From positions 62,001 to 126,000 of the forward strand of contig JADHYV010000029.1 of assembly GCA_027604705.1 (NCBI GenBank): a stretch of 64,000 bases of DNA. The letters run 5' to 3'. The stretch comes from Allomyces arbusculus. Its lineage: Eukaryota > Blastocladiomycota > Blastocladiomycetes > Blastocladiales > Blastocladiaceae. The position numbers and the translations under genes are program-made. Under the pieces are notes generated by a model, which ran no database searches, had not been told where the DNA came from, and worked only from the letters and a program-made list of their open reading frames with translations. This document shows, one piece after another, positions 1-64,000 of the stretch. Position 1 is the first letter of the stretch. Each line of letters starts with the position of its first letter.

Positions 1-2210
1 TCCCCGGCCGCCAAGCTGCTCGAGGAGGAACAACCACACACCACCGACCTGCGCGCGCGTCGGTCGTGTGCACGCCGCCACATGCGCGGCGACAACGGCC
101 GACGCCAGCGACGCCGGCCGTGCGTCCCGACTTCATGGAACCTCGAGGCACGCTCACTTCGCCGTCTCGCGCGCGGGGTCGTACAGCGTCTCCACGCTCG
201 CCGCGAGCAGAAACGTCATGGCGCCGTGTGAGCGCGCCGGCGCATAATGCGTCGAACCATGACTTTCGGGGGACCAGCTGGCAACAATCAAGTTTGACGT
301 TGTCGTCCAACAGACACACACCCGCCGGAAAACGAAATGGCGCGCACAAATGCCAGGTGCCCGGGACAATCCTCTCGAAGCCCATGATGAGAAGGGGTGG
401 ATGGGGTCGCGGGTCTCCCAGTTTTCCCGGACCCACCGGCACGGCGTGCGATCAAAACGACTGTGCGTGTGTGGTTCGCGTTTTGCTTTCAAACAGGCAC
501 ACGCGCTTGCCCATGGAGCCTCCTTCTCCCTCCACCAAGACAAGCACGGCAAGAGAAAACAACCACCGACTTCGAAACGGATTGAAACAAAGCGCACGAG
601 CCTGAAACTCGAGTCTTGGCGGCCGACATCACGGACAAACGCACCGGCTTGGGGCGTGGCCGCCACCGCCTTCTCCACCCAGTGTGGGGGCAGTGCCGGG
701 AAGATGATTGCCGGTGATGGAAGCATAATTTACGAAACGCCGGCGATGGCGTTCGTCGTGCCGTCGTGCCGTCGCGCCCACGTTGCACCGGTTGGGGGAG
801 TTTGAAAAAGATTGTGCGAGAGCACAACTGATGCATGGCCGATTTGCCATCGCATGCGCCTTGAAAACCAAGAGCCGAGGGGTCGCCGGGTCGCACAGCA
901 CTCTATGGTGCTGGTTGTGCGATCAGCACTGGTTGTTGTGCTCCCGCCGCTTTGTTCACGACTCTGCACGTCGCGCCGTGTTTGCCCCAGTCCCCTTCGC
1001 GTTCGCTCTCATTTGGATCGTGTGTGCGACGAGGTGTGTGCGACGAGCACGACCGACGAGCAAGAATGAGACCCTCTCACGTCAAACCATCTTGCCGCGG
1101 TTGATTTCTCTCACCTTTGAACAATCGGACGGGCCCAGGGAGACAACCAGCACGACAACCAGCAGATCGGAAGCGCACCGATGTGGCGTCAAGAAATGCG
1201 CCGAACAACGCGCTGACAACTTCGAACTTGAACAAAATCCAAAAGGCACGCGCGGCAAAAGCAATGAGTGACGTTGAACGTGTTGGCCAAACGGCGCGCG
1301 CGCCGCCAAGGGGGTAGCAATGAATTTTTCGCCCAGTTCGCCACAAAAACAAGGGTCGCACAAGCGACGCGAAACGCCAAACGAATCCAGTCATGGGGCG
1401 AGCGTGCATGGAGATTGCGAGCGCCGCTCGCCAAGGCATATGCCACGCGCACGGACGGCGGCAGAGGGGATTCCGGAAGGAAAGTGGGAGGAGATGCAGT
1501 GTGCGCAAGACCAGGGGGGGGGGGAGGGGGCGTGAACAATCGCTGACGCGCTGCGGTGGTGGAATGCGTGCTCGCTTTTATCTCGCGGCGGCGATCGCGA
1601 GCTCGCCCAGCAGTTGGGGCTGCGAGGACGTCGACGCTGGAGCAACTCTTGGTCTGCCCGGGGATAACAGCTCGCTCCACCACGGTGATGCGAGGAGATC
1701 ATGCTTTTGCGGGGAGTGCTGTCGCGCCAGCGGCGGTGCAATGGCAGCGACGGCGATGTCGACGACGGGTTGTTGCGAAAGCGATTCGGTCGAGTCGGAA
1801 AATGCAGTTGAGTTGGCGAATTCGCGTCCGCGTCACTCACATGTGATCGCGACGCTGTTCTGTTCCCGCCGTCTTTGCTGAGCCGCAGGGAAGCTGCTCG
1901 CCGTCACCAGTTTCATGGTCGGGCCGAGCGCGACGGCCCCTTCTCAACATCCAACACGTTGGACAGCATTGAACCTGCCGCGATCAAGCTGCAAACGCAA
2001 GCTACTGGACCTAGTCGTGCCGCAGCTTGTGCTGGATCACGTTCGTCGTGCACCGCCAGCGCTTCCAGCTTTGACCCGAAGTGGTCGTTTTCGCAACCAC
2101 AGCAGCATCAGTTTTGTCGCACCATATTGGCCAACCGCACGGTCGCTCACGCGATCAGCACATCAGCATACGCCCGCTCTTCACTACACGCCAAGCAGAG
2201 TCTCAACATC
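1..2210. other. No supported gene
   Basis: CpG-rich DNA with overlapping short open frames on both strands and none with a recognisable domain or convincing codon pattern. A run of G lies near 1517-1526. The last few hundred bases are probably promoter and 5' leader of the downstream transporter. A 3' end of a gene entering from the left cannot be excluded, because frames are open over the first 200 bases. Confidence 0.4.
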
Positions 2211-4929
2211 ATGGATACGCCAACGACACGCTCGCTGGTCCTGGGGCTCGCGCTCGGCGTAATTCCAATCGCCTCAAACCTCTATCTCGGTCTCAAAACA
2301 GGTTGGGGGTACGTGCGGTCTCTCTACATCTAGTGCGCGCGAGTGGCATCTGGCCGATTCGACCGAAGTTCGGAAAAAAAACTAACACGCCGGCGTGGTT
2401 CGTGGCCTAGCTTTGGGTCTGAGTTTTTCGCCATCCGTACGAATCGGCACACTCTCCTGCGTGGTTCTCCACCGACCAGCCTGCTCCACGGGCTCACAAG
2501 TCGAATCTGCCTCGTCTAGTTCTCGGGTTCCCGCTGCTCCGGTTCGCCGACCGCACCTTCAACGGCGCTGACCACGCGAGCTCCGTGACCCTGCAAGAAC
2601 ACGGCCTGCTCGTGACCGTCTCGGTCGCCGTCTCGAACCTGACCATGTCAGGCTATGTGAATGGGATCCCGGCGCTCTACAAGCTCGGTCTGCTCGACCC
2701 AGCGGCCTACCCGTTGGACATGGCGCGGCTCGTCGTGTGGGGCACGACCGTGGCCTTGGTCGCGTGCTTTGTCGCGCTCGTCATGGCGCCGTGGTTCCTG
2801 AAACGGCGCGATTTACCGTTCCCATCGTCGGTTGGCGCCGCACACTTGTTGCGCCAGTTGCATGCGAATGCCGCCGCGTCGACCGTTGAGGGGGGCGCGG
2901 TGGTCGAGGGGAAGGTGATCCCGCCGCTGGATGATGAGAAAGTCGCACGGAAGCGCCGCGAGAGCGAGGTGCAGCAGAGAACGATGGTGCAGTGCATTGG
3001 TGCGTGTTTGACTGTTTCCCGAAAAACGGAGATGAATATTTGCTAACATGCGAGCGGCGACCGTGATAGTCGGCTCCTTTTTGTTCTTGATGGTCGCGTT
3101 TGCCATCCCGGCCATCAAAGAGTACCACTTGTTCTGGTGGCTCGCTGGTGCGCCGCCGCGCACGGGCCCGCACCCGTCCGTCGGTCCGTTCTCTTCTGCA
3201 CGCTCTGCACCCGTTTTTCTCATCGAGATCTGAACCCGCCGGCCTCCGACCCGATACCACAGGCCTCGCGGCCATCTTCTTCAATATGGACCGGTTCCAC
3301 CTGTTCTTCAGCGTCTCTTTCGCCTTCTTCGGCGCCGGGATGATGATGGGCGTGCGCACGACCACCTCCTTCTTCTTCGGCTCCTTTCTCGCATGGTACG
3401 CGATCGGCCACTGGCTCGTCGAGAGATCTGGGTGGGTGCCCAACCCCTACGACCCGCGGTCGCGTCGCTACTCGTCCCCGACCTCCATGGACCCGTCGTC
3501 CCCCGGCGTGGCCTACTGGCTCCTTTGGCCGGGGATCACGATCCTCGTCACGCACGCGGCGACCGACCTGGTCCTGAACGCCGCCGCGTACCTGATTGCC
3601 CGCGTGCGCGGGACGGCGTCGGCGTCGCGCGCATCGAGTACCGCTGCGGTACCTGACCCGAACGACCTAAAAGCCCCGCCGGTCGTGAATGCAGTCCACG
3701 GGTCACACGACGTGTCCGGGTTTGCCGGGCGGCAGGTGCGCGTGCTCAAGTACGTGGCGGCGCCGATGGCGGTCGCGCTGTGTGCGATTATGACGCAGGC
3801 TACGTTCCGGCTGTCGTTGGGGGTCGCTGGACTCGCGATTGCGTTGGGGGTCGTGTTGACGTATATCGCGACGCTCGCGTCGGCGGTCACGGATATGAAT
3901 CCGTCCGGGACACTGGCCAAGGTCGCCAAGGGGGTGTTGGCGATGGTCCCGGCGACGTCGTTGGCGCAGCGGCAGGTCACGACGGTGGCGGGCGCGATGG
4001 TCGCGGCGGGATTGGTACGTTCGCGGTATGCGAGGAAGGCGGGTAATGGATGCATGCTGACGCGAACCGTGTGATGGAGAATAGTCGTCGCAGACTGTCG
4101 ACCTTGTCAGCAGTTTCAAGCTCGGACAACTGTGCCAAATGAACGTGCTCGCGCAAGGTCCGCCCGTTTCATTCCCCCCTCCTCTCCACCTTCTCCACCC
4201 ATCTCACTCACCCATTCTACACACCAGTACGCACCCAACTCCTCGGCGCGACCCTCGCGGCCCCGCTCACCGCGCTCGTCTTCTCGCTCTACGTGCACGC
4301 ATACCCGTGCATTCTCGCTGAGCGCGACGACGACTGCGCGACGCAGCACGGGTTCTCGCTGACCGCCGCCAATACCTGGAAAGTGTTTGCAATCGCCATG
4401 GCCGATGGACCCGCAGCGATCGCTGCACGAGTTCCACCGTCGGCACTCGCTGCGTGCGGCGTGGCCGCGGCCGCGGTCGTCGTGACGGGGGTGATTAGGC
4501 GGGTGCTGTTGCAGCCGCGGGGGTACGCGTGGATCGTGCCGCAGTGGAATGGTACGTTGGTTCTCGGCATCATGGATGATGGGGGGGGGGGGGGGGATGG
4601 AAACTGATGCGATGATATGTGGTGCGTAGCGATCGGCGTGGCCATGCTGAACCCGCGCACAGATTACGCGTTCGCCGCGTGGCTCGGCGCGCTCGTCTCG
4701 GTCGTTTGGCAGCGGCAGGCGCCGCACGCGCACGACAAGTTGTTGTTCACGGTCGCGAGCGGGTTTATTGCGGGTGAGGGGCTATGGGGGCTCGTTGCCG
4801 CGGTGATGAATATCGGTACGTGCAGCTGGGTGGAATTGGGGTGGGTGGAGGTGGGGTTTAGACTGACACGCGAATGTATGTGTAGTGGGGTTGTCAAACG
4901 GATGGTTGACACGCGCCGGGCTGCCGTGA
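2211..4929 (+). CDS. OPT-family oligopeptide/metal-chelate transporter, multi-exon
   Basis: Integral membrane carrier of the oligopeptide transporter superfamily, which imports small peptides or metal-siderophore complexes coupled to protons. The first exon opens with MDTPTTRSLVLGLALG followed by SNLYLGLKTGWG, the usual first helix and loop of the family. Later exons give VSGYVNGIPALYKLG-type and TDMNPSGTLAKVAKG segments, matching the family's IPAL and D-NP-G regions, and about 12 hydrophobic helices in all. I read about eight exons separated by short introns. Examples are an intron starting after 2999 with donor GTGCGT, one ending before 3286, and a last intron 4816-4885 before a short final exon ending at the stop 4927-4929. 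The second exon near 2.4-2.6 kb is poorly resolved. A run of 16 G lies in the intron at 4551-4627. OPT versus YSL subfamily and the substrate cannot be told by eye. Confidence 0.8.
4581..4596. repeat. G16 homopolymer in an intron
   Basis: Sixteen consecutive G within an intron of the OPT transporter gene. Length polymorphism or sequencing slippage is likely. Confidence 0.9.
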
Positions 4930-5204
4930 TCCACGACGCGCGGAATTTCGTGGTTGGGCGCGAATTGGCGAGGGTAGATAAGGGTAGGCGCAGGTGGAGG
5001 GGTTGGATTGTGCTGGGAACTGGTCAGCTTGCAAATCCAATTGTTTCTAGGCCCTTGGTTGTGGCAGGACTGGGTGGACTGGGTTGAAACCGACGCTGAA
5101 TTCGCATGTGAGGTGCCGAAAAAACAACTCGTAGTGAAAAAACTCTGTGCATGCTGTGTCAACTGGGCGATATTTGTGCCCAGAGAGGGTGGATTTGAGT
5201 GGGA
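4930..5204. other. 3' flank of the OPT gene
   Basis: Short intergenic stretch after the transporter stop. CpG is still present here, and it falls away from about 5205 onward. Confidence 0.5.
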
Positions 5205-7115
5205 CGGACCAAAAGAGACACAATGCTCATGGCACAAAGAAAAATGAGTGCAACCATTTGTTTAAGAGGTTGTAGGGTTGAACCCATGGTATTCCACTTG
5301 CAGGCTGGACGCTTTTTCAGGGAGCTCAATCTCAGCTGCTGTGAACATGGCAAATGTCAAATGGGTAAGCTCAAAGCAAATGACAGATGTGAGTGCTCTG
5401 GAGCAGTGGGCTGTGACACTGGGACATGGATAACTGTCAACCAGGTGGCCATTGACTTTGAAGGCAAAGGTTTTCTCACACCTTATGTATGGATATCTGG
5501 CTGGGCTTGGTGGAAAGAATCTGCTGGACTGCTCTGATGCAGGCTGGAGCTTACTCATTCACTGTTTGTGTGTGGGGGGAGGGGGGGGGTTTCTTCCAAT
5601 TTTTTCAAACCACTGTCTCTTGACCCAGACAAGATCTCGCCTTGCAACCACCCACATCAGAATGGCCAAAAACATTATTTCAATCTGACATGCAATGAGG
5701 GGAGACCACAGGATGTGCTGTTAGAATAGGCATGAGGATCAGGGCAAGCACCACACATTGGAGCACCACTGTGACAAAATGGGCTCAGAGGGGTGATACA
5801 ATCAATACCCCTCCACGCCCATTTCACTTTGTGTCAAGAGATAACTATACATTTCCTCTACACGCTTCTTTACATTGTGCGCCCAGGCTCCATCAATTTA
5901 GCAAGGTAGATGCAACATGTTTTTCATGCTTTGCCAGGACTCAGTTGCTGTATAGCTGTGGACCAAAACCACAATATCACAATTGGAATTATGAGTCAAT
6001 TTCACCAAACAGAATTGTGGTTCTAGTTGTTGAGAAAACTCGGTTGTAAGCCATTTGCATTTTACTCACCAATGATGAATGAGTGAATATATGATAGCAA
6101 TGTCAAGAGGAGCAAAACCAACAAAACAATGAATGAGAGAACTGAAGTGATGTGAGTGGGCATGCAAGTGCACTTGGGTGTAGGCCAAGCATGCCATGGA
6201 GGGGTGTGGGTGCCACCAATGCTGCTGGCAGCAGGGCTGCCTGAGTGGCCCCTACTTGCTGTTCCTGTTCCTGATCCTGTTCCTGTTCTTCCCACCCAGG
6301 TGTCTCAATGCAGAGGCTTTTGCCATCTGAGGCGCCCACCCATTTGTCATCAACAACATGCACATTGGGGTGTTCATGCGTCCACCTGCCCAGCAAGATC
6401 TATGACTTCACATGCCACAATTGCCCACCTGATCTGCAGTCTGGCCATGTCCAACTCATGCACAACAACCCTTGCAACCAATCCTGTCTACCTGCACACG
6501 CATTTCCATCAAATGTGGTTGGCACTCTTCAAGATCTGCAATGATGTGTGGGAGCATGACACATGCATGTATCTACTGACAGATGTGACTGGCAAGTTGA
6601 GCCTCTCCACAGTCCAAAAGTGCATGATTGGTTTGTGCACATTCACATCCAGCATGTCTGCTGACTATCTTGACAAGAGCCTGTGTGCAGGCGAGTCAAC
6701 ATGCCAGGAGTACTCCCTCCAGATTTGTAGAAACTGTTGCAATCTATGGCTGTGAGTACCTGCAACTGCCAATGCCAGCTGAGTGGGCTGTCATTTTGCA
6801 AGAGAATGCAGTATGTGGCTTCCCAGGAATGCTTGGTTTGGTTGGTGCACAGTGGTGGTTGCAATGAGAGCTGTGGTAGTGTTGTTGTTGTTGTTGTGTG
6901 GTGTTTGCAGTGGGAAACCCATTTGGCTATCTGTGGAGGCTATCTGGCAGATTTGGGTCCACTGTTTACCAGAAAGGGTGGATTTTGGCAGATGCCAGCA
7001 ACTGGTGGAGTTGCAAAAGTGGCGGTTGGCACCAAATTTGCCAGAAAGCTGATAAACCCCTGACTGCTGAAGCTATCAGCCATCATCAACATGATCTCCT
7101 CAGCCTTTAAGTTGG
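5205..7115 (+). mobile_element. Decayed PIF/Harbinger DNA transposon in a CpG-starved block
   Basis: Between about 6480 and 6870 two forward frames read as the N-terminal half of a plant-type PIF/Harbinger (HARBI1/ALP1-like) transposase. Visible pieces are VTGKLSLSTVQKCMIG, then SADYLDKSLCAGEST with QICRNCC, and after one frame change EYLQLPMPAEWAVILQEN and GFPGMLG. These follow the family order: a D-TG-K-LS-LQK segment, then SAD-DEY--GEST, EYLR-P, and RGFPGMLGSID. The catalytic DDE half is missing or unrecognisable, so the element is a fossil. The block has almost no CpG (I count one in 6541-6900), unlike the CpG-rich genes either side. Terminal inverted repeats were not found. The limits given are those of the CpG-poor stretch, not proven element ends. 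Sequence at 6880-7100 is not recognised. Confidence 0.7.
5265..5333 (-). pseudogene. Decayed tRNA-Ala(TGC) pseudogene
   Basis: The minus strand aligns along its whole length with the intact tRNA-Ala at 7202-7274. It keeps the TGC anticodon, the GGGTTCAA T-loop region and the AACCTC 3' acceptor half. Wherever the intact gene has CpG in its 3' half, this copy has TpG or CpA: the anticodon stem, the variable region, and both sides of the T stem. The 5' acceptor strand no longer pairs fully with the 3' strand. Both copies point the same way, 1.94 kb apart. Confidence 0.7.
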
Positions 7116-7201
7116 CGCCTGATGTCCAGGCGCAAAACAAGTTGATCAAAACGACGGTTCTATCCCGACAACACCACAGTCATCCTCGCTTTTAGGACTT
7201 T

Positions 7202-7274
7202 TGGAGGTTGCGGGGTTTGAACCCGCGGCATTCCGCATGCAAAGCGGACACTCTAACCACTGAGCTAAACCCCC
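7202..7274 (-). tRNA. tRNA-Ala (anticodon TGC)
   Basis: A 73-nt cloverleaf with no intron. The acceptor stem GGGGGTT pairs with AACCTCC and contains the G3:U70 wobble pair that defines alanine tRNAs; the discriminator base is A73. The D stem is GCTC/GAGT, the anticodon stem TCCGC/GCGGA with loop TTTGCAT, and the T stem GCGGG/CCCGC with loop TTCAAAC. The anticodon TGC reads GCA. The nearest T4 run on the transcribed strand is about 50 nt downstream (7148-7151), so the Pol III terminator is uncertain. Confidence 0.95.
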
Positions 7275-7499
7275 AGTTGTGCTTTGGCCTGAACCTTGTC
7301 TTCTTGTCCAATTACTCACTCTTTGGCTGCGACGCCGACAGAATGACTTGCGCGTGGGAGCCACGCCATATTGACTCACTCACTCCAAAGCTGCCGCTTC
7401 CGGGACGCGCCACCGCCCTTCTGCGGCAGACCGCTTGCAGCCTCGCAGCACCCTCCACAATTCGCAAGCGCGAGGGCGACGAGCAACTGCAGTAGCACC

Positions 7500-9374
7500 A
7501 TGGCCGTGCCCGGCGGCATCGATGATCTGTTCGGCAAGCTCGCGATCCATGCCGTGACCGTCGTCGGCAAGGCCGCGTTTGGACTCGCCGTCAAGCAAGC
7601 CGTCGGCGGGCTCACGGCCTTTGCCAAGCAGAGACTCCTAGTAGGCAGCGGCAACAGCGGTAGCGGAAATGTGCCTGCAGCATCAACCCGCGCTGCGACA
7701 CATGCGACGCTCGGCGCGCTGGAACGACGAGCAGACGGCGGCGACGCGTCAAGCTCAACAACAGGCGACACCGACACCGCAACCGACGCGTCGGCCGCCG
7801 AGCAGCAACGCTTACGCGCCGAATTCGAGCGGCTCGACACGCAGCGGCGGCAACTCGAGCAAAAAGTGGCCATTCTGACACCGTCGATCGACATGATCCA
7901 AGTCGTCTGCGCCAAGTCGAACCATGTCGGCCTGCACGCCGTATTGACCATGGCGCAGGACCTGCACCGAGACCTCGACACGCTCTCGGCGTTTTTGGCC
8001 ACGGCGCTCGGGTCCGACAGCGTGCACTCGGTCTCACTCGCGCAAGTGCACGCCGTGTCTGAACGCGTGCAAGCGATCTTGGCCAAGATCGAGGACTCGG
8101 TGCCGTACTTAAACCTCGCGATCGCCGTGTCCGGCGTCAAGCTCGGCGGTGGGACGGGTAGTGCGGGCGCGCGAGCTGCCGCGCCAGCCAGTGCGTTGTC
8201 GCTCAGTGTCCTGCTCAACGCCTCGGCGCTCCTGCAGCGCGCGGCGCTCGCTGCCGACGAGGCCAACGACGACTCCTCGACCGCGACCGTGCCCATGGCG
8301 TTCCCGTGCCGCGTCTACCGATTGTTCGAGGCCTCGGTCCGCGCCGAGGGTCGACCCAACTGGACGTGGAAACTCGAGCACCTGCGATCGGCCGTGACTG
8401 TGCGGTGGGCCGATCCAACCGTCGAGGGCGCGTCGGGCGCACTCGTGGTCATGGACCGCACGGGCGAGAACGACACGTTACAGTGGGATCTGGCCGATTT
8501 GAAGCGCATGTTGTTCACGGCGACCGGGCGGTTGCTGAATATTCCGGATTCGAGCCCTGGCGCGCCCGTGCTCGTGCTCCACCTCGACGAGTACGTCGCG
8601 CTCGAGATTTTGCCGCCTGACGAGTGGGATCCGACGCCCAGCGAGAGCGAGAGCGACGACGAGGACGACGAGAGCGACTCGAAAAACGACGACTCCAGCG
8701 AATCCAATCCCGTATTCCGCATCCCGGCGACCCCGGTCGGCAAACCCACCGCCACTCGACGCCCCACCCCACCCGCGACCACCACCGACGACGACGAGCC
8801 CCTCCCCGTCTCGCACCAACTCAGTCTCCTCGAAGCCGTCCTCCGACTCATCACCGTCGAGCGCGCGCTCGGCACCCCGCACCTCGCCGTCCCCGACGAC
8901 CTGCTGTGGGTCTACCTCGCCAGCGACCAAATGCCCGACATTGGCTCTGTCGCTGTCGCCGCACCCGTCCCGCTCCCGCCCGTCTACTTGTCCCCCGCGC
9001 CCGCGTCCGCGACGGCGCCGTCACCCGCCGCGTCGAGAAGCCGTCGGTCGGTGGGCCGGTCGCCGGCTCCCGCGCCAGCTGAGCGTGACGCGACCCCGCC
9101 GCCGGTACTAAGACGTAAGTCGCGGCCGTCGCGGCGCGGGCTTGAGCACTTGCAGCAGGTGGAGCGCACGCCGGCGCCGGTCAGGGTGACGAATTTGATG
9201 AACCGGTTCATGCATGCTGCGGAAGCGACGGGTTCGTCTGGCGCGGCTCCTGTGGATGGGGCTGGGGAGAGTAGCACGGAGGTGTCGCCGACGCGGCCGG
9301 CTCGTCGGAGTCGGCGCTCGCAGCGCGGTGTGCGCTCGGCCGAGGTCGATGTGGGCGGCGAAGACGATTTGTGA
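7500..9374 (+). CDS. RanGTP-binding protein, Yrb30-like
   Basis: Single-exon gene for 624 aa. It resembles the fungal RanGTP-binding family typified by yeast Yrb30 (Pfam Ran-binding, PF05508), which binds Ran-GTP and acts in nucleocytoplasmic transport. The start MAVPGGIDDLFGKLAIHAV matches the family's MDDLxxKLxxQA opening. Further on, VAILTPSIDMIQVVCAKSN (about residue 125) and LAKIEDSVPYLNLAIAVSG (about 200) are the conserved helices. A C-terminal third rich in D, E, S and P (about 380-624) is probably disordered. I chose the ATG at 7500 because the family similarity begins there, although the frame is open upstream. The gene converges on the glycosyltransferase gene with about 135 bp between stops. 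Confidence 0.8.
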   Translation: MAVPGGIDDLFGKLAIHAVTVVGKAAFGLAVKQAVGGLTAFAKQRLLVGSGNSGSGNVPAASTRAATHATLGALERRADGGDASSSTTGDTDTATDASAAEQQRLRAEFERLDTQRRQLEQKVAILTPSIDMIQVVCAKSNHVGLHAVLTMAQDLHRDLDTLSAFLATALGSDSVHSVSLAQVHAVSERVQAILAKIEDSVPYLNLAIAVSGVKLGGGTGSAGARAAAPASALSLSVLLNASALLQRAALAADEANDDSSTATVPMAFPCRVYRLFEASVRAEGRPNWTWKLEHLRSAVTVRWADPTVEGASGALVVMDRTGENDTLQWDLADLKRMLFTATGRLLNIPDSSPGAPVLVLHLDEYVALEILPPDEWDPTPSESESDDEDDESDSKNDDSSESNPVFRIPATPVGKPTATRRPTPPATTTDDDEPLPVSHQLSLLEAVLRLITVERALGTPHLAVPDDLLWVYLASDQMPDIGSVAVAAPVPLPPVYLSPAPASATAPSPAASRSRRSVGRSPAPAPAERDATPPPVLRRKSRPSRRGLEHLQQVERTPAPVRVTNLMNRFMHAAEATGSSGAAPVDGAGESSTEVSPTRPARRSRRSQRGVRSAEVDVGGEDDL

Positions 9375-9484
9375 TTGGGTGAGCTTTGGCGTAAGGAGTG
9401 TGCACCTTGTCTCAAGATTCAAAATCCGTTGACCATTCCTGTCCATTTCACTGACGTCTGCATCAAATCAGACCCCGTCCGACT

Positions 9485-9502
9485 CCCCCCCCCCCCCCCC
9501 CC
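9485..9502. repeat. C18 homopolymer between convergent genes
   Basis: Eighteen C in the short gap between two convergent stop codons; no coding role. Confidence 0.9.
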
Positions 9503-9509
9503 TCACTCA

Positions 9510-10901
9510 TCACTTATCCTTCTCCACCCCTTCACCCTCCGTCACGCTCGCTCGCGCCGCGCTTACCAGCCCCGCAATCCACGTCGCCAACACCTTCCCA
9601 CCCTCCGGCTCGGCCCTCATCATCTCCGCGACCTCCCTCGCCTTCTTCACTTTCCCTTCTTCCACCGCCTCTTCCAGCGCGTCCGCAATCCTTGCTCCCG
9701 ACCGCCGCGCAAACGGTACCGGCCGTGCGGCCACCCCGAGCGCATACAACCGCTGCGCCCAATACGGCTGATCAATCGCGACCGGCACCGGCACCTGCGG
9801 TACTCCCGCGCGCGCAGCCGCCGCAATCGTCCCTGCACCCGCGTGGTGCACGACGGCCTTGCACCGCGGGAATAGCAGGGAGTGCGGCGCGGTAGTTGCG
9901 ATCACGAATACCCGGTCCCCCGCGGGATCGAGCGCGCGGAGCGCCGCAACTTGCGTCGGGAACGGCACGTCGCCCGTGGCCGAGTACCCGCCGGCAAAAA
10001 CCACGACTCGCGTCGAGCTTGGCAAATGCGCGAGCAAGTCGCCGATCAGAGCGACAAGGTCGAATGCGTCGGCCGTGACCACGCCGAAACCGACGTACAC
10101 GGGACTCGTGCCCGCATCGAGCCACGCGTCCAGCTCTGGGTCGAGCGGTTCCGCCGCGTTCTTGGGGATCGAGAGCGCCGCCTGCACGAGCACGTGCGTA
10201 GGGAAGTCGGCGGGCACGGGGAGGAGCGTCGGGCTGATCGCGTAAAAGTGCGGCAGGGACGCAAGGGATTCGTAGACGGCGCGCGGTGCAATGGGCACGA
10301 CCCCGGCGGAAGTGCACAGGCGGTCGGTCAGCGGACCCCACTGCATTTTGTACCCCATGAAGATGTTGAAGTGGTGCAGCGCGCGGTTCAGCCACCCGGC
10401 CACGTTCGGCAGCGCTGGAAGGACCGGAATCGTCGGCGGGAACGCGCGCGTCGGGTAGGTCGATAGGAACATTTCGAGCACCGCAACCACCGTCGTCTTG
10501 GGCAACACGTGTCGCAACACCACCGCGTGGTGTGCGAGCAAGTAACCCACGAACAACACCACATCAAACGACGGCGCGACGGCGACGATTTGCGTCGCAA
10601 TGTCGGTGAATTCAGACCGGCCAAACAGGGCGTCGCTGTCGGTGAAGTCGTTGTTGACAAACGCGCGCATCGCACGCGCCGAACCGAACGTGCCGAGCGC
10701 GGTGCCGGCGAGCGGGACGTAGCGGAAATGGTCGCGCTCGACCCAGTCCTGAAGGTCGGATTGTGCTGCGATCGCGACTTCGACCGGGTCCGGGTGGTTC
10801 CATGTCGGGTGCTCAGGCGCAGCGGTGCGCAGGGCGTGCGCGGCAGCAAAGGCGGGTTGAATGTCGCCGCGCGAGCCAAAGGCGACGATGAGGATGCGCA
10901 T
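9510..10901 (-). CDS. GT1-family UDP/sterol glycosyltransferase
   Basis: Single-exon gene for 463 aa, close to the usual length of GT-B fold family 1 glycosyltransferases, which move a sugar from a UDP-sugar to a lipid or small molecule. The N-terminus MRILIVAFGSRGDIQPAFAA carries the typical G-x-RGD(V/I)QP motif of sterol and rhamnosyl-type enzymes. The C-terminal donor-binding part has PVYVGFGVV and the signature region AVVHHAGAGTIAAAARAGVP followed by Q, where the HHGGxGT motif reads HHAGAGT. The ATG at 10901 sits immediately before the motif; the frame is open for 22 more codons through a GA repeat, which I treat as leader. The acceptor substrate cannot be deduced. Confidence 0.8.
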   Translation of the reverse strand: MRILIVAFGSRGDIQPAFAAAHALRTAAPEHPTWNHPDPVEVAIAAQSDLQDWVERDHFRYVPLAGTALGTFGSARAMRAFVNNDFTDSDALFGRSEFTDIATQIVAVAPSFDVVLFVGYLLAHHAVVLRHVLPKTTVVAVLEMFLSTYPTRAFPPTIPVLPALPNVAGWLNRALHHFNIFMGYKMQWGPLTDRLCTSAGVVPIAPRAVYESLASLPHFYAISPTLLPVPADFPTHVLVQAALSIPKNAAEPLDPELDAWLDAGTSPVYVGFGVVTADAFDLVALIGDLLAHLPSSTRVVVFAGGYSATGDVPFPTQVAALRALDPAGDRVFVIATTAPHSLLFPRCKAVVHHAGAGTIAAAARAGVPQVPVPVAIDQPYWAQRLYALGVAARPVPFARRSGARIADALEEAVEEGKVKKAREVAEMMRAEPEGGKVLATWIAGLVSAARASVTEGEGVEKDK

Positions 10902-10913
10902 GTCGTAGTGTGG

Positions 10914-10947
10914 TGGAGAGAGCGAGAGAGAGAGCGAGAGAGAGCGA
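10914..10947. repeat. Imperfect GA microsatellite
   Basis: GAGAGA units broken by GC, immediately upstream of the glycosyltransferase start codon and probably in its 5' leader. Confidence 0.8.
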
Positions 10948-12800
10948 TGAGCTGGCGTGCTGGTCAAATCAGTTGCTGGTGTCGAGACCCAGGTGGGCCG
11001 TCGAACCAGGTCTCACCGCTCAAAGGGAATTTCGGGTTCACGCGCACAAAGTAGGCAGCCTCAATAATCCAAGTTGATATCCAATCTCAGCCAACGACAC
11101 GCCGCAAGACGGGACGGCACTCAATTTTGTCCGCTTTTGGAGTGCTCCTTTCCGTCACGCCCAACCTCAGCCCACCGCAGCCCTCATCCTGCTGTGGCGC
11201 AGTCGAGTCGGGCGAATGTTGCCTCTCTCGGTGCAGCGAGCGGCTCCAGGTTGGCTTTTGCCGCGGATCGTGCCCTGTTGGGAGCAAGACCAACCCGAGT
11301 AATCCAAGCGCGGTTCGCGGGTCACCTTGCTGTAAGCATTTTGTTTGCCGAAATCGTGGTGGACGACGTGCTGGACCGGATCACCAACCAGGAGCTATAC
11401 GTCACGTTCAGAAGGACGGCGAAGGCCACATTCCAAAGAGCTCCTTGGGGGAAGGTGCCAACTCGCTGCCTTCATCAAAGCCCAACTGACCCAGTCACAA
11501 GACTCGGCATCCCCTCTCTTTCTTGTCGCTTCCAGTGGCAGGTGCGCTGACTTCTGCTCAGTTTGGGAAGGAACTCTATCTAGTCGCATTTGGTCAAGGA
11601 TCACAAAGAGGGTTACTGGAAATGGCAAACGTGAGCTAGTTGCGATTGTCTGCCCCATCACCATAAATGAAGCGGATGGGTTTAACTTGATTTGCGGCTG
11701 GATCATGAGGACTGCTGAAAGAGGGCCGTCACAGCCATGGGCCGGAAGGTTTGAATCAGGAGCAGGAGAGAGAATATGAAGTCTATTGGCGTGCACATAT
11801 TTCCTCTGTGTGGGTGGCGTGATGGATATGTGGTCATTACGCGCACAGCCCGCACCTCGCTGTGGAGGCGTACAAGCCAGCTAACGATGGTGCGTTGACA
11901 AATCGAGTGGTGCTATCATTCAAGTTCCATGGTGCTTGCTGAAGAACCGTCCAGAGCCAATATTCAGTTTACTGTCTTGGATCTGAGTTTTAATTCCCTC
12001 CGCTTCGATTTGCATGAACCGTCATTTGACAATTCATGACCGTGTCACTCGACTTTTAGCCATCGGGAATTGCTTGGTTCTTTCTTGCGCAATCTGTGTT
12101 TCTCTTTTTAGGGTGGAACCAAATTCTGCTGGCTAATGCGAACTGGAAGGCAAAAGGTGAGATAATGTTGCTTCCTGGCCAACTTTTAGCGTTCACTTCA
12201 GATCAATGACAGACAGCGTTTGCGATGCGCTGCAATCAGCCTTGACCTGGTAATTCTTTGTGGCATTGCACTCTTTTAATATCTGGCCTGGCCAGACTCT
12301 CAGCATTCATCGGTTGGTGCCAGGGCATCGACGAAACAATCTTCCCAATTTTTCAATTGTTTTTGTCAGACCTTGGGGAATCCATGTTGGCCGATGAATT
12401 CCACCAGGTGTTTCCTGACAGGCAAGTTCGTGTCTTCGAAATGCATGAGCAATTATATCGGCTGCACAATTTTTGGAGGGACTGTGCCTGCAAGAGCGCT
12501 CTGGCGAAGCAGCAACGTGCCTTTCATTTCCTCTTCAGTGCGGCAATCTTGTGGATAAACGATGTAAGGTATGGGTGATTTCGCTTAACCTGATTTCTCG
12601 AGTCTGGTTGACAAAAAGAGCCTTATTTAATGTCATGTTCTGAAGTTCCTCGTCGCCACACGGTTTGCCGCATTTCGTCGCCAAGCTTTTGCCCGCTCGT
12701 CAACGTCGAACGCGACGACCCCACCAAGAATTCCTTCCTTGCTCTCCCCGAACCCCGACGCGCTCGTCGGAACTTGCTGCAAATCTCTCCAACCGACGCC
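10948..12800. other. Intergenic, no recognised gene
   Basis: AT-richer DNA with short open frames at 11074-11550, 11395-11796 and 12258-12578. None carries a domain I know. The piece reading IVVDDVLDRITNQELYVTFRR near 11,360 looks protein-like but is not supported elsewhere. The final 170 bases are in frame with the next gene but read as 5' leader. Confidence 0.4.
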
Positions 12801-14012
12801 ATGGTCCAGTCCTCGCCGTTTGCGCCCGTGCCGCCGCCGGCCACGTCGGCGGCCTCGTCCGCCTCGACTGGTCCGACCATCACCATTCCGATGCCCGTGC
12901 CTGAGCCTGCTGCACCTGCCATGCCCGTCTACACGCCCCCGCCGCCGACCGTGACCGTTCCGCTGACCAAGAAACCTGTGGCTGTCAAGTCGTCGTCGTC
13001 GTCGTCGTCGTCCACCACGACGGACAAGGTGCACCCGCCCGAGCCTGTGACCGTCACAGTGACGGCACGCTCGGCAGGTTTCCCGGCGCTGCAAGAGGGC
13101 CACGCCGCGTCCGTGACTGTCAACGACCACACGCTGTCGCTGTCAGCAACGGCGCGCGGATTCCACGTCGTCGTCTTTGACACGACCGCCGCCAAGCCGC
13201 GGTACGAGCTGGCCACGTTCGACACGCACGCCGACACCAAGCACTCTGACCGTCTCGCCGATTTCCTCGCGCATGTGCCCGTGACGGGCGTCGTTGCCAT
13301 TGTCGCCGTGGACGACGCCATCCAGGCCCTCACGCCGCGCGCCAAGGCGCACCTTGCGGCGCTCGGCGCCCGCCTGATTCGCGTCACGGAAGTGCGCGAC
13401 GCCTACGCGCTCGTGGCCCCGGTCCGCACGCCACGCGACGCCGTCGAGGCGCGCACGCCCGCAATCGAGGCCGCGCCGACCGTCCCCGTCGCGCTGACGT
13501 TCACGCTCAATGCCGCACCCGTGCCGTACCTGCGCGCGGCGGGCTCGCCCGCACCGACGCGGTCGACGCGGCTCATCCAGGCGCGCGCGGCCGGGTTCAC
13601 GGCGGGCGCGTTTGGCGAAGTAGTTGTCGACGGGATTGCCAAGACGTACACGCAGCGCGGCGTGCACATGATTGTGATTTACCAGGACCGGAATGCGCGC
13701 CGTGTCGAGCAGTGCTTTGACACGCACTTGCACCCGGACGAGTCGGACCGGCTCGTCAACCATCTCGAGCAGCTCGATTTGTTGCCGTACCCGTCGGCCG
13801 TGTTGCTTGTGGGGGTGGACGACATCTCGCGGTGCCTCACAGGACGCGCGCGCAAGGCGCTTGCACGGATCGGGTCGAACCTCGTGGATTACATTGGGTT
13901 CCAGGACGGGTTTGTGATGATGGCGCGGTCGGATGCGGGTGGGGCCACAGTCGAGGCGCACTCGCGCGCGGTTCTCGGCGTGCCCACGCGGTGGATTGAG
14001 ATGGAGTACTGA
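12801..14012 (+). CDS. Protein with two ILEI/FAM3-type (PANDER-like) domains
   Basis: Single-exon gene for 403 aa with a Pro/Ser-rich N-terminus containing a run of Ser. Two tandem copies of the ILEI/PANDER-type domain (Pfam PF15711, known from FAM3 cytokine-like proteins, POMGNT1 and CEMIP) follow at about residues 86-205 and 254-375. Each copy has the family order: SAG-F opening, a GxH-x-V(V/I) strand (ARGFHVVVFD; QRGVHMIVIY), FDTHxxxxxSDRL, and a closing RLIRVTEVRDAYALV or NLVDYIGFQDGFVMM. No signal peptide is visible from this start. An upstream ATG at 12630 would add 57 residues without clear coding character. In this family the domain binds carbohydrate or acts in secretion; its role here is unknown. 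Confidence 0.75.
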   Translation: MVQSSPFAPVPPPATSAASSASTGPTITIPMPVPEPAAPAMPVYTPPPPTVTVPLTKKPVAVKSSSSSSSSTTTDKVHPPEPVTVTVTARSAGFPALQEGHAASVTVNDHTLSLSATARGFHVVVFDTTAAKPRYELATFDTHADTKHSDRLADFLAHVPVTGVVAIVAVDDAIQALTPRAKAHLAALGARLIRVTEVRDAYALVAPVRTPRDAVEARTPAIEAAPTVPVALTFTLNAAPVPYLRAAGSPAPTRSTRLIQARAAGFTAGAFGEVVVDGIAKTYTQRGVHMIVIYQDRNARRVEQCFDTHLHPDESDRLVNHLEQLDLLPYPSAVLLVGVDDISRCLTGRARKALARIGSNLVDYIGFQDGFVMMARSDAGGATVEAHSRAVLGVPTRWIEMEY

Positions 14013-14370
14013 TGCTCTCGTGTCCATCTGCCGAGTCGCGAGAGACAGTGGTCCCAACCGCTCGATGCGATAGACGGGGCCTGTTGCTGCGGCTCGGTGC
14101 TGTCGTTGTTGCTTTCTTGCGCATACGCATCCCCAATTTTGGCCATCTCTCTGTAATTTGTACCAAATGCATCCTTGTTGTACCACGGCGTTACAAGTGC
14201 CCACCTCCCCTCCTCCAGCCTGGCTTCGATCCGTCGTTTGCTGCTTGCTCGAGTAGATGAGGCGGTCAGGACAAAGTCTGTCCGAGAAATGATGCTCAGG
14301 ACGGAGCTTGAAGAAGCAGACAAGAGGCCAAAGAAGTCTCAGAGCTATTCAGATCACGTCCGGTTCGTCA
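14013..14370. other. Convergent intergenic region
   Basis: About 360 bp between the two converging stop codons; nothing recognised. Confidence 0.6.
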
Positions 14371-16125
14371 TCAATGCTCACAGAGGTTGTAGACGGCTCC
14401 TTTGAACGCCAGCTCCTCCACCGTCTCCACAGCCACGCTGCGCTCGTCCATGAGCGCGAGCCGCACCTTCTTGGCCTCATCCAGCGACATGGCCGACTCC
14501 ACCTCGGCCACCACCTTCTCGACCAACTCGCGTGGCAACTCCTTCCCCACCGCGAGCGGAAACCGCCCCTCCTTTGCCCACGCCTCCGCAATCCAATCGG
14601 CCTGCTGCGGCGGCACCCGCGCAGTCGACACGACCTGCTCGCTTTGGCTCGGATCCACCAAGAAAAATGCGACAAACTTGCGTTGTCCCTCGCGCGACTT
14701 ATCCGCCAACTCAAACGGGGCAACACGGTGCTGGAACATATTCGGGAACGTGACGATCCGCCCTTGCCGCGCCGTAATATGCCCCCACGGCTGCACGAGC
14801 GGCGCGTCGCGGTAGAGCGCGTACCCGAACGCGATCCCGCGATCGTCCGACTGCTCGTAGTCCGGCGGCTTGACGCCCGTGCGGAACTCGAGCCGCGAGT
14901 CGGTGATGTTGACAACGTCCCAGTAGTAGATCGCCGTGGCGACGATCATTTCGTTGAGCATGCCTTCAATGTGCCACGACCCGCCCGGGTAGGTCGGATT
15001 CGCGGGGGTCAGATGGATGTTGGCCAGTTTGGTGATCACCTTGAGCGTGCGTCCGCGCAGCGAGTACGGCGTGAACGCGTTGCGCGCCACGTCGTACTCG
15101 CGCGGCGGGTCCGGCAGGTTCGGAATGCGCTTCTGGTACCAGTCGTTGAGCGACGTGTACCTCTGGTCCGCTGCATTCGGGTCGTATCGGTCGTACCAGT
15201 TCCATGGGGTCGGTTGGATCCGCAGCGGCGTCAGCGTTGCGAGTCGACCGAGCACTTGCTCGAGTAATGGCAGCGCGCACTCGAACACGCGCGCGACCGT
15301 CGGGTAGAGCGCCGCGTGCCGCTCCGGGTGCAAGTTGTTGACGTACGACGTAATTGCGACCTTGCCGTCCTTGTCCACGGCGAAATCGGACGGGAGCCAC
15401 TGGAACTGCTGCGACAGGAATCGGGACTGATCCGGTGCGCCAATACGCGGTTGTGCGGGCTCACCGCCGCTGATGTACTTGCACCAGTCGTCGACGCTGG
15501 CCATGGACTGGTCGAGCACGCACGTACGGCCGTAGACGAGCGGGTAGAGCGACGGGTGCACGAGATCGAGCACCTGGTTGTTACTGCGCGGGTGCCAGTC
15601 TTTGCAGTGGTCTGGCACGTTCTCGAGCAAATCAAACACTTGCTCGGCGAGCGCATCGCGCACGTCGTCGGGGACCGCGTCGTCGATCGCAAATACGCCG
15701 TCAGGTCCTGCAATTGTCGGCAGGTGCTCGGCCTGCCAGTCGAGTTCCTGGAGCGCGTAATTGAGGTCGGCGTCGGGCATGGCGCCCCTCAGAATCCGGC
15801 CAATGTCGCTGTCGTCTTCATCATCTGTGTTCGAAGCAGCGACGACCGGCACGACCCACTCGGTTTTTGCCGCCTGTTCCTTGATTTCGGCCGTGAGTTT
15901 GGCGCGAATCTCAGCGGTGCGCCATTTCCGTGCCCAGAATCGCTTGTCACGCATGGCATTGAGCAGCGCGCACATGCGCTGCTCGCGCCGAGTGCGTGCT
16001 GGATAGACAGACGTGTCGCCGTCGAAATCGTCGGTGCGGTCGACAAACGGCAGGGACAACGGTTGTGTTGGCGCCGTTGGCGGAGAGACGCCCGTATCAG
16101 CATGGGAACATGGGGTCTCAAACAT
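14371..16125 (-). CDS. DUF4246 protein, possible Fe(II) oxygenase fold
   Basis: Single-exon gene for 584 aa that reads along its length as a fungal DUF4246 (PF14033) protein. Typical segments are SASVDDW-type ASVDDWCKYISGG, SQQFQWLPSDFAVD, YVNNLHPERHAALYP, WNWYDRYDPNAADQRY and GGSWHIEGMLNEMIVATAIY. The family has no settled function. I note H385-x-E387 in the HIEG motif and a downstream H466 in FQHRVAPFEL with a following basic residue, the spacing of a 2-oxoglutarate/Fe(II) oxygenase site; this is inference. I chose the ATG at 16125, since the 87 codons open upstream have no family similarity. Confidence 0.8.
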   Translation of the reverse strand: MFETPCSHADTGVSPPTAPTQPLSLPFVDRTDDFDGDTSVYPARTRREQRMCALLNAMRDKRFWARKWRTAEIRAKLTAEIKEQAAKTEWVVPVVAASNTDDEDDSDIGRILRGAMPDADLNYALQELDWQAEHLPTIAGPDGVFAIDDAVPDDVRDALAEQVFDLLENVPDHCKDWHPRSNNQVLDLVHPSLYPLVYGRTCVLDQSMASVDDWCKYISGGEPAQPRIGAPDQSRFLSQQFQWLPSDFAVDKDGKVAITSYVNNLHPERHAALYPTVARVFECALPLLEQVLGRLATLTPLRIQPTPWNWYDRYDPNAADQRYTSLNDWYQKRIPNLPDPPREYDVARNAFTPYSLRGRTLKVITKLANIHLTPANPTYPGGSWHIEGMLNEMIVATAIYYWDVVNITDSRLEFRTGVKPPDYEQSDDRGIAFGYALYRDAPLVQPWGHITARQGRIVTFPNMFQHRVAPFELADKSREGQRKFVAFFLVDPSQSEQVVSTARVPPQQADWIAEAWAKEGRFPLAVGKELPRELVEKVVAEVESAMSLDEAKKVRLALMDERSVAVETVEELAFKGAVYNLCEH

Positions 16126-18238
16126 GGTGCGGCCGCGGGCTTGTGTTGGTCGACGGACAGCAGGACGGAAGTGCACAAACCGGATGCGATGAGCGACGGC
16201 GATTGATAATGTTGGCTTGGTTAGTTTGGCAAATGGCCGGCATTTTGCAGCGCAGTCAACACTCAACTCGAAGTCAGGATTAGAACTATCAGATAGCTTG
16301 GAGAATGGGGAACCGCTCATGTCACTGTCCACATGCACAGTAATGAACGCTGGTTCGATTTTGGCGAAACCAACCCCAGCAAGCATTTGTCACAGCATTG
16401 GCTCCAACAATTAAATTGAACAAAATCCAATGTGTCCAATGTCAAGATCATGCACACACTCAAGAACGCAGGCGTTGGAGCCGCCAGACCGACCGCACAA
16501 CAAATCTTGCTGCCGAGAGGGGAAGAAAAGCGCAAAAAAGCATATCGGTTCCCATAAATGGCCGACCAAAGGAACGAAAAGGTGGCGCGAAGCAGGTCGT
16601 CTGTTGAATCCCATGATGAACAGGGAGGCTGGATGAGCAGGGCGACATGTTAGAGGGGTCGGGCCAGGACCCTGCTCCTACTTCGCTCGGCTGTCGAGCT
16701 CATGAAAAAACGCGGTCCGCATCCTTCCAACGACCACAATCACAAAAGACCCAAGTCGCAATTAGTGGCTGTGTGAAGGTCCCGTCATCAGCGGGTGGGG
16801 CAAGCTGGGCTGGTATGCTGATGACGCGCGATTCCCTCACCTCCCAACAGAAATCTAGGGCTCGCAAATCCATAAATGTGCCTTTTCCGACCTGCAATCT
16901 GGTGATCACATGTGGAATGAAATTTTGGACGAGCCGAGAGTGAGGGAGGAGTGAGGAGGGACAGGTGTCCAGCGCATTGAGGGCGTGTCAGAAGTGCATC
17001 ACAGGCGAGTAATGCTGTGACACCCGCTGAAGACTGAGTGTCGATTGATGGGATTTACCGCCGCGATCATTCTTTTCCATCGACTTGATGGCCTTGAACA
17101 GGCAGTGCATCCGCAAGACAAGGATCAATTCTTACAAACTGGCTTTGGCGCGACGAAGCAACTGCAAGTACAAATTCATGACCCAGTGATTTTGCCGTGC
17201 ATGTGTGAGTCCAATTTCATACCGCAAACTGCAAAATATGAAAAGAAGCAACGTGAAGCTGCCATGAGCGATCCGGCAATTACTTTGGCCTCCGACACAA
17301 CACACGTTGCAATTCTGACCGCATTGTCGAACCAATCGCATGCGATGCAAACTGTCCACACTCCTCACTGATTCTTCCCCATGCTGCCGCGCCGCACACC
17401 CTTACAAAAAATTCTCTAAAGCTATACAATGCAGTCGCGCAGCGCATCAGACCAGCAAGCCCTCCCTCCTGTTCATGCATTTGACCCAGCGGAAAGCAAT
17501 TAGTCAAGCAGCCCAAGCCGCCAACGCTTCATTTCAACCAAAACAGTCCACTTGCCTCGTCAGGTGCACGATATATATCGGACCGCGCAATCACGATGGA
17601 CGCCAACGAGCCATACACAAACGGGGTCACGGTTGGTTGTCAATGGAGTTTTGATGTCTGGCACTTAACGAAGCGATTTGACCCGCTTCAATAACGGTTT
17701 GATTGGCGGATTTTATTCTTTGGTTGTTCAAGCCACTCCGTTTCTTGACTCCAGCAGAGATGAGCGTATTGGTCCTGTGTTCTTGACATCAAGCTAACCA
17801 ATGCATTTCTTCACGTCAGTGCGGTCGATTAGTTCTGATATTTTCTGGTTATGTTTGTGCAGGAAAGACTGTCCTCAACATGTCCAGGCCTGCTGGCCGG
17901 GCCTGCGTGCTGGGGCTCCCAACGTCACGCGGCAGAGTTGATTGGGTGTGCCCTTTGTTCGAAGCCAACCGACCAGCACGATCGTCTTGTCCGTTGGCAA
18001 GAGCATGTGCGGTACGACGATAACAGGTCGAAGCGGACACGTCTGTTGAGACGCCAAGCGTCGCCTGAGCATCAGTCCTCTCGCAATCCTCTGTCCACCA
18101 AAAAACCAAGCATGAATTCCAACCAACCAACCTCGTCCACCCCACCCACGCGTTACGGCCTGCGATCACGCACCCTGGACTCAACACGATCCAGCAGCAA
18201 CGCGGTCGCCCGCGTTCGCCACCACCCCCACTGGCGAC
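16126..18238. other. Intergenic, no recognised gene
   Basis: Over 2 kb of mixed composition with only short open frames on both strands. The first part is presumably the promoter of the DUF4246 gene. A forward frame ending at 18255 overlaps the 3' end of the next gene and is probably spurious. Confidence 0.5.
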
Positions 18239-19838
18239 CTACCCGGACCGCTTGAACAGGTAGACATTATTCAGCAAATGCTGCATCGGTACGCGCAGCC
18301 TTGACCCGTCGGATTTCTTACAAATCACCTCCGACTCGGTGACCTGCTGCAACGTCACGTGAAATTTCGCGCCCTTGACCGTATCCGTGACCACGAGAAA
18401 CTCGCCGCGCTGCAATACCGCGTCGCGGTACTGCAAGTGCCAGTGGTCGCGCATATAGATGCCCGCGGCGGTCGTGGCGTTCAGCCACGGATGCACGTTC
18501 TGCATCGCGAACAGGTCGTTCTGCACTTCTACTTGCGTCAGGGACTCGACGCACAGGACGGGCGGGCCACCGGCGCGCGCTTGGCACGCGCGTAGGTCGT
18601 CGACGAGTAACTTCATGCGGCGGCGGCGTTTCGCGAGGTAGGTGCGCGTCGGGGCGGCGCCGGAGAGGGGGGAGGAGGGGTCGACTGAGGGGTTTTGCGA
18701 GAGGGCAGGCGTTAGTGCGCGCGGAGAGCGGAGGGGGAATGAAGGAGCAAACCTACCAAACGGTGCCGACGACGTCGCGTCGGGCCCGCGCGCATCGAGT
18801 TTGCGCTTCTCGGCCTTGAGCTGGAACAGCGCGCGCTGCGCCTCGCGAATCCGGGCGAGCCGGGCACGTGCACGCGCGTCCTAGTCGCAATCTGCGTCAG
18901 TGACCCCACGCCACTCCCATCCACACAAACTCGCAGTTCAAAACGTACGACAAACTCGCGCTCGAGCTGCAGCCGCACACACTCAAACTCGGTTCTCGCT
19001 GCAGCCAACGCATGGTTCCGACGCGCCTCGGCCAATGCCAACCGGTCATCGCGGTTCGACTCGAGGTGCGCGCGGCGCACGAGGTAGTCTGGGTGCGTGC
19101 CGTTCTTGATCTGCACTTCTTCGAGCCGCAAGTGGTTCATGCGCTCGTCGTACAACCTACACCAATCCGTCAGCTCGTCGCCATCGGGGGCGCGCGCAAG
19201 TCAACCAGGCGAACGTACGCGTGCCGCAACCGCTGGAAATCATGCTCAATCTGGCGCAGCGACGCCATCGCCTCACGACGGACCGCGTCGGTCGCAGGGT
19301 CCAAGTCCCCACCCAAGTCATCGGAATCGTCGTCGTCGTCGTCATCGTCGTCGTCGTCGCTCTCGTCCGAGTTCTCGTCGGACCCACCGGACCCGCCGTC
19401 CTCGGCCGCGACTCGGCGCGACCGGCGCACCCCCGCCGCCCCAGCCGCCCCGCGATTCCGCACCGACGACTCGTCTTCGTCGTCATGTCCCGCGGTCGCA
19501 TCACTTGCGGCGTGATCGTCATCGTCAGTTGCGGCCGTGGTGCGGCGGAGCGCGGACGCGCGGCGGGCAGCGGTAGCAGCAGCTGCGTTGGAGGACCCAG
19601 AGCGGCCGCCGCCACGGCGGATCGTCGTCGTCGTGCGGCGGTCGACGGGGGCGCGTGGGGATGCGGGCGCGCCGTTGGACGGAGTGGCGAGCGGCGGTGA
19701 CGCGGGCGCTTGCGAGAGCGGGGTCCCGGCGCGAGGAGCGGCAGCGGGAGCGGCGGGTGCAGACGTGGTGGTGGTGCTGGGGCCCGCCGGGGTGGGGTTG
19801 GCCGCAGCAGCGGGCACGGCGCCGGCGTCGATGCCCAT
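18239..19838 (-). CDS. Sds3/BRMS1-like subunit of the Sin3-HDAC complex
   Basis: Four-exon nuclear gene. The first exon encodes a Pro/Ala/Ser-rich, probably disordered N-terminus with an acidic run of Asp, then REAMASLRQIEHDFQRLRHA. The intron 19157-19218 joins this in frame to LYDERMNHLRLEEVQIKNGT, followed by HPDYLVRRAHLESNRDDRL. This is the Sds3 coiled-coil signature (PF08598), in which LYxERLxxLxxE, NGTHPE and RDxRLxxAE are conserved. A short third exon continues as ARLARIREAQRALFQLKAEK. The last exon begins VDPSSPLSGAAPTRTYLAK and ends at 18239 with a small beta-rich region. In yeast and animals Sds3 bridges Sin3 and the Rpd3/HDAC1 deacetylase. The start is either ATG 19838 (used here) or ATG 20135. 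It is divergent from the next gene, so a shared promoter is likely. Confidence 0.75.
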
Positions 19839-20244
19839 GGCCGTATTGGCGTGGTGGTGCTGGTGCTGGTGCTGGCGGCGCGCGCGAGACGGATGCAGCT
19901 GGTCTTGCCAGGAGTCGCGGCCGCACTCGCGGTCGGCGTCGTGTCGTGCTGGCGGCGACAGGTGGCGACGGTGCGGTGGTGAGCGACGCCAGGCGGGTGC
20001 TGCCCACGGTGGTGCGCGCGCGTTGGTGCGCCGGGCGACAGTGTCCCCCGCGGCCGCGTGCGCGCACGTGCCCGGGCGCGAGACAGCTGTGCCGGCGGCC
20101 CGCGCGTCTCGCACCTCTCGCCCCGTCTGAGTCACTCCGTGTCGCCTGCGCCGGCCGCGATGCGTGGCCCGCCATGCTCGCCTCCCTCAGCCGCCTGCCA
20201 CGCGCCGACGACCGGCCCCTCCGCGCGCGACCGGACTTGGCGCC

Positions 20245-22065
20245 ATGATGACCGGCAGCTCACCGCCACCATCCCCACCACCACCGCCCGCGCTCGTCAT
20301 CGACGCGCACGACGCCGCCGGCGACCCGCCGCCGCCCTGGGTCCTGGCCGTCCGCGAGCTGGCCTGCTCGACCGTCTTTCCAGCCGCCAGCGACACTGAC
20401 GACCCACTCGCGCGCGACGTGCTCGCCATCCTCGCTCCAAAGCGCGACACCGACGACGAGCTCGCTCAACTCGCACGGCTCGAGGCGCGCGTGCGCGCGT
20501 TTGGGAATGGTGCAAGCCGACGGCGCCGGTTTGCGCTGCTGCGCGGGTCACAGTCGCCGCCCGAGTCGGACTCGGAGATTGGGTTCGGCTCGGACCAGGC
20601 TGAGACACGCGGGCCGGCGACGATGCCGGAGACCAAGCGCGCGCGGCTCAGACCAACCGGGGACGACGGTCGAGACCATGAGCGCTCAAGCGACCTCGCG
20701 CCGCCGTTCTCCACCGCGGCGTGGGTCCCTCCCGCGCCGACTGGCGCCGGCCGTGCCATCCGCGTTTCGAGCGCGCTCGGCACCGACGTCTCACGTGCGC
20801 CCAGCACGTCACCATCACGGCTGCGACCACCGTCACCGCGGCCCGCCACGCGCGCGCCCGCATCCGCACTCGACCGGTTGCGCAGCTCCGCCCGCGCGAT
20901 CTCGACGCGCGCGCCACTTCACGCCCCGCAACCGCCGCAACCGCCGCCAGCACGACAGCCGTCCCGCCCGCCCCCACCACCCCCACCACCACTACCACCC
21001 GCCGCCGCCGCACCGGCGCCGCCACCGCTCGGCACCGTCCGCGCAACCGTGACCCCACCACCCGCCGCGTCCCCCACCCCACCACTTCCACCCGCGCGGC
21101 GCGCCACCATCGCCAACCTCTCCCTCCTACAACTGCCCTACCGTGCGCTCGTAAACGCACTCACCCACACGGCGCACTTGCACCTGATTGAGCGCGACGC
21201 GCCGCCCTACGGCGTTCCCGCGCTGTATCTGAGTGCGCGGCATGTGGTTGTGTTTGACGCGAGTGAGGGGACGACGGCGGGGCGGTACGCGGCGCGCGTG
21301 ACCGTACTTGATCCACGCAAATGGGACGTGGGTGAGCTGGCTCGACGCGTCAGGGGATTGGCGGACATCGAGGCGCGTGACGCGTGGCCGGACGCGGGCA
21401 GCGAAGGGTTTGATGAAGGTGCGGGCTTGGTGCCCGAGGCGCTGTACGACGAACCCGCCGCGGACGAGGAAGACGAGCGGTTGGTGAGGGTGATGAATCC
21501 GTGGATGCTCCAATCGGTCGTGGCCGAATTGGGCAGCGAGGGGGCGTATAACGAGTGGCGGTACGGGGACGTCGAAGAGGTGAAGTGGAGGTACGGGCTC
21601 ACGAAGAGTCAGGTGGAGTGGGTCAGGGAGTGGCGGCGGAGGGAGGAGGTGGTGGAGAGGGAGCGGGAGACGGTGGAGAGTGGGGAGACGAGGCCGTGGA
21701 TGGCGAGGATGGCGGCGGCGGTTGCGGGTGGGAATCGGGGGAGGGGAGAGCATGCAGCGAGTGTTCAAGCGATGACGATGTGGGCGGACGCAGCGCGATC
21801 CGAGCGTGCCGCATCGGTCGTGCCGCTCAGCAGAAGTCCCACCGCAGTACTGACTGCGATCCACCGTCCCGGGACCAGCAGCACTTCGACCGTCCCCGTC
21901 GCAGGATCCAGTTCCGCGCAGCCATCCTCGGCTGTGCAGACGGCTGCTCCGGCCTCGTCGCGGCAATTCTCGTTCAAGCGACCGGCATCGGCAACTGCAC
22001 AGCCGCCACCGCAACCGCCTCGACCTCCTCCACCGGCGTTGTCGACGGCGCAAGGGTCGGGTTGA
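20245..22065 (+). CDS. Unknown protein, 606 aa, proline-rich with a folded C-terminal half
   Basis: Not recognised. The single exon starts at tandem ATGs (20245, 20248). Residues 1-300 are low complexity, with acidic patches, Arg-rich segments and long Pro runs near 240-285. Residues 300-430 look folded: LLQLPYRALVNALTHTAHL, HLIERDAPPYGVPALYLS and HVVVFDASEG, followed by RVTVLDPRKWDVGELARRV. Residues 440-530 are highly charged and probably helical, with the WRYG motif twice. The tail is Ser/Pro/Gln-rich. The layout suggests a nuclear scaffold. It is head to head with the Sds3-like gene (about 400 bp between the chosen starts). Confidence 0.6.
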   Translation: MMTGSSPPPSPPPPPALVIDAHDAAGDPPPPWVLAVRELACSTVFPAASDTDDPLARDVLAILAPKRDTDDELAQLARLEARVRAFGNGASRRRRFALLRGSQSPPESDSEIGFGSDQAETRGPATMPETKRARLRPTGDDGRDHERSSDLAPPFSTAAWVPPAPTGAGRAIRVSSALGTDVSRAPSTSPSRLRPPSPRPATRAPASALDRLRSSARAISTRAPLHAPQPPQPPPARQPSRPPPPPPPPLPPAAAAPAPPPLGTVRATVTPPPAASPTPPLPPARRATIANLSLLQLPYRALVNALTHTAHLHLIERDAPPYGVPALYLSARHVVVFDASEGTTAGRYAARVTVLDPRKWDVGELARRVRGLADIEARDAWPDAGSEGFDEGAGLVPEALYDEPAADEEDERLVRVMNPWMLQSVVAELGSEGAYNEWRYGDVEEVKWRYGLTKSQVEWVREWRRREEVVERERETVESGETRPWMARMAAAVAGGNRGRGEHAASVQAMTMWADAARSERAASVVPLSRSPTAVLTAIHRPGTSSTSTVPVAGSSSAQPSSAVQTAAPASSRQFSFKRPASATAQPPPQPPRPPPPALSTAQGSG

Positions 22066-22317
22066 TCTACGATTCGCGCTTTGCCGTCGCGATGATCAGG
22101 TCGACGACGGCGACGCGGTCATGTGACATGGTAAACAAGGACAAATCATGATTTTCACTCACTTGCCGCTTTGCTTTTGCTGGCGCAGTGACTCGTCCTG
22201 CACTCCTTGGCACCTTGCCCACCTTGCTCTCGCTGACCCGACGCGACCAGCTGCACTCGACTCGCCTGCCTGACACCGTACTTGCGCGCGCTGTTGCGCA
22301 TCCCAACGACACCAGGC

Positions 22318-23613
22318 ATGGCCAACACCATGTCAGCCAACCCGACATACACCCCGCGCCGTCGACCGACATGCCCGACCACCACCTCCACGCGCACTGC
22401 CAACCCCAATTTGCTCGCGTCCCTCACCCGTGCTCTCCGCGCGGCCACCGGTCACCCGGCCATGACTTGTGCACGCCGGTTGGTCATCACGCTCCTGCGC
22501 ACCCTCGCGCTTCAGCTCACTGAGTGGACCCGGGCGATCCCGCCCACCGCGACCCGATTCTGGGCGCGGCTCGTCGCGCACCCGATCTCCACGGCGCTCG
22601 CGAAGCGTGCGAACGTGCCGGTGCCGCTCATCGCGTCAGTGATTGCGACGGTCGCACTGGTCCTGTGTGCGACGCGGCCTGCACAGGTGGCGGGGGTGCT
22701 CGTGCGCGCCGTGCCCGCGCACGCCGCGGTATACACGATCGAGTCCCCCACCGCGCACCCGAACACCGTAATTCTCGCCAAGCAGCTGCTCTTGACGCTC
22801 ACGCTGCTCTCGGTGCCTCGCACAACGCTACCGGTCGTGATCTTCGCGCTCACTCACCCGCACGTCGCGGCGGAGTGCGTGTATGAAACGTGCGTCCGGC
22901 CCGCGGCGGTCGCGCTCGCGCACTGGGTCCCTGGTGGCGCCGGGATGCCGAGCTCTGTGAAAAGGGCCGCGTGGCCCGCAGCGGCGGTTCCGCCACCGGT
23001 GGTGGAGATCGCGCGGCGGGTCGTACGCGTGATGCGGGAAGTGAATAGTGGTGGGGCGGAAGTGGAGTGGGTGGAGAGGGTGGACAAGTGGGTGCGCGGC
23101 GTCGACGCGGCCGTCGCGCGCGATCAAGTCCGACCGACTGTGCGCGCCGTCGACGCGGGAGCCCCAGGTCACCACGTCGGACCGACCACCGCGCGCGCGG
23201 CTCCAGCAAACGTGAGCTCGACGCTTCCCGATGCGGTGACGACCGCCGTGGACTTGTCGACGCCCAGAGTCATCGTAGACTCGGCTGCGTCCGCAGCCAC
23301 GGAATCAGTGTCGGCCACGCCGGTCGTGCGTGTCGCTTCCCCCGATTCAACGCCCAGCACCACCGATCCGATTACGAACGACACCAGCGACGACGACGAC
23401 TGGGACAGCGACGCGAGGCAGCTCGCACTGCATCTCACGACCGCGCTCCCGGCGTCGGGCAAGGCTTCGCCCGTACGGGCTTCCACTGCAGCGACAAGAC
23501 TGGCTGCGGGTCCCGGCCGCCGTCCGCGCAGCGCGTCAGCGGTGACCTGTGCGCGCACGCGTCCCGCAAGTGGACCGCGCGTCGTACGCGGGCGCGCCGG
23601 GTCGAGCGCGTAA
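22318..23613 (+). CDS. Divergent REEP/Yop1-like (TB2/DP1/HVA22) ER-membrane protein
   Basis: 431 aa from the first ATG of the frame. Residues about 85-215 follow the order of the TB2/DP1/HVA22 domain that bends tubular ER: a short amphipathic lead with AKRANVPVPLIASVIATVAL, two close hydrophobic hairpins, VPAHAAVYTIESP in place of the usual YPAYxSxKAIESP, then a second hairpin region (LAKQLLLTLTLL) and HVAAECVYETCVRP matching the closing GAEYLYxxxxRP. Many consensus aromatic residues are replaced by Ala or Val, so it is a divergent member. The C-terminal half is a Ser/Thr/Ala/Asp-rich tail with no known domain. An extra 5' exon is possible. Confidence 0.55.
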   Translation: MANTMSANPTYTPRRRPTCPTTTSTRTANPNLLASLTRALRAATGHPAMTCARRLVITLLRTLALQLTEWTRAIPPTATRFWARLVAHPISTALAKRANVPVPLIASVIATVALVLCATRPAQVAGVLVRAVPAHAAVYTIESPTAHPNTVILAKQLLLTLTLLSVPRTTLPVVIFALTHPHVAAECVYETCVRPAAVALAHWVPGGAGMPSSVKRAAWPAAAVPPPVVEIARRVVRVMREVNSGGAEVEWVERVDKWVRGVDAAVARDQVRPTVRAVDAGAPGHHVGPTTARAAPANVSSTLPDAVTTAVDLSTPRVIVDSAASAATESVSATPVVRVASPDSTPSTTDPITNDTSDDDDWDSDARQLALHLTTALPASGKASPVRASTAATRLAAGPGRRPRSASAVTCARTRPASGPRVVRGRAGSSA

Positions 23614-24240
23614 AAATGGTTGACTGGATTGGATTGACTTTGATTGACTGTATTGTCATTCTATCGGATATATCTACCACTCTCTGCCTCTGACACCGTT
23701 GCGACACGCTACCACGACGGCGCGAGCACCGCGGTCCCAACCGCAACCGCCACGCGCGGCGGCTCTGTTGGTGCCGACAGCACCGTCGGCGCGCGTACAC
23801 GCTCGCGCAAGGAAATGATCTACGTTCTCCACCACTAACAGTCCGCGCCCAACCCACATCACGTTCTCCACATCCGTGATCGTACCCACTCCGTCTCCAC
23901 CGGCGCCGCCCACTGCCGCGGCACTGTTGGCACATCGTCCGCCCCAAAACTCCGTTCACTGCAAAAGCAGACGACACAACACCCGAGCGCCGCAACCACG
24001 TACGTGGCCAAGAACCGCGGCGACAGAGTGTACGTCCGGTTCCCCACTGCCACGGGCGAGCGGCACAAATGCCATCGAAATTCGGGCCGGGTTTGATTGC
24101 GCCTGGCGACGGCGAGTCGCGCGGCGAGGGGCAATCGCTATCCCATTGAGCAATCCATCAGGACGCGATTCATAGACAAGCAAGTGGGTGGAGACAATGA
24201 AGCCTACCGACTCGTACCACACTCCACACACAAACACCAT
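23614..24240. other. Intergenic with a possible small minus-strand coding segment
   Basis: On the minus strand, 23,859-24,134 reads as a short protein piece containing NRTYTLSPRFLA and, after a possible 45-nt intron with donor GTACGT and acceptor TTGCAG, a polar tail. It could be a separate small gene or further exons of the upstream minus-strand membrane protein. Evidence is weak. Confidence 0.25.
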
Positions 24241-24569
24241 TCATCCAAACAAGGACCCCGCGAGCCCGACCATCCGCTGCTTCCCGGCCATCCAGTCCAT
24301 GGGCCCGGCAATCCACATAGCGTACGGCCGATTAGTGAAGAACGTGTGCAGTACTACCGCAATCCCGCCGACCCACAAGATCACAGCAACCACCACCAAC
24401 GCCCTTAGCAACCACCGCGTGGGCCGCGTCGCATGAAGCACCTGGTTTACCTCAATAAGCGCCGTATTGATTGCGGCCGTCGTTGACGCCAACGTGGTGG
24501 GTGGGCGGGAACCGCGCGTGGCCGCCACGGTGGAGGGCGGCGGGAATCTGGGCTTGTCTGTGGGCGAGT

Positions 24570-24601
<32 letters not shown>

Positions 24602-24937
24602 ACTCTGTTCTCCACCCTCACCCCCGCTGGCGGCGCTGACGGCGGCGCGTAAAAGCACTTGGCCGTCAACCCGCCGTACCAGTACTCGTGCACTCCACGC
24701 TCCTCTTCCTCCTCACCGGCCTACGCTCGTGCGCACAATCGGCCTCGAGATGTACCGCGGGTTGCGCGTGCGGCGCAGGGCGAACACGCAGGCGATCGCG
24801 ACCAGCACTGTCAGTGCAGGGGCGGTGATCACGCACGATTCCCGTGAGGGTGGGCGCGACCCAGGGTGCAGAGGAGTCGTAGTTGCCGAACGGGCCGCCG
24901 GAGACGGAGCCGGAGAGACCGGCGTTCCGTTAGCCAT
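24241..24937 (-). CDS. Small membrane protein of unknown function, two exons
   Basis: Not recognised. The first exon starts MANGTPVSPAPSPAARS at ATG 24937 and carries a hydrophobic segment (CVITAPALTVLVAIACVFAL) followed by an Arg-rich stretch. A short intron near 24,692-24,735 leads to YWYGGLTAKCFYAPP, a Pro-rich linker with about ten consecutive Pro encoded by a GGC repeat, and a second hydrophobic helix (WLLRALVVVAVILWVGGIAV) before the stop at 24241. Topology is probably two transmembrane helices with short ends. The splice sites are inferred from frame continuity only. Confidence 0.45.
24571..24600. repeat. (CGG)10 trinucleotide repeat
   Basis: Ten CGG units encoding poly-Pro on the minus strand within the small membrane protein gene. 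Confidence 0.9.
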
Positions 24938-26417
24938 GGCTAGTCGGGTGGAGAAGCGAGGGGAGAGCATGAAGGAAGAATGGGTGGAGGAGAGAGAGGG
25001 GAGACGTGCATGGCCCTGCCTTGGGCAAACTAGCGCGCACCGCCTTTCGGAATAACTGCCTGGGTGTGAACGATCGATGTGCTATCCATGTGGTGATCTG
25101 GAAACGATCGGTGGCTACTGGTGCCGAAATGGCCCATGTCCGTGCGTCATCAACAACCCGACACGGGTTCATGGTTTGCCACATTTCCAGTGAAAGGGAT
25201 GGAGCAGGAAGACAATGAGCGCGCGCACGCAGATCCGAAGCCAGTTCGATTGCGGATGGATTTGATATGATGTGTCCGTGAACCGCGACGAGAGAGATGA
25301 CGACCGTGCAGAAGGATATGGCAACGATGCGCGGATTCGGCCTGCTGCGATTGCGGGGTAGCGATCTTGCAGGCCTGCCCCAGGACTGGCGAGCCGTGGC
25401 CGTGCAGCACTCGTGAGCGCGAGACGTGAAAGAGGGACCACGGCGTCCTTTGAGCGTCTCGATGAGTGGAGGAGATCGGTTTGTTCCTTGTGCGTCGCGT
25501 GCGCATATTCTGATGGGGCACTTGTGCATGGCCGCGCGTCGTGCGCACCAAGGCAGGTGTGGGTGGGTAGGAACGTGGGCCGGATGTTACCTTGTACAAA
25601 CAAATAAAACCTGATTTCTCGGTCATGGATCTCACCGTGCCGTTTACCACGCCGGCGCAACAGTTTCAATGTTGGTCGTGCCAGGCTGTTGCGCGTCTAG
25701 TCCGTGGACGACTGCGACGACACAGACCCCGTCGACGACGCGTATCCTTCTGGCACCGACGAGTGCTCCCATGCTGCCCCGGACCCCACTGGCGTGGCGG
25801 CACGAACGCTGATGATCTGCGATGAATTCGTCGTCAGCCCCTCTGCAATCCACGCGTGCGGGGGGGGGGGGGGGGGGGGGGCGGGGCGCGGCCCCCCCCC
25901 CCCCCCCCCCCAGGTCCCCAGAGTTGTGTGGGGCCAGGCATCACCGCCGGCTCAGCACCCTGTTGGTAGCTGTTGATAAACCGCTCATAAGACAGAGAAA
26001 TGTTCCATATATGATTCTCCACCGGATGTTGGTTCTAGTCGAGAAGGCTGATGCCGGTTTTGTTGGTGTTTATTCGAGACACCAGGCGTCGTTTCGAGCG
26101 CGTTCGAACACATCGCAAGCAGCTGCTCTGTGCAGAAATACTGTACCTCACAGAATGACTCGCATTTGTCTTTTGTGACCTGCGCGTGGCGTGGCCCAGT
26201 CACCGCAAGACGGTGCGAGACGCCCGCCACGGCTTCACCCGCGCGCTTCTCCGGCCGCCGCCAGCACGCTTCGCAGACGCCGACGATCCCGCCGACGACG
26301 TGCACGTCAGCGTCTCCCTCATAGGCTGCACGCTGCCCGCAACGAGTTTTGCACGGCATCTTGCGCGCCGACGCCGTAAACGACGCTGCAAGCTTACTTC
26401 GGCTCTGTTAAACCACC
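24938..26417. other. Intergenic, no recognised gene
   Basis: Short open frames occur on both strands (for example 25,150-25,669 minus) without recognisable domains. It contains the G22/C20 hairpin at 25,860-25,911 and the upstream region of the peptidase gene. Confidence 0.5.
25860..25911. repeat. G22 ... C20 inverted homopolymer (hairpin/G-quadruplex)
   Basis: Twenty-two G, then ten GC-only bases, then twenty C. The two arms are perfect complements and could form a very stable hairpin, or a G-quadruplex with an i-motif on the opposite strand. An assembly or sequencing artefact is also possible. Confidence 0.85.
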
Positions 26418-28513
26418 ATGCCCAAGCAGTGCACCCCCAACATGCCACGCTCTCTCGCCTTGCTTCTCGTCGCCCTCCTGGCGATCGGCATTGCGAATGT
26501 TGCCGCCAGCCCGACGCGCACGCGGGGATACAAGCATCAGCAGCGGCACCATGCCGACACTGTACAGGCAGTGATGGCTGGACACGAGTCGGCGCACTGG
26601 GCGCAGCATCGCCGCGTGTCGTCTGCCGCGGCGATTCGCCACGCGGTCCAGACGCTGTTTGGGCCCGTCGCACGCAACGCGACTGACACGCTCGCGTGGG
26701 ACCGGTTGGCCGAGTTGACAGGTCGGAAATTGATACTCGTGCCGCGTGCTGTGGTGTGATCTTTGCCACAACGCTAATTTGTGAACATTCATCTTGGATA
26801 GACACGTACGGTCCGCGTCCTGGTGGCTCGCAGGGTTCGCATTCCAATCATCTGTTGCTATCTCGGCCATTCAAGTGTTCTTAACGCTGTTCTTTGCAGG
26901 GCTCGAAAAGTCGATCGACTGGATGGTCGAGCTGGCCAAGAAGGACGGGTTCGATGTCTACACCGAGGAGGTGCGAGCGCTTCCAGCACTTGGAACCTGT
27001 TCCAAACGGCTCCATGCGCTCACCGCCTCCTTTTCCACCACAGGTCCCCATCAAATACTGGCGCCGCGGCGTCGAGTCTGCCACGCTCATCACCGATACC
27101 TGGACCACGCCGCTGCACATGGACGGGCTTGGGTCCGTCATTCTCTCCATCTCGCGCAGATGCTACCTCACCTGCCAACTGACCGCGACCAAGCCAGTTT
27201 TTCCGCCCCGACCCCCAAGGACGGCATCGAGGCCGAAGTCTTTGTCGTCAATGGGTTTGACGACCTCGACCATGCCGGCGCAGCCGGCAAGCTGAGAGGC
27301 AAGATCGTGCTGGTCAACTACGAGTGGACCAGTTACGGTGAGGCCGTCAAGTACCGCACGACCGGCGCCAAGCGCGCCGAGAAGTGGGGCGCCGTCGCGT
27401 ACCTCGTTCGGTCGGTGACGCCCTTTTCGATGCGCACGCCGCATACGGGCAATTCGCAGACTGCCGGGTACCTATTTCCACCTTCATCCCGTCCTGACCA
27501 TCGTCGCGTCGCACAGCTGATCGTGGATGAACGATGTAGAATCCCCGCCGCCGCGCTCGCCGTCGAAGACGCCAACATCCTCGCGCGTATCTTTGCGCGC
27601 GACCACGTGGCCGCGCCGCGCGTGCGGCTCGTTATGCAGTCCGAAAAGGGCATGGCTATGTCGCGCAACACGATTATCGAGATGCGCGGCACCGAGCGGC
27701 CCAACGACGTGGTGCTTGTCGGCGGGCACATTGACTCGTGGGACAAGGGTGTTGGCGCGCAAGATGACGGCACTGGGTTCATGGCCGCGTACCACGGTCC
27801 CTACAAATTTTCATACCGACCTCCTTTACGGCCGGAGGCCAAACTGACGCAGTCGATGCGTAGCCCTCTATCTTCTCAAGCACCGCGTGCAAGTGCAGCC
27901 GGCCCACACGCTCCGCGCGGTCCTCTTCACGGCCGAGGAAACGGGCGTGCAGGGCGGCGATGCCTACTATGCCGCGCACGTGAACGACGAGGCCAAGATC
28001 CGCGTCGCGCTCGAGATTGACGAGGGCGTGCTGACCCCGCGCGGCCTGGTCCTTGACGGGACTAAGCTCGACGACGCGGCGTGGGACATGTACCAGGAAA
28101 TCAGTGAAATGCTCGAGAACGTCGGCGTGCGCGGGTGGCGCGTGGAGCGCGGTTATGCCGGCGCCGATGTGGCCAAGTGGTGCAAGCACGCCGTGTGCGG
28201 AGAGTGGTGCGTACTGCCAGCAGGGACTGGAGACCAAGACGCCTGCCAACAGCTCACAGTTGGACGGGTCGTCGTCTAGGGTGAACCAAGACAAGGACAA
28301 CTACTTTAACTGGCACCACACGGCTGCTGATGTACGCAAACGCATTTGATTCGATTGGGTCGGGTCAGGCGCGGCCATGCCCGTCTAACGCTCCACCGTC
28401 GAACGCTCCACTCCCCTCTCCACTAGATGATGGACGCCGTCGACCCCATGGACCTCGAGGAAGTGGCCTCGACGCTCGCCATCTACGCGCTTGCCCTGCC
28501 GCACGCCGAGTAA
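26418..28513 (+). CDS. M28-family peptidase, carboxypeptidase Q-like
   Basis: Secreted or lysosomal/vacuolar zinc peptidase that cleaves small peptides or dipeptides. A signal peptide (PRSLALLLVALLAIGIANVA) opens exon 1. Spliced exons then read DTYGPRPGGSQ, GLEKSIDWMVELAKKDGFDV, YWRRGVESATLI, IEAEVFVVNGFDDL, AEKWGAVAYLVRSVTPFSM and SPHTG-like TPHTGNSQ, in the order of human carboxypeptidase Q. Zinc and catalytic residues are visible: GGHIDSWD, AQDDGTG, FTAEETG, EIDEG, and the final ligand in FNWHHTAAD. At least six short introns are needed. The last one starts at the GTACGC after the HHTAAD codons (about 28,331) and ends at CACTAG just before 28,427. The coding end is LALPHAE, stop 28511-28513. 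The start could also be ATG 26442. Confidence 0.85.
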
Positions 28514-29534
28514 CATGAGCTCTCTCAACGCACACGCATTCGACCTTCCTGCACCATTCAATTTTGGCCCATTTCTTGGGCACAGATTCAATTTCTGTCC
28601 ATTCATTGGGCACGGCGCGCAGTAACCAATGTCTCAAATTGTCAACCAATAAAAAGGCATGGTTCCCATTTGTCTCTCTTGGACGGCGCGCGAGAGCAGG
28701 GCGGCGCGTGAGAGCAGAACAGCGCGCGAGAGCAGAACGGCGCGCGAGAGCAGGAGGACGCGCAAGAGCATGACCGTGCGCACGGGGCCAGTGCTGGCAG
28801 GCGGGTCAGTTCATGCAATGCCAGAGCATGGGGCGCGACGACGCGCGCGGCCGCAGCACCGACCAGTCGCTAGATTCCGTCGTCCACAGCAGTAAAACAA
28901 GGAATAAACCCAGCAATAGAGCGGGAGGGAAGGGGTGCGTGCGTGCACGTCAGCACGAGCCAGCAGCAGTTGCATTGCCACCCAACCCCAACAGCCTCCC
29001 CAGGACCACCAGCGGCCTGGCGCCAGTGCCCAGAGGTGCGTACGGCTCTCGGCTATGGCCCTGCGGTATTTAAGCGGGCAAGCGGGTGTGCAGCAGCGGC
29101 GGTGCGGTTGGGTGGTGCTGTGGCAGCAAGTGCTGGTGCTACTGCAGAAACAAACAGCGTGGGCTGGGACTGCAGCAGCCGAGAGTATCAATGTTGGGCA
29201 TCATCTTGCTGGTTTGCGTTTGGTGGTCCATGGGAGTAGCCCAGCATTGGCCAAACCTCCCTGCTCTCAAGCCCTGCTCTCCCAGCTCCAACACGCATGG
29301 TCATTCACCCCTGACACGCGCCACTGGGCCAGTACCATGATTTGACCCAGGTGCGAGCTTGTGCGCACAGCTGGCCAGGCGCAGAACCTGGTTGCCACCC
29401 TAAGGCTGGTTGACATAAAGAGACTATGCACCAAGGCTCCTAGTATTTTTATGTATGTGTGCACCACCCTATCACCATCAACAACCTGGTCCTTCCCATT
29501 CTGTTGCCTGATCCTCACTCAAGCAGCATTGCAC
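28514..29534. other. Intergenic with an 18-bp minisatellite
   Basis: No recognised gene. It contains the minisatellite at 28,682-28,771, and from about 29,100 it grades into the CpG-poor block that holds the decayed ABCC copy. Confidence 0.5.
28682..28771. repeat. Minisatellite, five copies of an 18-bp unit
   Basis: Unit of the form GACGGCGCGCGAGAGCAG, five tandem copies with a few substitutions and no length change. One frame is open through it and gives repeated ARESRT, but there is no other sign of coding. Confidence 0.9.
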
Positions 29535-30250
29535 ACTGGGACCCAATGGACAACAATACTTGGGATGTGACCACCTGCTTCCAGTCAGTGATCATCAACA
29601 GTATATTGCCAGTTGCACTGCTGCTGGTTGCTGGCATGCTGCACCTGATTCAGTTCAGGCGACAGCCTGCAGCCTCCACCAAGCATTGAGGCTGGCATTA
29701 CTGAGCTGAGCTGGTGCATTACTGTCATGGAATCTGTTTGTGCTGTCCAATGCAGAGAAAGCTGACTGTGTTTGCCTGCTAAGGTGGTCATTGCAGCCCT
29801 GATTGCTGTGCAGTTCATGATGTTAGCACTTGCCACTAGTCACCATTCAGCCATCACTGCAACCATTCCCTTAAGGCAAGTTGCTGTGCTGGTGTGTTTG
29901 CAGCAGTCCCAAATTCCATTATGGAAGTTGGGTCCAAACCCTTTGTCCTCACCTATTCTCCTTGGTTGTTTTGGTGGCTCAACAACCATATGTGCTGTGG
30001 GCAAAAGCACATGCTGTGGGCCAATGACCTGTGCTATGTTGCCATGTTGCAGGTGGCTGTGATCAACTACACCAAGTTTATTGCCACCTGGGACTGAGAA
30101 CTTGTGACTGCCAAGGACCCATTGCTGTTCCACATAATCGTTGTTGTGATTGAGCCCACATTTGCATTGGCTGGATTGCTCAAGTGTGTGCAGGACCTGA
30201 TGGCCTTTGCCACAGCTGGTGCTCCTGCAGCAGCCTCAATACCTGCACAC
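29535..30250 (+). pseudogene. Decayed ABCC (MRP-type) transporter fragment, CpG-depleted copy
   Basis: A second copy of the N-terminal part of the ABCC gene at 34.2-37.2 kb, in opposite orientation. Shared pieces are TWDVTTCFQS followed by LPVALLLVAG (29,545-29,640), VVIAALIAVQF (29,785), the intron-containing stretch to 29,950, and ALAGLLKCVQDLMAFA (30,160-30,215). About 330 bp between the second and third pieces, the first transmembrane helices, are deleted. No nucleotide-binding domain is present. Differences from the other copy are mostly CpG to TpG/CpA; I count two CpG in 29,521-30,300. It keeps one reading frame (IVVVIEPTFALAG) that is shifted in the other copy. Confidence 0.75.
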
Positions 30251-31189
30251 ACTGGCTCAACCAAATCAAATTGCAACTGCAAGCTATTCACCTGCTTCAC
30301 AAGTGGAGAAATTGCGTCGATATTGTATCCTTCACCACACAATACCATTACAAATGTCAGCCATCATGCCTTTAATTTCTGGGTCCTGCTGCTGGAGTGG
30401 TGCCATGTTGAAGAGCCCAGCCCAAGGTTCTATGGCCCAATGTCAATGGAGCAGCTGCCCTGTTTTCCGCCAAGCCAAATGGTGCAAACATGTCCCACGC
30501 AAAGGAAGGGACGTAATCCGATGCGATACCAGCAAGGCGCGAAGAGCAATCCCCCGTTGGTGCAACCTGGGCGCTCTGTTGTGGGATTCTCGCTCTGTGC
30601 CATCGGTTGCAGTGAACCCCAACCGGTTGCCAAAAACACGAGCTCAGCCGCATCGGTCGCCACGGATGTGGGCGCAGTCGCGTGAGCCCGCCTGCGTGCT
30701 GCGCCATGGAAGGCGTTTGATGGCGTTTTGTCATAGCCACCGGAACATCAATGAGCGTGAACCAAGGCCAACTTTGCGCTTGCCAGGGCGCTTGTCAGGG
30801 GGACAAGGAAGCACCTGTCAGGAGTGCAGGGCAAGCAAAGAGCAATTCGAACGGATGCGCACAGTGAACGCCCAGCAAGAGAAGCAGTTGGCGCCGCGTC
30901 TGGGCAGCCGCCATCATTCGGTTGTGACGCAGGTTTGCAGCTGGAAAACACGAACACCTTTTCTCGTTCTAGCGTGCCACCCCCAGGTGGAGGAAACGAA
31001 AGTGGTGGTCTATGGAAGGTGATCTGGAGAAGGAATCTCCTTCTCTGAAGAAGGAAAACCGGCACTCGCGACTTTTTAAAAGGGCCGTGCAGCCCACGCC
31101 CTCTTCATCAATCATCCCAGCATCGGTCGCCTGCCTTTTGACTAGACGAGAACTGACCGAGCAAACCAACACCATCAACTGATCGAACC
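30251..31189. other. Upstream region of the P450 gene
   Basis: The CpG-poor decayed DNA ends near 30,470 and normal CpG-rich sequence resumes. The last 170 bp carry promoter-like elements (see 31,027-31,081). No gene recognised. Confidence 0.5.
31027..31081 (+). promoter_or_regulatory. Candidate core promoter of the P450 gene: inverted repeat plus TATA-like box
   Basis: A perfect 8-bp inverted repeat with a 3-nt spacer (GAGAAGGA at 31,027-31,034, TCCTTCTC at 31,038-31,045) lies about 28 bp before TTTTTAAAA (31,073-31,081). The start codon is at 31,190. The repeat resembles a dimeric factor or heat-shock type site; binding is inferred. Confidence 0.4.
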
Positions 31190-33136
31190 ATGAACCACCC
31201 CGTCGCTTACGCGGCCGCCCTGGCCGCCCTGGCCGGCCTCACCGTGCCCGTATACTATGGCGTCAAGTTCGCCTCCAGCATTGCCCACGCCAAGACCGAC
31301 GAGCGCTTGATTGCCACGGGCGCCCTGGGCGGCATGCCCATGCCACGCGACGCCGAGTCGTCGCACTGGCTGTGGGGCTACGCCGAAAAGATGTCGACTG
31401 AGGGGATGGCGCGCGCTTTCAGCCAACTCGCAGAAAAACTTGGGCCTGGTGCGTTTGGTTTGCAGCGGTTGTCCGAGCGAGATGGAGAATGAACACAGAC
31501 CTGTTTGCGGACGATAGTATACGTGTTCCGCGCGCTCCACGAGACCTGCATCATGGTGTCAGGTGCGCCCTCACTTTTTGGTTGCGTGAATGACTGCGAT
31601 GCTGGCGCCTCTTGGCTCACTTCGCTTGCTGGACCCTCATGAATCGCCACCGTGAACAGACCCGGAGATTGCACGAACGGTACTGGTCAAGCTCAACTTG
31701 CCCAAGGGCAATTACGGCCCGATTCAGGAGGTCGTCGGCGACTCGCTTCTCACGACCAGTGGCAAAGTCTGGTCGCACAAGGTACCGACTCTGGCACTCG
31801 ATCGGCCGTCACCGTCCTGCCAGCCCGCCAACTTACACTGTCAAACGCGCACGCCAATGATTAGCGCAAGGCAGTCAACTCGGCATTCCGCGCCGCCTTC
31901 CTGCAAAAGGTCGCCTTCCCGATCGTCCTTGAGCGCGGCACCTGCCTGTTCGACGAGGTCCTGCCGTCGCCTGCAGCCACGGGCACGCCCGTCGACATGC
32001 AAGAATGGTTCAGCCGCGTCACGCTCGACGTGATTGGCCTCGCTGGATTTGGGCACCATTTCGACTTTACGTCGCACCCGGAATCGTCAGTTTCGACCAT
32101 GGTCTTGAAGGTGCTCGACGAACCCAATTTCCGCGTGACAAACCCGTTGCGGCCCTTTTTGAACTGGCGCGAGACCCGCGAGTATCACAAGGCACTTGCC
32201 GAGTTCCACGCTCTCGGGGCCAAGGTTGTCGCTGATGCCCGCGCGCGGCAGGCGAGTGGCGAGTCGGACACGAGCGCGCCCACAACGATCCTGGACTTGC
32301 TGCTTGCGCAGTCGGACCTGTCTGAGGACAGCCTGCAGGCCGAGGTGCTCACGTTTTTGCTCGCCGGGCACGAAACGACCGCGTCGACCCTGACGTTTAT
32401 GGTCCAGCTGCTCGCTGCGCATCCGGAGCACAAGCAACGGCTGTTTGATGAGGTGGACGAGGTGTTGGGCCGCGACGGGACCCCGTCGTATGAGGACCTC
32501 TCCAAGCTCAAGTGGCTCACGGCCGTAATGAAAGAGACCCTGCGGCTGTTCCCGATGGTGTGGGCGTCAGGCACGTATTCCTTGCACTCGAGCTCGACCG
32601 TTCAATCGCGAATTTGACCTTTTTCCTGTTTCCAGCGCGCTGGACAGTTGCAGAGACGCAGCTCGGCGAGTACATTGTTCCCGCCAACGTACGCTCGAGC
32701 TTCTCCACCCAGTTCGCGCCCTATTTTTTTTCTCGCCGATCCTAACTCGCTCACTCGCTATCTCTAGCTCCATGTTGTCATCAACTTTATGCAACTGCAC
32801 CGCAACCCGCGCATCTGGCCGAACCCTCTCAAGTTCGACCCGACGCGGTTCATGCAGCCGGAGCTCGACACGTCCCAGTTCGATTCGGTCAACGTCAACA
32901 CCACGGGCCAAGTGCCTTACTCGTACCTGCCGTTTGCCGCTGGGTTGCGGTCGTGCATCGGCAAGCCCTTAGCCGAGATTGAAATCAAGGTGATGATTGC
33001 CATGCTTGCACAGCGATTTGACTGGAAAGTTCAGCGGCCCGAGGAGTGGGGTGACCGCCCGTTGCATGAATTATACCAGGCTGGGACGACGTTGCGGCCG
33101 TTGCCGCATAAGGTCGTATTGGTGCCGCGCAGGTGA
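31190..33136 (+). CDS. Cytochrome P450 monooxygenase, multi-exon
   Basis: Membrane-anchored haem-thiolate monooxygenase. The N-terminus MNHPVAYAAALAALAGLTVP is a short hydrophobic anchor. Later exons carry LLAGHETTAST (I helix, oxygen activation), MKETLRLFP (K helix ExxR), FDPTRF (PERF-like region) and FAAGLRSCIGKPLAEIE, where the Cys binds haem (FxxGxRxCxG). Five or six introns interrupt the first and last thirds: donors near 31,449, 31,560 and 31,782, and small introns around 32,570-32,640 and 32,690-32,767. The central exon from about 31,870 to 32,570 is long. The protein would be about 500 aa. The clade (CYP4/CYP5-like) and substrate cannot be assigned by eye. The gene sits between two inverted, decayed ABCC transporter copies. 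Confidence 0.85.
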
Positions 33137-34170
33137 TTGGAGGAGAGGGTCGAATGAAGGTGGGATACCTATTGTATTTTGTTTCGTTGTTCAATATGAA
33201 TTTGTGTGTGGTATTTTTGTCCGGGATTTTCCTCGCACTTCCACTGCTTGTGAGATTCATTTGTACCTGGGATCAACGAAAACTCTTGAGCTTAATATTC
33301 ACAAACGATGTGTTGCTCCGGATATTAGACGGCACGAGGGGCGTGAAAAGGTAAGGACAGCTGTGCAAACGGAAACGCACATGCGAACCTAGAGTTGGGA
33401 TGGCGTCATAGACTTAATCAAATTCAACAGGCTTGCAAATCTATAGTTGCCTTATGCCAGCTGTCAAAAACACAATTTTTACCACGATTGCTGCGTCTTG
33501 CTTCGCCTCGCCGCATTGGCCTCCTTGGCCAATTGTTGCAGCACAGTCGTGTTGGCCACACCCATTTCCTTGACCATGCTCACAAAATCGATGCGGCCAG
33601 GTTGAGCAACACAATGGGCGTGCCCAACTTGACAAACTTCTCAAAACAGAGCGCAGCAAACTGCAAAACAACAATATCAGGCATCTGGAATCATGATCAC
33701 CTCGTCAGCTTCCACACGCACACCTGTCCCTCCCTTAACGCTATGCAGGCCGGAACAGGCTCACAATATCCTCGACCACTGGCTTCCCCCCTGCATGAAA
33801 ATCCGGGTACCACACAACGACATGCCCGTGCATGTGACTCCACTCACCCAAATCCACATCAAATCCGTGTCATGTCTGGTAAGACCGCATCCAGACATTC
33901 CACAAATGCAGCAACATGCTCATCCTGGGACAAGCCTTTGCATGAGACTTGCCCACATAAGACGTCCATGTCACACAGGACTTGTCCCTTGAGATCACCT
34001 GCAATGGTGAAACTGAAAATCGATTTTCGATTGGGCCATTTCGCGTTCGCGGGTCCAAGACAGTCCAGCTCTCCAACGGTGAGACTGAGCGTTCGAAAAT
34101 AACTTGTCTTCGCCATTTACGCTTCCAGATTGACTAAAGATCAGTCACTCCAGTTTGATCTTTGGTCGCA
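33137..34170. other. Intergenic, no recognised gene
   Basis: Minus-strand frames (33,441-33,674; 33,859-34,116) look weakly protein-like, for example SIFSFTIAGDLKGQVLCDMD, but match no family I know and do not continue the ABCC gene (its second half is absent here). Confidence 0.4.
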
Positions 34171-37100
34171 CTACCGACAACTCCCTGGGCCCTTGTCATC
34201 CTCGACTTTGCCTCCACGGCTGCCTGCCGCCCTCCCAGTCTGACTGCTCGCTGCCCGTCCAGCAATGTCCGAAGACGACGGGAACGTCGTCGTGAGAGGG
34301 GCGCCAGCCTGGCGCAGCGGAGCGACTGTCGCCCACTCAACAATGACGGCCGGTGACGTGCTGCGTCGTTGTCGCGCGTAATCCACAAATCACAACCGCA
34401 AAAATGTTTGCGCTGGAAGCACAGGTGCGCTGCTTTGGCCGTACGCTGCCACGCCCGCCATTGCGCGTGTCCATGCGGCCCAAAGCACGCGTCAAACACT
34501 TGCCGCCCAACCTGCACGTCGAGTGCGCTGAGCGGATCATCGAGCAAGCACGTCGTGCCGCGAATAGACCGTACGAGCAATTCGAGTCGTTTCTTCTGCC
34601 CGCCCGACAGCGAGACCCCCTTTTCGCCGACCAAGCACAGATCGTCGCCCGGCAAGACTGCCAAGTCGAAATCGAGACACGTCGCGCGCACCACGGCCGC
34701 GTACTACTCATCATCGAGTGCCGCGCCAAACAGGATATTATCGCGAATGCTCGCGTTCAGCAGCCACGACTCGTCACTCACGTACGCGAGCGAGCCCACC
34801 ACGTCGACGTGCGGTGCCGGGTTGGCCACCGTTGGCACTGCCCGCATTTCGCCGAGAATCGCCGAGAGCAGACTCGACTTCCCGCCGCCGACTTTGCCAA
34901 TCATGCAGACGAGCTCGTGCGCGAGGAACGTCAGGTCGAGGTCATTGAGGACCGGGGCGGGCGCGGTGTGGTCATCGTTGTCGCAGTTCTTGATCCAGGA
35001 GAATATGCCGCGCACGCGCACGGCCTCGGCCTTGATGATGCTGGACGCGGCGATGGGTGCTGCATGCCGGTGTAGGTACTCGTTGTGCACTTCCTCGGCG
35101 GCCAGGAACTGGTAGATGCGGTTGAGGGAGACTGACGAGTCAACGATCAAGCTGATCACATTGGGCAGGCATGTTCATCGGGAACTGGAGAAGGTTGAAG
35201 AGCGACAGCGAGACAAAGGCCTTAGACGGCGTGAGCTGCTCGCACGACGTCAAGACTAGTGTTGGAGGGTACATCGCGTCAGTCCAGGTCGAAACGCACA
35301 CCTTACACTCACAGACTCGATCCAGCACGTACGGTAGACGGCAAATGTGGCAAACGCGACCGCAAACGGCGTACACATCCAAAAAAGCTCGTCGCGGCAT
35401 TCAGGAATCCGACCTTGCGAATATTGCGCATTTCCTCGTCCCGCACGCGGTCAATTCGGCCAAGGAAGAACTGTTCCCACGCGTAGAGCTTGATCACTTT
35501 GATCCCACTCAGAAACTCGGACGAGCTTGAGTCGGTGGTCCTTGTTCTTCATCTGGTCCTTCTGCATGACGCGCTGCCGCTTGGCCAGGGCCGTATTGAC
35601 GGGAATGATCAAAATCATGACGCGAGTCCAGCGAGGACCGCAGGCCCAAGCTGGGTTCAAAGCAGGGAGTGCGACATGCCGATCAGGAACGGGCCTGACC
35701 AGAGGCCAATGTGCAAGAAGGTCAGGACGTCCGCGAGCTTTTGCACTCGACCGACATGATGTTAACGAGCTGACCCGTCGACGACTGGCTCTTGGCGCTG
35801 AGCGAGAGCCGCAACGCCTTGTGGTAGACGGCGGCCGTCAACGCCGTGCGCAACTGCGTGCCAGCGACCAAGCACAGCCGGAAGTACTGGTTCAGTAACA
35901 TCGACTGCGTCATGGCGACGAGGATCATGCCGACGGCAACGGCGACGCCTTGCGGGACCGACTCGTGTGCGATCAGCTGCTGCAGGAGCGCCGGCTGCGC
36001 AAAGGCCATCAGGTCCTGCACAAACTTGAGCAATCCGGCCAACGCAACGTGGGCCCAATCACGACGACAATTGCGCAGAACAACGACAGCCCTTGGGGTT
36101 CACGAGCTCGCGGTTCCCGGCCGCGGTAAGCTTGGCGTAATTGGCCGCGGTCACCTGCGACGTGGCAAAGCGGTACAAGTCGTCGGCCCGTAGCACGTGC
36201 TTTAGCCCGCGGCGCATTGGGTCGTTGAGCCATCGAACGACAGCCGCGAGAAGATGTTGGCCGTCTTTTCCGGGCTCGCCGCGCCTGCGACGACGTGTTC
36301 ATCGTCATCAACGACCTGTGCGCCCGCATCGCCGCCGAGCTGCTCGTAATTGCCGCGCGACTTGGGAAGTTCGAGAACAAACGAGGCAAAGTAGAGCGCC
36401 GAGGTTGTGATGGCGAGCGCCGTGAGCGGGCCCAGCGGCACGTGGTGGAAGGCCAAGTGCTTGACGTTGAGCAGCGACGTAAAGAAACAGACGAGCCAGA
36501 TGACGAGGAGGATGTCGCCGACGCGCGCGACCGCGTATGTTCCAGAGCGAGGCCGAGAGCCTGTCGAAAAACGGGTGACTGGGTGAGCATGTCGTGTTCG
36601 GACCCGTCTTCTCTAATGAAATTTGGGACCGCTGCAAACATACCAGCGCCGCGACTTGCCCCGCGAGAATGGTTGCAGTTACGACCGAATGGTCGTTGGT
36701 GGCGAGCGCGAACGCCGCGAATTGCACGGCGATCAGGGCCGCAATGACCACCTAAACAGAGAAAGACAGTCAGCTTATACGCCACTGACAGCACACGCGG
36801 ATTCCGCGACAGCAACGCACCAGCTTGGCCCAGTAATGCCGGCCCCAATGCTCAGCCGAGACCGCAGGCCGTCGACTGAGTTAAATCATGCTCAGCGTGC
36901 TGACGACCAGCAGCAGCGCGATCGGCAAATTGTTATTGATTGCAGACTGGAAGCAGGTGGTCACGTCCCAGGTATCGTTGCCCGTCAGGTCCCAGGGCCC
37001 GAACCGCCGCGCGCCGAGCACCAGGCGGCGGGTGCGCCTTGATCGTTTCCATTGGTTGGCAAAGGAATCGGCAGGACGGGCGTTGAAGTTGGCACCAGCG

Positions 37101-37216
37101 TCGGAGCCGGCACCAACGTCGCAGTCACGGTCGGGATTGGCGCGACCAGTATCGACGTGGTCGGGATCGGCGGCAGCGGAGCCGATGACGTCTTTAAAAG
37201 TCGTCCAGTCGTACAT
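34171..37216 (-). pseudogene. ABCC (MRP-type) ABC transporter, truncated after NBD1 and frameshifted
   Basis: Multi-exon gene for an ABCC exporter. From the 5' end: NDTWDVTTCFQS (36,950), TMD0-like helices (VVIAALIAVQFAAFALAT; GDILLVIWLVCFFTSLLNVK), TMD1 (AGLLKFVQDLMAFAQPALLQ, QYFRLCLVAGTQLRTALTAA, STGQLVNIMSVE, GIKVIKLYAWEQFFLGRIDR), then NBD1 with Walker A GKVGGGKSSLL, signature VSLSGGQKKRLEL and Walker B CLLDDPLSALD. After DVQVGRQVFDACFG the reading degrades, and TMD2-NBD2 are absent. Within TMD1, at least three single-base shifts and one stop (about 35,530-35,760), plus one shift near 36,055, break the frame. It therefore looks like a young pseudogene, still CpG-rich; sequencing error is the alternative. 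Coordinates start at MYDWTTFK (37,216). Confidence 0.8.
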
Positions 37217-37824
37217 GGTCGGGGACGGCCGCAAACCGAGAGCGAGGGCGCGCGGCGAGCGCGTAACGCTGCCAAAAGCGAGGATCAGGCAACAGCGCGG
37301 GGGGGACAGTCGTTGGTGAGGGTAGTGGTGTACATATACTTGTGGGTTCCTTGCATCTGAACCATGCGTGGTTGGTGAAGGTGGGTTCGAACTTCTCTGA
37401 GGAACATCCTCTCGTGGTGGTGTTGCCTTGTGGCTGTCCAATTGGCTGCCAGCTTCTGCCAGTCCCTGCATCTTGTTCAACTTGTGGAAAGAGTGCGCGC
37501 GCACCCAGCCGGCTATGGAAGCTCGACAGAGACGGAGACGCAAACCACCGTTGCAGACCACCCCGTCGACTGCTGCGGCTTCGCCAGACAATGAAATTTC
37601 TGGGAAAGTATCCACGCGCACGTTGCAGCCAAGGACGTCGGACGTGCCATTCCATATCCCGTGGACCTTGAGGACGTAGTGGCCTTGAGGTGCATATCGC
37701 TTCGTTGCACTTAACTTCCGTTTGTTCCCAAGGATCGGCAACCATGTCTTCATTGTTGCAGCCAGTAGAACGCGTCGTGTTCGTCTTGCTCTGTTACTGA
37801 GAAGTCCTTCTTTCCTCACCCCAG
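37217..37824. other. Intergenic; upstream of the ABCC copy
   Basis: A long minus-strand frame runs through here into the ABCC start and contains a protein-like piece (RYAPQGHYVLKVHGIWNGTS), possibly part of an older N-terminus or an unrelated fragment. Not recognised. Confidence 0.35.
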
Positions 37825-39552
37825 TCACCCTCCACCCGCCATCGACGGCACCACACTCTGCTTCCGACTCGCTCCCCTCGCAAACCCGCCACCGTCCGCC
37901 GGTGCCGACGCCGGCGTCGTTGCGCGCGACACCCGTCCCCCCGCGCCCGATGCGTCACTATACTCGACAATCCGCACCCCAGGCCCCTGCTGCGCGAACC
38001 GAGTGCGCTGCCTATCTTTATCCTCGCGCATAAACTGTTCGGCCTTGGCGGCAATCTGCGCAAGGTCGAGCACGCGGTCTTGGATCGCGGCGAGCTTTTC
38101 GGCGAATTGCGAGGACGCATCGGAGAGAACCGTCTGGCCCTGCCGCGTGCCGAGCCGCGAGTAGATGTTGTTAATGGCGAGTTTGGTCTCGGAGAGATTC
38201 CGCATCTACGTCCAGCACCGCGCGAGCGGCGGTCAGTAAATGCGCGGTCGGCGCGGTGGGCGGAAAAGTCGCGACGCACCCTGGCCTTCCCTGACAAAAC
38301 GCTCTCGGCCACCATGTTCTCAACCCGCGCCGACTCGGCCTTAGCCTTATCCAATCGTTTCTGCAATGCGCCCAGCTGCGAATTGTAAACGAGAATGCGG
38401 TCGTTCTTTTGCTTGATCAGATCGTTCAATCGGTTCGTCTCGGCCTCGATCTCGTCCAGTCGCTGCTGCAAAGTCTCTTGCAGGTCGTGGTTGGTCTCGC
38501 TCAGCGTGTGGTACCGCGTCAGCACGTCGTTGATGTGCGGCTCCTGCACGTCGAGGTAGTCGGACGGCAGCGACGAAATGACCCATTGTAGGTATTGCTC
38601 GTGCGGGCGGTGCATGGCTATCGAGCGAGGTGGAAAATGAAGGGTGGGGAGCGTGGGGAGCGTGAGTTGCGCTCAGGAATGCGAGAAACTCGCCGCAGGC
38701 GCGACGCGTACAGATCATGTGCTTGACGCGCTCCGACTTGGCCTGCTCTTGCCGCAGCTGGTCCTGCAACGAGAACAGTTCTTGCTCCTATATACCCGAC
38801 GTGCATGAGAACATCGCCCTCCCCTCCCCCCCAGCTATCGAAGCAAACTCCTCACCTTCTGCTCGCGCGACTTGCGCTCAGACAACGCCTTGGCCAGCGC
38901 GCGTTGCCGCTTGGCGTCATTCTCGCGCAAAAACTTCTCAAATTTCTGCACGCGGTCGCGCAACTGCTTTTGCTTAGCCTTCAATTCCTCGTGCTTTTCG
39001 CGACATTCGTCCATGCGCTTGGAAAACTCGGCGCGCTTCTTTTCGAGCAACGACTGCACGTGCTTGAGTTCCTTGCGCCGCCGGATCAGCAGCGTCGATT
39101 GGAGGTCGGTCGCGGGCGCGCCCGGGGTGCGCGACGCAGCGCCGGGGCCGAGGAAGGAAGTGACGGAGGATTCGAGGCTAGCGAGCCGCGCGCTGAGGTG
39201 AGATTGGTGCGAATTGGGAGAGGAAGGCGTGCGTGCGAGGGGCGTACAGCGCGCCGCCATGCTGCGTCAAGAACACGCCGCTCGCGTCCATATCGGCAAG
39301 CAAGTCCTCAGACGCGCCGGGACCGCCGCGAATCGAGTCTTGGTCAGCATCGCGTCCCTGGGACGGGATTCGGGACGCACGACGGCGTGGTGGCGTCGTG
39401 CTCGTGTCGGGGACGGAAACTGCAGGCGGCGGGACGACGAGGTGCGCTCGTGGTGAAGATGAGGATGCGGGCTTGCTGGTGATGCTGGGGCCGAGTAACG
39501 GTGCTGCTGGACCATTGCGGCCGCCGGCATGCGGGTGCAGATGTTGGGACAT
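37825..39552 (-). CDS. CCDC42/CFAP73-family axonemal coiled-coil protein
   Basis: Flagellar coiled-coil protein of the DUF4200 (PF13863) family, related to CCDC42 and CFAP73/MIA2, which help attach inner dynein arms. After a Ser/Pro/Ala-rich N-terminus starting MSQHLHPHAGG (ATG 39552), the coil reads HVQSLLEKKRAEFSKRMDEC, QLRDRVQKFEKFLRENDAKR and QRALAKALSERKSREQK. After an intron, YLQWVISSLPSDYLDVQEP, then RYHTLSETNHDLQETLQQRL and RILVYNSQLGALQKRLDKAK follow. A final exon gives NIYSRLGTRQGQTVLSDASS and ends at 37,825 with a Gly/Ser tail. At least three introns are needed: around 39,190, 38,640-38,830 and 38,205-38,300. The spacing HxxQSLLxKKRxEF ... KFxKFLxENDxKRxRA is diagnostic for the family. 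Confidence 0.8.
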
Positions 39553-40984
39553 GGCGACGGGGGCCGGCGTGAGACGGGTTGGTAACTGGAGGCTTGCAGA
39601 TTGTGTTGCGCCAAGTTGCGTGCTGAGGGGTTGGTGACACCTAAAAAATGAAGGGCAGCTGCGGCACGAGTTGACCAACGGCACCTGGTGGATAGACGAT
39701 CAATATTCGACACACACATGAACCCTGTGGATGTTTTAGTCTGCGCAGTCTTGCACATCTCTGGCCGGTCAGTTCCCGTTGGCGCCCATCTTGAAACCGT
39801 GGACAATTATTCAACAAGATTCAACGGGGCTCAGCGAGGCCAGCCTCCCAATACTGGGCCAGTTCTATGCGAGCTCCAGCTGTGCACCACCAGAAATCAG
39901 TTCGGCCGGATCGGTGGGCGTGACGGAGAATGGCAACAGGCAGCGAGTCACTGCTCAACGCCACTAATGGCTTCAAGTGCACAAATGTACATCCAAACCA
40001 TCAGGCTAGTACGCGAGACCGAGCATGAGCCACTTGAATTTGCCATGCACGCGTGCAACAGTATAGTATTGCACGAGCGTCTTGAGCACGGCATGGCGCA
40101 GAGAACGGCACGCGGGCCGGCGAACAGACCGCTTGGGAACTGTTCGAGCAATGGAGCACCATCGGCGTCGTCGTGTCGCTCAACGTGGCCGACGATAATG
40201 ATCGAGGACGAGACTGGGCAACTTGGCAAGAGTAAGCGGCGGACACGCCGACTTGGTCGCCATAGCGATAGTAACGAGACTTCTGGGGTCAACGGGCGTG
40301 ATCATTTTGCTTGCAGGTGCTGGCGCTGTGAGAGCATCGTCAACTGCAAACGGTTGCTGGGATTGCGACGAGTAGTCGAGGCAACTGGTCGAAAATGTAA
40401 GTAGGGAGGAGGGATGCAGCGAGCTGTCGTGAGAAGAGGGACGTTGATGGGCAAGCAGCGAGGAGCAAAGCAGCAAGCTTGATCGCTTGCACCTATGATC
40501 ACTTCGTGTTGATCTTGTTTGGGCTGAGAGCATGATAAGTCTATTGCCAAATGTTCCAAACTGCAATCCATCCGTCCACAAGATATGTAATTCTCATCTA
40601 TGCATGGCCTCCGCCACGGTGATGTACATGACTGCATGTGCACTTGTGCGCTGTTCTTGTTGTGGCCTCAAAGTGCACTTTCTGCCTGTTAAGGTGCGGT
40701 TTCGGTCAGAGCGTGGGGGTGAAATCGCTGAGCTACATTTGTACGCCAGCGTATTGGCCACGCTGTAGCCGGCTATTTCAGCGACATGGAGGAAGGCTGA
40801 GAGGGTGAACGGTTGAGATGGTAGCATGATTTGGTCTGATCGGTTGTGAGGCTTTGTGAAGAGTGATTCAAGAGCCGCAAGTCAACAACAGAAAATCAAC
40901 ACCGTTTGCTCTCAGCATCTGTCGCAGCATCAACAACAATTTTGATCATCATCGACGCACGCAGTTAACGCCGCACTACCAACT
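39553..40984. other. Intergenic, no recognised gene
   Basis: Open frames occur on both strands. A minus-strand piece near 40,080-39,990 is protein-like (QYYTVARVHGKFKWLMLGLA) but the surrounding frame is broken and no family is recognised. Confidence 0.4.
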
Positions 40985-42161
40985 ATGCGCTATCTTCTTG
41001 AACGGCTCTCAGCCGTCAATACGGCCCTTTTGTTGCCGCATCATTTGATTCCTCGCCCGCATCTGCAAAAAGCGCAGCCAGCATTCTACTCCATGCGTTC
41101 AGCACGGCGAACACTGCTCGCTTTGTGGCCTCTGCTCGTCATCGTCCAGTCCCTCTGTTGGAGGCCCATGCCACACCGCTGGCCCCGTCGCTCCGTCGCT
41201 CTCTGTGAAAGTTCGATATGACCCCAACGTTGTTTGGGCTCCTCTTGTTGCCACTCTTCACAAGAAGCCAATGCGCGCTCTTGCTGCTGTCGAGGCATTC
41301 CATTCGAGCAGCTTGTTGTGACCCCACCTGCCCGGCTCGGACTTAACCTGGGCCATTTGCCAAACACTTTTGTGAGCCACGCTCAAGGTGTGCAAACGGT
41401 TGCCGCTGCGCTTCGTTCGGTTCCCTATGCCAAGGAAGACCCGCAACAGGCGTGGACGAACTTGGTTGTCGTGCTTGTAACGGGTCTCGCCCACAAAGTG
41501 AGTATGAGCGACTTGATTGATGCCTGTTGACTCGCGCATTTGCATGGGCTGGTTTGCGTACGTTGTCGCGACTCTCAAAGCAACTACGGCACTTGACGCC
41601 TTGCAGCAACTCGCCGACATGGCTGTTCCTGTTATGGACAAGGTATCGCCTGGCACCCTTGAAGCGCTTTTCATCACACATGCTCGCGCGGGTGGTGTTG
41701 AGCGTCTTTCAGCCACGGAAACGATTAATGACGCCCCGGTTGCCACGGGTCACATCTCCCAGCGTATGTTTGGCATGGCTGCTGGCCCTGGCTCTTTGGG
41801 GCCAGTATGTGTTGCGGGTGCCACCGCACAACAACACGCTTGATTGCAACCCAGTTTGGAGGATTGGCGAGGTGACTTTGCCTTTGGTCCCAAGCTCCGT
41901 CATGCAAACCGTGATTATTGATGCGATTAGGCGACATGGCAATGTTGTAACTCTCCTCGATCGCAAATCGTCGCTGCACATGTTGGACGACAATGGTCCT
42001 TGGCCAGCTGAGGTGAAATGTTCATATCGCTAGTTGAGGCTCATTTCCGGCTCGCCGATCCTGATGAAGCTCGCGTTATTCTCTATGATCCCCGCGCGGG
42101 GAACTGGCTTCAGATGCGAAGTTTCGTGGTACTTTCTACATGCGGGCGTGTAGACATGGTT
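40985..42161 (+). pseudogene. Possible helical-repeat (PPR-like) mitochondrial protein gene, apparently broken
   Basis: Several forward frames look like parts of one protein: an Arg/Leu-rich, targeting-like start (MRYLLERLSAVNTALLLPHH), then VVWAPLVATLHKKPMRALAA, NLGHLPNTFVSHAQGVQTVA, KATTALDALQQLADMAVPVM, TLEALFITHARAGG, and EMFISLVEAHFRLADPDEAR. The helix-pair rhythm and the phrase LVEAHFRLADPDEARVIL resemble pentatricopeptide-type repeats. The pieces lie in different frames, and at about 42,010 the change cannot be explained by an intron of usual length. It is therefore either a decaying gene or one with introns I misplace. No function assigned. Confidence 0.3.
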
Positions 42162-43379
42162 ACCTAGGCGCATTGCTCAAGAACCCATACATTTGTCGTG
42201 CATTGTTTTCTGGACTTTTTCAAGTAATCGTGCTTTGAAAGTGTTATTACTTGGATGCAGCTGAATCTTGCTCTCCTAGCCTGCGTGTTTTTTTGTAGTT
42301 TGGCATTAGTTCTTTGCAGCACAAATTCACAGCAGAGTCTGAGCCCAACAGCACTTGGCTTGGCGCTGTGCTGGTCCCAGTTTTCCACCACCTCCAAGCT
42401 GATCTGAAGGTGGTCTGGATTTGAATTCATTTTTCCTGCAAGGCGTTCATGACCCATGCGACAATCCGCTCAAGCTCGCCATTGTGACCAAGCTGATGTA
42501 AACACTATCAACCGTTGTCAATACAAGTCAAGTCATTATCGACATCGTCAGATACAATCGAGCGCAAAATGGCACCTTTTGGCTGCAACCATCGGTCGAC
42601 TGGCCATTCATATCAGCGGTTGCAGTTTCACTCCAGGAGCCGCCATGAAGTCAGGTTGCAAGTCCTATCTTCCACAGGAAGCACAACACTTAACCGTTAC
42701 AATGAAATCCACGAAATATGATTGTAAGCAGCATGGCCCACTACCCATTTCGTCATTTTTTCTATGTGGTCGCGAGTGCCGCATCTCCGGTTGCACTGTA
42801 CGAAAATCGGACGAAAAGCACCATATGCATCAATGATCAGAGTCTCTGGACTTCTTCCTGATCGATTGCTGGCGCCTAGCGCAACAACACCTCCGGATGT
42901 CACGTTCAAGCTGCGCATGAAGCGGTTCCTGGACCGCCGGACATTTTTTTAAAGCGTGTGTTCTTTGATTCTTTCCTTCCAGCCAGACCAACTTGCCCAA
43001 TGCTTCTGCTTTTGTGGCGGTGGCTTCCTCTGATGCTTGGTCTTTGGCAGATTTCTAGCGGTCGTGCGCGCTCCACACAAATTGAGGATGTTGCACTCAG
43101 TATCATTTCCTTGCGAATCTGGCAGATGCAAAGTGGCAGACGGCAGTGGAAGTTCTTTACATACTCATCATGTCGAAGAGACGGTGACTTGGAGCCGGCT
43201 GGTCAAAGCCTCACGTGCACAACTGATATTTGGCACCATCACGACTGCCGACTTCCACCACGCCGCGATCAACCTCGACATCGACCAAGCGCGACCACGG
43301 CGACCGCTGCAACCAACCGCATTTGGAGTGGGACCTCACGGAAACCAGCCTCGTGCCCTTGTCGCGGCCAGATCTGACC
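42162..43379. other. Intergenic, no recognised gene
   Basis: Partly CpG-poor and AT-richer (42,280-42,440) with only short frames; nothing recognised. The 3' part is the presumed promoter of the Sam50 gene. Confidence 0.5.
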
Positions 43380-45111
43380 ATGAGCCCCAGCGACCATTCG
43401 GCCAGCGGTGCCGCGCCGTCCGCCAGCTATTTCGCGGGCTGGCCCGTCAACTATTTGGTAAATTGCACCAATACGCTCGACACCGCCATGTCCAAGTGCC
43501 AGTAATCGCGGACGAGGCGTGATCTGCAATCAAGTGCAACCACCAGAGTCCTGATACTGCTCGCCAATACCCCAATTCCCCGTGTCTAGCTGCACCGCCA
43601 CAAGGACGACCGTTGGCATGTGCGCCAGATCTTCTTCGACGATGCCTCACGCACGCGCCGCGCCGTGCTCGAGCCCTACATTCGCGACGTCCTGACGGCC
43701 ACGACGCTCGGCGAACTCGTGAAGCGGCTGAACCGTGCCGGCGAGCGGCTGCAGCACCTCGACATTCTCAGTGACGTCAAGGTGTTGCTCGACACTCCGT
43801 CGCAGTGGCCCGAGGCCGCGGGCCAACCGGGCGTGCTCGACGTGCACATTCGGTTCAAGGAGCTGAGCCGCGTGCGCATGGAGACCGGCACGCAGGTCGG
43901 CAATGCCGAAGGCAATGTCCATGCGTCGCTGCTCGTGCGCGACGTGTTTGGCCGCGCCGAAACGTTCCAGGCGAGCACGCTGTTTGGAACCAAGACGCAC
44001 TCATCGTTTGAGGTGCGATGCGATGCGATGCAAGACGCACGTCGATGCGGAATCCGCACTAGGCACTGACCACTTCGTTTTGTTTTTGGAACAGGCGATT
44101 CTCAGCAAGCCCATGATCCCGGCACCCGGCCGACTTCTGCAGCTGCACGCGCACCAGCTGCACAAGTCGTTCCAAGCCACGTCCTCGTACGACGAGTTGT
44201 CGCGCGTCGCCGGCGCGCGGCTCGTCCTGCCGCACTTTTTGCTCGGCAGCCACACGCTCGGGTACAGCGCGCACTGGCGGCAAGTGCTGAACGTGGGCGA
44301 AAATGCGTCGCTGTCGGTGCGGCACGAGGCGGGTCACTCGCTCAAGTCGGCCGTCACGCACAAGTGGGTTGCGGACTCGCGCGACTCAGCCGTGATGCCG
44401 ACCTCGGGTGCTCTGTTCAAGCTCGAGTCGGTGCGTTTGCTGGATACGAGACGGATCGGAGTTTATGACCGTCGACTGACCATGCGCGTGCGCGCACAAG
44501 TAGGAGTACGCTGGGTTGGGCGGCGACGTGAACCATGCCAAGAGCGAGCTTGAGGCTCAGGTCAACGTTCCACTCGGTCGCGGATTTGTACGGTTCCGAC
44601 TCGTCCCTTCGAAAAGGTGCTCCATGCGACTCACGACCCCCTTCCCGGCACCTAGTCCATTTCTAAAACCCTGCGCGTCGGTGCCGTCGTCCCCTTCGAG
44701 AACGACGTGCCACGCATTACCGACCGTCTCTTCGTCGGCGGGTCCACCTCGGTCCGCGGTTTCCTGCACAACGGCATCGGTCCCAAAGACGGCGCCGACG
44801 CACTCGGCGGCACGATCGCGTACCAGGCAGGCGTGTCGCTCTTCACGCCCATGCCGGGACTTGCCGACAAGAAGTGGCTGCGCGGCCACTTGTGGGCGAA
44901 TGCCGGGTCGGCCATGCAAATTGTCGACTTCACCGAGGCCAAATTGCGCGCGTTTGTCGAGGCCACGCCTTCGATCGCCGTCGGTGCGGGGGTCGCCGTG
45001 CATCATCCGCAGTGCCGGCTTGAGTTTAATTGGGGTCTCCCGCTCGTTGCGCGGCGCGGGGACGCGGTCAAGCCCGGGTTCCAGTTTGGGATTGGGATTA
45101 GTTTCTTGTAG
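43380..45111 (+). CDS. SAM50: Sam50/Tob55 mitochondrial outer-membrane beta-barrel assembly protein
   Basis: Core channel of the SAM complex, which inserts beta-barrel proteins into the mitochondrial outer membrane (Omp85 family, PF01103). Exon 1 (43,380-43,457) encodes MSPSDHSASGAAPSASYFAG and six more residues. Exon 2 (43,590-44,012) carries a POTRA-like domain and the first strands. Exon 3 starts at 44,095 (AILSKPMIPAPGRLLQLHAH), an exon near 44,504 begins EYAGLGGDVNHAKSELEAQV, and the last begins near 44,656. It contains the Omp85 signature FVGGSTSVRGF (barrel-lid lock) and ends with the C-terminal strand GFQFGIGISFL, with an aromatic residue near the end as in other barrels. All exon joins keep frame with GT-AG introns of 80-140 nt. 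Length is about 440 aa, normal for Sam50. Confidence 0.85.
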
Positions 45112-46732
45112 GCGGTAGTGGTGCGGGATAGGAGCGAGGTTAGAACCAATCAACAATAGTTTTGTGCCGATCTTCTTACTGCGGGAAGCGTCAAATGCTT
45201 ACAATTATGTAGGTGGACAAAGGCGACCAATGGTTCACGCTCCATTGCAAGACGCCAAAAATTGGCAACGAATTGCGCATTGCTTGGGATGCTTCCCACT
45301 CGTGAAAATGTGCAGTCACGATCCTTGACTGCCGTGGCAGAGCCGTGTCGAGAAATGGTGGAAAATGTCGAGGGTCGGAACCGCGTGTTCCCCCCCTGCG
45401 GACCTCAAACCGGTCGCGTCATAGCGGCACGCACGTAGCGTCTCAGACCAGATCCGTTCAAACATGACAAGGTTTGGGTACCGCTCGTGCATATTGGAAT
45501 GCAACAGCCACTCCAGGACTTGTAGCGACTCGATGCCCGCAGATGAGACGTGAGCGGTGCCGCAGTTCGGGTAGCGCTACCAATGACCGCGCCTGGGAAA
45601 AGGCTCCTTGTAGTGATGGGCAAGGAGAAACTGGGCTAGAGGTAGAGAAGAGTCAAGAACGCAGCAAGGGCGACGCCAGGCTGCTCAGCGAGAGAAATGG
45701 GGAGGTGCACCGTTGGTTGATGCAAGTGGTTAGAACGTGTCATGTCAGATGCAGAGAGGAGGGATCGGAAGGGCCGGAACTGCTGCTGCTTGCGAACGAG
45801 ACCAGAGTATGAGGATTTTCGATATTCGTTGCGAGCAGTCTTTTTGCGTTCAGCGGGCCGAGGCTTCTCACCATTCTTGCAGATGATTCGGCAAAGATGA
45901 TGTGTATGTATGTGCCATCCGTTCAGCTGTCTGGCCGGCCGTGCTCGGAGCGCACTTGATCTGGGGTCGCTGGAGCCGTGCATGGCCATAGTTCCGGTCG
46001 AGATCGCATTTTTGAATAAAGTCGTGGTCGAAACTGTAACGAGTTTCCATGAAGTCTGGCTCACTGGGCGCAGGTAGACATGGTCGCCACCCGGACTTCC
46101 ATGGATATCCACCCTTTTCTTGAGTGTGATGGCCGTGCTGTGTTGTGGTTCCTTCCATGTTCTCTCTTGCCTGGGCTCTTCCAAAAATGTACCACAGGTC
46201 CTCCACTCTAATGAACTGACACTTTCCACCGTTTCGATCCATTCCTCAACTCGAGCCCGTGCTCACTCTCTCCAGTTTCTACTTCTGATCGCCTGCAAGT
46301 TCGCGACCCACTTGCACACTGCTGCAACAGTCACTTGAAAGCACCGAAGCACCAGCTCAAGTCCAATACCGCCTGCTGCTGTCGTTTGCCGCCGACCAAA
46401 TACCTGCTCTGCATCGTCCGCTCGTGCCAATCCGACCGATTTCATTGTCTCCGCTGCGACGCTGCTTCTGGTCTCGGCGCCTTTTGCCGACTCCGCGCCA
46501 AGTACTCTAGTGCTCCACGTTCGCTCGCTTTCCTTTTTGTTGTCTTGGCCCCAAATGCCGTCAGCCGTTGCTTCCTGGACCCACTCGCAAATCTCGAGCT
46601 TTTTGCGCAAGCCGAAATTGTCGGCATTGTTGCGGTCAGCCAAGCGGTATGCTCGCAGTACTCCCTTTCCCGCTGCGCGCAAATGGTTTCTCAGTAAACT
46701 GACCACTATCATCGTCTCCTAGCGGCCCCACA
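45112..46732. other. Intergenic; probably holds the first exon of the next gene
   Basis: No recognised protein. Minus frame 45,636-46,229 and plus frame 46,335-46,697 are open but unfamiliar. The UDP-GlcNAc pyrophosphorylase gene needs a short upstream exon with its ATG in this region; I could not locate it. Confidence 0.4.
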
Positions 46733-48175
46733 ACGTCCACGAACGGCATAGCTAACGTTGATGTTGCCGACTTGCGCGCCAAGTTTGAGGCCGCGGGGCA
46801 GGACCATGTTTTCGCCTTCTTTGACGCGTTCACGCCCGAGGAGCAGATGGGACTGATCACGCAACTGCTCGCCATTGACCCGGAACGCTTCAATCGCATC
46901 CACGCCAGCGCCATGGCCGCTTTGCACATTGACGTGTCGGCGACCACGATTGAGCCGCTGCCCGCCGACGTGTACCTGGACGCTGAGCACGCCGACCCGG
47001 CACAACTCGACGAGTTCCGCGAGATTGGCATGAAGGCCATCCAGGCCGGCAAGGTCGGTGTTTTGCTCATGGCCGGTGGCCAGGGGACGCGGTTGGGCTC
47101 GTCCGAGCCAAAAGGCTGCTACGACATTGGTCTTCCGTCGGGCAAGTCGCTCTTCCAGTTGCAGGCCGAGCGGTTACTCAAGCTGCAGGCGCTGGCTGGT
47201 GGTGTGCTGCCGTGGTATATCTTGGTCTCGGTGCCGACGTGGGCACCAACCGTCACGTTTTTTGAAAAGCACAACTTCTTCGGGATTGACCGCAAGAACG
47301 TGCACTTCTTTTCGCAGAGCTCGGTGCCGGCATTTACCGATGACGGGAAGATCTTCATGGCTTCCAAGGGCTCCATCGTCGAGACGCCCCAAGGCAATGG
47401 CGGTGTCTACGCGGCGCTCGAGTCGGCGGGGATTCTCAAGCACATGAAGGAGAGCGGCGTCGAGTACATTCACGCCTACTGTGTCGACAACTGTCTCGTC
47501 AAGGTGGCTGACCCGGTCTTCCTCGGATTCAACATTGCGCGCGGCGCCGACGTCGGCGCCAAGACGGTGCGCAAGGTCGACCCAGACGAGCCCGTGGGCG
47601 TCGTGTGTCTGCGCAACGGCAAATACAGCGTCGTCGAGTACTCAGAAATCCCCAAGGAGGTGGCCGAGGCGCGCAAACCCGACGGGTCACTGCAAGTGTC
47701 GTCGGCCAATATTGCCAACCACTTCTACACTCGCACGTTTCTCGAGCGGGCCAAAGAATTCGCGGACCAGTTGCAGTACCATGCTGCGCACAAAAAGATC
47801 CCGCACATCGACGTGTCCACGGGTGAGGCCATCATACCCGACAGGCCGAATGGGGTCAAGTTAGAGCTCTTCGTTTTTGACGTGTTCCCGTTCTGCAACA
47901 AGTTTGCCGTATTCGAGGTCGTGCGGTGCAACGAATTTTCTCCGCTCAAGAACAAGGATGGGCCCGATTCGCCCTCCACGGCGCGCCACGATATTCTTGA
48001 CCTGCACCGCCGGTACTTGACGGCTGCAGGGGCAACGGTTAAGGGCGGCGACGGCGTCGAAATCTCGCCGCTCGTGTCATACGACGGTGAAGGGCTCGAG
48101 GCCTACGCCGGCCAGACGCTCACGGGCCCGAGGCAACTCGAGCCGACGTCCAAGGCTGTCGCCACAATGGAGTAG
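46733..48175 (+). CDS. UAP1: UDP-N-acetylglucosamine pyrophosphorylase (UAP1/QRI1)
   Basis: Cytosolic enzyme making UDP-GlcNAc from GlcNAc-1-phosphate and UTP, the precursor of chitin, N-glycans and GPI anchors. The main exon begins after a CTCCTAG acceptor at 46,732 and runs open to the stop at 48,175. The nucleotide-binding motif LLMAGGQGTRLGSSEPKGCY, substrate loops (VPTWAPTVTFFEKHNFFGID; KGSIVETPQGNGGVYAAL), EYIHAYCVDNCLVKVADPVF and KLELFVFDVFPFC are all present. Length from the acceptor is 480 aa, about the full family length, so only a few N-terminal residues lie on an unseen first exon. No ATG lies in frame near the acceptor. Confidence 0.9.
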   Translation, partial: TSTNGIANVDVADLRAKFEAAGQDHVFAFFDAFTPEEQMGLITQLLAIDPERFNRIHASAMAALHIDVSATTIEPLPADVYLDAEHADPAQLDEFREIGMKAIQAGKVGVLLMAGGQGTRLGSSEPKGCYDIGLPSGKSLFQLQAERLLKLQALAGGVLPWYILVSVPTWAPTVTFFEKHNFFGIDRKNVHFFSQSSVPAFTDDGKIFMASKGSIVETPQGNGGVYAALESAGILKHMKESGVEYIHAYCVDNCLVKVADPVFLGFNIARGADVGAKTVRKVDPDEPVGVVCLRNGKYSVVEYSEIPKEVAEARKPDGSLQVSSANIANHFYTRTFLERAKEFADQLQYHAAHKKIPHIDVSTGEAIIPDRPNGVKLELFVFDVFPFCNKFAVFEVVRCNEFSPLKNKDGPDSPSTARHDILDLHRRYLTAAGATVKGGDGVEISPLVSYDGEGLEAYAGQTLTGPRQLEPTSKAVATME

Positions 48176-49329
48176 GAAGAGTAGTCTGAGCTGTGTCATG
48201 AGCTGCGCCGTGAAAACCACCGCCATCAAGGGTTGACGGTGCATTTGTTCGAGGAAAATCGTTTCAGTACTCATATAAATATTCAGTAATTTCATATCTA
48301 CGCCACGACGTGAGATTGTGTCCCAGAATTGGGAATTGAGACGCATCAGTTATAAGCAACAGAAACGAGAACCGCGCCATCGCTTGCGCTTGTTTGAGTC
48401 GCCAGTTGTGCTTGCTATGAAATATGACACTCCACAGCTACTATCATTTTGCCGTGACGCACAAGGACACTAAAGCACCTAGCTTCTGTCGTTGCACGCT
48501 CATTTGAACCGCGCCCACCCGCCACATTGTTTACTGGCCAATTCAATTGGTTTCTCCTTCCTCTTTCGTTCACAAAGTGGGTATCAGGTTTCCTTCGGCG
48601 ACGTCACACCACGTTGGCCCCGATGAGTCGATGTGACCTGCTGCCACGTCTCCCTCGTCTGGCATCGCCGTCGCCTGACGTCCCCCTCGTCCGACGTCCA
48701 CTCATCCGACCTCACTGACACGCCATTGCAGTCTTCTACATCACGTTTCGATTTGCTTTTGGCATTTGGCATCATCGTTCGCTCTCGCCAACAATGTGTA
48801 TGCCAAGTTCCCTTGGGCGCGCCAACACGAAACAGGCCGCACCCACGTTTCAAGGGTACCCTGGTGCAGCATTCTGCGCTCAAACTCGGTTGCTACACGC
48901 CAATCGCATCTTTCGCAGGAAATGCGGCCTATTGAGCTTTTGCTCCCTCATATGATCCGACTGCCAATGCTTGATCCACTAGTTTGATCCGACTATGTGG
49001 CAGCCTGGTCATGTGCATGGCGATACGAGTACCTACTCGTATTATTCGGGCGCTGAACAGCCCGTCCGTCGTCGAACAGACATTTGAAGTGGTTGGGATA
49101 TGGGTCCATCCGCACTTGGCATCCAGATATGCACTTGACATTCAGATGCGCATCGTTAGTGCTGGTCGTCTTTGCCTTGCTTCTCCAGATTCGCTAATGC
49201 TCTGGAGTTCGCTTATCCTTGTCTGTTTGCTATCCTCTTTTGTTACACCCTGAGCTGGTTACATCTCCTCTTGCATGCTGTCAGGGTCTCACCCCTCCCA
49301 TATATGTTCCTGGGAGCAAACAAATATCA
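48176..49329. other. Intergenic, no recognised gene
   Basis: Low gene signal. 48,640-48,720 has short CGTC/CGAC-rich repeats. Nothing recognised. Confidence 0.5.
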
Positions 49330-49920
49330 CACGAGATAATGTATTGCTACACCGGCAATTACCAATCGATCGGTCCCTTCTCCTCCACCAAACTCTTCAC
49401 GGCGCGCGCGGACATCTGCAAGACAAACTCGACGCCCGTCACTGACTGCACTCACGTGAACCCGCGTGCGCTCGACCCGCACACGGAAGCGGAATCAGCA
49501 CACAGCACATTGCCGTCAGCATTCGTTGTGTATGGGCGGCGCACGCTGATGTACTGCAAAGGAGGTTGTTGTCAGTGAAGTGGCTGACCAACAATGGCAG
49601 GACGAGAACACGGACCTCAGATTGACACACCCGTCCATACTGTACCGGGCAAACGTCTCGCCCACGGTTGCCGATAACATGACACGCACGTTGGGCAGCA
49701 ACATGATGGTGCCCGCCATGTCGAGAGTGGTGACCTCGATCTTGAAGTTCACTGGCAGCTTGCCCATGAGCAACCAGATCGCATTAAACACGTATTTGCG
49801 CACAATGGTCGTCAAAATGGGCGACCCGGCAGGCACGTTCGGGTGCACGCAGATCGGCATGCCAATCAACAGGCGCCCTTGCGGGCCTTTGAGCAGCGTG
49901 ATGAACACGTTGGGCATAGT
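49330..49920 (-). CDS. Hypothetical protein fragment with apparent introns
   Basis: Not recognised. The minus strand reads PQGRLLIGMPICVHPNVPAG, VRKYVFNAIWLLMGKLPVNF and ARYSMDGCVNLRSVF. After a possible intron ending CCTTTGCAG, it reads YISVRRPYTTNADGNVLCAD. A second possible intron (GTGAGT ... TTGCAG) leads to MSARAVKSLVEEKGPIDW and a stop. The two GT-AG pairs are convincing in form, which is the main reason to list it. The upstream end is unresolved. Confidence 0.3.
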
Positions 49921-50579
49921 GAGTTGGGCATAGTGAGCACAGGCTACAATCGAGTGTTGGAGACCCCTGAGCGAACTTGCTCCGGTGCTGTATCCGGTGC
50001 CGCCATGTGCATTGGAAGCCCGGAGGTCATCTCAACCGACAATACGTAGAGGGTCGATTCGCGAAACTGATGCATGCCTGCCGTCTCACACACGCTGGGC
50101 ACCCATCAAACAATCCATCAGCCAAAAGACAACAGTTTTCAAATGATCTTGTCCCCGCTTCCACCACCATAAATCAGTTCAAGTGCTTGCTTACTATGGT
50201 CCTGATGCCGACCGTTTTAATGGATTAGTCCGCTGGTTTGGCAATACACTGGACTCACACCTTCCACTGTGTCGACGTGCATCACCGATCCGATCTGACA
50301 CGTGACCGCGGCGGGACGTGCACGTGGAGGGAGGAAGGCGGGCGCGGGCCCGATGCGGGTGTGCGTGTGCAGGGAGAAGGGAAGGGACGCAGTTGCCAGC
50401 GCGGTCGGCGGGCGGGAGGGCGCGCTCGCGATGCGGTTGAGCGATGTTTTTGCGCCGGTCCTATCAGGAGGGAGAAAGAGCGCTCGGCGAGAGCGGCGAG
50501 TCGGACGGCGAGAGCGAGGAATTGTTCTGGCCAGGTTGATCCGGCGCTTCCTGAAGATCTCACGATCCTTCACGAGGAT
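49921..50579. other. Intergenic, no recognised gene
   Basis: No domain found. From about 50,280 the sequence becomes very GC-rich with many short inverted motifs and grades into the hAT remnant. Confidence 0.45.
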
Positions 50580-51490
50580 CTCGGATGTCGGATCGCCTCG
50601 CGTTCGGCGAGAGGCTTGAGCCGAGCCCTCGGGTGGCTTGCACCTAGAATCGCCGATCCGAACGAGGCCTCGCGAGGATTTCGCGATTCCGTCGTGATCC
50701 ATGCATCGCATTCGCAACGTCGTCGTCGTCACGACGACAGCGAACGACGCAGGAAATGAACAGAATTGCACGTCGGCCGGTTCCAAACCAACAAGGAAAA
50801 TATTTACACTTGCAGCCCCACCTACGCTCCGCTCGCATTGCACCACCAACGATTTACATGCTGCATCAAACTGTGGCCACCCATTGGCCAACACGACACG
50901 CCCTCTCGTTCAATCAAAAGACGGCACCCACCACACCAGAAAGCACGCGACCGACTGCGGTCGCGCCAGCCACCCGGCTCCCACAGATCTACCCGCTCCG
51001 ACCCTCGTCTTCCACGTGATCACGGTTATGCGAGCCAAATTCGCGTTGCCACGCGCGGACGGCACACGACTCGGCAATCGTCTCCGCGGCCATGCTGCTG
51101 CACGGGGCCAAGGCGACAAGACCGGCGACGGAAAAGAAGCGCTCCACCTGACTGGTGGAGGCCGGAATCATAAGCACCTGCACCGCAATGGGCTTCAATT
51201 CCGGAAACTCGTTGTTGATTTTACTTGTTGCGGCTGGTTGCGCGGGCGTGGGTGCTCGCGCGAAGCTGAAATAGTTTGGTCTCGACGAGGACGTCGAGGA
51301 CGACAAGGCAGGCGAGGACGGCTCACGAGGGTGTCGCGAGTTTTCGGCTCATGGCCGAGGCGAGGCATCGTGAGAGACGCGCGACCCGACCCTCGGGTGG
51401 CTTGACTTTCGCGATCCGGATTTCACGAAATCTGAGCCGAGAATCCCTCGGGAGCCGGATCGCGGCAGCCCTAGTAATGGCCGGGCCGAC
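50580..51490 (-). mobile_element. hAT-family DNA transposon remnant
   Basis: A minus-strand frame (51,306 to 50,989) encodes the C-terminal hAT dimerisation region: NNEFPELKPIAVQVLMIPAS, then TSQVERFFSVAG and TIAESCAVRAW, matching the family's FPxLxxxAxxxLxIPATSxxxERxFSxAG ... ExxxxLxxLRxW. The rest of the transposase is absent. The fragment lies between two exact 15-bp direct copies of CCCTCGGGTGGCTTG (50,626-50,640 and 51,390-51,404), set in similar GC-rich sequence with short inverted motifs, which may be subterminal repeats. Ends and target duplication were not found. Confidence 0.6.
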
Positions 51491-51826
51491 CACGTGACAT
51501 ATGCTACCCAGCTGGGGGCAGGCGAGGTCGGGCGAGATCATGCACGTGCTCCGCGATTGACGTGGCAGGTGCGCCAGCACACGCGCGTGCCCACGTAGCG
51601 CTCTGCTGATCACTTCACTTAGAAGCGTTCCACTTGCTCGGCTCACCCACCGTCACCGTGCCGCGCCGTTCACCACGCGATTTATATCACCAGCACTGCG
51701 CTCTTTGGACCAACATCGATACGCGCACGACGCGCCCTGCACCCTGCACCCGCCTGGCACTGCACGCTCGACCGCACCCACGCACCCGCGCTCCCCAAGC
51801 TCAGGCCCAAGTTCCTACCTTCAACG
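51491..51826 (+). promoter_or_regulatory. Promoter region of the GRP170/Lhs1 gene
   Basis: About 340 bp without a gene. A TATA-like TTTATATC lies at 51,681-51,688, roughly 140 bp before the start codon. Nothing else recognised. Confidence 0.35.
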
Positions 51827-54579
51827 ATGAAGCGACCGCGCCGCTCCACCGCGCTCGCCGCGCTATTCCTTGTCCTCTTCTGCGCGGCGCACTCGGCGCT
51901 CGCGCGCGTGCTCGCCATCGACTACGGCACCGACTGGTTCAAGGCCGCCGTCGTGGCCCCCGGCACCCCGCTCGACGTTGTGCTCAATCGCGAATCCAAG
52001 CGCAAGACGCACGCGCTCGTCACGCTGCGCACCGATGCCGACGAGCGGCTGTTTGGGTCGGATGCGGCTGCCGTGGCACGTATCAATGCATTGGCGTGGT
52101 TTGGGATTTCGGACACAGGGCTGATCTTGATCTGATGGGAAATTGACAGGCGCCGCGATTCCCGACCGCCACGTACCCGCACCTCAAGTTGCTGCTCGGC
52201 AAGACGATTGACGACGCGGCGGTCAACGCGTACCGCGCCGCGTGGCAGCGGTCGAATGACGATTTGGTCTCGCTTGATCCGGCCCGCCAAACGGTCGCGT
52301 TCCGGTCCGGCGACCAGACGTGGTCGGTCGAGGAATTGATTGCCATGCAGCTCGCACACGCCAAGCAGCAGGCCGAGACGTGGGCCAAGCGCAACTTGAC
52401 CGAGACGGTGTTGACGGTACTTGCGCTATCTGTGTAATGATAATGCAGGAAGAGCAGAAGCTGACTTGTTCGATGTGCTGTTGGCCAGATCCCCGCGCAC
52501 TTCAACCAGTTTGAGCGCAAAGCCATGCTCGATGCGGCTGAGCTCGCTGGGCTCAACGTCAAGGCGCTCCTGCACGAAGGGACTGCTGGTACGTTTCGAC
52601 TGCCGACTCTTGTTCCGATCCTTTCACTCACGCTCCGACCCTTCTCCGCCACAGTCGCCATCAACTACGCCATGACGCGCACCTTCCCCACGACGCAATC
52701 GCACATCTTCTACGACATTGGCGCCGGGTCGACCACCGCGACCCTCGCCACGTTCACAGGCACCGGCAACACCAACAAGCCCACACACCCCGTATCGATC
52801 ACCGTAGACGCCGTCTCGTCCGACGTGGACCTCGGCGGGTCCCTGATCGATTCCCTGCTCATCACGCACCTCGCCGCCGTCTTTGAAGCGCAACACGGCA
52901 CTCGCCCGACCTCGCCGCGCGCGACCGTCAAGCTCGCACGGGAAGCCGCGCGCATCAAGCAAATCCTGTCGGTCAACGTGCAAGTCACCGCGTCGATCGA
53001 AGCCCTGCACGACGACCGGGACTTGCGCGTCGTCGTGACGCGCGCCGAATTCGAGTCCCTCCTGGCGCCACTGCGCGACCGGGTCATTGCGCCCCTGCGC
53101 ACGGTCCTCTCGACCGCGGGCAAGATCCCGTCGTCGGTCGTGCTCGTCGGCGGCGCGACCCGGATCCCGCTGATCCAGTCGTGGCTCGACGAGGAACTCG
53201 CGTCTGCGACCAAGGGCGCCGCAACGATCGCGCGCAACGTGAACGGCGACGAGGCCGTGGTGCTTGGTGCCGCGCTGTACGGCGCCGCGCACGCGCGCGG
53301 GTTCCGCGTGCGTCCAATCACCGTGACCTCGAGTATTCCCTACGACGTGACTGTGCAGAACGGTCTGGTGCTGTTCCCGGCGCACAAGGCCATTTTGGGG
53401 TCGACCAAGTCGGTCACGCTGAAACGCAAGGAGCCGCAGGTCGGGTTTGCGTTGGCGCACGGCGCCGCAGGAAATCGCGCGGCGAATCCGTTGGCGGTGG
53501 TGAAGGGGAAGTACGACGGTAATGCGGCCGTGAGTGAGCACAAGGGCACGTTCCGGCTGTCCGAGTTTGGGACCGTCGAAGTGGTGAATGTGACAGTGCA
53601 GGTCACGACGGGCGGTGGGATCTTGGGGTTAGGTGCGTCGACGAACCAGACGGTCGTGCTGGATTGGACCGTCGAGTCGGCTGTGCCGGATATGCCGGCG
53701 GGGATCAAGGCGAACGCGGTCGCGCGGCTTGCCGGGTGGAACGAGCGCGAAGCGAAACGGCACCGCCGCGAGGCCGCACAGCATGCGGTCGAGGCCCTCG
53801 TGTATTCGGTCCGCGACCGCGCGGATCCAGACAGCGGGTCGCCGTTGACTAAGGTGGCGTCGACGACGGAACTCGAGTTGCTCGCGGCGCGCGCAAAGGA
53901 AGCCGGGGAGTGGCTCGATGATACCGATGCCGACGAGGACGCCAAGTACGACGCGCACTTGGATGCGCACCTCACCGACCTGCGCGCGGCGGTGGAAGTC
54001 GTCGAGTCGCGCGTGCGTCGCGTCTACACCTCCGTGGACCGGATTCGTACTGACGCGCGCGAATTGAAGGACGCCGAGGCGAGCAAGTGGGCCGACGCGT
54101 TCCTCGATCGCTCGACCTGGGACCAAGCTGAGTTGGACGCGTACGCCAAGACCATTGCGGACCGGGCGGCCGAGGCCCGTCGGCGCGCGCAGGAGGAGCG
54201 GGACCGGATCGCGGCCGAGATCAAGGCCAAGGCCGAGGAGTTGCGCAAGGCCAAGGAGGCCGAGGCTGCGGCCAGGAAGGCGGCGGCGGAAGCGGCGAAG
54301 AAGGCCAACGAGACGGACCAGGAGAAGGTGGAGCCACACGATGAGGTGAATGCCGGGAACGAATCGACGCAGTCGGTTGACCCGAATGAGGTAGTGCCGG
54401 AAAAAACAAAGGCGACGGCCAAAGCGACACCGACTACCGCGGCCGAGTCCGCGGAGCCGGATGTGGTGGAGGGGGAGGTCGTTGATGCCGTGGAGGAGGT
54501 GGAGGTGCCGGTCGCCGAGGAGCGCGCGGATGGTGACGAGGTGCCGCCACGAAAGGACGCGGAGCGCGACGAGCTGTGA
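51827..54579 (+). CDS. LHS1: ER-lumenal Hsp70-like chaperone, GRP170/Lhs1/HYOU1 type
   Basis: Large Hsp70-family chaperone of the ER lumen; in yeast and animals it is nucleotide exchange factor for BiP and binds unfolded proteins. The N-terminal signal peptide (STALAALFLVLFCAAHSALA) is followed directly by RVLAIDYGTDWFKAAVVAPG, the GRP170 form of the ATPase phosphate-1 loop. Later exons give IPAHFNQFERKAMLDAAELA, IFYDIGAGSTTATL, DVDLGGSLID, SSVVLVGGATRIPLIQSWL and NVNGDEAVVLGAALYGAAHA. A charged helical C-terminal domain and an acidic tail end in RDEL, an ER-retention signal. Three short introns lie near 52,060-52,150, 52,425-52,490 and 52,590-52,655; the rest is one long exon. Length about 850 aa fits the family. 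Confidence 0.9.
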
Positions 54580-55205
54580 TTTTAATGTTTGGATGATGAA
54601 ACGGTAATTTTGGCTTTGCAGCTTCACCACCCATCTTCGAGCGGCCTTCGCAGGACCTCCATTCGTCCGATGACCGTAAATCACGAGAAATGCGAGGAAC
54701 GGAACAGTGCGCGCAACGACAGAAGACAAGTTTGAAAGCGCGACCAACGGCCGGCAGGCGCACCACGACCACGATTTATCCTCGCCATTGTGGCAGTGCC
54801 TGGAAACAGGAATACCAACGACGGCCAACGTCCACCCCCTTCAGTTTCCACCAGTTCCAACAGTCAGCATCCGCACACCGCAAACGGGAAACGAGCGCGG
54901 TTCGAAACTAAGTCGGCGCGAACAGGAAACGATCGCGGCGAAGAGAAGGGGGAGATAGGTGAGAGGAACGCGACGGCAACGCGTTTATCCACAACGCACA
55001 GCGCAGGGTCAATACCGAACGAGGGAAACAGGAAGCACAAGCAGGTACAGGTCACTACGACCAAGAAACGGAAATGGGCGCTGCTTATCGTGGCCAGTCG
55101 CCGGCAGCAAGGACAACAAAAATGAAGAGCTCGACGAACTCGAACAAGTCCACCGGCGGAACCCGTTCACGCACACTCATACGGCACAACAGCAGCACGA
55201 CCGAC
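54580..55205. other. Convergent intergenic region
   Basis: About 630 bp between the chaperone stop and the stop of the minus-strand dioxygenase gene; nothing recognised. Confidence 0.6.
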
Positions 55206-56785
55206 TTAGAACTTGAGCTTCTTCTTGTCGCCCTCCTTGTTGTTGACGTCAAAGTGCGCCTTAAGGCCTTGCCAGTGCGTGTAGTAGTCGTTCTGCACCT
55301 TCTTTGACTCTTCGAGCGCCCACTTGCTGACCGTCATCATAAAGCACGACTCGAACATGAACGCCATAGTGCCATCCGCGACGCGAACGGGAGCCAAGTC
55401 AACATTCGACGCCGTCTGGAACGTGGGCGCGTCAGGCCCGTGCGGCGTCATGATCGAGTGCAGCGAACCGCCACCGGGCACGAAACCCTCGGCCTTGGCC
55501 TCATAGGCGCCCTTAATCAGACCCATGTACTCGGACATGGCGTTGCGGTGCGCGTAGGGCGGGCGGAACGTGCCCTGGCCAACGGCCCAGCGCGGCGGGA
55601 AGACGACAAAGTCGGCGACGGCGGTGCCGGGCGAGTTGGACTTGCAGGTCAGGACCGTGAAGACCGACGGGTCCGGATGGTCGAACGTGACCGTGTTGAA
55701 GGCGTTGAACCGCGACAGGTCGTACTTGTAGGGTGCGTAATTGCCGTGCCACGCAACCACGTTGAAGGGCGAGTGGTCCATGCTCGCGGCCCAAAACTGG
55801 TTGCAGTACTTGTTGATGACCGTGTAGGAGGCGCCCTCGTTGGGCACGTCCGACTCGAATGCAGCCACGGGGTAGAGGAAGTCGCGCGGGTTGGCGAGGC
55901 CATTGGCGCCAATCGGGCCGAGATCGGGCAGCTCAAAGTGGCCCGAGTAGACTTCGAGAATGTAGCCGCGGACGGGACCCTCGGGCAGGCGCACAGCAAA
56001 CCGGATACCGCGCGGGATCACGCAAATCTCGTTGGGGGCAACGTAGAGCAGACCCATTTCGGTGCGGATGTTGAGCGCGCCCTGCTGCGGAACTGGATTT
56101 CGGGATGAACACGTAGACATCGTCAGCATGGGCGAAACGCGCAAGAATCGAAGCATGGAAGAAACAGGAACGCACCAATCAGATAGTCGCCGTCCGAGTT
56201 GTACATGGCGACCTTGTCCATGTCGGCCGAGGCCGTGTAAACGTGAATCGCGATCCCCGACCGCGCCTCGGGGCTGCCGGCACCGCAAATGGCCGTGAGC
56301 CCTTCGTGGAACGCGACCTTCTCCTTTTGCGCCGGCACATCGAATGGCGACCACCGCAGCTGGTTGGGCGTTGGCTCGCACTCGGCGTCGGACCAGTTGC
56401 GCACGTGGCGCGGGTTGGCCGGCAGCTTCTCAAACGGCTTGTGGCAGACCGAAGGACGGATCCGGTAGAGCCACGAGCGCTGGTTGTGCGAGCGGCCCAC
56501 GGTGAAGGCGGTGCCCGAAAGCTGCTCGGCGTAGAGGCCGTAGGGGCACACCTGCGGCGTATTCTGGCCGACGGGCAGCGCGCCCGGGTAGCCCTCGGCC
56601 TCGGTCGCAAACTCGTTGCCAAAGCCCGAGTTGTAGCGGTAGGTGAAGGCGGCCGGCGGCTGCGCCGTCGCGTTGTTCGGGTGGTGCGCGGCATGCGCTT
56701 CGGCGGCCGACTTGGCGAGCGCGGCCGGGTGCGCGGTGCTCGTGACGGCGATGGGCGCAGCAACGGCGGGCTTGTTGGAGGCCAT
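55206..56785 (-). CDS. hmgA: Homogentisate 1,2-dioxygenase
   Basis: Iron enzyme that opens the ring of homogentisate to maleylacetoacetate in tyrosine/phenylalanine breakdown. Exon 1 (56,785 to about 56,180) starts [11 protein letters not shown] and contains [54 protein letters not shown] and [13 protein letters not shown]. One intron (about 56,097-56,180) leads to [12 protein letters not shown]. Exon 2 carries [56 protein letters not shown] and FVVFPPRW, then [11 protein letters not shown], with MTPHGPD near the C-terminus. The conserved His and Glu ligands of the family ([10 protein letters not shown]; RNxxSEFMG; TPHGPD) are all visible. About 490 aa, somewhat longer than usual because of an Ala/Thr-rich N-terminus. 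Confidence 0.93.
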
Positions 56786-58224
56786 GGTGCGTTGAGTCGT
56801 CGTGGTCGAGGTGGAATCGGATCTGAGCGCGACGGGACTGGTCGTGCTCGCCGTTGGTGGGCGCTGGCGCGACTTTATAGGCGTTACGAGCAGCACAAAC
56901 GTGACCGACGCACGACGCCTGTTCGCCGGACTCTGTCAGGGTTGGTTGGGGCAACGTGAAGCAGCCTGAAGCGAACGCACAGAAAGTCGCCACAGCGGGC
57001 CGGCCTGTCATGCCTGTCGCCCGTCCAGCCACCGCAAAAACCAAGCTCGCCCCAGCTGCTGTCACTCTGACACATCTGTCCCTGCGCTCTGGAAATTCCT
57101 TTCGAAGTTTTTGCTGCAGGCGAGGAAGCGGCCCTGACACGCTGCACCAACACGATTGCCCATTCTTGTGTCCATCAAAATGGAGGGAAGTTGATGCGCC
57201 GATGCGACCAGCCGTCCCTCCTCCATTTCGTTTGTCGTCGTTGCTACTCATGGTCACAATGTCGCCACAAACGGGAGGAGAAGGTGATATTTCCAACAAT
57301 CATGAGCTAAACCGGCGAGCTCTGGCGCTGATGTCGGGTTTGTTATAGTTGCAGAGCTGCGGCACATGCTAGCGATTGTGCCCAGTCAAACATTACACGC
57401 ACGAGCATGACCATCACCCGGTCAGTGCATGACAGATCATTGTTTGGGAGACTGGTGGCAGCAATCAATAAGCCAGTGACCACAAATTGCAAGGCCAAAC
57501 TTCTGGATTCTTTGGCCTTGGCCAAATCCAAAACTGGCCATTTTCACTTTGAACGAAGAGACTTGAACCATTTTCCCGTGTCGATTGATCGTCGGCCTGA
57601 AGAAGTCTCCTTCAGTCGCCAGCGTATGGGGTCTATGGCTGTCATGAAGTGGCTCCTAATGCTCACAACCTTGGTTCAAGTATATTCCTGATGTCTCAGC
57701 CGAAAACATGGACGAGGAGATTCATATTTAGCCTCGACTTTGTTACTTACGCCATCGTAAATACAGTGAAACTTGTTGGACACAGCGATGCAAACTGGCA
57801 GGCCGAAATCGTGCATCTTAGCCTGCCAAGGTGCTGACTATGAGTTGTGCGTGTGCCATTGTTTCTTATCGCTTCCACCCCCAGCTGGGTCGAATCCAAT
57901 TGTAGCCGTGCGATATGCTTTTCAAGACGGAAAAACGAATATGGAGCATGGAATTTTGAGCCTTTGGTGCATTCAGCGTTTGGCTGCACAAATCAGAGCA
58001 CCTGACCACATTGGGAGTGCTGAAAATGACCGAGGTCTAAGTGGACAAACACAGGAGCTGACGTCCCAGCTCAACCCCGCCCCAGCGTATTTCAATCGGT
58101 GCACGAAGAGGAGTGGGCGGTCCCCATGAATGCATCCATTCTCCTCTCATCGCGCCGCTCTTGTCTGTCACTTCCTGACCAGCCTAATGTCATCCCTACC
58201 TCAATCCCATTTCTCGGCACTTCA
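56786..58224. other. Promoter region and intergenic DNA
   Basis: The first 100 bp on the minus strand are the promoter of the dioxygenase gene (TATA box at 56,874-56,880). The rest has short frames only. 57,430-57,560 is CpG-poor and may be another decayed repeat. No gene recognised. Confidence 0.5.
56874..56880 (-). promoter_or_regulatory. TATA box of the homogentisate dioxygenase gene
   Basis: TATAAAG on the minus strand, about 90 bp upstream of the ATG at 56,785, in an otherwise very GC-rich stretch. Confidence 0.5.
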
Positions 58225-58338
58225 ATGCCATACTTGTCGCTGGCCGACTTGCCTGATGTGATTCTGGTCATCCTCTTCCCGTTCCTCGATGATGTGTGCA
58301 CTGCACGACTGCAATCAACCTGCCAAGCGCTCCATTAG
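58225..58338 (+). pseudogene. F-box-like fragment
   Basis: MPYLSLADLPDVILVILFPF followed by LDDVCTARLQSTCQALH reads as an F-box (LPxxxLxxIFxFL...L...S.....L), the Skp1-binding part of SCF ubiquitin ligase adaptors. The frame stops immediately after the box, and no LRR or other substrate domain follows in any frame. The box could be one exon of a gene I cannot resolve or a remnant. Confidence 0.35.
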
Positions 58339-60309
58339 TTCCCAGCACCTGCATGTTGGAGCTTATGTGCACTCCTTCTCATTTGCCCGCACTTGTCCAT
58401 TACCACCCGCTGATTTGATGGGCTCGTGGGAGCGTGACTCTTCTCGATAGTAACACGTTCCGTGACCCGTTGCCATCGCCATTCCTGCATAGGTCAACTG
58501 ATTCAGTCAAGGGGACAGTCAGTCCCACATCGCCCATTGACACGGCGCTGTCGACATGCAACTCGTTGGACTCGACAAGGTGACGTTCGGGCAGAAGAGC
58601 GAGTACTTGATCCGGTTTGAGCCGGAGCCATCATTTGTCGCGTGTTTTTCATGGCGCAGGGAAGCTAGGGAGGGCTGGACAGGCAACATACTGGCCCATA
58701 TTCTCTGTCTTAATTTTTCCCAAAAATGCTTTGACCTTTTCTCCTACCGTGTCTGCGTCTTGCGCATTATCATTGTCTGCCACCGCTATCCCCTAATCGA
58801 CTTCCTCTCACAGCTTGCCAAGCAAAGCCATGCTGTCCAAAAGGAGCATCAATTCAGGTCCAAAAACGCACAATCACACTGAATAACCAGCTCTTTCAGC
58901 CAAGACGCACGATTCATGTTATTCAAGAACAAATGACAATTTGGAAAGTAAGTGCTGCCGTTCCTCAATATCAGATTGACTCGCTGTTTCTTCAGGCTAC
59001 TCATGGCTTTTGAGGACCTGTGAATTGTGTGCCCTCCACATCTTGCGTGATACTCTGCACTTCGGGCCGAGCGGTTGAACGGTGCACTGATGATCTGCAT
59101 GTCCCTCGTTATTTACTTGGACCATGGCGGAAGCACCGTGGACGAAGGTGGCAGGGTGGTGTCCGGCCGGACCCAAGCAAACGCTGGCTGCAGGCAAGTT
59201 GAACGCGTCTCGCACGTCTCACAACCACATGCGCCACTTGCCGCAGTTTTTGACATGATTGATCATAGACGACGCTATCTTTATGCTCCTTGGTCCTACG
59301 ACATGAATTTCACTGACATGGGTTGTGCACAACCATGAAATGAGTGGACAAACGACGCAAACTCACCCGGAATCGCACGAGCAGCGTCACAGGCGCAGAT
59401 CAAAAGCGCGTGAGTGCTGTTGATCAATCGTTTGTGGCGACTATCCCCGACTTGGCCACTGTGGGTGCGGGTGGCGGCGCACGATTGCCATTTGTTCAAA
59501 CAAATCCGGCAAGTCGCTCAGTTGATGAGCGCCAAAGTGCGTAGCATTCTGTTGGTCTCAAATAATACGTTGAACGACAATTTATCCTGGTGCCCAACGT
59601 CACAAACGACTTGTTGTTGACTGCACCAGTGCGTCCATCCAGAATCATGGCATGCATCACAGGTCCCAGCGATCCTGAGCTTGTTGTTGCCCACTTGTGT
59701 CTTTTGCTGGAAGTCTGCCGCGTGACCAAAAAATATTGGACCCTTCACGGATTCCTGGTGGCACAGGTCCAGTCACGGAAACAGCTCTGCTTAGGTTGAA
59801 GAGCATTCAGCCAGGCTGATGATCACTTTTATGCAAGGCGGACGGCTTTCGCCCTCTCTGCTCGTTGGCCGTCAGTCATGTAAATCATGAAGGACTCGTC
59901 CTTCTCCACCCGTTTGTGCCATCCGTACATCCCCAACCATCCATAACCATCAAGTTCGCTTCCAGTCCCCTGTGCCTTGAACAGTCTGCTTCCTTCAACA
60001 CCTGCATCAACTGCCATCTGCGCATTTCAAAATAGCGACGTTTTTCTCTGGTGCTTGGCCCAGTTCGAGTCCGCCGATGCCCGGTGTTGTCGATTTTGGG
60101 TGGACAAAGAGAGTGAGCTGGTCTGGGATTGAACAACCAGGCGGGAGACACTTTCCTTATGAGCACCTACGCCAGCCGACTAATGCTTCTGTTCAATCTG
60201 ATGCGCTCGAGGTGAACAGCCCTCGCAGTCTAGTCGAGCGCGCTCTCATCAAGTGCGTGGCAACCACAGCATCGTGGTTCAAAAATCTTGAAATATATAC
60301 ACACTTCAT
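58339..60309. other. Intergenic, no recognised gene
   Basis: Nearly 2 kb with short frames on both strands (for example 58,556-58,882 plus; 59,590-59,799 plus) and no recognised domain. A weak tRNA-like stretch near 60,115-60,170 was examined and rejected. Confidence 0.45.
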
Positions 60310-61353
60310 TCATAACCGCGCATCGCGCGGCGCCATGACCGCCGGCGCGTGCCCGACCATCCCGCCGCCTCCACCCACACTGCTCACCGCTGACACCCGC
60401 GCCGCCTCGGCAGCAGCAGCAGCAGCCCTTGCCGCGGCAGCCGCCGACCGCGTCACGTCGCGCACCACCTCTTTCGCCACCTCGAACGGCGGGCGCAGTT
60501 TCGCGTTCCGGTGGCGCACGGCAAAGACAAAGTGCACGAGCGTCTCGCGCTCCGGCAATTTGGTCGTGGCGTGGCAGTGTTTCGCAACCGCGTCGAATAA
60601 ATCGGCCTGGGCGGCTGCGCGTGCCGGGGTCACGGCGTCGGGTTGGACGGAAGGGAGGAGGGCCGGGACGTCGAGGTGCGGGAGCGGGAGAGAGGCCGCG
60701 TCGGCCGCGGTTGGGTGCGGTTCGGCGAGCGTCGCGGGTAACGAGGCCGCCGCATCCATGAGTGCCGTGGTCGTGCTTGAGACGGAGATGGGGCGGGAGG
60801 GGAGGCGGAATGCGCGGCGGTATTGACGCAGTTGCGGGAGGTCCCATGCCGAGACATCGATTTGCTACGTCCAGGAGAAACGGATGAGCCACGGAAGGCA
60901 TTGGCGAGCGAGAGGGCGGCACGATGAAAAGCGAGGGAACATGCGTACGAGCGCCGACCCGTCGAGCGGAGTGACCAAATTGCTGGCCGACCCTGTGCTC
61001 GCTGCTGCTGCTGCCGCTGCGGCGGCTGCAGCAGCGGCAGCGGCACTCGCGCCCTTGCCTTTCCCCTTGCGCCCGGAAGTCGTTGGCGCATCGGGTACAG
61101 GCGACGCGCGTGCAGCCGCAACGGCAGCGACGGCCGACGCGGCTTCAGCAGCAGCCGAATGGCCCAGGGCAGCGAGGCGCGACGCGGCCGACGCAGCAGC
61201 CGATACCGATGCGCGCGGTTTGGACGAAGAGGACTTGGACGCGGATTTGCCGGCGGTCGAAGCGGCCGACGCGCGTTGTGTCGAGGTCAGGGCGGCGGAT
61301 GCGCCCGAAGGGGTCGAGGACTTGGTGCTGGAGCTGCCGCGCGCAGAGCCCAT
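60310..61353 (-). CDS. SAP30-like subunit of the Sin3-HDAC complex
   Basis: Two-exon nuclear gene. Exon 1 (ATG 61,353) encodes a Ser/Ala-rich region with a run of about 15 Ala, ending ...TPLDGSAL. An intron of about 80 nt (donor GTACGC, acceptor GACGTAG, at about 60,869-60,950) joins it to QIDVSAWDLPQLRQYRRAFR. After a Pro/Ala-rich insert the exon continues QADLFDAVAKHCHATTKLPE and ETLVHFVFAVRHRNAKLRPP. This is the Sin3-binding module of SAP30 (PF13867: DxxxLxxxxLRRYxRxFxLP ... QLxxxVxxHFxxxxVxExxxLxxFIYxVK), split by an extra loop of about 50 residues. An in-frame ATG at 61,584 would lengthen the N-terminus. SAP30 stabilises the Rpd3L/Sin3 deacetylase complex. Confidence 0.7.
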
Positions 61354-61905
61354 GGTTGCTGGGTTCGCGTTGCAGGCTGATTCGGAGCGGGGCGGTGCGG
61401 TTGCGTCGAGCTCGCTGGAAGATTGATTGTCGGGGACGGAGGTCAGACGCGAGGTCGTCGTGGAGCGTTGTCTAGGCCCGCCAGGCGCGGAGAGGCGGTC
61501 GTTGGCGGTGGTTGGCCGTTCCGACGTCGCGCCTACTGTCGTCCACCGCGCGCCCGCGGGAGACAGTCGTGCCCGTGACCACATGCGATCTCCTCACCGC
61601 AGCCCGACCAAGACTGTCCCCCGCGGCCGCATCCGCAACCGGCATGCTGTTCCCGTTGGGGGCCCGCCCACGCGCTGACCGACAGCCTGATCGACGAAGC
61701 CCCTGTCACCGACCGCTGGCGGCCTCGCCCGCTTGTGATCGCGGCCGATAAATCGCGGCAACACATATCCCCGCTCACCCGATCCGCATCCGGAGCGCTG
61801 CAGGCCAGCACCACGGCCCATGCTTACGACCGACCGACCCGCCATAAAAGCAACGCCGGCCCCCTGCCAATCTCGCCGCTCCACGGCGCGACATCCAGCA
61901 CCAAC
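61354..61905. promoter_or_regulatory. Divergent intergenic region between SAP30-like and biotin genes
   Basis: About 550 bp between two start codons pointing apart, GC-rich, with no clear TATA. Probably holds both promoters; part of it may be SAP30-like coding if the upstream ATG (61,584) is used. Confidence 0.45.
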
Positions 61906-64000
61906 ATGACCATTCTGTCGCTCCGCGCGCGGCTACCCACCGCCACGGCCACGTTCCGACCGATCCGCACGCCAGCGCTCGCCCCGCCATGGCGACACGC
62001 CCGCGCGCGGCACGACTGCGCATCGCCAACACCCACGACTTACCCGTTCCTGTTCCACGACACGCTCAAGCCCGTGCAGCTGTGGGGCGCCAATACGGAC
62101 GTCGGCAAGACGCTCGTTAGCGCAGCACTCGCGCGCACCGCCGCGGCCTCGCTGCAATCGCGCGTCGCGTATCTCAAGCCCATCCAGACGGGCTACCCCG
62201 TCGACTCGGACGAACGATGGGTGGTGGACCAAATGGCCCCGCACACTCCAACAGCACAGGCCACGCTCATCACCTACCGCGACCCCGTGAGCCCGCACTT
62301 GGCCGCCGAAGTCGAACACCGCGTCGTGTCCGACACCGACGTTGTGCGCGCCACAGCCGACTGGCTGGCGCATCTTGTCAACGCCGACGGGACCGTCAAA
62401 TCCGACTGGGCGCTCGTCGAGACCGCCGGCGGTGTCCTGAGTCCCGCGCCCTCAGGCGCATTGCAAGCCGACGTGTTCCGCACGCTGCGCTTACCCGCGC
62501 TCCTCGTCGGTGACAGCAAACTCGGCGGGATTTCCACAACCTTGTCCGCGTACGAGTCGCTCGTGATTCGCGGCTATTCGGTCCCCGCGGTCGTCATGCT
62601 CGCTGACGATGCACGCAAGAACGAAGCTGTCGTCGCGCGCAACGTTGACTGTCCCGTTATCACGCTCCCGTCCGCCCCGGACCGGATCGCGCATGACGCG
62701 AGCGCTGACCGCGCGGCACTGCACGCGTATTTCGCATCGCAGGAAACGGTCGCAGCCGCATCTACCGTCCTCGACCACGTCGCAGCAGCGCACGCCGCAC
62801 ACGTCGAGTCCCTCAAGACCCTGCCGCGACGGGCGAGCGAAGTGATCTGGTACCCTTTCACGCAGCACCGTGGGATGCCGGACCCGATGGCCGTCGATTC
62901 GGCGCACGGCGACAATTACCTCGTCGCGCGCGCGCGCCCGGTGGAGGAGGCGTCCAGCGCCGCTTCCGACAAGCCCACTTCGCCGGCACCGCTCGTCGGC
63001 CACCCGCTCTACGACGGCCCCGCATCCTGGTGGACGCAAGCGCTCGGCCACGGCAACCCGGACCTGGCGCGGACCATGGCCGCTGCCGCAGGCCGGTACG
63101 GGCACTTGATTTTCCCAAACGTGGCGCACGCGCCCGCCGTGGAACTCGCGGAATCACTCTTGCGTGATGTGGCCCCGCCCGGATCCAACTTGGCGCGCGT
63201 GTTCTACTCGGACATTGGGTCGACGGCGACCGAGGTCGCGCTGAAAATGGCGCTCACGTGGACGGCGTTGCAAATGAATGCGGACACCGCGCAGCAAGTG
63301 CCGCTCGGCGTGGTGGGGGTGAACGGTGGGTACCACGGGGACACGATGGGCGCGATGGATGCGTGCGCGCCGTCCGACTATAACGCAAAAGTTCCGTGGT
63401 ACCAGGCGCGTGGTGTCTGGGTGGACCCGCCTGCCGTCCGGTGGACCAAGAGCGGGAAGTGGGAAGTAGATATCGCGGGTGTCGCAGAGCAGTGGGGTCT
63501 CAATGACGTTTCGCGGGAACCGACGAGTTTTGCGACCTGGGCGGACCTCGTCGATCCAGCGCGACTCGAGTCCGACCCACTCGCGCGCGTTTACTCGCGC
63601 GTGATCGCATCGCACCTCGCAAACTTCGCGGACAACGGCACGCACCTCGGCGCAGTCATTCTCGAACCGCTCCTGTTGGGCGCTGGCGGGATGCTCCTTG
63701 TCGACCCGCTCTTCCAGCGCGTGCTCGTGCGTGAAGCCCGTGGCCTCGGCTCGTTCCGTCACCCGGCTGCCAGCCCGACCTGGTCCGGCCGAGTCCCCGT
63801 TATTTACGACGAAGTCTTCACGGGATTGTGGCGGCTCGGCGCGCCCTTGGCCGCGCCGTGGCTCGAACCGCCCGACGCGGTGTGTCTCGCCAAGTGTTTG
63901 ACGGGCGGGACGTTGCCGTTGGGCGCGACCTTGGCGACAGAAGAGCTGTTTGATGCGTTTTTGGGCGAATCCAAGGTGGATGCGCTCCTCCATGGGCATT
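61906..64000 (+). CDS. Bifunctional dethiobiotin synthetase / DAPA aminotransferase (BIO3-BIO1 fusion), 3' end outside window
   Basis: Two consecutive biotin-synthesis steps in one protein: aminotransfer from S-adenosylmethionine to KAPA giving DAPA, and ATP-dependent ring closure to dethiobiotin. The frame is open without a stop from ATG 61,906 to the window edge (698 codons). Residues 1-45 (MTILSLRARLPTATATFRPI...) are Arg-rich, without acidic residues at first, and look like a mitochondrial targeting sequence. The dethiobiotin synthetase part follows, with P-loop GANTDVGKT (61-69) and YLKPIQTG. The aminotransferase part starts near residue 315 (VIWYPFTQHRGM), with GGYHGDTMGAMD, the PLP-binding Asp in VIYDEVFTG, and the Schiff-base lysine K663 in LAKCLTGGTLPLGATLAT. 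The BioD-BioA order is that of plant and fungal fused enzymes. Confidence 0.92.
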   Translation, partial: MTILSLRARLPTATATFRPIRTPALAPPWRHARARHDCASPTPTTYPFLFHDTLKPVQLWGANTDVGKTLVSAALARTAAASLQSRVAYLKPIQTGYPVDSDERWVVDQMAPHTPTAQATLITYRDPVSPHLAAEVEHRVVSDTDVVRATADWLAHLVNADGTVKSDWALVETAGGVLSPAPSGALQADVFRTLRLPALLVGDSKLGGISTTLSAYESLVIRGYSVPAVVMLADDARKNEAVVARNVDCPVITLPSAPDRIAHDASADRAALHAYFASQETVAAASTVLDHVAAAHAAHVESLKTLPRRASEVIWYPFTQHRGMPDPMAVDSAHGDNYLVARARPVEEASSAASDKPTSPAPLVGHPLYDGPASWWTQALGHGNPDLARTMAAAAGRYGHLIFPNVAHAPAVELAESLLRDVAPPGSNLARVFYSDIGSTATEVALKMALTWTALQMNADTAQQVPLGVVGVNGGYHGDTMGAMDACAPSDYNAKVPWYQARGVWVDPPAVRWTKSGKWEVDIAGVAEQWGLNDVSREPTSFATWADLVDPARLESDPLARVYSRVIASHLANFADNGTHLGAVILEPLLLGAGGMLLVDPLFQRVLVREARGLGSFRHPAASPTWSGRVPVIYDEVFTGLWRLGAPLAAPWLEPPDAVCLAKCLTGGTLPLGATLATEELFDAFLGESKVDALLHGH

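What the first reader, a model, noticed from the sequence alone, without database searches (positions are those of the whole stretch)
5265..7274. A tRNA-Ala and its deaminated twin bracket the Harbinger relic
The minus-strand sequence 5265-5333 aligns throughout with the intact tRNA-Ala(TGC) at 7202-7274, in the same orientation. CpGs of the intact gene's 3' half are TpG or CpA in the left copy, while the anticodon is kept. The intact gene, next to the same block, escaped. This gives a natural before/after pair for the decay process and marks where silencing stopped.
Basis: seen in the sequence. Interest (0 to 1): 0.7.

Follow-up and report, generated by a model that had tools for sequence, protein, structure and literature searches.

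The report
Old dead tRNA-Ala beside living one
A worn-out tRNA gene sits at one edge of a stretch of mutation-decayed, probably fungal DNA and a working tRNA gene of the same kind lies at the other; the dead copy is real but old and is not a before-and-after twin of its neighbour, and several other decayed stretches in this genome also lie between copies of one tRNA gene.

Summary
The left copy is real. Window 5265-5333 (-) is a specific relic of tRNA-Ala(TGC): local score 25.5, against at most 17.5 in 1000 block shuffles and 16.5 for other tRNA types. All five CpGs of the intact gene are TpG/CpA/TpA in it and the anticodon letters are kept, but 12 of 18 aligned substitutions lie outside CpG. 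It fits canonical tRNA-Ala genes elsewhere slightly better than its neighbour, so it is no clean before/after twin. No Harbinger signal was found. In a second copy of the locus (contig C14) decay lies on both sides of the same tRNA, whose five CpGs are kept, so the gene is not simply where decay stopped. Best reading: an old tRNA-Ala pseudogene in partly repeat-derived DNA hit by CpG-directed C-to-T decay, the working gene kept by selection. A wider pattern emerged: 5 of 9 intervals found between same-type tRNA copies have CpG o/e below 0.5, including inverted-repeat Trp and Arg pairs. A better before/after pair in the window is a decayed ABC-transporter duplicate (58 of 69 CpGs transitioned).

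The parts
5265..5333 (-). tRNA-Ala(TGC) pseudogene (relic): 48 of 71 aligned positions identical to the canonical gene, one base missing in the T loop, 16 of 21 cloverleaf pairs left
   Evidence: no Rfam tRNA match (E up to 5) and no ARAGORN match
7202..7274 (-). intact tRNA-Ala(TGC) gene
   Evidence: Rfam RF00005 70 bits, ARAGORN; identical to the C14 copy except one base
5206..7115 (.). CpG-poor block: 11 CpGs between the CpGs at 5205 and 7116; two distant fragments of part of it on contig C11 and a second copy on contig C14
5209..5320 (.). segment absent from the C14 copy of the locus; holds most of the relic
   Evidence: BLAST pieces 4709-5208 and 5321-6193; alignment
5322..5335 (-). 5-prime stub of the relic that the C14 copy still carries (C14:503-516), 9-10 of 14 nt like tRNA-Ala genes
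4608..5087 (+). left neighbour: open frame with the C-terminal part of an OPT oligopeptide transporter (further pieces of it in frames 3091-4074 and, weakly, 4143-4607)
   Evidence: Pfam PF03169: E 4.9e-8, 1.7e-14 and 0.0019, the last below the curated cut-off
7371..9374 (+). right neighbour: open frame with RanGTP-binding domain
   Evidence: Pfam PF05508, E 3.2e-31
29150..30550 (.). second CpG-poor block of the window (o/e 0.22): decayed relative of the stretch at 35976-36995; comparator
35976..36995 (-). CpG-rich relative (o/e 1.27) of that block; ABC transporter transmembrane domain in the overlapping frame 35725-36099; the frame 36205-36612 gave no Pfam family

Best explanation
The left copy is an old tRNA-Ala(TGC) pseudogene. 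A second tRNA-Ala gene once stood near the present one (now 1.87 kb away); it lost function and decayed by ordinary point mutation, a one-base loss in the T loop, and loss of five of six CpGs (counted against the canonical gene) through the same CpG-directed C-to-T process, most likely cytosine-methylation-linked and RIP-like, that emptied the surrounding, partly repeat-derived block of CpG. The decay of the block probably predates the split between this locus and its copy on contig C14. The right-hand gene keeps its CpGs because it is under selection as a working tRNA, rather than because it stops a spreading front. Shown: the relic, its specificity, the CpG loss, the C14 comparison. Inferred: the order of loss of function and CpG loss, the methylation step, selection on the intact gene.
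For: Specific tRNA-Ala similarity. T loop one base short, 16 of 21 pairs left, no tRNA model match. All five CpGs of the neighbour lost in the relic. The block is CpG-poor in both copies of the locus (6 shared CpGs in 5321-7110) with 138 of 1722 other positions different, which suggests CpG loss before the split. In C14 the tRNA keeps all 5 window CpGs while 6 of 7 CpGs just upstream of it became TG/CA/TA. C14 keeps the relic's 5-prime stub, so the relic probably predates the split and C14 lost the rest. The genome holds several cytosine-5 DNA methyltransferase-like genes (11 PF00145 matches on 6 contigs). The same signature is seen on a duplicated ABC-transporter stretch: of 69 CpGs in the CpG-rich relative, 58 are TG/CA/TA in the decayed one, 1 is kept, 10 are other, and 83 of 519 other positions differ. 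Comparable twins: a Met relic on C18 and a degraded Ala twin on C3.
Against: The excess of change at CpG within the relic alone is weak against the canonical gene (p 0.08). The upstream stretch 7275-7400 and the downstream stretch 7111-7201 also differ much outside CpG between the two copies (22 of 108 and 23 of 67). The stub match in C14 is only 9-10 of 14 nt (binomial p 0.002 to 0.0003), so an insertion into the window copy is not excluded. The score difference between canonical genes and neighbour is small and one shared base favours the neighbour. Flanks of the relic do not clearly match flanks of any tRNA-Ala gene; 3-prime flank scores against C14, C3 and C44 are marginal (3, 10 and 8 of 200 shuffles as good), so the route of duplication is not shown.
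Confidence: 0.7

Rival explanations
1. Transposons of this genome prefer to insert beside tRNA genes; the block is such an insertion between two neighbouring tRNA-Ala genes, later decayed at CpG, with the left gene dying by accident.
For: 15 of 124 tRNA-adjacent 500-bp bins (62 genes) have CpG o/e below 0.5 against 3 of 123 window bins (Fisher p 0.006). Parts of the block and of the C12 tRNA-Arg spacer have distant relatives elsewhere in the genome. tRNA-gene targeting is known from yeast and Dictyostelium (PMC5006619, PMC5911963; search listing).
Against: No transposase match in the 10 frames scanned and no inverted repeat at the block ends; the Trp and Lys spacers are single-copy at the sensitivity used; no fixed distance or side relative to the tRNA is apparent; the background is one window only and the bins are not independent.
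Confidence: 0.2
2. The pair of similar tRNA sequences is itself the trigger: a RIP-like, homology-triggered process mutates the DNA lying between two close tRNA copies (linker mutation), and only tRNA copies under selection survive.
For: 5 of 9 same-type tRNA intervals have CpG o/e below 0.5 (4 of 8 without the given one); of three different-type intervals one was too short and two have 1.06 and 1.38. In the C16 Trp pair the 367-bp arms have o/e 1.03 and 1.06 and the 728-bp spacer 0.08, and no other copy of the spacer was found. In Neurospora single-copy DNA between close repeats can be strongly mutated (PMC4858203, passage).
Against: Four of nine same-type intervals are not below 0.5 (1.14, 0.77, 1.26, 0.56), and a tenth, next to a 27-nt tRNA-Ser fragment, is in normal DNA. 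tRNA copies of 73 bp are below the 155 bp that sufficed in Neurospora (PMC4858203, passage). The arms, the actual repeats, are not CpG-poor. A reanalysis of Neurospora crosses saw the base-composition shift in the repeats and not in the linker (PMC12543289, passage).
Confidence: 0.1
3. The left copy is a tRNA-derived retroposon (SINE or retro-pseudogene) inserted into the block.
For: The 112-bp segment 5209-5320, which holds most of the relic, is missing from the C14 copy.
Against: No other copy in the genome even at E up to 10; no clear target-site duplication in the C14 alignment (read by eye); the relic's 5-prime end lies outside the missing segment and is shared with C14.
Confidence: 0.07
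4. The intact tRNA gene is a chromatin barrier or locally protected site that stopped the spread of silencing and decay.
For: In the window the decay ends about 86 bp short of the gene (CpG positions), and the 3-prime flank 7111-7201 keeps 5 shared CpGs in both copies; tRNA genes are reported as barriers in fission yeast (PMC2040200, search listing).
Against: In the C14 copy CpG-poor DNA lies on both sides of the same gene (o/e 0.13 and 0.37 in the adjacent 500 bp; 6 of 7 upstream CpGs lost).
Confidence: 0.06
5. The left similarity is chance.
For: No tRNA model reports it.
Against: Score 25.5 against at most 17.5 in 1000 shuffles and 15.0 in the rest of the window; Ala-specific.
Confidence: 0.02

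Closest known systems
RIP-decayed 5S rRNA pseudogenes of Neurospora crassa (zeta-eta region; recalled) and rRNA pseudogenes of filamentous ascomycetes (PMC5555474, search listing only)
   Same: Small structural-RNA gene copy killed while working copies stay intact; C-to-T transitions among the changes (for Neurospora recalled)
   Different: Here the signature is CpG, the gene is a tRNA, and most substitutions are outside the signature; RIP itself is not demonstrated
CpG-type C-to-T decay of transposable elements in fungi (PMC4352252, abstract)
   Same: Dinucleotide-specific C-to-T loss, CpG being one of the reported signatures
   Different: Here part of the decayed DNA is a host-gene duplicate or single-copy at the sensitivity used
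Ordinary tRNA pseudogenes from local duplication (general knowledge)
   Same: Same strand, same isoacceptor, nearby, with damaged loops and pairs
   Different: Lies in a CpG-decayed block, 1.87 kb away
tRNA-gene-targeting retrotransposons of yeasts and Dictyostelium (PMC5006619, PMC5911963, search listing)
   Same: Partly repeat-derived DNA beside tRNA genes
   Different: No element and no fixed insertion distance found here

Membership tests
Functional tRNA-Ala gene (left copy) | Recognised by tRNA covariance model or ARAGORN | tested here: not met
   No tRNA match up to E 5; ARAGORN finds only the right gene
Functional tRNA-Ala gene (left copy) | Intact cloverleaf | tested here: not met
   16 of 21 pairs, one base missing in the T loop
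tRNA-Ala(TGC) pseudogene | Specific similarity to tRNA-Ala over the gene's length | tested here: met
RIP-like CpG decay | C-to-T transitions concentrated at one dinucleotide | tested here: met
   Block bins o/e 0.04-0.29 against 1.17 for the window; ABC duplicate 58 of 69; within the relic alone only p 0.02 to 0.08
RIP-like CpG decay | Acts on repeated DNA | tested here: inconclusive
   Both window blocks have relatives; no relatives found for the Trp and Lys spacers
RIP-like CpG decay | Needs a specific cytosine methyltransferase and acts before meiosis | not testable with these tools
   Only presence of PF00145 matches shown; subfamily not determined
Harbinger transposon (block) | DDE_Tnp_4 transposase | tested here: not met
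   10 of the 68 stop-to-stop frames listed for 4000-7500 were scanned, none at E up to 1; the only PF13359 match in the genome search is C11:377825-378034, and the block's frames of 40 aa or more do not match that locus. Strong decay could hide a relic
Harbinger transposon (block) | Terminal inverted repeats | tested here: not met
   Four internal inverted pairs of 14-24 nt, none at the block ends; decay could hide short ones
tRNA-derived SINE (left copy) | Dispersed copies with the same head and body | tested here: not met
   Only itself at E up to 10
tRNA chromatin barrier (right gene) | Silenced DNA ends at the gene | tested here: not met
   CpG-poor DNA ends 86 bp short of the gene in the window but lies on both sides in the C14 copy; chromatin itself was not testable

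The most novel reading that the evidence does not exclude
In this genome close copies of one tRNA gene are the trigger for CpG-directed decay of the DNA between them: the homology search reads tRNA-sized or few-hundred-base repeats, the intervening single-copy DNA is mutated, and tRNA genes survive as CpG islands unless redundant, in which case they become relics such as the one at 5265-5333 and the Met relic on C18.
Probability: 0.1. Interest if true: 0.75.

Novelty: new member of a known kind. Interest (0 to 1): 0.4.

Why it matters
The relic itself is ordinary. What could matter is the setting: decayed DNA recurs between copies of one tRNA gene, including two inverted-repeat pairs where the arms keep CpG and the spacer has little. 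If the link is causal it would separate homology recognition from the mutated target in a natural genome; if it only reflects insertion preference it is a known phenomenon in a new place. The C29/C14 pair and the ABC-transporter duplicate give before/after comparisons of CpG decay.

Tried and rejected
Chance similarity (rejected). A SINE family (no other copy). A segmental duplication carrying the neighbour's flanks (flanks of left and right copies do not match: 113 and 193 of 200 shuffles as good). An early thought that the window gene's T-loop A was a fresh CpG loss was dropped because the five other tRNA-Ala genes also have A there. Harbinger identity. Weak Rfam hits to other families in the block (E 1 and 2.2), on C3 (0.81) and on C18 (0.22 and 3.6), all below gathering score, were taken as chance. 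Literature searches for tRNA pseudogene plus repeat-induced point mutation, tRNA genes plus CpG depletion plus transposable elements plus fungi, and tRNA genes plus repeat-induced point mutation plus inverted repeats plus CpG returned 0 papers in the held library. Rows dropped: the truncated tRNA hit C146:1-58 was left out of the 62-gene counts; a 27-nt tRNA-Ser fragment (L103, CpG-normal surroundings) was left out of the nine intervals, with it the count is 5 of 10. Limits: the tRNA list is the 63 scored of 477 candidates, so it is incomplete, and a degraded tRNA on C3 was missed by it; the search for twins looked 1.5 kb to each side only, so relics farther away, like the given one at 1.87 kb, would be missed; the CpG background is the window alone.

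Full report
Check of the observation. The window is part of contig C29 of a 25.9-Mb, 197-contig genome held without a name. Its genes (OPT transporter, RanGTP-binding domain, homogentisate dioxygenase, HSP70-like) and a frame matching solved UDP-GlcNAc pyrophosphorylases suit a fungus; that is inference, the organism was not identified. The gene at 7202-7274 (-) is a good tRNA-Ala(TGC): Rfam 70 bits, ARAGORN. The left sequence 5265-5333 (-) is not reported by ARAGORN, nor as a tRNA by Rfam even at E up to 5. It nevertheless aligns over 65 columns with canonical tRNA-Ala at score 25.5; 1000 shuffles of the block reach at most 17.5, and the best place in the rest of the window scores 15.0. Against the 62 tRNA genes that ARAGORN recognised among the 63 scored Rfam hits, the tRNA-Ala genes score 23.0 to 25.5 and the next type, Thr, 16.5. 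So the relic is real and it is tRNA-Ala.

What has changed in it. In the locally aligned part, 6 of 10 CpG positions are C-to-T or G-to-A against the neighbour and 12 of 54 other positions differ; against the canonical gene it is 6 of 12 and 12 of 52 (Fisher p 0.02 and 0.08). All five of the neighbour's CpGs are lost as TG, CA or TA. Over the full length 48 of 71 aligned positions equal the canonical gene, 16 of 21 cloverleaf pairs remain and one T-loop base is missing. Two thirds of the substitutions in the aligned part are therefore not of the CpG kind. The relic scores 25.5 with the genes on C44, C46, C58 and C3, 23.5 with C28, and 23.0 with the neighbour and its C14 copy. The neighbour and C14 share an extra D-loop base and a TpG where the other genes and the relic have CpG; against this, the relic shares with the neighbour, C14 and C3 a T where the other four genes have A. 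On balance the pair is not parent and child.

The second copy of the locus. Window 4709-7400 has a homologue at contig C14:1-3330 at 85 to 93% identity in three pieces; C14 begins there, so the match may run on. C14 lacks 5209-5320, most of the relic, and has 752 bp more at window 6193. It keeps the relic's 5-prime stub, 9 to 10 of 14 nt like tRNA-Ala, so I think the relic is older than the split and was partly deleted in C14; insertion in the window copy is less likely but open. CpG fates: in the desert 5321-7110 both copies are already poor (6 shared CpGs; other positions 138 of 1722 different). In 7111-7201, next to the gene on its 3-prime side, 5 CpGs are shared and 23 of 67 other positions differ. 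In the tRNA all 5 window CpGs are kept. In 7275-7400, upstream of the tRNA, 6 of 7 window CpGs are TG/CA/TA in C14, with 22 of 108 other positions different. CpG o/e in the 500 bp on either side of the C14 tRNA is 0.13 and 0.37. So in C14 decay lies on both sides of the gene and spares the gene and a short stretch 3-prime of it. This speaks against the gene being the place where silencing stops, and for selection on the gene, perhaps with short local protection.

The block. Ten stop-to-stop frames from the block and its edges, of 68 listed for 4000-7500, gave no Pfam family at E up to 1. The only Harbinger-type transposase match in the genome search is elsewhere, on C11, and the block's translated frames do not match it. 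No inverted repeat was found at the block ends. Two fragments on another part of C11 show that part of the block is repeat-derived. Its class stays unknown.

A wider pattern. Among 62 tRNA genes with up to 1.5 kb of flank, 15 of 124 adjacent 500-bp bins have CpG o/e below 0.5, against 3 of 123 window bins outside the finding (bins of paired genes and of the C29/C14 copies are not independent). Nine intervals between same-type tRNA copies or relics within 3 kb were found (the given one by the finding itself, since the search for twins reached only 1.5 kb): Lys on C16 0.48, second Lys on C16 1.14, Trp on C16 0.34, Arg on C12 0.21, Arg on C10 0.77, Arg on C34 1.26, Ala with degraded twin on C3 0.56, Met with relic on C18 0.44, and the given Ala 0.15. 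Five are below 0.5, four of eight without the given one; each of these five is at or below the 1.8% tail of window stretches of the same length. Of three different-type intervals one was too short and two are 1.06 and 1.38. The C16 Trp pair is an inverted repeat with 367-bp arms, 98% alike, o/e 1.03 and 1.06, and a 728-bp spacer at 0.08; the C12 Arg pair has 208-bp arms, 91% alike, o/e 0.92 and 0.89, and an 849-bp spacer at 0.21. For the Trp and Lys spacers no other copy was found at the sensitivity used; the Arg spacer has three distant fragments. The Met relic scores 27.0 with its own type while the best other type scores 14.0 in that locus; Rfam does not report it.

How it most likely works. 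CpG-directed decay acts on duplicated or repeat-derived DNA. The clearest case in the window is the block at 29150-30550, a relative of the ABC-transporter stretch at 35976-36995, about 5.4 kb away: of 69 CpGs of the CpG-rich stretch in the aligned pieces, 1 is kept, 58 are TG/CA/TA and 10 other, with 83 of 519 other positions different. That the CpG-rich one stands for the parent is assumed; another relative lies on C7. The genome carries several cytosine-methyltransferase-like genes, so a methylation-linked, RIP-like route is plausible but not shown. CpG signatures of transposon decay are reported in fungi (PMC4352252, abstract). Single-copy DNA between close repeats can be mutated in Neurospora, where 155 bp of homology was enough (PMC4858203, passages), and a later reanalysis of crosses saw the composition shift in the repeats but not in the linker (PMC12543289, passages). 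I therefore hold local duplication plus redundancy plus regional CpG decay as the best account of the relic, insertion preference near tRNA genes as the main rival, and tRNA-pair-triggered decay as the bold reading.

Verdict.

Noticed in passing
window 29150-30550 and 35976-36995: A CpG-poor block is a decayed relative of part of an ABC-transporter gene about 5.4 kb away: of 69 CpGs in the CpG-rich stretch 58 are TG/CA/TA in the block, 1 kept, 10 other. A much cleaner before/after pair than the tRNAs.
   Followed up: partly
L088 (contig C16:283042-286113), 1312-2773: Two tRNA-Trp genes in a 367-bp inverted repeat (98%) with a 728-bp spacer of CpG o/e 0.08 for which no other copy was found.
   Followed up: partly
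L092 (contig C12:330535-333607), 1370-2632: Two tRNA-Arg genes in a 208-bp inverted repeat (91%) with an 849-bp CpG-poor spacer.
   Followed up: partly
L041 (contig C18:291652-294723), 1159-1212: Relic of tRNA-Met(CAT) on the same strand near an intact tRNA-Met, in CpG-poor DNA.
   Followed up: partly
L007 (contig C3:733674-736745), 1664-1732: Tandem tRNA-Ala twin with a shortened anticodon arm; ARAGORN names it Val(cac), Rfam 52.3 bits; it keeps several CpGs.
   Followed up: partly
L004 (contig C46:77567-80638), 1-1400: A tRNA-Ala gene with strongly CpG-poor DNA (o/e 0.03-0.32) on its upstream side; no second tRNA found within the 1.5 kb held.
   Followed up: no
L042 (contig C14:1-10000), 1381-2132: 752 bp present in C14 and absent at window 6193; few CpGs; identity unknown.
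   Followed up: no
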